This document shows positions 1-64,000 of a stretch of 64,000 nucleotides of DNA, one piece after another; the first letter of the stretch is position 1; the number at the start of each line of letters is the position of its first letter. The notes below the pieces were generated by a model that was not told the origin of the DNA, ran no database searches, and worked only from the letters and a program-made list of their open reading frames with translations. This stretch comes from Antennarius striatus (lineage: Eukaryota; Chordata; Actinopteri; Lophiiformes; Antennariidae), in assembly GCF_040054535.1 (NCBI RefSeq), contig NC_090795.1, positions 4,377,501-4,441,500 of the forward strand, in the 5' to 3' direction. A program made the position numbers and the translations under genes.

Positions 1-314
1 TTCTCTAACTTACTGGAAAAACAGCATATATGTGTTGGATGTGGCTCCAACGTATTCATTGATAGCTTGTACGTTTCATGTTTATTTTTTTTACTGCTGT
101 GCATCAACCTTGAGAATTTGGTTACTTTCACATTATTGTCTTGATCTTTCTGACCTTTACAGTCTTCATTATTAGTCCAATTCTTCACCAGAAGAACTGA
201 AACTGAACCCAATCCTTGGTTTGAGCCAAGCTCCAGATTGTTTGCTCATGTTTGTAATTGTGATCTCTCAGAGTTTTTTATAATAAAGAGGCAAAGACCC
301 CACAATGTCCTGGT

Positions 315-456
315 GACGCTTGCAGAGTGTACCCCCCCTCTTAACCGTAGCCAGCAGGGATAGCCTCCAGCAGACCTGTGACCCTCAAAGTGGGTATGCG
401 GCTGTAAGAGAAACAATTATGGTTGTCACGTCTTCAAGAAGATGGATGGATGGAGA
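315..456 (+). repeat. 5'-truncated SINE/LINE-tail copy, plus strand
   Basis: The stretch reads like the 3' part of a common fish retroposon: a degenerate block with 'ccagcagggatagcctccagcag' type wording around 350-380, then 'cctcaaagtgggtatgcggctgt', ending in GATGGATGGATGGA at about 443-456. The copies at 7923-8252 and 60637-60763 carry the same tail wording in the opposite orientation. No A or B box is visible here, so the 5' half is missing. Family name not assigned. Confidence 0.6.
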
Positions 457-1325
457 AGAGGCAAAGTTTTAGTGTGGATGGAGATGATGATGGACGATAT
501 TTACTGCATTCTCAGGCCCGTTATAATTATTACATGATTATTTGAGTGGATTGCAATCATCAGAATCATTTTCATCGATATAATAACAGCTGGATCAGAC
601 AAGAAAGTTGTTTCCAAGTCACTTTGCACCATTTGATGCTTGACTGCATTCATTAATGATTTTGTGTGGGTCTCCTACGGTCGAGGAATTAAATGAGCCC
701 ACCAACAATAGTTCATCTCTTGATATGCTCAAGTTTTCGATGAGCATTTATCTATGAATTATTGAAGTTGGAGGATGAGATTTGTTGCATTTGCAACAAA
801 TAGACGGCAATCAAAACTTCAAATATCTCCAGATCCACCACTTCACTGACTGAATCCACCGCTGACTGAACTAGGACATACGGCTGGAGCCCCAAGAGTC
901 TTAGAATAAATGACAATAAATGGCTCCTCACCTTCAAAAAGGTGTTTTGAAAACTCTTTGTTAATCCTTAAAGGATGACCAACTTGAATAAAAAAAATAC
1001 ACCCAAAAAAGATGTGATCAGTGCAGATAGTTGGCTATCTGCTAGATACTCAATTCAAATGTAGTCTAATGAAGTACGAAGTATTGCAGGAAGCAGGGAG
1101 CAGCGCTGTGAATCGATTCAAAGTCATCATCCGTGCAAAGCAGTTGAAATACTGTCGACCATTTTACAAGAAAATAAAATAAGAGTTTAAAGAAAACTAA
1201 CTTTTTATCCAAGTTCAGCTCTGTTTTAATGGTTAAAGCACACCGACGGGGGATTAATACCCCTAACCCCTCACCCATATCACAAAGGAACACCTCCACC
1301 CTGGGATTCAATGTTATCCTGGAGT

Positions 1326-1327
<2 letters not shown>
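457..1327. other. Intergenic DNA, no gene seen
   Basis: AT-rich sequence downstream of myc with no credible coding exon, splice pattern or RNA gene. The reading frames present are short and lack similarity to anything recognised. Confidence 0.5.

Positions 1328-1392
<65 letters not shown>
1328..1392. repeat. (CA)n microsatellite
   Basis: Uninterrupted CA dinucleotides over about 65 bp, which create long Thr-His or Cys-Val pseudo-reading frames on both strands. It is a simple repeat and not coding. Confidence 0.97.
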
Positions 1393-1394
<2 letters not shown>

Positions 1395-1939
1395 GAGGCT
1401 CGAACCCGGGTCATACAGTCACAGCACACCCACAGTGTCCACACAAATGACCCAAACTGATCTGTGTTTCCAACACCATGCTCCAACATCCTCCTGCTCC
1501 ACTGCATTCACACACACACTCCAAAAAACGCTCCTTCCTTTGTTGCACACATGCAACCTGAACAACATGCAGAGAACGTGGTGGACCTATTCTAAACCTC
1601 TGTGTCGTCACATTGACAGAAGGGGTAGAACAATGGAGAAAGCAGCACTCGGACTATGGAGACCAGAGGGTTTGGAAAGACTTGAGCAGAACATGCGCAA
1701 CTCTGCAGCTTTAACAGGACAATAGGGAAACCGGACGAAAATAAGATTTATCCTGAGAACAATAGTTTCAGACAGCTTGCATGAAGAGAGGCTTCATATT
1801 CACCCCGGATTAAACCTCTGCAACCCGGATCTCCCTCCTACACAAGTATCCCCCCTTATAATCAGAAATTCACTGGATAGATTGGAAGATAAAGGGTTTT
1901 ACTTCCCAATATCATCCGGTAATGTTTAATCGGATAATT

Positions 1940-2260
1940 AAAGAGCTGGATCAATAATGATGAATGCAATCGGTAAAAGACCTCAGAAAGAGCTCTTACC
2001 GCGCCGATCGGGATGTTTCCGCTGCTTTTTATATTCCTTTTTGCTGATGATCAGTGGCGCGTCTCACACACACACATCTCGACCTCTCTTCCATGTGCTT
2101 GCGACCAGGACCATGCGCTCCGTGGAGCGCTCCGGAGACTGTGCGTGACGTCACGGCGAGGCTGGAGCGCCAGTGGAAAAATCGATGCAATATTATCAGT
2201 AATAATAAAAAGCAGGATCGTGACTACAGTCAGCGGCTTCAGTCATGTGGGTAATGCGTC
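1940..2260. promoter_or_regulatory. GC-rich patch with a full CRE palindrome
   Basis: A local CpG-containing island-like patch in otherwise AT-rich DNA about 1 kb beyond the 3' end of myc. It holds TGACGTCA (2146-2153), the full CREB/ATF palindrome, directly followed by GGCGAGG-type sequence. No downstream coding exon was recognised on either strand, so the target, if any, is unknown; a noncoding transcript promoter or an enhancer are both possible. Confidence 0.3.
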
Positions 2261-3029
2261 ATTCAACCCGAAGTTTGAATCTATCGACTTATTATTTGAT
2301 GTTAATGATAAATTTCCTTTCATATTTCAAGTGATTTCTTCAGTTTTGACTGTAAATGTCTCCTAAAGCAAAACTGTTTGACGAGCTTCTTTTGCTTTAG
2401 ATTTAAGTCTTTTCCTGACATGAAATGAACACATTATGTGAACAGGATCTTTAAACGCCCACAGTAAGCAGCTGAAGCAGCTTCTAAGGATAATATTCGG
2501 GAATTAAATAGTTTTTAAGTCTATTAGATTGGTTGCATTACATTTTTCTGTTGCTTATTTAGGGTCCAACAAGTCAAACTGTGATGTTTTAGTTACCTGA
2601 AAAGGGCTGATTGATGCTGAACTTAATCAACATTGGCATCAGTAATATTCAAATATCTTCAATTTGTTACTCATTTGGGTTCAAATGTTCCATCATGTTC
2701 TTCTATAGTTAATCTGAGGCATACCTCGTCACCTTTGTGATGTCATCAACTAACTCTAAACTCTACATATAGTTCAACTGGACTACATGTTATCAAGTTG
2801 CTCAAAGTGTGTGAAAGTTTTCATGGAAGGACAAGGACACAAATTCAAGAAACATTTTTTATATTTCAAAATGAACCTAGAAACATAATGAAAAAAAACA
2901 AACACTGGGTCTGAACATCCAGACAATTGAGATCCAAAAATACAATTTCTTAGGAAATATTATATACAAAACATAAAAATTTATATTTTAGTTTGGGCCT
3001 TCAACAGGATAGCCCTATTTTTTTTATAT

Positions 3030-3035
3030 TTTATT
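3030..3035 (-). terminator. myc: Candidate poly(A) signal of myc
   Basis: TTTATT on the plus strand is AATAAA on the minus strand, about 190 bp past the myc stop codon. The intervening 3' UTR contains ATTTA-type AU elements (around 3052-3062) as expected of a short-lived mRNA. Other AATAAA-like hexamers lie nearby, so the exact cleavage site is uncertain. Confidence 0.45.
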
Positions 3036-3224
3036 AATAAAAATAAACTTTTAAATATTTAATCCACCCATAACTTCAATTGAGGCAGTTTTAACATTGA
3101 AATCAAACAAGATTTCAAACAACTTAATTCATTTTGCATTTGCATGCAACAACTGTACACCCTAAGTCTCCAACTTGCATTAAAAAAAAAAAAGCCCAAA
3201 AAAAAAAAAAAGTCTGATCAAACT

Positions 3225-5135
<1,911 letters not shown>

Positions 5136-5136
<1 letters not shown>

Positions 5137-5420
5137 TTTATGATAAATCGAGCCAAAATGCGGCGCAAGGGGCAACAAAGTTATTCCAACACGAAAGACA
5201 CATTAAATCCTTCCACGGGGGGTGTTGCGGTCGGTCTCGGTGAGTCTGGAAGACGCACGCATGGGGGGCTGAAAGGGCTCCACGGGCGACACGCAGTCTG
5301 TCATCAGCAGCGTGAGAATCACAGCTGAGTACTCTGCTGGCCGCAATAAAAACGGCCGCAGCACGCACCCGCTCCTCCGCTACATATCCCTGCGCCACTT
5401 TTCCCGCGAAACACTCGCCG
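5136..5420 (-). promoter_or_regulatory. myc: myc exon 1 and proximal promoter with E2F-type site
   Basis: A CpG-rich segment. On the minus strand it carries TTTCGCGGGAAAA (plus 5399-5411), a strong E2F-type element. A short purine/GC stretch and a weak TATA-like TATGTA (around 5381-5386) follow. The order resembles the human MYC P2 promoter, where a GCGGGAAA E2F element precedes the TATA box and start site. Start site not fixed. Confidence 0.55.
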
Positions 5421-5639
5421 GCCTCACAAATCACACAGAAAACACTTTGTTTTTCCGTTTTTGCCACTCATATTAATCACAGTTGTTCATTTAAGTCGAT
5501 TTAAGCAGAGAAAACGCGCTTTCGTCCGTGTGTTTTATCAGGGAGTTGGGTTTCTTCTTACGCCGGGGTCTATTTTTTTGGTTTAGAAGAAGTAGGAGGG
5601 ACGTCACAGTCGAGTAGAGCTCCCATGCAGCTCATACTA

Positions 5640-7920
5640 ATGTACTACAAGTATTTTACTACTACCCCGCCGAAAACGTGACTGCAAATCCACAATGTCA
5701 TGAAACGCACCGCGGCGGTTTTGTACGAGCCGCGCGTAATTACGCAAAAGCATATATTAGCGCCGCGTTGCACAGATTTGCACCGTTTGTGCAGCAAATT
5801 CAAGCAAATGTTGCGAATGTCACAGGTGCAGGAGTTTACCTTGATCCAGCCTCTCTGCAGACACTGACAGCTTAATTCAACAATCAGCAGACAACCACTG
5901 CAATTTAGGGAACATGCACAGAGGAAGGAATAGGATGCACGCACTCGGTCGTGTTCGGTAGATCAGGTTTAAATTGGACAGATTGGCACTAATTAACCAC
6001 AGGAAGGGGACAATTAAAGGAATCAGATGGGTATTAAAAAAAAGGATGGAAGCTGCCTCTGGTGTGCAGGGAAGAGGGGGATTGATCGGGCTCGGCGCGC
6101 CCTCTGCTGGCCGAAGCGCCTGTGGATGTCAATCAGGTTAACTAGAAGCTACAAACTATTGATTAAGCGAAATATCATTGAGTGGGGTTAGAAAGGCAAC
6201 ACCGTGAGCATCTGTAATTTAACATCTGGACTATTTTTTAATGGCTGTCGTCTTTAATCAGTAGCCTGATAGAACAAAAAACAACTCACAAAAAAAAGGA
6301 ACTCACCCTGCATTCTTCGTTGAACACCCTTGATCCAGCAGTAATCCTCCTCTTCATGGACTGAAACAACCTCCAGATGTCCCCCTGAAAGATGGTGGCC
6401 CAGTCTTCAGGTGAGCTGCCTGCGGTTTGGTTACTTGGCTACAAGTTTTGGTGAATACTGATTTGTGATTTCCTCTAAAACGGCAGAGAAGCACCTACTG
6501 ATGTGTTTTTGAGTCATCATTAACCTAAATGCATACCCTGGTAGCAAATGAAATTTTGTTTAGGATGATGACGATCATTGGCCGATCATATCTGACTGTT
6601 CAAAAAGCCCCATGAATTCCTGTCTGACCCTTCTCAGTCTTGATCATGAATCAGATCTGTATCTAACCTGTGCCACATACGAAAGTGAATCAAATGCTAT
6701 TGTGTAAGATAACAGACAAAAAATTTGTCACATCAAGGAAAACGTCCTCAACCTGGAAGTGGAGGATGTATAATCAATTTTAAAAATTAAGAAAAGGTTT
6801 TCAAAATTGGGCCAGAAGTTGTGAGCAGTGTTTCTTTAAATCCCTCGAGTTCACGTGAGAGAAACTGAGAGATGTTGGGGTTGAGTGAGGGTGAAACACT
6901 ATAAATGGCACAGTGATAAATTAGGCCTGTCCAGTGGGTTTGCATATTAGGGTTATTGGATCTCTTCGTTAAAGCACCTGGAGACGGAAACTCCTCCTTA
7001 ACGGCTGAGCATTCCTTAACAGAGGTCGCCTTTCCCCTCACAAGTTACATTCCTATTCATATATAGAACACCTATATGTAGATTCTTTCACCAGGAAAAG
7101 ACACACCTCATTCTCAGATCCGTCCGCAGTGTTTGCTGTGGGGAAAACAGCTGTTTCAGAAGAACCACCGTTTCCTTTCCCTCTGGGCAGATTCTTGTCA
7201 AAACCAAATCACCTGCTCCCATCCCCAACGTCTGTCTCTGGAAAATGTTTCATACATATCTGTCAATAACTTTGCGAGTTAAAAGGCTGCCCTCGGGGAA
7301 CCAACGGCGAACAGAGTGCAGAAATGGAGAGAACAGAGATAACATTTTCTTATCGCTTGAAATCCAAAGTGAGCGGGAAAGAAACTGAAATGACACCCTC
7401 CGGCCTGTCTCAACTCATTCCCGCCATCCTTTCCCTCCCTTCTCAGCTTTCCGCGGTGTGAGGATCGTGTTTGGCGGGACGTGTTGTGGTCATTGTGGTT
7501 ATCGGTTCCGGGTGTTTCTTACATTGATGTGGAGACAGAGGGAAGCTTTGAGAGCCACCGGCATCATTTCCTCTGATAAGCAGCGGCTGGACGTACCGTC
7601 TCGTTTCCCCTCCCGTTCAAACCGGTTCTACCGCTTTGACACACTCTTACACACACACACACACACACGCACAGTCAGTGATATGCAAAAGGTTGAGTTT
7701 ACAATAACACTCTTATTGTCCATCAAGAGCAGAGATTTCCATCAAGTTGTTCAAGTTGTATAGGATAAAAGCTGCTTTTGGCACAGATGATGTCACTTTA
7801 ATACAAAGTGATGCAAAAAGCCTAATTTTAAAGATCATGTAAAATCAACATACACTGAAATGTTTGTAACTTTCATGGGGTGCAGAAAACGCTTCTTTTC
7901 CCCCCCCAAATGTCTAAAAA
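5640..7920. other. Intergenic region upstream of myc
   Basis: No coding exon recognised. It contains a CTCF-like motif near 6.1 kb, described separately, and short CA runs near 7650. The rest looks like unique AT-rich DNA, which could hold myc enhancers that cannot be recognised by eye. Confidence 0.45.
6097..6112 (-). promoter_or_regulatory. CTCF-like motif
   Basis: The minus strand reads GGCCAGCAGAGGGCGC, which fits the CTCF core consensus (CCASYAGRKGGCR). It lies about 0.7 kb upstream of the myc promoter patch, so it could be a promoter-proximal insulator or loop anchor. Motif only; no occupancy evidence. Confidence 0.5.
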
Positions 7921-7922
7921 TG

Positions 7923-8252
7923 TTTCATTCATTCATCTTCTCGACAAATTTTTCTGCTTTTGCGGGTCACGGGGGTTGCCGGAGCCCATCCCAGCTGACT
8001 TGCAGGGTGAGAGTCGGGTGACGTCAGTGCACCGCGGAGCCACACAAAACACAAACAACCACTCACACCTGTGGACAATTTGGAGTCACTAATTCACCTA
8101 AGCTGCATAATTTTGGAGGTGGGCTGAAACCGGAGAACCCTGAGAGAACCCACACAGACACGTGGAGAACATATGAACTTCACACAGAAAGGATTTGAAC
8201 CCGGAACCTTGTAGCTGTGAGGTGGCAGCGCTAACCACCACCGTGCCACCCC
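7923..8252 (-). mobile_element. tRNA-derived SINE, near full length, minus strand
   Basis: Read on the minus strand, the element starts GGCACGGTGGTGGTTAGCGC. It has a Pol III A box-like TGGTTAGCGCTG (plus 8226-8237) and a B box GGTTCAAATCC (plus 8191-8201), then a body of about 200 bp and a GAATGAATGAA tail at 7923-7932. The body wording (ggttctctcagggttctccgg, then gtccacaggtgtgag) is familiar from a very common teleost SINE. Flanks AAATGTCTAAAAATG (7908-7922) and AAACGTGTAAAATG (8253-8266) look like a diverged target-site duplication. Family name not assigned. Confidence 0.8.
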
Positions 8253-8658
8253 AAACGTGTAAAATGGGAACTTAAAAATAAAAGCTTATAAAGCAGTTTA
8301 GAAGAAAAACTCACTTATCTTATCCACAGGCCATGTTTGAATGTTGTGCATACAAACAAGAAGGAATCCGAATTATTACTTCAAGCAAAATAAAGATACA
8401 ACACACAATATGTTCCTCTTAAAACAGAACAATTCTGATGTTTTTATGAATGAAAATACATCACAAATTCATTCATTCATAAGATTAGTATGCATGAGTC
8501 TGCGCTCAAACAAATGTGCACTTTGGATTTTGCAAAAGTTCCATTTATAGCATAACTTATGCTAATAATAACTTTTTGCCAGTAAAAATAGTTTAAAATT
8601 CTGACAGGAACTTTTCATTTATTCCCATAATTCTTACTTTATTCTAGGAATTCAGGCT

Positions 8659-8887
8659 TTAAAGATTAAGATTAAAGATTTCCCTATTCATCCCCCATAG
8701 GGGCATCTTTTTCCACTTCTTGGGAACGGTGCCTAGCTCAAGAGAACCTCAGCAGTGCCTTGGAGGTCAACTGGCACCTCTCCACTGTCAGTTCACGCTC
8801 CAAAATTTTTTGCCCGACATGGGTCTTGAACCAGCTACCCTCCAGTCCCCAACCCAAGACTTAGTGGACTGAGCTACTACTACATAT
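8659..8887 (-). mobile_element. Second tRNA-derived SINE family, minus strand
   Basis: The minus strand carries TAGCTCAGTCCA (plus 8865-8876), a good A box, and GGTTCAAGACC (plus 8822-8832), a good B box, separated by about 32 nt as in tRNA genes. A unique body follows, then a tail of ATCTTTAATCTTAATCTTTAA type at 8659-8683. Its body differs from the SINE 400 bp to the left, so it is another family. It does not fold as an intact tRNA: the 3' acceptor half is replaced. Confidence 0.75.
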
Positions 8888-8889
8888 CA

Positions 8890-11800
8890 TCTAAAATATC
8901 TAAAAAATAAACTACAGGGTAAATATGCAATAAAATTGTCCTCCTGCCTGAATGCATGTTAAGAATCTGATTTGATTAAGTGATTGAAATGATACCAGAG
9001 TCACATTCAAACTAAAACTTATCATATTTGTTGAGGAAACAAAACCTAGCAGTCTTCTAACAGACATTAATATACCACAACCTGTTTTTTATTTTTGCCT
9101 TTGGACTATTTATCCATCTCTATAACCAGTGTGGATTTATCACTCATCACAGAATTAATCAGAACCAATGTTTCCATAGATATATATATTTATATATACA
9201 CATATCGGAAGATTCATCGTTTAACCGTCGGATGACTCCTTGGGGGTATTTCCACATTAGGGGCCCCTTCCTTTTGACTCAAGGGCTGCATTTTTTAACT
9301 TCCCTCATTTCTGACCACAATTCCAGCATCCTGTGTTCTGTGGTCTCACATACATAAAGCATATTCAGCAAACTCTGTCTGAACAACCTGTCCAGAGTGG
9401 GTGACGTGTCACACGGCCCTAAGTTAGCTGGAATAGGAAGTTTGCATCGCGTCGTGTGTGCAGAGTTTGACAGGCCTCCACTTGAATTCATTCAAGGCCT
9501 CGCGCATCAGCAGACAGACGAGGGATGCGTTCAACCCCATCAGCACGATGCCTCGGCGCAAAGCAGGAAATCAATAGTTGTTCAGCTTACTCATTGAAAG
9601 ATGGCTGCCAACTAAGCAGCCAAGAATGACTGCAAGGCACATTGTTGGTCAGACCACTCAAGAGCTAATTGTGTCATTCATTATCAACACAGACAGTTAT
9701 CGACGTGGCCTTTAACGGTTACATCACCTGACCAACGCCTTAACCTGCAGCATATCTCTACAATTTGGTATTTTATCCATGACATTCTCTGTAATTCATT
9801 CTAATGTTCAAAATTGATTAAAATTGCAAAATAAATACTTACATGAGAGAAGGAATGGGAGAAAAACTAATTAAATTTAACCTTAACCTAAATTCTAATG
9901 ATCTTAACTTCATAAAGCTCAACATCCACTATCATAACAACTATATTTGGCCTCTGTGTTGGGAATGAAACTGAAATATCAGCACTACAACCAGCTGTGG
10001 AAGAAAACCTGGTGGAGGGAACAGTTTGTGCTTTGTTGTGGCGAAGCTCTATAAAAAGAGCTTCATGCTATAATTATCAGACTAAAACCAGAGTGGAAAT
10101 AAGTCAGGTATCAACAGTAATGATCGGAGCACCTGCAGCCACAGAGCTAATTCAGTCCCCACAATGCACCCCCGCGGTGAGGCTGGTCAGATCTGTTCAA
10201 TCAGCACGTGGAATTTATACATGTCTGAAACAATTGGGTCAAGTTTACTTCGACAAAAAATGGTGCACACCTGCAGCATCAGGAAAGCCAGTGGGTCGGT
10301 TTTGTGTGCAAAGAGCTGATGACGCTCCATCAGAGAAGAAAGAAGAGGAAGAGAAGCAAAAAAAAGAAAGTTTTTATAGTTTTGTGCAGCTCTACCAAGT
10401 TGCTCTGGGTTGCTTTTGTTTGGGTGTTAGCAGATTCATGCAAAACCAAATAGATAATGCTCCATATGTTGCGAAATATGAATGAGTAGTCACGTCAATC
10501 CCATGGATCCACCACAAAAAAATGTTTGACTGAAAGCTAGACAATCAATTCTAATGCTTTTAGTCGATCCGCTGACTTTCCATTATCAACTGTTGTCCCT
10601 CTACACATGAACTCCACTTTGATGACATCTTCATCTCCATTAAATATTCATCTCAGCTGGATTAGTGAAGGGGATGGTGTGGTGCAGGGGGGATAGCACT
10701 TTGCCTAAATTGCCTGAGAATGTGTGATTCGTTGTTTCCCTGACAACACATCTGTTTCATATTGTTTTAGGAAAAATAATGCTGCCATCACTTTGAAGGG
10801 GCTATAAGAGTTTGGGTCTCTCTTGTGAGATTGAGGCAGAAATTAATCATCAATCGTGTGGATTTGGAAAATGAGGGAACAAAAGTTTACAGTCGAACTA
10901 GGTCTGTAGTTAGAGCTGCTTTAACCTTAAATGACCACTAGAAGGAGCTGCCGTATCACCTATCGATTATGCACATTATTATTCTTATTATTCTTATTAT
11001 TGCTATTGTAATTACTATTATTGTTATTATTATTATCATTATTATTATTATTAAAATGTAGAATAAAAAGTGAACAATAGTCACAATAAAAAAAAGTTTG
11101 GAACTGTTTCTTTTTTGTGATGCATGAGAACATTTAAGGTTTTACCCAGTGGTTCATCATATGGATTGGCGCTTTAAAAAATTTGTTTTTTATTCCAGGT
11201 CTTTGTATTTTCAAAGAGATCATTTTCTCAGAGCCAATTCTTCTAATTACTGCTCTACTTTCAGAAACAGATCCTCGTGTCTGTGTTTCCGATCTCTAAC
11301 TGTTCTGAGTTTGCCGATGTGCGTAATGTTCTCTAAATGTTCTGGCGGACAAATGTGATGAGAACACAGATTACTGAGATAAAAGACACGCGATGCCCTG
11401 GAATCCCACAAAAAAGTCGTTTTCATTCAGTTTGGAGAAAAAAAATCTCTAAACAATCACAGTCATGAATTTACTTTAGTAATTCATGGAATGTGAACAC
11501 CAAAAGGAACGCGCTAATTTTGTCTTCTCCATGTAAGAAGTGAAAGTGCAGCGCTCTGCTACAAACAAAAGCTGTTAATTATAGTTATGATTTATGTGTA
11601 GCAAATAGACAGACATTACTGCTTTGGGGTTTTTGGTGAACACAGGATTTTCATTACAGCTGTCAAGGAAAGGCGCGTCGACGAGAACGTCCCTCAGGCA
11701 TCGGGCAGACGCACAAACAACTTCGTGTGTTGGATGAACGTCGCGTACGCTGTGGCTTTTACGCACAGCTCTTTACACTACAACAGTGTCATGTTTCCAT

Positions 11801-11900
11801 TTCACACCAACAGGTAATAGAACACTTGTGTGTGAAAGGGGACAGGGTGAAAGGTCAACTCACCTGTCCTGTTTGACGAGAATCCGTAAATTAAAAAAAG
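8890..11900. other. Intergenic DNA between myc and ankh
   Basis: About 3 kb with no recognised gene. A 162-codon open frame at 9997-10485 (plus) has no recognised similarity and no splice or promoter context, and is treated as chance. The interval includes an ATT-rich simple repeat at 10976-11053. Confidence 0.45.
10976..11053. repeat. Imperfect (ATT)n repeat
   Basis: ATT/CTT/GTT trinucleotides with a few substitutions over about 78 bp. Confidence 0.85.
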
Positions 11901-12189
11901 AAAAGAAATTATCATATTATTATCATATTAATTAATATGATCCAGCATTGACTTAATTTTTTATTAATTTAATGATGAGACAATTTGTGGCAGAAACAAA
12001 GTTTAATAAAGTTCAGCAGTCACAAAGTTGATTATCATGTAGTGCTTATTTGCAATGATGCAAATTACATGTAAAAAAAAAAATATTGTATATAAAAGTT
12101 TTTGACCTTGAACAGGCAGTAAACATACATATGCAAGGTTTTTGTAAAAATTATTTTTCAACGTCATTTATAAAATTAATATATCTTTT

Positions 12190-12266
12190 AAACAAGTTTG
12201 GTGGGCCGGGTTACAAAGCCTACCGGGCCACAAATGGCCCACGGGCCATAGTTTGCCCATTGCTGG
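12190..12266 (-). mobile_element. Terminus of a degraded hAT-like DNA transposon
   Basis: The minus strand starts CAGCAATGGGCAAACTATGG followed by CCCGTGGGCCATTTGTGGCC. This is the typical start of many vertebrate hAT elements (CAG-N-GATGGGCAAACT then a GGCCCG-rich stretch). No matching opposite terminus or transposase was found, so only a fragment is supported. Confidence 0.45.
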
Positions 12267-12341
12267 GTTAGACTCTCCTTAAGGGATGAGCTAACTGTCA
12301 GCCTGACTCAGCCTAACATGCATCTGTTGTTATCTGTGTGC

Positions 12342-12364
12342 TGTGTGTGTGTGTGTGTGTGTGT
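12342..12364. repeat. (GT)n microsatellite
   Basis: Short GT run flanked by CTGTGTG repeats. Confidence 0.85.
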
Positions 12365-12399
12365 TCTGTGTGTGCTCTGTACATTGTCCGTTTGTCGTT

Positions 12400-14150
12400 A
12401 GAATGTTGTGCGATAGAAAAAGAACTAAATGTTGTGCTGTCTATTTGTGTAAGCAGACGTGAATTGTGGCCCAAAAGGGTCACCTCACAAAACGTGGTAT
12501 GATGGTCCTAAACGCTTCTACCCATCTATAGAAAGAATCCATCACCACCAGCTTTAGAGGAACCTTTTTACCTTGTTGTCTTCACCCAGATCATTAAAGT
12601 TGATTACCACCTCTTTCATACCCGTTTTCAATGTTTACATTGGATTTCATACACAAACCCCAGTCTTGATGTTCGTGAACATCTCTGTTCACATATAAAA
12701 ACACATTATGTACTTATATTTTCTGAATTATTTTGACTTGACATGTGAAATGTTAATCTATGGGGTTTTAATGTTATGTTTTACAGACTGTTTGCATTAG
12801 ACTAAATCCTATTGCCATGTGTGTGTAATCTGCCCTAATCCACGACCCTGAAGCCTAATTACACCATCTTCATCTTCCACATTATGGCCGGCACAAAAAT
12901 TTGAATGTTTCTTGTCTTTTTTAAGTTTAAGTTTGTTCAGGATGTAGGATCATAGGCGCACCATTAACCTAAAAAGCATTCAGGCCTTTTGATTGCTTAT
13001 TAAAAAAACATCCCGCTTGTTTTTTCACAAATTACACCCTGTGTGTACCGTTCTGTTGTTGTGTCACAGTTGTGAGGTGTATCTTCAATCATCCTTGTTT
13101 GTTTGTGTCTGTAACTGTAAAATCTAGATTCATCTGCGAGAGGAGTGTTTAAGTTTTTCGTTTGTTCTGTGCAATTGCAAACTTTTTCTGTTGGGGAAAT
13201 ATGCCATTGAGTGTGTATGTGTATGTGTGTGTGTGTGTGTGTGTGTGTTTCAGCTCCTGATATGGCATGTTTTTTTTCATACCTTTGGCTTTCGCACACA
13301 TGCCTCTGATACAACCAGCCTGACCTTCTCTATGGAATCTAATCTGGGACTGTGGTAACAGATTACTCTCCTCCCCAGAGTCTGGATTGTTGGAATACGC
13401 CAACCATTTTTCTTGTAACATTGCACAGCTTTACGTAAATTATTTTCTGCAACTGTTCCCCACCAACGAGGTTCATTCCAACTCCTCATCTTTCTGAACA
13501 CCATCTAATCTCACATCTGCTCATCCTTCTCTTCTCCAAACATTCTCAAACCTTCTCCACCTCTCCACTATTTTCAATGTATTACTTTCTACAACTTTAG
13601 CTACTGGATTTCTCATCAACTCCAAAAACCATTTCCTTTCCTTCCTCCAAAGTTGCATATCTAAACTCTCAACATCTCAAGCTCCTTTTCCACGTTTTGC
13701 AGGTTGGTGATTTCAGCCGTATCCTCAGGTGCTGTGTTTAAAATCCTCTCAACCTTTATCAGTAGTTACGGAAACAGAACATGTTCATTTTATAATTGGA
13801 AATTTATAACACGGCTGATACAAAAGTCCTTCAGCAGCGACACATGGGTGCCGGATCATATCCCAGCGGGTTCTGCCCAAAATCCAGGGTCAGCTTTTGG
13901 ACAGGAGATCTTTGTGTCACAGGGCCAACACATGTAGAAACAACATTCCGTGTTTAAATTCATACCTTTCACCCATATGACATGTTGTTGGCCCGTGGGT
14001 TGAATCCAGGACACCTGAGGGAATGCACGTAAACAAGAGGGAACATGCAAACTCAAAACAGAAAGGCCTCAGGGCTGCGTTCAAACCCAGAACCTTCTTC
14101 CTGCTGTGAGGCAAGGGCAGGACTGGGGTAAAAACAACCTGTCCTGGACA
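12400..14150. other. Intergenic DNA, no gene seen
   Basis: Unassigned sequence with two simple repeats. Pyrimidine-rich stretches at 13500-13700 carry no recognisable exon. Confidence 0.4.
13211..13248. repeat. (GT)n microsatellite
   Basis: GTGTGTATGTGTATG followed by a pure GT run to about 13248. Confidence 0.9.
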
Positions 14151-14153
14151 TGA

Positions 14154-14156
<3 letters not shown>

Positions 14157-14245
<89 letters not shown>
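14157..14245. repeat. Long (CA)n microsatellite upstream of ankh
   Basis: About 89 bp of uninterrupted CA, roughly 700 bp upstream of the ankh start codon and just outside two CRE palindromes. Alternating purine-pyrimidine DNA of this length can adopt Z-form and is usually highly polymorphic. Confidence 0.97.
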
Positions 14246-14249
<4 letters not shown>

Positions 14250-14319
14250 CACACAAAAAATTCTAAATTCCAAAAGGAAATATTGTTTCTCTTATTTCTG
14301 TAATTAAAGATGACACACA

Positions 14320-20880
<6,561 letters not shown>

Positions 20881-21650
20881 GACGGTAAAAGTCGACCTCC
20901 ACCGCTGCGTCCGAAGAGGAGTCCGCCGAGCATTCTGGTGCTGGAGAGGAGCGAGGACCCGAGGAGTTTGCTGTTGGAGACTCGCCTGAGGAAAACTTTT
21001 TGAATAGAGCAGCACACCGTTAAAAAAAACACACTGTAAAGAAAGCCATGCACCTCCACGTGTTCATCCATCAGTGTATATACATTCGTCTTTTGGATGT
21101 TTTTCCGCAGCTCTACGTTTGCATCACATCCACAGGCGTTGAACCTCTTTCATGTGTCCACTGGTAAAGCAAGGGAAAACTAAAAAAAAAAAAAACCATG
21201 CAGGAGAACTTTTCCTCCTCCGCGGTGAGAATCACAAATCTACAGAGTGGTGGTGGAGTTGCCAAAAAAAAATAAATTAATAAACATATAATTTTGTTAT
21301 TTTAACAAGATTAAGCAGCAAGGCCTTGCTTGAATTCAGCTATAGAAATGTTGTGGGACTTATTATTGGGTTGTGCAATAGTATTTTACATACAATGGTG
21401 TACAGAGTATTGTTGTTTTCTATAGGTAATGCATTGTGTATATTTAATTGCCCAGAGGGGTCGGGAATCCCTCGTTATATCATCGCGTGTGTTACAGAAT
21501 ACAGTTCTGATTGTTCACCTTCCATACAGTCTGGGAGTCTATCTGCTTTTTGTTTGCCATGCATTTTCCTGGTAGTATTCAGACTGTCGTACGTACTGTA
21601 TATACTGTATAGGCATTCTTATTTGACAAATAAATTGCTTTATTATTAAC
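20881..21650 (+). other. ankh: ankh 3' UTR with candidate poly(A) signals
   Basis: Follows the TGA at 20878-20880. AATAAA occurs at 21271-21276 and again at 21629-21634. The second, followed by T-rich sequence, would give a 3' UTR of about 770 nt. Confidence 0.55.
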
Positions 21651-21659
21651 CTTTGTTTT

Positions 21660-22180
21660 ATTTTGTTATATTATTCCCAGTGCTGTGTGTGCTTTGCTGT
21701 AGATTTATTTCTGGTCATTTATTCTGCCCCCCTCCCCCCCAGGGCCTGAGGCAGATGTAATCCATTACGAGTTCTGGGATCTCCTCCCGGTCCGCCACCC
21801 CTCGAAAGGGAGGCACCAGGAGCAGCTGCTCCGCTGGGAGCTCCCCAGCCTTATCTTTAATGCTGAACACAAGAGGAAACTCACTTGTGCTGCTGGTATC
21901 CATGGCAACTAATTTTGTTTTCCTTTGAATCAGTGTAGAAAAGGATTTAAGTCCTTTCGAAACTATTTTATACATTTGATGGTGAAAAAACACCAGAAAA
22001 CGATTTTCTTTTTTTGTGAAATAGTACACAATATAAAAAGTCTTGTTATTCTAGAGTGAAGTTCATTCTGCCTGACCCCAGACAGACCTCCTGGTCAATA
22101 ACAGACATGCAGACTAATTTAGTTTGCTGTTGCTAAAAAAAAAAAGTCAACACAAATCAAATAGAGCGTAGGAAAATCAG
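21660..22180. other. Gap between convergent ankh and otulin 3' ends
   Basis: About 500 bp between the distal ankh poly(A) signal and the likely otulin one. No gene is seen; a short minus-strand frame at 21715-22029 has no recognised similarity. Confidence 0.4.
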
Positions 22181-22181
22181 T

Positions 22182-22187
22182 TTTATT
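22182..22187 (-). terminator. otulin: Candidate poly(A) signal of otulin
   Basis: AATAAA on the minus strand, about 1.1 kb beyond the otulin stop. If used, the 3' UTR would span the MITE at 22943-23213. Confidence 0.35.
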
Positions 22188-22942
22188 CAACCATGTTTTA
22201 CAGACGCCATGTCGTTTTGTCTAATGTTTCAATCACAAGTTCAAAATCCTGTTTGAATTGTCTTTAAATTAGGAAAAGTCCATTTTATATTATATTTTTA
22301 TTATTTTTTTTACAAAAATTGTACTTTTGTTTTATCTAAATGCCAAAAGTCTGACAGTGCAAGAACATTCCTGCGAATGAGTTTTACTGTTAAGAGCGTT
22401 GAGGAAACGTTGTCTGATCACAAATAACCAACATTCATTCTTATTGTGCATTATTTCTAAGGCAACATGGAGGACCAAGCAAGTTTTTAATACTGAATCC
22501 AGTGGCTGGTAGACGGTGAGGGCTCGCCCCCTCCCCGCCCCTCCTCAGAACAGCTTGGTTAAAGGCAACATGTTACACACTGAGATCGTCACACAAACAC
22601 ACACACACACACGTCATCCTGATAAGGGCTGCGATTCGTCTTCTGAACTTGATCAAACTTTCTTTCACTAATTCAGTTCATCAGAATTTAATACGCACGT
22701 TTTGTACATAAAGGAAAAAAAATACACAAATCAAAGTGCAAAGGCTCCAGTTTAAACACTAACCGTCTCGTGGTTTTGGCAGCTCCTCTGAGTTTTTATC
22801 AGGACTTCAGAGAGAAAAATACTCAACAGAAGATCGGACATCGAAGCACGTACAGACACCCAAATAGAAAACTCTGTATACAGTACAGTGTGTACGACGT
22901 GTGTAACCCACATCATGTACAGGGTCTAATATCAGCATTCTT

Positions 22943-23213
22943 TTAAAGGAATACACATTCTCTTTTCTTGCTGTGTCTGACAAACAATCTGTTTAGCTTA
23001 GCTTAGCACAAAAACTGGAAACGGAGGGAAACAGCTAGCCTAGCTGTATCGGTCACATCTAGTCTTGTTTAACCATAACTTTTAATTTGAAACCTCAGTT
23101 TTTCATCAATGCTAGCTCATTTCCAGTCTTGGCTAAGCTAAGCTAACGGTTACAAGCTGTAGCTTCACATTTGAAATCCCGTTTCCCCAAAAATGTCCAA
23201 CTTATTCCTTTAA
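22943..23213. mobile_element. MITE (non-autonomous DNA transposon)
   Basis: A 271-bp palindromic element. Perfect 11-bp terminal inverted repeats TTAAAGGAATA (22943-22953) and TATTCCTTTAA (23203-23213) enclose perfect 15-bp subterminal inverted repeats TTAGCTTAGCTTAGC (22993-23007) and GCTAAGCTAAGCTAA (23132-23146), plus paired CTGGAAA/TTTCCAG. It has no coding capacity. The GCTAA-rich arms are common in teleost genomes. It lies about 75 bp past the otulin stop codon. Confidence 0.8.
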
Positions 23214-23289
23214 CTGGCGTGAATTAATTCAACAACAACCTGAGGAGCATTTTGTTTTTTTATGGCGGGGGATCTCTCTGCAGTGGCAA

Positions 23290-26200
23290 TCAGCTGGAGT
23301 CGAGCTCCTTGTGTTCTGCAGCTTCTACGATGGGCACGTTGTAGTGGCGGTCGTCCTCCGTCACCAGGCACACCGACGGCCAGTCGTCCTTGTGGTCGTC
23401 CGGGTAGAAGGTGACGAACTCCTCCGTGTCGGCCTTGTATAGTCTGTAAACTTGAATGGTGCACTGCAGGGCGTAGCCCAGCAGGAACATCTCCACCTGC
23501 ACAAAAAGATAGCAGATAACTGCACCGTCAGGTAAACGCCTCAGCTGCTCAAACATATGATATTTACGGGTGGGGTTTCATTACCCAGAACACACCCTGC
23601 TTAACTTAAAAGGGTGAAAAACAGCAATTAAATCACGTGGCTGCATCCTGAAACTGCTGCAGAATCAAAACAGCACACGCTGCAGCATGTTTTACTATTT
23701 AGGTTACGAATGTTCCTCCTGCTCATGAAAGAAAACACGAGCTGCTGCCAAGGAGGCCGCGTTGGTTCCTAGGTGTGTTTCCAGGCAGGATTGCGTAAAA
23801 ACCACAGAGTGGATGATGCTCGTTGGATTATTCCAGTTTATGTTGCAGAAATTCAAAAGGACAAGAGAGTCCCAAAAGTTCTAAGTGTAGTTTATCTTAA
23901 AAACAGTCACGTAAACAACCATTAAACCCTGTAAAACACAGCATGTCTTTAACTGCCTGTGATCATCTGCCCTACCTGCTCCAGCCCGGCGCTGAGGCCG
24001 ACATGGCTGAGGTGGTTGGAGAGGAAGGCGTGGGGGCAGTCGGACGAGTCCCGAGCGAACAGCAGCCAGCAGAAGAGCGGTACGTCTTTGCCGGCCTGCA
24101 TGCGGCCGTGCAGCTCCGCCGCTCTGTCCAGCATCAGCAGCTTCATCGCCTCCAGCAGCGCCAGCTCCTCTTCTCCTCCCTGAAACGCTCGCTCGCACAG
24201 CTGCTGCCGCTCCGCCACGGAGGAGCAGTTCACCGCCGCCTGCCACTGGAAACACATGGACGGAATCATAAATGGATTTGCTGATGACATCATTTTCCTA
24301 TAATCTTTGTCCTAACACAGTCAAGGATGGAGTATTTAAGGTCAGGCCATCAAAGAGAAGCTTAAGACCAAACGTTTTCCCCAGGCTGATCCAGATTCGT
24401 CTGGAATATTCTGCATTCCCTGCATATTCCTGAACATTGGTTCACATAAAAAGTGTTATTTATGGAGCCAGTGCACAGCAGGACACCAGCCTGTCTACTC
24501 CTAAGTTCAACTGTATGGGAACTATAAGGATGTCAGGCACAAAATGTAAACAGAAGGTCTCATAAAGCCAAAGAGGTCCAGAAAAAAAAAAGAAGTCCTT
24601 TAAAGACCAGAATTCCTCACAAGACACCAGCGGAGGCGAAGGGCAGTAAATCCCAACTGGCTCTTGCTCTGTCACAGTGAAGAGACACTGTGGGTTAAAC
24701 AGCTCAAAAAAGTGTTTCTTTGATGCTCCATCCATCACTGCTAATCCTTTAGCGCATGCTAAGTTCCTCTGTAAATGGCACACAAACAAAAGATGGAACA
24801 GTGCAGCATTGTGGGGAACGCCGCCGCCCTTTACCACATGGCAGTAATCACATCTAAAAGCTGTGTAGAGCATCAATACCCTCAGTGTACACGGATTGGA
24901 TAAATGTAGAGCTGTGGTTTACTCTTGACTCTTTAAAATACTTTCTCGTGCGTTTCTGACATTTCCAGTCGGTACCTTATTTCGGAGAAGCTCCACGTAG
25001 CCTTTCAGCTGCAGGGTGGCGTCACCCGTCCCCCCTCCCTGCAGGCATTCTCCAGGAAACGTCCAATGACTCACGAGACCCTCGAGCTGATCGGGCAACT
25101 GTCAACACAAAGGAATGAAATGAGATGTGGACATCAGAACAGGAAGTTGTACTTCTGGATGTAGTTTTGTGTCATTATTTAACCTGCTTGATGTTGAACG
25201 GGTCTTTTAAAAATTTAGAAGGAATTTTAAAAAAGTGTTTTTTGCAAGGAAATAACCAACAAGTGTGTTCATCCGCTCTGCTAACTGGACTAACAACCTG
25301 AGATACTTCTTAGACTAAGGAGGATTTATTAGCCAACGCTGGAGACTTTGTTAGGTCTGCACATCAGCCATTAACTCACTGGCTTCCAATGACGTCAACG
25401 AGGAGGGGGCTGAGGGACAGTCTGGCGGAGCTTGTCAGTGAAAATCAGGTTCTAATCATTGAATTTAGTGTAATGACGACTGATCCAGTTACGGAACAGA
25501 GCACAGTGAATCAGAGGAAGATGGAGAAGTTACAGCAGAGTTTTCGGATGTCAGAGATCTGTGATGAAATTCAACAATAAGGCCGTTCTGGACTTCCATG
25601 TCTTCTACATGGACCAATGACTGACTGACTTGATCTCATTCAACACAATATAATAATAAAACATTAAGCCAAGGGGTTTAAACAAGGAGTAACCACAGCA
25701 ATAAAACTGTCCTCTTAATGCTGTGTCTCATTTGTGTCTGTGTCTCAAGTGTTTCTGAGCCACGGAGACATGGACTCAGGCCCTCTGGGAGCCCCGTATT
25801 ATCTGACACCGGGCTTGTCCAGCGAGTGTGTACCATAGAAATGTCGTCCTCCTGCAGCCATAAGGGAAGCCGGGTGCTCTGGGTGAGCACCTGGAACAGC
25901 GTGGCTCTGAGGGCGCAGTAGTTGTCCCCCCTCACTCGCCTCAAACTGCTGAACCTTTGGGACATCTCCTTATAACCCTGCAGCAGTAGCAGAGACAGGA
26001 CAGGAAGTCTCGGTCATTAAGGTGGACGACAGGAGCTTCTTTACTGGAGGAGCGACAGACACACTGACCTTTCTAATGAGCGCACTCTTAGCAGTGTTTC
26101 CTCTCCATTCTCTCTCGCTGTACGACAAAATATCCATCGCGGGGGCCAAACTACATCTGTCCTCCAACTTTAAGGCTGATCAGGATCGAGGAGAGGGAGA

Positions 26201-29200
26201 GGAAAGGATGAAAAAACCAGAGAAGAAGAGTAAGAAAGCACTCTCACTCTTCTTTTTATGTCTGTCATGCATAGATAAAAGAAAAAGATGGATTGTGACG
26301 TCACTTTGGAGGAAGAGCGGAGCATGTCCCGAGACAGAAACAGAATTTTAGAGATTCGGACAAAGGAGCGCACATCATCAGAAGTCTGACACTATTTAAA
26401 TGGCGTACACATCCTGCTGGAATATGGATTAGGGTTTAATTTACTTAAAATAGATCGGCGAGTCGTGGCGGCGGTATAAGCTCTACAGAGATAGGAAGCA
26501 CCAAGCACACATAGCTAACAGAACCGGCGCAGACAGGCTTATGAGACACTATTCATCTTGATTATGGTTCTGGGATGTAATGAATCGAGACGATGCACTG
26601 ACATGTAGTTTCTAGCAGATGCGGTGGTCCTGGTTTATCTTCTTGCGATGCTGACAGCTCCTCAGCCCCTCGGTACAAGTCTTCTTCACTAAAAGGACAA
26701 AAAAGAAACATCGGCAAAGATTTACGTTTTCCTTATTGTCAACACATCCAACCAACAAGTAAACGTCACTGAGCCTCACGGCTACACAGTGTTCCTTCCT
26801 TCATGAGCACACTAGGTTACCTCGGGTCGGTACCAAATGTAACGTGACGTCCCCAAACTAACAATGATTTAAGGATGGAAGTAGTAAACAAAGAATATAT
26901 TAATTAGAACCAGTTTGAATTAAGTTTTTTTTAAAAACCAGCGCCTTCCTATATGAAGAAAAGAACAGGCTTCCAAAAACAATTTTAAAATATAGATTTT
27001 GCCTGAAAACTTAGTTTTATCCCGGTAAACTGACAAATATTCTTTAGTTTATAGACTAAAAGTGAAAATGAATATTTATAATAATGTTAGTTGGGATAAT
27101 TACGTATGAGATCAAAACAATCATAACTAACCTGTTGCCAAGGAGATCTTCAGCAGATTCCTGTTCCTGTGCCACAGAGATCTCCTCAGGCTTCCCACCA
27201 GCTGGTGAGCTCCCTGCCAGCTGCTCCTCTTTCCCAGTCACCTCCTGGATCTCAGCGTCTTCCCCAGCCGCACCTCCGGCCTCCGTGGGAGCCTTCATCG
27301 CCTCTTCCTCCTCCGTCTCATCGATCTCCTCCGCGGTGGGAGCGTGTTCGTCTTTGCTGCGTTCCTTCTGTATAATTTTCTCACTGCTGTCCTGCTGGAG
27401 GTTCTCGGAGGAAGTGACCTCCGTGGTCGTAGGAGTGCCAGAAACTTCTGGTTTCGCATTCTGATCGGACTCAGAGCTGGAGGGAGAATTCACCTTTGTT
27501 ACTTTTCCTCAGCAAGACACATTCATCAACACTTTTCTATTTATGTCTACATATTCTGAAGCTGGAATACTAAACACTTCATGTTTGGAGTCAATGAGAA
27601 GCTCACTTAGCTGATACAAACTAGCGATGTTTATACGCCCCCTGGTGGCCACGAGGAAGCATAGACACAAGTCACAATCTGAACTCACTCACCTCTGGCT
27701 CAGATCCTCTAGGGCTGGGATATCGGCCTCCCCTGCAGAGATCCTGGACCTTTGCTCCTCACCACCGTCACCGAGTCCTGTGGGATCTGGTCCAGACGGA
27801 GACTCAGAGACATCATGGCTTCTTACCAGTTCAGAACTGCACTCCTTGCACCCTAAAGACTCCAAGTCCTCCGGTCCAGGACTAGACACAGGAAGTGAGG
27901 GGAGAGACAGTTATTTCTAAAGACGCCACTGACCGTACAGAAGTAGAATAGTTTATGACTATATATCCAGTATCGCTGGAGTTTCACAGTGATAAATGTC
28001 TTTAATTATTAACCTCTCAATTTAATTTTTAAGTGCAATGCTGAGGACAGTAACTTCAATTAACTCAGACGCGACTCGAGGTTATCGAGTTTTCTGCAGA
28101 AGATTACGCAATGAAAATGTCAGGTTAGGAGCAGCAAAATAAAACATTAGCATCCAAATCTTACACTATGGTGGCGAAATGAGCCAAGAGGGATTGGTGA
28201 CGGCAGTCTAGTCGTGTGTTCTCTACTTTTTTTACAGGACAATGTATTATGGGAATTGCAGGTTAAAAAAAAAAAAAAAAAAGATAGAGAGAAGGATAAT
28301 ATTTTAAAGATAAATCTACATGGTTTAAAATCAGAACAGTTTGAGAAGAAGGGGTCACTTTGCCACTACTTGCCATATATAACAGCTAGAATGGATTACT
28401 CTTCTTAGAGCCATTAACTAGTCCCAATTCACAACATAACAGCTGGTTGCAGACAAGTTAAGTTGTTAAAAATAAACTGGAACATGAGTGAATAGACAGA
28501 AAGATATTCATAAACTGTCTAGGTAATATTCAACGGGATATTTTTAATGTTGTCCATTTCTGTGTTTTTTAGCTTGCAATATGAGAAGAAGAAAATCTTC
28601 ATGTGAACCTAAGAGACAAAACTGTCCAAAAAAAAGACGAGCAAATTCTGGTTTCATTTTGTTTTAATCGTCCCTCAACTGTCACATTACTTTGACTTAA
28701 AACATTTTTAAAAATAGAAGAGCAGATGATACGAATAAATATACTGCTCTGCCCCTGAGGTAAACGCTCCAGCTCAGACTCATGATATGTCAGTGCATTT
28801 TATCTAACCAGCATCCAGAACAGGAACTTAACAGTTTGTTTCCACGTGACTCACCAACTCTGAGACTCTGCGTCGATCTCCTGACTGACCACAGAGATGG
28901 GTGATAACTGACAAACTGCTGCAGGGAGCTGAGTGTTTGGCACAGATAACACTTCATTATGTTCACTGTTGTCCCCTGATGACTCCGTTACGCCGCTGTC
29001 AACCTCGGGGCTCGCAGCATCATCGTCTTCATGAGTAACGGCCGATGCGATGTGCTCTCCTGCTTCTGTCTCAGTATGGTTTTCAGGGTCGGATGTCTCG
29101 GTTGTGAGCGAGCTGATTTTGAGGGTTTCGTCCTGAGCTGAGGCGGCATTTTCTTCTTCTAGCGTCGTTGTAAAAATCTCCCAATCACCTGTGGTGCTCT

Positions 29201-30002
29201 GTTTCTGCAGGGAGTTGAAAGTGCATTGCAGGAGATCTGCCTGTACGCTGTCTGCAGGAATGTCCTTTATTTCTTCATCTTGTGCTGTGATGGAGTTTTC
29301 TTTCAGCTCAGGCCCTTTCTCTGGAGGCAGCATCGTCGTTTTTACATTGACCTCCTGCAGGGGTCCATTCTCCTGCGTGTTATTCGGCTCCGTCTCACCA
29401 TCCTCAGGGCTCTGCTTCACCTGCTCAGCTTCGGCTTTCATCTCCACCTTCATATTCACCTCATCAGGTGTTATCCTTAGTGCCAGAACACAGACAGGAG
29501 GGATATGTCACTGGCCTTCAGTAATTTGTTCTATGTGTTACAGCTGAGCATAATAACTAGGTAAAAAAATAAAGGGGTGCTCATGGGTAAATGAAGTTCC
29601 CTTGTGTTGTCTCTACAGTTCAGTCTAAAAGAAATAATCAACCATGTCTCCTGCTCCCTGACAAACATCTGGAAGCTGAGCAGGAAAGACTAACAACAGA
29701 AAGACATTTTCTCCTTACAAACTTTGACATATTTTATTGACAGGTTTAGCCTAGCTTCTCCTTTTTGCACTAACGTTTACATCCCATCACTGTGTTAGAA
29801 AAATTTTAGGCTAAAGTTCTCCACCAAAGCCATCATAACCGAAAGGGTCACCTTACCTCATACCATCATTCTCTGGGCCACATGTTCCCATCATAACCTT
29901 TTCTCCCGTGGGCATGGCGGCCTTCGAGTCTCCTTTCAGGAGGACACTTTTCTCCTCCTCGCTGCCGCAAGGACTTTCGGCATGACAGCAGCTGCTCCCC
30001 AT
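23290..30002 (-). CDS. otulin: OTULIN, linear (Met1) ubiquitin-specific OTU protease, with long acidic N-terminus
   Basis: Ten coding exons: 30002-29857, 29475-28855, 27881-27693, 27476-27132, 26688-26603, 26175-26069, 25977-25834, 25098-24976, 24245-23976 and 23496-23290. All phases fit, giving about 745 aa if every exon is used; human OTULIN is 352. The core is intact: a PUB-interacting motif [11 protein letters not shown] (Tyr about 439) for binding HOIP; EWRGN with the Trp used for linear-ubiquitin selectivity; catalytic Cys about 519 in [13 protein letters not shown]; and His728/Asn730 in EDDRHYN. This argues for active OTULIN, not the Cys-less paralog OTULINL. Known role: removes Met1-linked chains made by LUBAC and restrains NF-kB inflammation. 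The start is the first in-frame ATG after an upstream TGA and has a good Kozak context. The C-terminus (ELDSS) lacks the hydrophobic class I PDZ ligand of human OTULIN. The acidic N-terminal half has no domain I recognise. Confidence 0.92.
27132..29475 (-). other. otulin: Three symmetric phase-2 exons coding the acidic N-terminal extension
   Basis: Exons 29475-28855 (621 nt), 27881-27693 (189 nt) and 27476-27132 (345 nt) are each a multiple of three and flanked by phase-2 introns. The encoded segments are rich in Glu, Ser, Thr and Pro, with little hydrophobic content, so they are probably disordered. All junction codons formed by any combination of skipping (AGG, AGT, AGC, TGT, TGC) are sense codons. 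Confidence 0.8.
27636..27651 (-). promoter_or_regulatory. CTCF-like motif in otulin intron
   Basis: The minus strand reads TGGCCACCAGGGGGCG, an essentially consensus CTCF core. It lies in the intron between the second and third acidic-region exons, about 40 bp from the donor at 27692. Confidence 0.6.
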
Positions 30003-30191
30003 CTCAAACCAACTGCTCCCTTTGCTGGGGAGGACGGATGGGTCGTAGGCTGAATGGTGACCTCTGGTCGGAATCGCCCGCAAGCGACCTGAGGAGTCCC
30101 TGGATGAGGCTTCAGGAATCCATGACGGCAGCGGTCAAGCCGCTGCTAAAGGCGGGACGCAGCCATGTCTGTCTTGCAGAAATGTTTATAC
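30003..30191 (-). other. otulin: otulin 5' UTR part of exon 2 with two short uORFs
   Basis: A minus-strand acceptor (polypyrimidine, then TTTTTTAG) ends at 30192, opening an exon that runs to the start codon at 30002. It contains two short upstream frames, 30166-30146 (six residues, MAASRL) and 30123-30112 (three residues, MDS). An in-frame TGA lies upstream of the main start, which supports initiation at MGSSCC. Confidence 0.5.
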
Positions 30192-30579
30192 CTAAAAAAG
30201 ATCAAGAATGCATGACTAGGAAAAAAAAATAAAATAAAATTGTAAATCCCAAATTGGAATTTTAGCTAAACAGACATTTCTGTCAGTACACAATAGAGCC
30301 ATAAGATAATCATAAAACTTTGGTTGTAGAGAATAATGTGAATTGTCATGTCAGTGCTGTGATAGACTTGTTCAAAAGGTTTATGTGTCCACCTTTCTAT
30401 TTTTGGCCACATTTGAAAAATAGTTTTGCTCATTTTTAATGCTTGAAATCTACATGTAGACCAGGCTTTACAGCAATTCTTGACACATGAATTGCTGTAA
30501 AGTGAATGATCGATCAAAAACAGCCCATCTATTTCACGTCGTCAAACAGGATTGACCTGTATGACCACTGGCAGACATA

Positions 30580-31480
30580 GTGGCCCCTGCGTCACGTGAC
30601 ATTAGCCAGGGCCCATAGCAGTCAATTGAAATCAACGCAGACCGGGGCCAGACTAATTAATGAACTCATAAAATGTCATTTAGGTGTGTCACGTGATACG
30701 TTTATGGCGCTTTCGTTTTCGTTCTGGCTTTTTCTTTCAAAAAGGTGATTAAACGAAGGTAATAATAACAGTTTCTATGGAGATAAACACAGGTTGTTTC
30801 TTTCATACGACGCAAACAACGGATAAACACAACTACACATTTTTGAACGCTTTCTCGTGTATACGGTCAGCACATTTCCGTAACAGCCCACAAAAAGGAC
30901 AATATCTAAATATACAGAAGTCAAAATACAGTTTGTGGTGACGCACTTCTACAAAAAACATAACGTAACATAAACCCCCCATTTACAGTATGTGTCGCAC
31001 CTGCTACTAGGCTGTCACAAAATACATCTACAATTAGCTAACATCGTTCCTCAGCCTCAAGTAACGACACTGACAGCACATTTCAGACAGACACAGAGCT
31101 GTCACCGCCTCGTCCACACTGACAAAGAAAACGTACCTCGGTTGGCTTCAACTAGCAACGAGGTCCGCAATCATGTAGCACCGAGTCCTGGTTCAGCCCA
31201 AATTAGCTAGCCAGCTAGCTGAGGTAAACTTGAAATACAAACATGCGCAACTACTCGTAGCCAATCACGAGAATCACTGCGGCCACACCGGTTACCGGCT
31301 AGAATAAATAAATATTTATTGTGGCTGACGACCCATTTCACGGACAACGAGTTTTCTTTAGTGCACTTTATGCGGAATATCTATATGAAGAGACCCCTAG
31401 CATAGAGGGAGCAGCAGGTCACGGCACGGTCCGAGCGAATGACGTCATAGTAATGCGCATTATGTGGCGTTCAATTGATC
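30580..31480 (-). promoter_or_regulatory. otulin: otulin promoter region and probable noncoding exon 1
   Basis: On the minus strand a strong donor CCGAG|GTACGT at 31137 can close a noncoding exon 1 that would splice to 30191. It carries a possible eight-residue uORF (31174-31148). Upstream are a CRE palindrome TGACGTCA (31440-31447) and the 12-bp palindrome TAATGCGCATTA (31451-31462), NRF1-like in its centre. In intron 1 lie a GTCACGTGAC E-box palindrome (30591-30600) and another TCACGTGA near 30690. Start site not fixed. Confidence 0.45.
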
Positions 31481-31679
31481 CTCGGAAACATGTACTTCGG
31501 GCGACTTGGAATTTTGTTTATTACTTATTAGTACTGAGATGAAGAAACAGTAGTTTGGCCTTTTTTGTTTTGGCTTGTTAAATGTGATGACTGACTTTTG
31601 TTTTATTTGACTAAATTGAATAGCTTCAAAATTAATAAAACACATCCACAAATATTTCCAGGATAAGAGAATAAATCAG

Positions 31680-31685
31680 TTTATT
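31680..31685 (-). terminator. yae1: Candidate poly(A) signal of yae1
   Basis: AATAAA on the minus strand about 290 bp past the yae1 stop. Several similar AT-rich hexamers lie between 31680 and 31860, so the choice is tentative. Confidence 0.35.
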
Positions 31686-31977
31686 TATAATATGGTGAGT
31701 AATAAATAAGATGTAATCTAATTAATAGATAGGTAATAAAATAATATATTCAGAAATTCAGACAAAACCAGCAGATTCAATTTTATTTTAAAAATTCCAC
31801 CAATTTGTGAATGCAAAATTACATTTTGCAGTACAGTATATAAATAAAGTACAGTATATGTACACACACATCATAGCTGTGTGTAAGAAATTTATAAAGA
31901 AACCATTTTTTAGTTTCCGTTTCCTAGTTTACATGCCCATCAAAGAAATGTTCATAATCACTGTGATTCTCTTGCTC

Positions 31978-33215
31978 TTAAATGTTCTTGAGCTCCTGTA
32001 TATGACTGATCAGCTCCTGTGGCAGTCCGAGTTCTGAAACTAGATCCAAGCAGCGCTGCACAAGGTAGTTCAAGTTTTCACTTCTGCTGGAGGAGCAATT
32101 AGTGGAAATGCAATGGGGCTTTGGTTTTTGCTGAGGAACATCCAGGTCCATTTTTTCTCCTCCCCTGCAGCAGTTGGCTTCTTTACATCCCTCTCCACAG
32201 CAACCTGCATCTCCAGAGCAGCCTGACTCTTCCTGCTTCACCCCCAGATCCTCTATGCCCTCGGAGATGGAGGTCACACTAGGAGGAGGATTTTCCAAAG
32301 CCTTTTTGAGGCCGTCCACGATTGAGTCTTCATACAATGATACCTGCTGCAGAAGGTCAGACACTGAGGCTGGAATGGCACTTTCCGGATGTTGGATCCG
32401 GCACCAGCAAGATAGAGCACTGTGACATGTCACACAAAGAGACAACAGTGTTAGATACAATGCCACAGAACACAGAGAAGAGAGTGAAAATAAAAGCTTT
32501 CAGTAATGACCAGAACATTACGACTAATGATCGTTCTGTGCAGGAAAGAGGTAGAAATATTAAATGTAAGAGTTGTTTTTTTCCCAGGGATGCAAGGAAA
32601 AACTGAAAGTCAGAGTAGGAAAGTTTATATGTTTGTTTATAGCCACTCTGGGATCCTACAAAAAGTGAATCAAATAACAATACCCTTTGTCAAAATATGT
32701 AATTAATATTGAAAAACAAAAAAAAGCATGATAATTCTCAAACACAATAATCTCCCTAGTTGATGCTTATCGATTCCAACAATAGAATTCACGGTATGGT
32801 TGATATTTAAAAACCAATACCAGGACATAAAAAATAAATAATATTGGTTTATGTGATGACATTGAACATATCGGATAAACTCACCTCAGCATTCCTTTGA
32901 GACGCCCAACAGCTGCGGTCTGAGCTGCTCCCTCCAAGAAGCCCATTCTGAAGCCGACCTGCAGAAAGGCGTCCTCCCCGACGTCAGCTCCGTCCACATA
33001 CCCGTCCTGCCCCGACGGGAAAAATAAATTTAGTCTGGCAGACACAACTAACACGTACGGGGTATCCGTCAAAAACACGCGAGGATCAACGTGAGGCTCA
33101 CCCGATGTCGCCTCTTCATGCTGCTCGCCCACTCTTTGCTCATTAGATTCAGATCATCTGCGTTCTCATCGAAAACATCGTCCCCACTGTAGGAAACCGA
33201 TTTAACCCACGCCAT
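31978..33215 (-). CDS. yae1: YAE1, adaptor for Fe-S cluster delivery to ABCE1
   Basis: Three exons: 33215-33102 (38 codons), 33006-32885 (ends AG) and 32419-31978, giving 225 aa; human YAE1 is about 226. The N-terminus MAWVKSVSYSGDDVFDENAD resembles the family start. Exon 2 encodes the deca-GX3 signature (GYVDGADVGEDAF, then GFRMGFLEGA), and the junction gives GRLKGMLSALSCWC, equivalent to the family GRLRGTLSALLSWC. YAE1 with LTO1 links the cytosolic Fe-S assembly targeting complex to ABCE1, needed for ribosome recycling. Odd: a Cys cluster (GCSGDAGCCGEGCKEANCC, about residues 148-166) in the usually poorly conserved C-terminal part. It is in tandem with otulin, whose promoter lies just downstream. 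Confidence 0.95.
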
Positions 33216-33420
33216 CGTGGGCTTATTATTAAACACTGTAATAAATACTGTCGAGTCTCAGTCTCATCTAAGTTTGACTAATATAGAGCACTTTATAAAA
33301 TAGCCGATGGATGTACGTCATCATTCCGCGTCATTTCTTCTTTTATTTTTAATTGCGGTAGGAGAATTTGGTAATAGCGCACAAAGTTACACCGCCACCT
33401 ACCGGACCGGAAGACGTAAA
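33216..33420 (-). promoter_or_regulatory. yae1: yae1 promoter region
   Basis: The sequence just upstream of the yae1 ATG holds a half-CRE (ACGTCATCA, around 33315), CCGCGTCA, and an ETS-like CCGGAAG (around 33407). No TATA box. A housekeeping-type promoter is inferred. Confidence 0.4.
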
Positions 33421-33424
33421 GCAG

Positions 33425-34380
33425 GATTTAGATTACGAGTCTAATAATTATAATAATTATACGAGTATAAATAAAACATTTTACACTTCTTTTTGAAACA
33501 CTGCATTTACAAATGTTCAACAATTTATACAACCTTAATATTAACATATAGAAGTAGTCGTTGGGTTAAAAATGCAATACAGTTTTTTTATGGATAGAAG
33601 TAATCAACTTTCTTTTGCTCGTACCCAGAACCAGCCCAAAGCACAGGACAACTAAGCTCCTGCTTAGAGCCCCGACCACCAACAAGTAACAGCAAAGACT
33701 AGTAAATTTGAAAAATATATTTACATTTTTATTATTAAAACTAGATTTTTTTTTTTGCATATTTGAGTGATCAGTAATGCAACATGAAATTTATGTTATT
33801 TGTCAAAAAAGAAAACACTACCAGGATTCTGTGTAAATGTACAGATCTGTAAATGTAGAGATGCGAATTGATGCCCAAGTTGGCAAATGTGTTGTCTGCC
33901 TCTACAATATTTATCATCATTGATTAAAATCAACTAACAAGAAGTTCTCAAATTGAGTTTTACAAGTGTATTTGTAATAGTAGATGATACACGTGCATAT
34001 GATCATTGATTGGCATTATTGACTGATAGAGGGGCCCACAAAACAAGCGTTGCTCAAACCCCCATTGGAGGCTTGGGCAGGCCCTGCTCTTACCCATTAG
34101 CAGGCTGGGCTCCAACTTCTTGGACAAACATTGGAATTTTAAAAATAGATATTTCCGTCCTTTTGAAATACAAAAGATGTCAATTTTACTGTTATTATTT
34201 CTTATTTGGAGACACTTGAGGAGCTTTATTTATTTGACTATTTTAAGCCTACAATAAAAGCTCGTTCTGAATGTTACATGTCATAGGATTCTTGTCTTTC
34301 ATCCTACTTGTGTGACGTTCAGTGTGAAGCTGTGGTGCACACCGCCATCCAGCGGCACCACAAGTCCGGTGTGATGTCTA
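33425..34380. other. Intergenic DNA upstream of yae1
   Basis: AT-rich, no gene recognised. Confidence 0.4.
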
Positions 34381-34384
34381 CTAA

Positions 34385-34401
34385 CCCTGCAGGGGGCGCT
34401 A
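34385..34401 (+). promoter_or_regulatory. CTCF-like motif
   Basis: CCCTGCAGGGGGCGCTA on the plus strand matches the right half of the CTCF consensus (AGGGGGCGCTA) with a partly fitting left half. It faces the opposite way to the motif in otulin at 27636-27651. Confidence 0.5.
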
Positions 34402-34514
34402 GTGGCCCGCAGGAGAACTGAGCAGGAGCGCCATCAGTGACGATCCTCAGAGTTCAGAGACGCCGGTCGATCACATTTACCATCATCATATACACCAACT
34501 TATCTCTCATCAAC

Positions 34515-34521
34515 ATCATCG

Positions 34522-34607
<86 letters not shown>

Positions 34608-34608
34608 G
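34515..34608. repeat. (ATC)n microsatellite
   Basis: About 94 bp of nearly pure ATC trinucleotides. It gives long Asp or Ile pseudo-frames that are not genes. Confidence 0.96.
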
Positions 34609-34619
34609 ATGTCATGCTG

Positions 34620-37600
34620 CTTTTTCATCACTGTAGCAGAATTATTCAATATTTCGGGGGTATGAACAATGAGTATTATAAAATAAATGAAACACAAATT
34701 AATTTTTCGTGCTTTTTCACATAAACTTGCGAAAACAATAGCAACCAATTGAAAACTCTGGATTGAGTGATCTTTAGGGGCCGCAGAAAGCAAACAGGAT
34801 TGACGGTTTGATTCACATTCTTTGATAGAAAAACTCTTAAAAACTGTATATAGTCACTGAATTGTTTTTTTTTAAATTTAAAAACATAAAGCTGAAAACT
34901 GAAAGTCAAAAAATAACTGAAAATAATCCAAACAAATGTAACCTAAATGTGGAATGTATATTTACATCTGTGTCTATTTGATGACTGCAGCTGTAATAAA
35001 AGGTAATTAAATACCATTTATTAAGTTTAATCAAATACAGATTGAAGTCATTAAATCTTAAAACTGTTCTGGTCAGAGTCAGGTCACCAGGATGTCAGAA
35101 ATCACATCAGTTGTTTTTTTCCCCGCATGTTTGGTGCAGCTTGAATGCATCAAATCGCTGTCCGGTGCATCTTTACAGCTTCCTGTTTAAGTTTTCAACA
35201 TAGCAAATGTCATCGGTCATGACAAACACATTATTCACTCATCAATAATGCATCCTTCTGCTTCCTTTTTCCTCACTCTTAGGTAAAAGAATGATGGATT
35301 TTGTTTTCAGATATTCTCATTCTTCATGCCATGCTTCCTGGAGCACACAGGAGAGCGGAGTCGCTGGGAGAATGCCTTTCACCTTGTTGGAAGACATTTG
35401 CAGCTGCTGGACAACAATGGCCTTGAGACCACTCAAAGGCCATGGTGGAGTTGCTTCTGTTCTGGAAATGGAGGCCTCATTCATGGCAGCCACACCTCGA
35501 GTCCCCTCGCTCGAAGAGTCAAAACAAGCAACCGGGGCAATCACCTGACACATTTCCATCCAATTTCCACTGCAGAATGTGTTCATTTTCAGGCTAATGG
35601 CATGTCATTTTGCTGGAGCCTTTGGTCAAGAATTAATCCTGGAATCAAAACAGATTTTCCGGGGAGCAATCTTCCATCAAGTATTGATTTTTTTACACTC
35701 ACGGAGCCTGTACTCCCTAATTTAACCTGACAGCCAAGCAGCACAATGGACTGGGAGCACCTTGGCATCTCACAGAGGGAGCTCTCCTCCTCCTCCTCGT
35801 CTCCATGAAGTGAAAGAAAGATTGGGGTGGAGGGAGGGGGCAGAAGAAAAAAAGGTCTCCCATATGTATAAAACAAAGAGCAATGCTTACAGAAAACATC
35901 GAGATAAAGCATCCGTCCCTCAGTTTTAGCTCTAATTATGTTTTCTAGTGCGGCGCGACTTGGGCAGGTAAGGCTGAGAGGGAAAAGGGGAGAGTGTTCT
36001 GGGGCCATCAGCTATCATTATGTGCCTGTTGACATCTCCCTGTCTTTGAGTGATTCTCAACTGTGATTTCCCCTGGCCATTTTCCACAGATGTACGAAGT
36101 GGGGTTTCATCACGGCCCCCGTAAAAAAAAAGAGAAAAAAAAAAAGACCCTCACTAATAAGAAAGCAAAGATGTGTCCGATCATGTCACTCCTCTCTCAT
36201 CCATATCTGCTCTCTTAGTGCCTTCAGAGATGCAATCACTCTCCTTTCCCCTCCCCTTTCGCGCTCTCTGCATGTGCTGTAAGTATACTATACTGTATAT
36301 GTAGAGGTCAATGGGATGAGAGGATGATGAAGGGCAGGACCAGTTATTTTCCTGCAGCTCTTGAAGCAGCGGTGACCCGTGTGCAGGAGGGCTGCACTTT
36401 GCCAAAGGGTTTTACATGAGCTGCTTACAAACTACCTGACAGGAGGAGAAACTATTTCACTTTCATCTACTTTCAAGCAGTAATCTTCGATTTTCAGGAG
36501 ACACGAGTGGTGATAGTTGTAATATTTTACATTTAAGTAGAACGTTTTCAAAATACTTTAAACAGTAATGAAGATGTAGAGGACTTTTTTCCAACCACTT
36601 TAATGGAAAGTAATCCTTCAGGTTATCAGAAAACTTCATCAAATCTGGAGACACTTGAGGAACTCTGGGTGAGAACAGCTCCAAAAATGTCATCATGAAA
36701 CTCAGTAAAGTTGTCGGACAAATATAGTCGAGGAAAGAGTGCATGATTTTTATCAGAGATGCAGCGGAATAAAAGTTTTGTAAGATTGAAAAACCAGTCG
36801 TGTGACCTTCAAACTCTTCATCACCGGTGTTCTTTTCACATCTTCTTCCGTGGTATCTTCCAGGTTAACTGTAGCTTCAAAGTTCTAATGTTGGTCAAAT
36901 ACGTTGATCTTCAGGATGTAGAAAATTTAAATCCTTTCCAAAGTTTCTTGTAAAAGTAGATCCAGTAGCACTTTGATGTACTAAGACAGTGATTCCTAAA
37001 CATTTCCACTTGTGATGTAAATGAATGAAAGAAACAAAGGTGTCTGCAAAACTAGTACTGCAGAAAATATAATGTTTCCAGGATGATTAGCAAACCCGAT
37101 TAAGATCCTTGAGCCTTAAAGATGCAGATTCTTCTAGAAGACATACTTAACTTTAATGACTCCAAGTTCAATATTGTGAATTATGCAAAATCAATGATAC
37201 AAACTATGTGATCTAGAGACGGGTTAACGGCACTGACCGATATATGTTCCCAACTCTTGACCTTTGACCTACCCTTAACCCATCCTCCCACAACATTTTA
37301 TGTTTCACAAAAGACCCGAAGCAGCTTCAGATCATAATCAGCTCATCCTGTGATGCACAAATACAATCAGGCACAAGATGACAGACAAACAGAAAAGCTA
37401 ATAAATGTCGGTGTTTAAACTCCAATTCCTTCATAAAAACACCTTTGATGCTCAAGGTCAAAACAAAGAGAGTCATCATTCTTTCTTTACTATCAGCACA
37501 AAGGTATTGACTGAAATAACTATGAAATAAACTATTTAAACTATTCTCTGACATACAGTGTGATCTTTCAAATGGATTTTTTTTTCCTCACCATGTCCTT

Positions 37601-39250
37601 GTGTTTCTCAGAGAATGATTATTTAATTCAAAAGAAGGTATTCAGTCTGTGTGTGGCTTTTAAATAAAGTGTTATTGATTACTGTCCTTTATCTGCTACA
37701 TTACGGAGATCCGGAGTGTTGACTGCATGTGCTGAAGGCTGGTGGAGCGCCACCGACGCTCTCACAGTATTGTTGGGCATTTGGGAAAAGATTCCTGCAC
37801 AGAAACGCCGAGCGGAGTTCAGGCCGCTGCTTTGGAAACAGAGTCGTCACAGCCTAAAGACACCTATTAAAAAAAACAAAAACGGTGCTGCTAGAGAGTT
37901 TAATGGCCTGTACGGCGATGCAATCAGCTGCTCAAGTCAGACAGGTGTCTCTGTAAAGACCTGGGCTATTAACTCCTCTATGTGCAAATACCTCACACTG
38001 TGTCATTGCTAATAATGCAGAAAAAAAACAACAACACCCCAGAAACAACAGTGAAAGCAAAAGGGATCATATGCATGACCAAACCTGATTGCATGTGAGG
38101 ATCTGGTAATTGCACCCCCAGAGGCATCTGGGTGTGCAGAGCAGCAAAGTGGGAGACGCCTGAGCGGCTCGGGCTTCACAGCCAGTGTACCAACATCTCA
38201 ACCTTGAGCTGGAAGTGAAAACAAGAAGGTGGAGGAGTGGAGGGTGAGGGATTTACAGACAGTTCATTTACCCAGAACATCAGCCCGCTGCACATTGTCT
38301 GAAAGATAAGGGAAGTGAATGCTTCATGCCTGATGGAAAACAAAGGCAGCAATTTAAAACCATCTGCATCCAACACATGCACCCTCTCCATCCACCTCTC
38401 TGTTTTCTGTGTCCTGACTGATATTGAAACATAATCCATTTGGAGCTCCAACATGTCATAATATTTCCCTCCCGCCTCCCTCTCCTCATTCAGGATCATT
38501 TCAGGTGGCTGCAGGTCGGGATGTTTTATTGCAACAAGTCAGAGCATCGGTAGAGAATGGGGGTCCGCAATCCGGTTCTGTTTCGGTTCTTCATACGGAG
38601 ACCAGCTGGTGTCTGTGGGTTTGATCCAGTGTTTGTGGGGTCTAGCTGTCGGGACCCTCGTCTCACGATGAGGAGATTCTGGGTTCGACCTGGAGCCTTT
38701 GGGTATTTTGACTGATCCAGATCAGACATCAGTAATCCAATGTGGCCCTGTGTTGTCGTGATGTCACCAACTTAAAGTATGACTTTATTTTACATGACAT
38801 CATGCCAACAGGGGACATACAGCTGTCCTGCATTCATTCAATGTTGAGTGACTCATGAAATATTACAAAAGAGGCATACGGATGTTCAAATTACTAAAAA
38901 TAACTGCCAGCAATGATCCCTTCACTGGTTCTAAACCCAGAGGTCAACATGAGTCACATGACGCTGCTGACCTCAGGTTTGCTGACGCCATATCTGAAGG
39001 CCCAGAACACGTTAAAGTCATACATGACACAGCATGTCAGCTACAAGCTGCATGTAACTTCATGCCCATGTTTCTCCCACACTCACTTACAGATGTGAAT
39101 TACTTATATTTTCTTATTATTGTTAATTACTAACACTGGTTTAATCTCAAATAAATTATCTTTTAATGTTAAATATTGATCTGAAATGTGACTACAGCAT
39201 TCAATAAAAGTAGTGAAGTAAGAAAATATGTTTCAAATTTTTTTTACTAT
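34620..39250. other. Intergenic DNA between yae1 and pou6f2
   Basis: No coding exon recognised on either strand. Frames of 60-140 codons at 35326-35730 and 35589-36008 lack recognised similarity. Conserved noncoding elements for pou6f2 could lie here but cannot be identified by eye. Confidence 0.4.
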
Positions 39251-39257
39251 TATCATT

Positions 39258-39266
39258 AATAATAAC

Positions 39267-39323
<57 letters not shown>
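39258..39323. repeat. (AAT)n microsatellite
   Basis: AAT trinucleotides over about 66 bp. Confidence 0.95.
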
Positions 39324-39324
<1 letters not shown>

Positions 39325-39329
39325 TAATA

Positions 39330-40900
39330 CAAAAGTTATAAGAAGGTTTTTTGAATTTGAACGTACAGTGATCGATTTAATTAAATGAGTAGTTTGTCAC
39401 TATTCGGCTTTTTTACACAGCAGATATTTTGTTTTTTTCTTTTTATTCTTTATTCCTGTGCTGACTCAAAGGTAGGGAACTTTCTCAGGTTTCGTCTGCA
39501 GAGGTGTTTACTTTGCATCATTATCTCCACAACTCTTCATCAAGACTGAGAACAGCAAAGAAAATGTTGACTGTTGTTGTTTTTAAATGATTGATATTTT
39601 AAAATCTGCTTGGACAAAAGTATAAAGAGGCTTTAGGGCTCAAAGTTTCTAGGAATGGGAATATACTTTCATTTGTCACCATCTTTTCTTTCTGATTTGA
39701 CTTGAAAAATCATGGCAAACAAAAGGGAATTTGAAAAATGTGCACAAACAGGAACAGAGGTTTTATGCGTGACACATTCTTATCAGATTCACCCTGAAAA
39801 ATGAGTGACAGAAATCTCAAACGGTGACATTTACTCTATAATTCTCTGTCAGGATTCCTAACTGCTGCGGAGAAACGACGGGAAGGAAACTTTTATCAGT
39901 GGCAGCGATGCAAACAGCTTGAGAAAACATATATGGGTCAGGAGCTGCATCTGCACAATTACATTGTTAATGGGAAAGACAATGAAAATAGACAACAAAA
40001 GAACATCAAATGAGTGGAGTTGAGCTGTGTACACCTCAGCCATCACCACTCAAAAATACATGCAGTGTTTTGAAATGAAGAGGGAGAGCGAGCTGAAAGG
40101 AAGACAAAAAAGCATCTTGAGCATCAGTTTTCAGTCTAATGTTAATAATTTATGTTGTCTGTGCTTTTTATTATTATTATTTATTTATTTACTTTCTTTT
40201 CGGCAGCCTGCCTCTTTTTTCAAAGGCATCACGGACACGGAAGCCGTATCAAACTTTTGAGTTTAGTTTCAAAAGGCTTTCTCCTTCTTTATTTATATAT
40301 TTACTCTTCTTTACACTTGTCTGGTTGTTTTTTGGTGAGGCAAACACATGAAGCTTTGATGAGAAGCAAACCTGACATGTATTCTTCTCCACTGACCCCA
40401 AGGATATCTAAATAAATGGCTAAATATTGAATGTGAGGCTGTTTTTGTAACATTTTCTCTCATTAACCACATCAAATATTCTGTTGTTTGCGCTCAAAAC
40501 ACTACGAGTCAATTAACACCGCAGATTTAACGATGCCAAAACTGCGGGATGATTTGTAGCGCATGCGCAGAAAGAGTTCAGAAATGTTTGTTTTTGAGTA
40601 GAGTTTAAAAAGATTTAAAAAAGTTTTTTTTTATTTTTTAAATAAACCGATCTGTAGTATGGTGGAAACTCCGCACTCAGAGCTGTTACAGTCAGGCAGA
40701 AGTTTAACCTGTTTGTGTCTGTTTGAATTTATCTACTAACTCATTTCGGCATGTATATAATTATAAAGTGCAAATTATAGAGTCAACTCTAATTGGAAAA
40801 AATGTCATTTAAACGCAGCTAATCACTAAAAAAAGTTTCACAACAGTTCAATAGAAGGTAACTGCTGCTCATCGGAAATAAACAAGCAGGGATTAATCAG
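39330..40900. other. Intergenic DNA, no gene seen
   Basis: AT-rich sequence with T-rich stretches near 40160-40330; no exon or RNA recognised. Confidence 0.4.
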
Positions 40901-40904
40901 GCTT

Positions 40905-41098
40905 CTCTCTCATTGGGTGAGTTATCACGTCGCGTAACGTCATTGGTCAATTTTAGGGTTTATTCGAATCACTTCCGTAAACAATGTGCGTGAATTTCAA
41001 TGACCCTCCCATGACCCCACTGTCACGTGACCTGAAACTGGCATGGAAATATGCTCTTTCTGCGTGTGGACGCATCGTAAGCTTTAGCAGGACTTAGG
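40905..41098 (+). promoter_or_regulatory. Orphan promoter-like patch
   Basis: Two CCAAT boxes in reverse form (ATTGGGTGAG near 40915 and CATTGGTCAA near 40941), GTAACGTCAT (CRE-like, 40934-40943), and the 10-bp E-box palindrome GTCACGTGAC (41022-41031). A donor-like CTTAG|GTAACA follows at 41098/41099. The cluster is typical of an NF-Y/CREB/USF promoter, but no coding gene starts here. It would be antisense to the pou6f2 3' region. Confidence 0.35.
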
Positions 41099-41427
41099 TA
41101 ACATAAATGTGTTATAGGATATCAATCATTAGTTTTTTTTGGGATGAATAAAAGATAAACAAAAGTTTTGTTTTAATATTAACATTATAGAAAATATTAA
41201 TATCTTGATTAGCTAGCAGTGGTTGTGTACAAATTAAACTGGCTGTCTAGGTGATATTGTCATAATTTTATTGCATGATGTTTACATGCGACAACATCTG
41301 TTTAAATGTAAAAAAAAAACACACCAAAAAATAAAAAACCTTACTGTAAACCTCACCAAGGTCCAACATCAAGTTTTAAAATATAATACCACTAAAAACA
41401 GGACACAAAAATCATGTCAAACAATTG

Positions 41428-44417
41428 TTTATTACTAATTATGGTACAAATCAATGTGACATACTTGAAGCTTTTTTTCTTTCTTTTTTTTGGAAATACA
41501 CAAAGTGCTGCTTAACTGACCAAACAGATATTGCTCTATTGATTAAGTACAATTTTCAGTCTATAAAAAAATGAAAACCGACCTCTCCAGGCTCTTCGGC
41601 TTTGGCTTCAGGTTCTTTGATGATAAACTAATGGTCAAAATAGTTTGTTTGCGTTAGTAAAATTTCATAAAAGCATTAAAGGTGATTTGGAAATCATCCT
41701 AATTTGTGTTCAGAGCAACATTACCATAATCTCCTTCTCATGGGTCAACATCTGTACGCCACAACGGAGGACAAATAATTCAACAATAATACTAAAAAAT
41801 AAAACAAAACAGATGAACGAAGAGCCACAGGCAACTTGGGAACACATTTCACTAAAATGAAATAATTATGTGTCACATAAAAAAACACACACCTCTCCCT
41901 TCACATTAAAGGTGAACATACAGACCCAGTGCAGAGTAATCTGTCTTTTCTACTGACCTGCTGCTGCTTGTATGGCGTCACAATTCTCCCAAGAACAGCA
42001 CTGAGGTAAACCTTGGATGAACTACTGTACACGTCTACACTTTAATTCTGTTATCTCAGATTTTAAAGATTGTCAACATCATGAATCTATTTCTCTGTAC
42101 AATGTGCATAACTATAGAGCTTTGGTCCAGCATTGAAAAGTTGAGCGAAGGCATAACTCTTTTCTGTCTTCCTCCTTTCTGTTCTATTATTTGGTTTTGG
42201 TTACAGCTTTATTGGTAAGCCTCAGAGCGGATCCGTGTCCTGCCTGCAGCGACCTGCTGCTTTCTCATGTTTGTCTGGTGGGTGGATGTAGACGTGAAAC
42301 TTGGCCAAAGATTTGTCCTGAATCAATTAAATAACATTAAAAGAAAAAAAAAACTAATTTGAGGTGTTAGCAAAATGAAAGCATGATGCCTTCATTTCTG
42401 GTGACATGCAGATGAAGTTTCAGTTTGAATTCTACTAAATGGATAAAATAAAAATTATAATAATAAGAAAAAACTGTCTGCAGTTGACATTTCTTCAAAA
42501 CTCCCTCTTCTTTTAAAATATATAAAGCTTCTTTGTGTTTTTTCTAACAGTTAGTGTTTTGCAGGCAGTGAAGAAGAACACAGCAGTGCACAGGGGTAAC
42601 CAATGTGACATGGAAGGACAGATATCGAGCAGACACATGATTCTGAATAAATTGCATCAAATTTCACCTCACTTCAAATTAAGTTCACTCATTCTGACAT
42701 GTGACACTTATTCTCAACAGTCACCTTTTTTTCCCCTTCTTCCTGTCCTGTGAGGGTTTTGGTGAAAGCCAAATATTTGCAGTGACAGTCCTGGAGGTTT
42801 ATTCTCTGAAATACTGACATTTCTCTGAGAGTAATACACACTGAATAAGAACACGGTGATGGAGAGTCAATTAATAATTACATCACTGAACTGAAATTAA
42901 CCTCATTTTGAAAACAAATAACCACAAATGCAAGGTGAATCTCTTTAAAACAACCCTTTTAAGTAGTTGACTGCAGTAGAAATCGATTTATAAGTAAGGA
43001 AAAAGACATCCATTGATTGTAACATCTGTAAACCTTCATAGTTTCATTGGGGTGCAGGATATAAAGGAACAACGTGCATCTGTGGAGAAAAGAATATCAG
43101 TTGAAATATTCCGTTTACAAAAAGCTGGAATGGGCTAGGTTGTCACAGCCTTCAAATACACCTTTTAGTAAGAAAAAGGATAAAATGAGGTGTTATTTTT
43201 AAGTGACTTGGAAAAATTTTAACAATATTGTTCAATCCTAAATAACCTAATTTCATCCCACCACTGTTTGTGTGTTTTGAGTTGAAGCACACAGAAGCAA
43301 ATTGAGGCTAAATGAAAATTCAACACAGTTCCTCTCTTGCCATGATAAGGAATGACAGCAGACTCTGTTGCAGCTGTTTGACATGATAGTGTTTTTTTTT
43401 GTTAAAATGTGATCTACAGAGTGAAACACTTTAGAAAAAAAATGGAGAAAGCCATGTGACAAAATCAAAACCAAACCAAACGGTAAAACGTTTACCAGTC
43501 CTTGAGCTGAAGTTCATGTGTTCTTTGGCTATCAGGCTTTGGCAACAAAATGACACAGTAGCTCAAAACAAAGCTTCAGTAGACTCGACAGACATTAAAA
43601 TCCTTCTTCTTCATCATCATCATCATAATGTGAAAGTCCTTTGTTTCTTCACCTCTGAAACAATCTCATGACGTTATTAATAAATACCTGTAAAAGTTGT
43701 AAAAAGTTACTGTGACTGAAAATGAAACACAAATCAGAGGCGAACATCAGTATTATGCAGTCGTTTAACAGCGAAGGGTTATTTTTGTCCAAAAGAGAAC
43801 TTTATCAGTGTGATTTCAATTCAAACACAGCATTTTTCTTTTTTTTTTTAAAGATATTTACATACAAACAATAAAGAAAAAAAAGCGAGATAAATAAATT
43901 GTATACTCAACCTCACACATATAGCTTAGATTTGCCAGTACAAATGTAAAAATTTAGAGCACATTTACATTACAAAATTATTCTTAGTACTCAGATGCAA
44001 CAGACTTTGGTAAATAGTGTTTAGATTTGGTATGATCTCTTACTAAATCCCTCCTCATGGGAACCAAAATTTGGAACCAAAAGTTTAGTTCGGTCTGTAA
44101 GACCAGAATCTGAAACTCTTTGAAACAGCACACCATATTTTTAAATTTTTTTTTTTACATAATTCTCAGATATTAAATCTCTTTTTCATGTTTTTGGTTT
44201 CGCCAAGGTCATTTACATAGCTGTGGTAATCACACTGACAACACATAGTTTTTGTTTGCAGACTCATAACTTGCCCGTCCAGTCCAGACTCTGAAACATT
44301 TTCAGTCCTCATTTCAAGTTCATCCACCTTTTGTTGTTTTTAATGGCTGCCACTTTTCCACTCCACTTTTTTTTTTTTAGTTAGTTTTTTTTTTTTTTAA
44401 ATATCTGGAGAGCTCGT
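41428..44417 (-). other. pou6f2: Probable 3' UTR of pou6f2 (extent uncertain)
   Basis: About 3 kb of noncoding AT-rich sequence follows the pou6f2 stop. A candidate AATAAA on the minus strand lies at 41433-41428; others are closer. Long T/A homopolymers occur at 44366-44399. The true cleavage site is not fixed. Confidence 0.3.
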
Positions 44418-47400
44418 TCATTTTGGCAGCTCCTCTAGAGAATCGGTGAGAGGGTCCATCGCTGCAGCCGGGCCGAGGTCGGGCTGTTTCAAACGTTTTA
44501 TTGTGTTTTTCAAGGCTTGCCTCTTGTTGCAGAACCAGACTCGAACCACCTCCCTATCGTAGTTCAGTTTTTCTGCTATTTCAGTCATTTCCTGTCCAGA
44601 GGGGTGTGTGTTCTTCTCAAAGTGGCTGTTGAGGATCTCAAGCGCCTGTGGGGTGAAAGAGGTCCTCCGCTTGCGTTTTTTGGAGGGCTCGCTGCCGATA
44701 AACTCAGTCAGGTTCTGCATGCCGGATCGGTGGCGGGCTTCAGCCTCGGCCATCCAGCGCTCCAGAACGGGCTTAATCTTCTGGGCGCTTTTAGGGGTGA
44801 TGTCCAACTTCTCAAACCTGGCAGGATATAAAAGGCCAGGGTTCAGTTTGCCTGTCAGACTGCTACCTATAGTGTTCTCTTGGGCTTCCTGTGGTAGGAA
44901 AAAGTGGCTTCTCAGGATGGTGTGTCTGGGGAGAATTGAGAAAAAAGAATCTTACTTAGGTGCCCTGCCAGAACAAGGGATAAGCTGCCTTTCTTTTTGT
45001 CTCCTCCACCAGAATGCCACAGGGACTGAGACTAACATCCAGGTACACATCCAAGCCAAACTCCTCTGTATTCTGCACCTGGAAACACCTCAGCTGCAGC
45101 AGCTGGAGGAGATGGTTTCCAGCAGTGTGTTAATTTTCTGGAGGAGGCTCTGGTTCTCTGTCCCAAATTGGCAATAGTGGAGCAAGGAGATGTTCCAATA
45201 ACTAAAATCAGGTCCAGCTGAACCAAAAACATATCAATCATCTACCTAAATGTTTTTAAATTCTGGAAAAAAAATCTCATAAAAACAAAATGAAACAAAA
45301 GCACAAAATATGTAATTTCTTTCATCAGGTGAAAAACAAAAATCCACTAATGCAATACGGCACCATGATTTATTTACAAAAAGAGCTTCCATTATTCATC
45401 AAAATGTACATTTAATACATTTTTCAGACTTTCTTTCATCCCCTAACAACATCTCATTTTATATTTAATAAGAATACATTTGCACACTCTGATCCTTTCT
45501 GCAGCTTTACTGCTGCATGACTCATAATTCTGACTTCACCTCTTCTAGGCCTTTTAGGAAGTCACAGCAGGAATGGAGAATGAAGCTCAACACAGAAACG
45601 CTGTGACTCTTGTCAGGTGCTCTGAACAGTTTGTGGCATTACAATTTAAAACGATGAAGATGACTGTCTCAATAACTTTTATCTAGCTTGCTTGTCTTTT
45701 GGCAACAAATAGGTAAGAATATTATTTCTCATAATATGTCAGAGATTAATTACATCCTGGTTTAATTAAACACTAAATTTCACAATTTCAGATTTTATTA
45801 TTGACTGATGGATTTCTGAGGACAATGATGATGTTAACATTTGAGTAAAATTATTTTTTATACAATTTTAGATTTTAATTGTTGCCCTTATTCAATAGCT
45901 GATGAAGTAAAAGCTATCGGAGGAGGAATGACAATCTTGGCAGTCCCATACTGTCACCTGAATGCACCATAGGTTTCTTTTGCTAACAATATCTTAATCT
46001 AACATTTCTAGAATAAAAAAGTTTAGTTAATCTCATGATCCTTAATTAGACATCAAGTTTAGTTAAATTCTGTGTTTGCTGGGTCAAACCCGGTATAATG
46101 TCTTTAAATGCTTTTAGTAAAATAAAATAACTAATGTAAAGGCAGCAGAGCTCTGCAAAGGAGTGGCTGCTCTCTGCGGAACAAACAATGCACACGAGGC
46201 ATTTTTAGTGGCGAGTCGATCGGCTGCAGACAGCGAGGGCGAGATGCCCGTGCATGCATGAACATCCTCCGTTTCTACACCTCATTGGTGCTCCCTCCTT
46301 GTCGACAGGAGGTATTATTTATAACCCTTCTCTTAAGCATTGGAAAGAGGAGGGCCTCACAGGGCAGGGAATACATTAGTAAATATGAGGAGCCACCAGA
46401 GACAGGACATTTCATGGATCAACAGGAAGCACGGATACTAAAATGAGTTGAGAGCTGCTCAGCTGGGGTATGCAGGAGGAAGTGGCCCTGAATGCACCTT
46501 CAGCCTCTCTGGCTTGTCTCTAAAGTATCTTAGGATGCTGCTTGGACTTCTGTGCATTTAGGCTCACAGTCTCCTTGAGGGTTCACTGACAAACCAGAGA
46601 GGCCTGTGTTTAGGGGTTTGTGCTTGTATGCATCTAAAATATACTAGAACGGGACACACAGTAGTGCTTTTTGACTGCAGTACAATCAGTTAAACGTAAT
46701 GAACTGATGACTGGTTGGTTGAACTTTGGTGAAGAGTCATGGCTCTGTTCCATTTGTCATATAGACGTTTATTGAAAACAGTCAGGCCATAAAAATACAT
46801 ACAGTAAGATAACGTGATTACATTACACTTTAGGCCATAAACTGTTTGTATTGTGACGTCTTTATGACCACATCTATTTATATTACTCTGAAAGCAATGT
46901 GATAATGAAGTACCGTTACTGGTCAGTTGTAATGGGATTACTCAGACACACGTTATCTGGTTATTTTACGCACAAACAAGTTCTAATTTGACTGATTTTA
47001 TACATTTACATAGAGACAATGAGTGTTTCACTCATACTGCTCAGTACAATAAAATAAAATAAAATAATACATCTTTAAATATATTTTTAGTTTTTAAAGA
47101 AGAAAAGAAAAACGAAAAACTGTTGATCTTGTTTTCTGAAGTATTAGCTGTTTTTAATTATGAATGTATTCTTAAAGAGATTATCAAATCAAATATCTGT
47201 TCGACCTAATTGCTGGCTGTAGTTTAAAGAGCCAATGTTTCTGTGGTTGATTGTATATTTAAAATTATTTTTACAGATTTAACCAATGAGAACAACACAC
47301 TTGGTGTTCATAATGAAGCAGAATTACTAACACATTATTAAACAATGTACAGAAACAAATTATTTTCTGATTATACTTTCTCTTTTTTATATTCATGTTA

Positions 47401-50400
47401 ACAAAACCAAAAATCGGGGCTTCAGGGACGCTCTCTGGTGCATCATTGGTTTGATGATGCTCTCATGTGATGCCTGTGCCTCCTTAGATAACTAATAAAG
47501 TCCTTGGAGACAAACGGTGCAATGAAGGTAGACGAGATGGAAGCATCTGTCAGTGTCTGTTCCCTGTCTGGATGTGGAGTCGGAGCCCCAGAGCTAACGT
47601 GACGTCCTCCTCCAACTTCATGTCTGCATTGATGTTAACTAAACTAAAGCATGTGAAGTTTGCCTCTCTACTTAAAACATCAGGATGTCATGTCCGACGT
47701 CCACAAACAAAAAAATTGTCTTAACAGCCCGTAGAATGTTTACTTTTGAAGCTAATGGCTTTTAATGTATGTTATAAATATTTGAAATAATTCCTGGCGG
47801 TTAATATTTCATGTGTGATTTCAAGACTTTAAACATTAGTTGGAGACGGCCGGGCCTCACCAGAAACCCGGCCCTGTACCGTTTCACATTTTATTGCCCG
47901 TTTGATGTTGATGCGATGAAATTTTTAACAGTGTGTGGCAGCGCCTTGTCACATAAACAGCCCAGGTCATCAGCAAAGCACACGTATTGTACAGGGACAT
48001 TAAAATTAATACAGGAATAAGACCTGGAGTTCCATTAAATAGGGAATATACTGCTGTAGAAGCTAAAAAAATGTGAATTCATCTTTTAATTACACTTCTA
48101 TTAGTAGAGGTTTAAATTCTGTTCACTTAAAATCCTTGTAAAGTGGACAAATTATTCTGACTTCAAACGGAAACGGCTTATTTGGCATCCTCAGGCAAAA
48201 TGTTAAGTCAAGTGGAACAACAGGAGGGATGATTGTCTCATTATCTCATGAATATATGATGCACCATTTATGATTAAACTGTCCTCATGGCAGCGGTAAA
48301 ACATGGCAATCTTATTAACAGATCGTCTCTGTCGAGCTCTCTCATGTTCGGGTGGAGCGGCCCTTAGAAATTATTAAATGCTTTAAGTGCTTCATGTAAT
48401 ACTTGCATGTATTTTGCATAAGTAAGGCGCGGATGTCATGTCGGTGGGCGAGGGGGAAGTGACAGGGGGGAGGCTAAGTACAGACGTGAGAGCTTCATTT
48501 GTCAGGGTGCTGATAGTCAATTACAAACACTGATATCATCATAATGTCTCTTAAAGCACGGCATGAAAAATAGATGGCAGCGATGAGCCTCGGTGAGGGC
48601 GCGCAACTTTATCTGCATTCATTTGACAGAATTAGGACGCACTGATGAGAAATCCTGAACCCTTTATTCTTAGAGGTTTACCCTGAATGTTTGCTCTTAC
48701 CTGCAGATGGCGGACTGACTGTATGCCGGCCCTTCAGCGGCACTGAGTGCCTGGCCCACCTGAGTCTGTGTCAGGCCCAGGGACAGCCGGCGGATCTTGA
48801 ATGCCTTGGCGAATTCACGAATCTCCTCCAGGTTGACCCCGTCCACCTCGCTGGGGGCGGTCTGCGGATCTACAACGCAGCAGACACACACCTCATTTTA
48901 TTAGCCCTTTGCTCCCTCGCCGTTTGCCTCATTGTAAGGAGGGAATGAAGCAAACGCTCGGATGTGTAATCACAAACGTCCCTAAACAACCTAAAAAAGC
49001 GTCCTGCTGTGAGTCGGAGATGGTTATTTCTCTTTGCCCTTGAGCGTTTGAGAGATGTTTTGAAAAAATAAATAATCTGAGGTGTGAAAGCAGTCAAGTC
49101 ATGGCACTGACTCGGAAGTGTCAAAAATTAATCTCACATACAGAAGCATTATTGGAAAAAAAAAAGGTGACAACACAGATTTTTAATTCAATAGTGAGCG
49201 AGATGGTGGAGATGTTTTCCTTTCATATTGTCTAATTTTCTCTTTGAATACATGCATTCAAAAGCTGCCCTTCTTAAAAATAAACATTAAATAATGTATA
49301 AAGACTATATTGAATCTTTCTGACCCTTTGTGGAAACAGTTCGAGCCTTCTGCCAGCAGCGAGCCTCGCGCTCCATCGGCTCTTTATTCAAATAAATGCT
49401 GTTTACAAAGATCTCTTCTTTTTGAAAAATTTGAGTGAATCATTTTGAAGTATTTCTCCGCTAATATAAAGTGATTTCACATTGTACATCAATGTCAGAT
49501 GCCCTGGCGTCCTGCTTACTAAAGCAAAGTTTGTGCCGCTGAATTATTCATCTTGGTCATTATCAATGAATTATTAAAGAAATCCTCCAAGCGTATTTAA
49601 GCAAAAATCTATGAGGTTGCCATCTCGTTGTGCCTCTTAAGTGACGTGTAGCGAATGCATCGAGTTCCAGACGTGTGAAGATGAGGGACTAAAGAATCAG
49701 AATAAACAGGAAGGATGAGAAGGCACAGCTTTTGGGCCCCATCGTTCTCATATCTAGGAGCATTTCTTCATCAGTTCCAGCAGAGTTTACAGACTAAAAG
49801 TTTTAAATCCATGTTAATGGAGGGTTTTTGGTGTGAAGTCCACAAATACTTGTGTGCAAAACATTAGCTCAAAAACCCTGATTTATTTTTGCAACAATGA
49901 ATAAAAGATAAAGTAGAGCTTTCACAACAAAAACAGAATAATGGATGAAATATTTTATCGATCGACAGACAGACAGACAAATAGATAGATCTTCAATGAG
50001 TAAGACAAGGAAATACACAATTTCTCTACTCAAAATGAGATAAAACATCAGTTGCAGACAAAAATAAAGATGAAGACTATTTTCATTTCATTGTGACTCA
50101 CAACTTGGGAACCAGGGGTGTGAGAAGTTATAAAACCAGGAGCAAGGAATAAGGACAAGGACGACGTGCTCCTTATTCTAGGCCTGTCTTTAATTCACAG
50201 GTAAGTAATAATAAATATTTTCATCTGTAAATTATAACTTTTTTGGCAGGGGAAATTTGCTAGCTTTTTCTTACATTTCATCATATGAGTGCGCAAGAAG
50301 AGAAAAATAGGTGACCTTTCAATTTCCTCTTAAATTCATGTTGTTGTTTTTTTACAAGGACAATGTTAAAATATTGACAATCTGAAAGACGGTGAACCTA

Positions 50401-53400
50401 CAGAGAATCATAATGTGAGTCTGCAGCCTCCATCTGCTTTGCTAGTGTCTGACATGCAGTTGCTATTTTCAAAGTAGATGTACTCTGACCCATCCCAGCA
50501 CCCATGGGAGTGTTGGTCTTAAAATGAGTCGTGTCAGGTGCATTTCCTGCACATTGCTATCTCGAGGCAGCAGAAAGTGGCTGCGCTATTGAAGAACAAA
50601 AAAGTCAAGGGTGCAGTGGTTTTCCTGCTACCTACCTACATTGGCCTGTTACCTACGCTTGAATACTCGCATCCACCTGTGCTCACCTGAACTAAATATT
50701 TCCACTGATTTATGCTCACAGACATTTCTCTGCACCCCTACCTGGAGCTCACAGTGCATCAGGACGATAGCTACCATCCTCAAAACAATTCAGATTTATA
50801 AGCTTTGAAAGAGTGTTATCTTTTTTCTGATCACTGAAGTTCAGCAGCTTTACCTCATGCATAAATGGCACAGACAGCAGTGATGCATTTGTTGTTACTG
50901 CTGCAGTAGAATGACTGCTGTTTCACCCATTCACATCCTTTTGCTTATATACACAGTCTTTACTTATAAGGCAATCTAACTTGTTAGTATGAAACAAGTG
51001 ACGGTGCTGCAAAATGAAGGTTGGTCATACCCCAAATCAACAGCACATATCTGGAAACTTAGAATTTAGATTATTTACACAAACTGGAATTTAGATTATT
51101 TAAATTGGGCCTAACTTGTTGTTTTCATTTCCAACATTAATGTGTTTTCCTACAGATTACATGACATTGCCTCTAAATAAACTGCATATTAACCTCTTTT
51201 TGTTCCAGCAGAGCTGCTCACTGGAAACCAGGAGAAGATTGTGATTGCGATGGTTAAACGAATGCTTAAGTAAGGCGTTGGTGGAAAAAAGTTTAAACTC
51301 AGCTTACTTTGTCTGGACAAAGATGAAAATGAAAACAACATTTTGCTGACATTCTTCTTCCTGACTGACATTTTTGCCATCTGATTATTCCAAATACCAG
51401 TAACAGACATTATTTTCTTTTTCTTGTTAATCTGTTTCTGGCACGTTGTTTGTGGCCAGTGAATGCAATGACATTTCATCTCTCCCCTGCAGATGATTGA
51501 TTCTGTCATGGGCCTTTGCTTTGTGTATGTACGCTGTAAGTGATATTGAGAGGAAGTGATATTACTCGTACTCAGCATAAAGCATTAATTCTATTTAACC
51601 GAAGCACAATGATTTCGTGCAGACTGGAAAGCGGTTTATGAGATATTCTCCGAGCTATGAGTAAATACAAACTAAACACAGTGTCTACAACATTGTTGAT
51701 CAATGGCAACTTGTTTTTTATTAAATTCGGCGACATTGTAGCCGCCTTTGAAATGACTATACATGGAGTTTAGGGGAATCGACTCTGACAAATGAAATTT
51801 ATCTAAATAAAAGCGAGTTTTTAAAGGCAATAGCTGTGTGTTGACAGGCTGTGGTCGAGTGATTTATAAGGCTCTGTGAAAGGCGCCTGCATTGGTCGAA
51901 TGAAACTGATGTTCATTATACATAATAGACGCCACTTTGGATCGTCTAATAAACCAAAGAATTGGCAGTCAGGAAAGAATAAAACAATAATAGGAGGCAG
52001 GGATAAGTCAAAAGCTTTCTACGCAGTGAATAATGTAGATGTGGAGCATCCGCCATGTTGAATCTTGAGGCAGGGAAACCAAAGATGTGTTTTTTTTTCT
52101 CACAGCTCTGGTGATATCAGGCCATGCAGATAGTTTAATTCATCCTTTTAAGAAATTAAACTTTTGGATTTGAGGTTTTTCTCCACCTAAATATAATGAA
52201 AGTCTACTGGATGATCAAAATATCCACAGATTACAGATTCATATTTCTGGATAATCCACAAAAACAGCTTTTATTGACATTATTTACCCACTGGAAAGAA
52301 TTGCCAGTTAAAAGAGCTAATGTTGTCTTAAGTATTTGAACGAATAATAATATCTGTTTTGCCATCTTTTTAATCTGTTTTCCATTATTAGTTTTCATTA
52401 TTTTCTTTTAAAGAGGAAATTTAAGAATATCTGAAATATTTTCCAGAAAAAAGGTCAAGAATTTGTAATAAATTACTACGACAATCTGCTCAATTTTCAA
52501 GAAAAACTTTTTTACTTGATTAATTTGATCAACGAAAATCTTAATTGTCCTGAAATCTAATATTGTTGTTTTTTAACTGCAGAAATTAGTTCTTGACACA
52601 TCATGCTTCTCTGTGAACACTGATGACACAAAGGTGACTGTAGGGTATTTTTAGTCAAATAAACCATCTCCCTTCTTATTTTACTCCATGAGCACCAAGT
52701 CTATGTTAATCCGCTGCTGAAAACTGCCACCAAGAAATACACAATTTCCTCCTGTTTTCATAATGTCTGCTTAAAGCTAGAGTCCCCAACTGTTCTGGGT
52801 AATTACACTTGATCTTACACTTTAATGCACAGTCGCTCATATCACTGGATTTTATTCAATTCGTGTCAAGGCATGTTGTGTTCCTGTGAGCTGTGTCAGA
52901 CACTTACTGCTGACCAGTTGCCCCACGCTGAGAGCCGAGGATGAGGAGGAGGTGGAGGAGGAGGAAGAGGCCTGGTGGAGGGGACTCTGTCTGTGGGGCA
53001 TGTGGAGCAGGTTGGGCTGCGAGGAGGCGGTGCCTGTCTGACCCTGCTGCTGGACACACAAACAAAAATCCCGAAGTGACACAAAATTATCGACAGCATG
53101 AGGTCCAGAAAAATACCCATAATTCCCTCATCATTGTCACAACAACCATCATTTGCAATAATTGTGTGACTATGATGACTAGGCTAAAGTAAATCTAATC
53201 AACCTATCAACAGCTATTAAAATAGCTGATTAGAAGATGAATGCAATGCATTTAGTTTGTACTAGATAATCAAAAGCTGCTAATGACTGCCTGACATTTG
53301 TGACAGAGCAGAATATAATATCAATAGTCTGTTCGATACTCTGCAGGTTTGCGCCTGCAGGAGATGCAGAGAAAATCGGCTTAGGTACATCAGCGTCGCT

Positions 53401-55217
53401 ATGAACTTTACAAATGCTTCTCTGTCGAGTCAAAAAAAAAAAATGCAAAAAAGCATTCTTGACAATTAGAGTCTTCTCTCTCGTCATCACGCCCGAGAGG
53501 ATGCTAATAATGGCAGCCTGGAATGAAAACATGTGGACACAGCAGTCCCCGTATCAAACATAATTCATGAACTGCGAGCTTCGTGCTCTGATGGAGGAAA
53601 AAACGATGTATTTTCATGTTTTATGCACATTTGAATCGCTTTTACAAGATCAAGATGGTGCGTCTTGACTTTTAAAGTGAAAGGCTGTCTCTGCTCGGAG
53701 CTGGGCCGGCTTCTCCTTTCCTTCTTTGCAATTAATTATATTCTCTGTGGCATGTGTTTGTTTGGATGGTGGGGGGTGTCAACAGCGATGCACACACTGT
53801 CAGGACTGTTGACAGGCCGGGAGAATTATCTAGCTTCACTGGAAATATTCCAGACTGCAGGCTCTGACAACCGTAAATTATGCCCGTGGAACAATGTGTA
53901 CACGTGGGCTTTGAAGTGGAGACAAAACATTATTACAAATGCATTAATTCATTCAAGAATATGATGTGACGATAACGGAGAGCTGAATTAGGTGTCCATC
54001 TGCGGAGATTTCATCCATCCTGTACCCTGCAGGCCTTCAATGTAAATTTTTACCCTGTAATTCCGTGCTGACATCGCTATTATTAAGTCGATAACAGTGG
54101 TATCGTTGTTTGCATGCATATGACATTATATGGATCTGCAAATTGTTTGAACTTGAGTTTCAAACAAACAAACAAACAAACACACAAATGGAGGATCTTG
54201 CGCATTTTCAGCTTTAACATCAAAAACTCTCTTGTTCAGGAGAGAGGAGGAGATTCCAAATGGAAAGATGTGGAGTACAGATTTAGGAGTTTAATGTGAG
54301 GTGATGAAATGTTGTTGATGTTGTTTTGGGCTTTGCAGGGGCATGGCAGCTGACGGGTTGGCTGACATGTGCCCTCCAAGCATGCACAGACACGCACATA
54401 CACAAAAATTGTGAGCAATAGTACAAAAAGCTACAATTTTCCAAGTGGAATGATGCAAATGAGCGCTATGATTGTTGAAGCAGGGAAAATGTGAGGTGAT
54501 TAGCATAAATCATATCTGAGTGACTGCTCTGGGATGACTTCACTAACCGCTGCTTATTATTGCTTTTAAAGTATTGATCAATGTTGAATCATCAGTTTAA
54601 GCAGCCTTTATAACACACATATCTCCCTCTATGTGTGTGTCGATGCGTCGGTATATATGTTACCTGCTGTCCAGGCTTGATTGGTGACAGCGTGATTCCC
54701 TGGGTGTTGATGACAGGCAGGATCTGATTGCCGATCACCGTGGCGATGATCTGGCCTTGAGCGTTGGTCAGCAGCTGAGGTGTAATTGGCTGTACATGCA
54801 GTGCTGGGTTGCCACCCCCTGATTGGCTGGAGGGCCCTGCAGAGTTGGGCATCAGTGGGATTGTTCCAATTATCTACAAAGGGGGTAGAGTGGAGACGAA
54901 ATCAGCTGGGCAGTTTTAGAAGATTGAGGAGCGGAGGGTGGAGGCATCTGTCTTAATGATCTCTGCCGCTCGGCTTTCGTGTGCGTGACCGGAAACAAAG
55001 CCGGCTTTGGTCCAAAATACTTTAATTTAATATGTGTGTGATTTTGAGGGAGAATCACACACAAGTGTCCGCTGATCAGCTGTCACCGGCGTGGTTTCAC
55101 AGGCCGGAGCGAGTGAAGCCAAAGCAGACTGCCAGGGGCGCGATGCAAAGGTCAGCGCTGAGTACCTGTGTGTGTGATGGTGCACACCACTGACTGTATT
55201 ATCCATCACAGGGTAAG

Positions 55218-55285
<68 letters not shown>

Positions 55286-58200
55286 CTAAAGTGTCTGATG
55301 AGAAGGAGTGAGGCTGCTGAGAGACAGAGCCCCCCCTTTTCACCCTCCCTCCCCTGTCTGCACACTGGCAGACGGGAAGATGTGGAAAGAAAGAGCAAAA
55401 AACGAAACAACAAGATGGAGAAAAGAGGAGCATCAGAGAAGGAGAGGGGGATTCAACTACCCATGGTCCCAGGGTAGTTCACCCCTTATCCCCCCCCTCC
55501 AGCACTAGCTTCCCGCTTCTCTGTGGATGTAATCAGGAAGGGCAGATCAAAGGGGGTGACAGAGTGTCACTTCAGCATTTTAGCTCTCAGAGCTGCCAAA
55601 GTGTGGCCAAGAGTGGCGCTTTAGGTGGGTCTTAGCGCCTCTTCACCGTGATGAAGGTTAATGTCATTCAGGAACTGCTTCTGAGCATCCGTCGCCTGGG
55701 CCACCTCCCATGTGTCATGACACCAGAGAGCAGCCCATCATGGATGAGATGCCCGTCATTAGACATTCTGTTTGAGAGCTAAGAGCTACTTCTGCAAAGA
55801 AGTAGCTCTAACTTTATATTTTTAGTGCGACCTCTTCCTCAAAACTACAAACTCCCTCCACACTGAATGAACCGAGCCATCGCTTAAGCGTTGGAGTGTT
55901 GGCTCGCCTCCCCCTCCTCTCCCTCCCCTGTCTCTTTGACATAATAGGGAGGGATCAGTGAGAGAAAGGTGGGCAGATAATCTGTAATTCATCCCTGCCA
56001 CGGCTCATTTGCTTATGCTGCTTCACATTAGGGGGGAGATAATTTATCTCTCTCTCTGTGCCAGCTTTACAAATTCCCTGTAATGCTTTCCTGCCACTTA
56101 GCATATTTTATTGCCCTGCCTGATGCTCTTGTCTCCCGAGTCCCACTGATCCCGCTTTGCATGCCACCGTGGCAGGGAGCTTGTTCCGCTCAATTATTCA
56201 TCGTCACTGGACTAAGTGGTTGTTCTATAAGCATAATAAAAGAGTGGGCAAGTGACAGCTCAGCTCTCGTCCCCGTCCCGCCGTGCAATGCATCTCTATC
56301 TGACTATCTCTGGCAGATGTTTCATGGCAGCGTCGCAAAGCTGTTCCTGGACCGGAAGCATTGGGCTTGAACAGCGGAAGGGAAAAAGCAACAAGTTTGT
56401 TCAACGTTTTCTAGGCAATGAACAGCGAATTCAGGATCCTCGAGTTTAGAATTTAACAAAAAGAATAACAGAAACTGATCTGGAGTCACCAAAAAAAATA
56501 ATTTGTTAGATAATAGGTTGGAGTTGTTCTTTTTCACAGGAAATTCCCATATCTAAGTAAAGAACTTTTTCTAAGTTTAGTGCATGTTTCATTATTTTAT
56601 ACTGACAGAATTGGCAGTTTAGTATAGAAATTATTTGATGTGATATTGTACATTTGTGCATGATTCAAATCTTCATCTTCTCGACATTGCTTTCTTTTCA
56701 TTGCATTGTTCCTAATAAGGCAGCCTTCAGGACCTCCTCTCATCCCTCTCCTCAGTTGTCTTTCAGCCTCTCCTCCTTTATTCGGACTCCCGTGTTTGCT
56801 TCGCGCTACAGTTCGTATGACATGTGTGTAACACGCCTCTCTCCACACAGCAGAACTCATTAAGATTATGCTGCTCTTGTTTCCACTGAAGTCTCATCTC
56901 ATCTCTCCAGCCAGGTCAATCTGTGTCTTTAGCCATGGTCACCAGACAATATCTCTGCCCATTTTCTTTCCTCCACTGTTCATGCAGTGAATTGAAACCC
57001 AAGAGGGAAGATGTTTGGAAAGTTTGGAGCAAAGTCCTAAATCCTAGCATTTGGCCTCGAACAGCGGACTCATAATGGTGCAGTGAATCTAAGATGACAT
57101 GCTTTTGTTGTATTTTCTCAAAATGATAAAGATATAATCAAGTAATTGAGCAACAAAGAGGATTTCACATTAACCTACAGCACCTTTAATATCCTATTAA
57201 TTACGGAAAGGATTTATGTGACAGAAATGACAAACATTAGTCTGTTGCCTTGTCTCAAAAAGGAGAATCCAGTGCTTTCATGCGATAAAGAACTTTATTT
57301 CTGTTTGGATTGCTGGTGGGACACCACAAACAATCCCAGATCTTGTAGGGCATCAACAGACTAATTGATGCTGAAGCTGATCAATAGTTGGAGCCCTGCA
57401 GTAGATTTACAATTACAGGGTTAATAGCAGTTTACACTGAGGTTACATGTGATCTAAGGGCTGGGAGATTCCATCGATAGACGGAGCAAGCATGTGTTGT
57501 TTCAGCTTTGGTCACTTGATGGGCTAAGGGATTGAAGCCTGAGAGCCAAAATTCAGGGGCAAAGTTCCCAGACACAATGATAAGATACTAGAAATGATGC
57601 TTTACTGGGAGTCACCATACATACACAACATAGCTTGCAGGACATTGTTATTGCTGGAAACCTGCAGGAAAAATAAGAGTTTGAATGAATAAAAGACTAA
57701 ATACCACAGATTCATAAAGGAAAGAAAAAAACTCAGTACTGAGTGTCTTAACAATAATCTGGCTTTTATCCACAGCCCTAATCACTGCTGCAGAGGTGGC
57801 GAGGACAAAGGAGCTTCATTGATTCTCCTTGGAGAATAAGAAGGCTGGGACCATTATAATTAAGGTTTAAAAACATATTGAACTCCAAACGTTCATCAAA
57901 CCCGCCACTTTTCAAGGTCCCCAGTGAGTCAGGTTATGAAAAGGCCTTTAGACAGAGTTGCAAGAGACAGTACACTTTGTTTTACTCGTGCAGCATACAG
58001 ATGATGCAAACCAAGGCCTGAATTCCAATTAAACACTACCTGGAATGCATAAAAGCACTTTCCCGGAAAATACAAAACTGCGATAGAAGCTGCTCCTTCG
58101 GTTTTGCAGCTTTCCGATGACGACATAAGTTCTCAGGATTTCGGCAGCGGCGAAGGAGGGACCATCTGATAGGGTGGTGCGTGTTTCAGAGCCCTCTGTT

Positions 58201-59271
58201 TGAATAATGCTGTGGAATAATGAAGTGGGGAGCAAAGGCTGTAGCCCAGGGCTTTGACCGTCGCTGTGACCTGATTATGTCAAGGGCTGTCAGCCACCGA
58301 GACACTACAAAAGCACAGAGCATCCCATCAAGTCCATATCCACAGTGATCTGTCCCCAGCGCTCCAGGCACCTCCAGAGCCAGGGAAGTCCATACTGTCT
58401 CATTAGTGACATTTAGCATTGGGCGCTCAGACAACACATTACCGTAAACTGGTCACACTGGTGGAACTGAAACTCCACTTGGGTAAGCTAAATGTCAAGT
58501 GCAACATAAAAATCAACTGCTTTCGCATTTTTATAGCGCCGAGAAATGCCAACTATTTGGGTAAACTTGCTGTGTTTGTATAAAGTTTGCGTTAAAGACA
58601 GCGCAAGCGCTGAGAGACGAAACAGGGGTTAAAGTAAATAACCCGGAGTGGCATTAAAGGGCACATTGACCATACAGTTTTCCTTTAATATGTATTGTGT
58701 GCACCTGTGATAAGATGATTCATTAGATAGGGTCCCACAATGACAAGCATCATCGTTCAAACCTCTGGCTACTGATGGAACAATTCCGCAGCCACCCTGT
58801 AAATATGACAAGGTCAGCGTTTTGCTGCAACACAAGAATGCGGATAAGAGAAAGGAGGGATTTGTTTATTCCCAAAAAAGCTTAACAGAAAATGGGGTAG
58901 AATGTAGACGTACATAGAAAAGCGTTGAGGAAAGATCACAAATACTATACAAACGTTATTTGGATCCACACGTTCACACATGATGGATGACACAGCAACA
59001 CATTGCCATGGAAAGTCTGTGCAGCATCTAATTATCTGCTTGTATGACCGATCATTCAGAAAGAACGTTAGGCCAGCAACACTCACCTGTCCTTGAGCGT
59101 TGGTGACCAGCTGCCCGGTTGCTCCCTGGAGGTTCGACAGGGTGTTTCCGAACACCTGAGAACCGGTGATGGATCCCATGGCTGCCGCTGCCGCTACCTG
59201 ACTGGCCAACGGATTCAGCTGGTGAGAGGCAAGGACATCGTTTGTCAAGGCGGTGTTTGTTTGCGACATCC
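44418..59271 (-). CDS. pou6f2: POU6F2 POU-homeodomain transcription factor, 3' five coding exons (5' part missing)
   Basis: Coding exons seen: 59271-59087, 54873-54664, 53049-52908, 48869-48701 and 44817-44418 (or 44925-44418), about 367 aa, with consistent phases. The first three encode a low-complexity activation region with repeated LVTNAQGQ/LLTNAQGQ blocks, an IIATVIGNQILPVINTQG segment and a Ser-rich run. The fourth and fifth carry the POU-specific domain (VNLEEIREFAKAFKIRRLSL through ERWMAEAE) and the homeodomain (RKRRTSFTPQALEILN through VVRVWFCNKRQALK) with the class-typical Cys in WFCNKR. POU6F2 is a retina- and brain-expressed nuclear factor. The exon at 59271 begins in mid-codon, so at least one upstream coding exon is outside the window or unrecognised. 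Very close to human in the POU part. Confidence 0.95.
44818..44925 (-). other. pou6f2: Alternative 36-codon extension of the last pou6f2 exon
   Basis: An upstream acceptor (TTCTCCCCAG) at 44926 adds exactly 108 nt in frame. The added peptide starts (R)HTILRSHFFLPQEAQENT and ends LNPGLLYPA before RFEKLD. It falls inside the POU-specific domain and closely resembles the insert that I recall in the longer human POU6F2 isoform. Confidence 0.85.
44926..48700 (-). other. pou6f2: pou6f2 intron (POU-specific exon to last exon)
   Basis: 3.8 kb intron between GTAAGA and the alternative acceptor. No repeat family or extra exon was recognised. Confidence 0.7.
48870..52907 (-). other. pou6f2: pou6f2 intron
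   Basis: 4.0 kb between the donor GTAAGT at 52907 and the acceptor GTTGTAG at 48870. A short AGAC/AGAT run lies near 49965-49989. Nothing else assigned. Confidence 0.7.
53050..54663 (-). other. pou6f2: pou6f2 intron
   Basis: 1.6 kb between GTAACA at 54663 and a triple-CAG acceptor at 53050. No further feature recognised. Confidence 0.7.
55220..55281. repeat. (GT)n microsatellite in pou6f2 intron
   Basis: About 62 bp of pure GT. Confidence 0.96.
55782..55809. repeat. Perfect 11-bp inverted repeat
   Basis: AGAGCTACTTC (55782-55792), loop TGCAAA, GAAGTAGCTCT (55799-55809). Forms an 11-bp hairpin in RNA from either strand. Confidence 0.85.
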
Positions 59272-60625
59272 CTGACACAGAATTCTTAGAGAGCAGGTTT
59301 AGGATAGCTCAGCATGGAGGGAGGGTGGGGGGGTGACTCCATCCTTTGTCGTAGAAGCCAGAGTAAGCTAACTGTAGCGAGGTCTATATAGTCCGGTGGA
59401 GAGGGCTGTGCAGTCCATCATGCAGCTCCCAGAGGCCTGTGCTGCTGGACCCAGTGGGAGGCTCACTAGAAGGTGGGGAGGAGCGGTGAGAACATGAGGG
59501 TGGCTGTGAATAAGTGGCCATTTTACCACTCTAAGTGCTTCCTCTGGCCTGTCGGGTTCCCCACGGGCCGAGTTGAGTCTATCCGCCCACGACACCGGCA
59601 CAACAGCATCCCACTCTAACAATACCGCCATGCATCACTGTATCGCCAACCCCTTCAATAAGCTTCGACTAAGAATTCCTCCCGCGTCATAATGCACTAG
59701 CACGCCGTTACTTTTGAAGGAGAGGAGGGTTAAAATGACCATCTTTACCCTTGCTGTAATGGACTCATCTAGGCTGGCCTACGGTTGTGAAAAGAGGCTC
59801 CTTGCTACAGGGAGAGGCTGTAGAGCCCCGCCACATCGACAAGATTACCCATATAAATCAAGCTAACCACTTATTAGGGGGCTGAAAATGCACTGCTGAT
59901 TTGGTTGTAGTGCAGCAGAGCAAAGTCTTATTAGGTTGAGTAAGTAGATCAAAGACCGAGAAGAGACAGGAGACCTCCCAATTACTCAACAGAATAGAGA
60001 AATAATGGAAACACTGCTTTAGAGCAGGCTGCCCCGCTCCCTGCTGCTTATTGGCTACATTCAAACAAAAAGTGCTGAAATTAAAAGAACAGCTGATATA
60101 AAAGGTTTAAAATGACACGTCTGTATGCTTAAGCTTATGGAAAACGCAACGTGCCATAAAACGAATCCTTCCTATACCCCTCTCCGCACACTGTAGGGAA
60201 TTGAGGTCTGTTCATCCGAGATCATTCAGATGCCATTCATCTTTTATCATACCCCGCCACCATATATTATTACACTTTCTGAAATCAAATGATGAAAAAA
60301 TGCCACGGAGCGATCAATACTTTTTCATTGACAGTAAAGGTTAAGCACATTAAGAATGACACCGCATTTGTCTTATGAAATCATATTTCATGTTGGTGGC
60401 CTCAAATTGGCTGTGATTGATATTACCTCCTCTTGTCTGAAAGTCATCCAGTTTTTTTCTCGATAATCGCGAGGCTGTCTTTTATATGTCCAGGGAACGT
60501 CCTTTGGAAAATCTTGAAGTTTAAAATGTTGGAAAAAGCCTGACTATGACCTTGCGTGCAAAAAGTAAGCTGGAATCAATCTATAACGTTTGATAGTGAT
60601 CCCCCTAAACTCCAACAAAGTATAG
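59272..60625. other. pou6f2 5' intron, no exon seen
   Basis: Upstream of the first recognised pou6f2 coding exon. No Gln/Pro-rich upstream exon like that of human POU6F2 was found. Confidence 0.5.
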
Positions 60626-60636
60626 TATACTATGTT

Positions 60637-60763
60637 CATTCATTCATTCATCTTCCAACCCGCTTAATCCGCTAACGCAGGTCACGGGGTAGCCAGTCCC
60701 TATCCTGGCAGTCTCAGGGCGTGAGGCGGGGGACACTCCGGGCACCACGCCAGTGTACCGCGG
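60637..60763 (-). mobile_element. 5'-truncated SINE tail copy with intact target-site duplication
   Basis: A 127-bp insertion ending, on the minus strand, in GATGAATGAATGAATG. It is flanked by a perfect 11-bp direct repeat TATACTATGTT (60626-60636 and 60764-60774). Its internal wording (ggtcacggggtagccagtcc, ctcagggcgtgaggcggggg) is a widespread fish retroposon tail. No Pol III promoter boxes remain. Confidence 0.85.
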
Positions 60764-60774
60764 TATACTATGTT

Positions 60775-63700
60775 ATGGTCTTAAAATAAAGGACATTGCT
60801 GTTTATGATCACTAAACTCTAAGAGTGGAAGATGAATGCATTGGTTCGGTATTGGATTGCAGCATGCATTGCATCGAAACCTCAATAATAGATCTAGTGC
60901 ATGATAACTGCAAGGAAAAACAAACAAAAAGGCTTCAACCAGACGTCCAAACACCAATTAGCAAGGAGAATACAAAACTGCATGATAAAATGAACTCAGA
61001 ATGGGAGAAGTGTGATCAAAATAACCAAAGACAACAATTATTAATGAGAAGATGTACATCAATGGAATTCAGTTGCCAATCTATCTGTTAACTGAATAGT
61101 TTGAACATTTAATTACAGTTTGGAGAGTTTTACATGTAACTTCTGTTTCTTCTTTTCCACAAAATATGTAATATAGAATTGGTATTGTAGTACGATTTCT
61201 ATCCAAACACTTCTAGTAATATTTGCTGAATTTTTTTCTTACAAAGTAAGGGATTTATATTTTCAATAAAGATGCATCGGCTATCAGTCAAACGGTCATT
61301 TACTCAAAATGTTTTGCACCCTGAGTATGAAAGAAGTTTTAAGGACATTTAACTCAATTAGATATTTTTCTTATTTGATTACAAAAAAAATATGTGCATC
61401 ATTAAATGTACCTCAGAAAGAATTTTTTTAGCATCATCAAGTCTCATGAAATGCGTAACCATGGATATTACAGTACCTAAATGCCACATGTTTTTGCAAA
61501 CATTTACTTTTTCACTTACTGTAAGCCTTTAACCCAGTGTTGACCAATTTAAGTAAAACATTATGATAAATGTCCAATGATATATATGCTTGTGAATTAA
61601 CATGGAAGAACTAAGGTTTTATTGGATGAGACAAGAGAAACAATCATCTGTGGATTTTTCTCCATTCAATGACAGACATAAGCAGATGCTTTTGTTTTGA
61701 AAGTATCTTATTTTTTTCTTAGCCTCTCTCTTATATCTGAAAAGAACAGCAGCTATAGGGATGATAATGGTGTTTTCTTGTTTGTTAAAATAAGTTTCAA
61801 TTTTACTGTATATATGTGCATAAATACTTCTTCAAAATACTACCAAATTCGAGTTTCATTTCTTACAGCAGTGGACAGGAAGCAATAAAACATGGACCAG
61901 CCACTGTGGCCATTCGGTATCTTGAATATTGTACATAAAAAAACCTCCAAAGTGTTAATAATATGGGCCTTTAATCCAAGCTGCTGAACACAGCATGGCT
62001 GGATGGAAACAAGTAGGAAAAGCAACACAGCCAGTTAAGCAGAGTTAAACAGAGGCTACAGATCAACACACAGGTAATGTGATCTGCTCAGGCGAGCACA
62101 CCCTGCAGATCTGCTGTGCTTGGTGTCATTGTGTGAGTGATATTCTGTTGGTGGATTCTTTGAAATATTATCATTGCGTTCCATTCGATGATAGTCCTTT
62201 CCGATACTATGTTAGTCTGGTAAATCCAGGTAAGAAGAGAGCCGGCTTTATTGCTGCATTTTCCAGCTCTGGGTAATGTGGATAGTAGAAAGAACTACCA
62301 GGAATAAGGATAGTCGAGGTTGTGTTCAACACCTAAACAGGTGATTTTCCGCCGCGGTGACTCCTCTCAACACCTCAGCAGGAGGCACAAAATGACAGAG
62401 CCGGCCCAGCATTTGTACTGATTGCACGTGTAGGGAGGAGATAAATGGTGATCTTCTAGTTTGCAGAGCCTGCTTGTTAACCATTCTGTTTCATTCCAAA
62501 GGACGCCATGAGGATTTTGAGGAGCGCAGACAGTCAGATGTGCATTGGTCGGATAAAAACAGATGCAAAAAAATAAACTGAAGTTGGAGTATTGGCTGTG
62601 ATGTTAAAACCAAATTCAAATCACACACCATAGAGCTTCGGCTACCTCTATTATATCATATGACTTCCCCCGTCACCTTTTAGTTACAGCAACTGCTATC
62701 ACTTTCTGAACGATCACACTTTAATATTGCCAAATATGCAGGGCCAGACAGGGATCAACAAACACAAAGTAAATGTCTCTGAGGGGACACAAAGCTTGCA
62801 AATTGTTAAAAATGCATCTTTTCTCCGGACGGCATGAAAGGGAGGGAATCTAAACTCCGCCAGACTCTCCTTCGCATGTTTGACCATGAGGGTCACCTGG
62901 TGCAGCAACCCGTGTAATCTCAGAGAATAGAGGGAAAAATAGCATCCCCGCAAACCGTGGAGAGACCCCATGCGAGCCAAAATTGTCTGACACAAACTAA
63001 CTGGAGTATTCTTGGTTTTTGTTCTTTTTTACGTGGAGCGTTTGGAAACTAATTGCTTTTTTTGTTCTGGACCTTTACAGGTTCACAAAAAAGAACAACA
63101 ACAAAAAGCAGCAGAGATAAATGGATAAAGAAATACAGACAGGAGCGGGTTTGTCTTCAAACTTCTTCACTGCTCACCTGTGAGTCATCACACATTCGTC
63201 TAATACAATGGGGAAAATTAAAAGATGTAGCTTTAAAGAAACTATGAAAATATAATGTAACATAATACATTAATGTAGATGCAAAATAATATGTGAAAAT
63301 CACTCTTTACCATCTATTCTCATGCAGCTTTCGACATGAATTTTGTATTTTTGTATTTTGTACAAGGTTTTTTTTGTTTTTATTAGCAATTTTTTCTGTT
63401 CTGTCCTGTAAATTAGGTCCAATTTATAACATCAGCAACGAAAAGGAAGTCAGACAGCAAAGGATTAGGGTTGAAAAGAAGAACTGGGATTGGGCCTGAG
63501 ATTGATTGCATTTAGAAGTGTGTATAGGAGCAGCAGATGATGCTTCACTCCCAACCATTCAAATCTAAATTTGCCAAACAAGTCAACAGCAGTGTTGTTT
63601 GTGAGAAGAAGGCCCTTCATCTGCAGAACAACTTGGAGATTTCCCTCATTCTTCCCAACATCTCTGTCTCCTCTCGTTCCTTCCTCACCCTGAAATGAAT

Positions 63701-64000
63701 GTAATCAGCTGTGACACCAGAAAACACGTTCTCTGTCTGTCAGAAGTCTGCTAGTCTTCTGCTGACAGTCCTCCGCTGACTCTCCCCCCAGTTCCCCAGC
63801 TCCCCTCCCTCACATCCACCGCTCTTATGAACATCGAAATGCTATTAGGCCCTCTGAAACACCTCTGGTCCCTAGGTTAGAGGGGCCTCGCACTGTGGTC
63901 GTGCACTCTGAGCCCTCTGAGCGCCGGCTGTTGCTCGCCATTGGGCCTCTGCTCCAACCGTAACGAAAAACAAAGCAAAAAAAAAAAAAAGTGGCATTCT
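60775..64000. other. Probable pou6f2 intron to the window edge
   Basis: AT-rich sequence without a recognised exon, RNA gene or repeat family. It ends in an A-rich run at 63978-63990. Confidence 0.4.

Follow-up and report, generated by a model that had tools for sequence, protein, structure and literature searches.

The otulin gene of Antennarius striatus carries three exons, E2, E3 and E4, that on a comparison of exon maps are extra exons at the position of human intron 1, without human counterpart. We give a probability of roughly 60% to the reading that these exons are mostly constitutive, and would form an acidic tether linking an N-terminus of myristoyl type to a unit made up of the PUB-interacting motif (PIM) and the protease. 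The gene lies on the minus strand of the 64,000-nucleotide stretch of DNA analyzed here (the window). It has ten coding exons, and all nine introns are GT-AG (9/9):

30002-29857, minus strand: E1, first coding exon, 146 nt; phase 2 out; strong donor GAG/GTAAGG.
29475-28855, minus strand: E2, 621 nt, phase 2-2, 207 aa; acidic, probably disordered; weakest of the nine scored acceptors.
27881-27693, minus strand: E3, 189 nt, phase 2-2, 63 aa.
27476-27132, minus strand: E4, 345 nt, phase 2-2, 115 aa, Glu-rich.
26688-26603, minus strand: E5, the PIM exon, 86 nt; phase 2 in, 1 out.
26175-26069, minus strand: E6, start of the catalytic domain, equal to human exon 3; carries the Met86 equivalent.
25977-25834, minus strand: E7, 144 nt, phase 0-0; catalytic Cys (human C129); a symmetric control exon.
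25098-24976, minus strand: E8, 123 nt, phase 0-0; a symmetric control exon.
24245-23976, minus strand: E9, 270 nt, phase 0-0; its first residue is the Trp equivalent to human W199.
23496-23290, minus strand: E10, last coding exon; catalytic His and Asn; C-terminus KELDSS.

OTULIN cuts linear ubiquitin chains in immune signalling and so restrains LUBAC. Judged from its sequence, the gene is fish otulin, as the first-pass annotation had named it, and belongs to Peptidase family C101. The protein matches the Pfam profile Peptidase_C101 (PF16218) at 4.5e-130 (433.3 bits, against a curated cut-off of 27), and nine of its ten distinct PDB sequence matches are FAM105B/OTULIN, the tenth being FAM105A. 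The best of these, 4ksj (2.7e-83), extends over aa 469-734, and the catalytic domain has 135 identities to the OTULIN fragment in 262 aligned residues. The equivalents of C129, H339, N341, D336, W96 and E314, which we take to be residues of catalysis or chain recognition in OTULIN, are all kept (6/6). E5 opens with EEDLYR, the counterpart of human EEDMYR at 52-57, which confirms the earlier placement of the PIM in the exon next after E4; binding to HOIP is predicted from this motif. The human PIM EEDMYR 52-57 has been described as invariant (PMC4017264). The PIM peptide by itself found no match in PDB.

We searched the 548-Mb assembly (42 contigs) for further copies. The PF16218 profile returned four exon matches, all in otulin, and missed E8. 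Searches with the E7 and E9+E10 peptides recovered this otulin only, apart from one match on C3 (E 8), taken as chance, and the E2 peptide had no match elsewhere in the genome. A single Peptidase_C101 gene was thus found by a search that short or diverged copies could escape, as the missed E8 indicates. If the count is right, any short OTULIN must be a product of this same gene. Among bacterial genome contigs the E7 peptide gave 584 pattern stretches, and among viral contigs there were 60 for E7 and nine for E2; none was confirmed. Elsewhere in the window, Pfam matches mark myc (3228-4991), ankh (16623-16994) and a POU-homeodomain gene (44421-44951), and a Yae1-type gene at 32884-33153 scores 26.4 bits, just below the cut-off of 27.5. 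In human, too, ankh and otulin adjoin. A long run of Asp codons at 34503-34853, in a minus-strand frame without gene signs, is probably a microsatellite.

The human exon map can be drawn from published variants. R57C was confirmed via exon 2 sequencing, which puts R57 in exon 2 (PMC13414579); M86 is assigned to exon 3 and W167 to exon 5 (PMC8899767). A new acceptor within exon 6 is reported to delete 195 nt, W199-R263, from which exon 6 would begin at W199, and an exon 7 reverse primer in the same paper, read as coding IPVRVCE, would make exon 7 the one that encodes the C-terminus (PMC12643120). Aligned with the human protein, fish E7 and E8 begin at human positions 109 and 157, and the first residue of E9 falls exactly on the W199 equivalent. 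By this alignment fish E5-E10 are human exons 2-7, and it is this map, together with the start of E9 at W199, that leaves E2-E4 without a human counterpart. The form that skips E2-E4 altogether is 360 aa long, and the first-pass annotation was right that this is near the human size. As a hint of alternative splicing, however, the likeness does not hold up: the short form is human-sized because human OTULIN lacks E2-E4, with one exon before the PIM as against four coding exons in the fish. The exon map explains the resemblance, and alternative splicing is not needed for it.

E2-E4 are real exons with a coding look. Dinucleotide shuffling leaves the used frame free of stops in 1/2000 cases for E2, 144/2000 for E3 and 62/2000 for E4, and the remaining two forward frames hold 2 to 17 stops. 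Third-position GC of E2-E4 (0.52-0.62) is closer to that of E1, E5 and E6 (0.34-0.60) than to that of E7-E10 (0.66-0.89), and neither helps nor hurts the case for coding. The first-pass annotation had the three exons exactly, as 621, 189 and 345 nt, multiples of three with phase-2 junctions. All four junctions from E1 to E5 are at phase 2 (4/4). Its claim that every subset keeps the frame without junction stops also proved correct: all eight inclusion patterns of E2, E3 and E4 are open to the terminal stop (8/8), with lengths of 360, 423, 475, 538, 567, 630, 682 and 745 aa, the last being the full form. The residue at the junction varies with the pattern (GM-R-ITP, GM-S-EED), and no stop is created. 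Skipping E5 alone breaks the frame.

The further step, from symmetric phases to skipping, is weak. The gene has eight internal coding exons, of which E2, E3, E4, E7, E8 and E9 are symmetric, and all 64 subsets of these six are open and in frame (64/64). Some two thirds of the catalytic domain, the catalytic Cys included, is encoded by E7-E9, yet these exons are as symmetric as E2-E4. Vertebrate intron phases have frequencies of 0.47/0.31/0.22. At these frequencies, four given introns share one phase by chance in 6% of cases and are all phase 2 in 0.2%. Among simulated genes with eight internal exons, 23% contain three or more symmetric exons in a row, and 4% have six or more symmetric exons of eight. 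Since the catalytic exons are equally symmetric and symmetric runs are not rare by chance, frame preservation of E2-E4 permits skipping and is not evidence of it.

The strongest alternative to mostly constitutive inclusion is a regulated cassette, in which E2, E3 and E4 would be skipped singly or jointly according to tissue or stimulus, giving the 360-aa form along with longer ones and so tuning the tether. We regard this as possible but doubtful. The eight open subsets allow it; given the single C101 gene found, this gene would have to be the source of any short form; disordered segments are reported to be frequent in tissue-specific exons (PMC3437557); and a reviewer's remark in PMC6335736 holds that the majority of skipped exons overlap with disordered regions. 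Against it stands the same frame symmetry in catalytic E7-E9. Splice-site scores (weight matrices, ranked among 487 GTs and 570 AGs) bear on both sides. With a score of -2.27 the E2 acceptor is the weakest of nine and comes 169th among the 570 AGs, and intron 1 offers five AGs with scores above 4; the E4 acceptor region is only 42% pyrimidine. The weak E2 acceptor and this low pyrimidine content would suit a cassette. The weakest donors of the gene, however, belong to core exons, E7 (-1.7) and E8 (0.28), and weak sites are for that reason no marker of skipping here.

The donors of E1, E2, E3 and E4 rank 2, 5, 1 and 11 among the 487 GTs. GAA/GAG density, a crude proxy for splicing enhancers, is 0.064-0.102 per nt in E2-E4, against 0.034-0.104 in the other exons (E1 0.104, E6 0.095) and 0.028 in pooled introns. 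Strong donors and this density would favor inclusion, although the rise in GAA/GAG is not specific to the cassette. Splice-site strength does not decide between skipping and inclusion. Splicing control of E2-E4 is possible, its only grounds being the permissive phases and one weak acceptor, and if splicing does vary, we judge E2 the likeliest exon to do so, since no acceptor of the gene is weaker. On balance we expect mostly constitutive inclusion of E2-E4, as a judgement rather than a measurement. The weak E2 acceptor and the better AGs of intron 1 weigh on the other side of this preferred reading, and real splicing there could be different. One of these five AGs, at 29556, is an acceptor-like site stronger than that of E2; joining the E1 donor to it would give an in-register longer E2 with two in-frame stops, a possible nonproductive-splicing switch.

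Upstream of E1 the window holds short ORFs at 30123-30213 (MAASRL, MDS and possibly MHS) ahead of the E1 ATG, which leaves some doubt about the start codon of E1. A noncoding 5' exon upstream is suggested by two acceptor-like sites, 30215 and 30191, together with a donor-like one at 31137.

The 385 aa contributed by E2-E4 are negatively charged throughout, the net charge being -36 for E2, -11 for E3 and -23 for E4. Charge-hydropathy analysis classes E2, E3, E4 and E5 as disordered; E1 lies barely within the folded region, the catalytic part deep within it. AlphaFold2, run on the E2 sequence alone, returned a mean pLDDT of 37.8, with a single weak helix spanning E2 residues 77-91. As models built without an alignment are often poor, this result is no more than consistent with disorder. 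Together these values bear out the earlier description of the segment as acidic and probably disordered. E1-E4 matched no known Pfam domain at E up to 10. The one PDB match of E2, to beta-agarase B (E 0.43), was taken as chance. Exon duplication was considered as an origin and dropped: in ten pairwise protein comparisons among E1-E5 none was beyond chance, the best pair, E1-E5, being equalled by 95 of 500 shuffles. At the DNA level, repeats are confined to short two-copy matches (four direct families and four inverted pairs) and three minor tandem rows.

The 385-aa segment has only three aromatic residues, at aa 135, 147 and 150, all in E2. Such clustering is matched by 0.4% of random placements, in a test made after the clustering had been noticed. 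The stretch around them, aa 130-152 of the long form (29166-29234), is a possible docking site. The most hydrophobic 19-residue stretch of the segment lies apart from it, at aa 227, and is nothing out of the ordinary, being equalled in 224 of 1,000 shuffles.

Of the twelve short-motif patterns scanned we took seriously the PIM and the myristoylation pattern, and weakly a DSG motif. The latter is DSGVTES at aa 208, in E2, of the type DSG.{2,3}[ST], the pattern of beta-TrCP phosphodegrons; a motif of this type appears in 5.6% of shuffles of the segment. It lies within the top PEST-like stretch of the protein (score 19.2, aa 198-220, E2). By the scoring scheme used there are 18 PEST-like candidates, seven scoring above 5, of which six lie wholly in E2-E4 and the seventh across the E4-E5 junction. 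One could accordingly picture E2-E4 as an instability segment whose PEST-like stretches and phosphodegron make long OTULIN short-lived. We consider this quite unlikely, as the DSG motif was one of twelve tried and occurs in shuffles as well, and acidic, Ser/Thr-rich disorder often looks PEST-like whatever its role.

Least likely of all, if only slightly, is a wrong gene model, with E1-E4 or part of them in a separate transcript, or with another acceptor between E1 and E2 and a translation start inside E2: the weak E2 acceptor with better AGs upstream, the short ORFs before E1 and the in-frame Met codons found early in E2 would fit, but four successive junctions of one phase run on one strand and in frame into the PIM exon, E1-E4 carry no known domain of another gene, and the E2 peptide is absent from the rest of the genome.

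The E1 N-terminus, MGSSCCH, matches a myristoylation-type pattern, with Gly2 and nearby Cys; we take the pattern to be of the PROSITE type. As a sequence pattern, then, the lipid-type N-terminus of the first-pass annotation is there, and its two Cys could be palmitate acceptors. At the other end, KELDSS (23290-23330) is no class I PDZ ligand. In tetrapod OTULIN the PDZ ligand ETSL is described as conserved and as binding SNX27, with a second interface through E85, D87, D90, E209 and R345 (PMC6754446); in the fish protein only D87 of these is kept, and four of five are changed. OTULIN is reportedly recruited by SNX27 to the TNF receptor complex, which is membrane-associated (PMC8314547), and the ETSL tail has also been discussed as a ligand of SCRIB (PMC10445738). 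We did not count a class I PDZ ligand as defining for fish OTULIN. A swap from a C-terminal adaptor to an N-terminal lipid is conceivable. The fuller version, in which the sole OTULIN of this fish lineage has switched its membrane route, with the SNX27 motif gone and a lipidated MGSSCC plus a tether of splicing-set length in its place, strikes us as improbable. Anchor and PIM would then stand some 48 to 433 residues apart, which a scaling law converts to roughly 5 to 20 nm, and if this switch were true, one gene would yield short-reach and long-reach linear-ubiquitin proteases.

Under mostly constitutive inclusion, E2-E4 would be present in most transcripts and the protein would be of 745 aa. 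A long, disordered, acidic tether would then part the lipid-type N-terminus from the PIM and protease, the LUBAC-binding protease would thereby sweep a larger volume around its anchor, and the aromatic cluster of E2 might serve as a docking site. A human variant that breaks only the PIM contact of OTULIN is reported to cause disease (PMC13414579). The 385 extra residues right before the PIM suggest that the distance from the N-terminus to the LUBAC motif is evolutionarily free. If splicing varies the tether, the gene would be a natural test of whether reach or anchoring, not catalysis, sets OTULIN output; if E2-E4 are constitutive, they are ordinary disordered exons of the kind met with in signalling proteins.

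OTULINL (FAM105A) is membrane-associated. It has the same C101 domain (6drm, 4.7e-58) and is inactive according to its PDB entry, whereas the Antennarius striatus protein keeps the catalytic residues. Zebrafish otulina is likewise a fish otulin gene, and F0 mutant females are reported to be subfertile in a paper on egg quality (PMC6631549). The 'a' of its name suggests a second zebrafish copy, as against the one C101 gene found in Antennarius striatus. Among the titles and abstract starts listed from the open-licence literature, none dealt with isoforms or exon structure of fish otulin. Like the tissue-specific disordered exons described in PMC3437557, fish E2-E4 encode what is predicted to be disordered sequence of a signalling protein. 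With human OTULIN the fish gene shares the catalytic domain, the key residues, the PIM and the exon layout of E5-E10. It differs in three extra exons (385 aa) ahead of the PIM, in a lipid-type N-terminus, and in a protein without the ETSL PDZ ligand and with one of the five second-interface residues for SNX27. With its E2-E4, this otulin is an anatomical variant of OTULIN.
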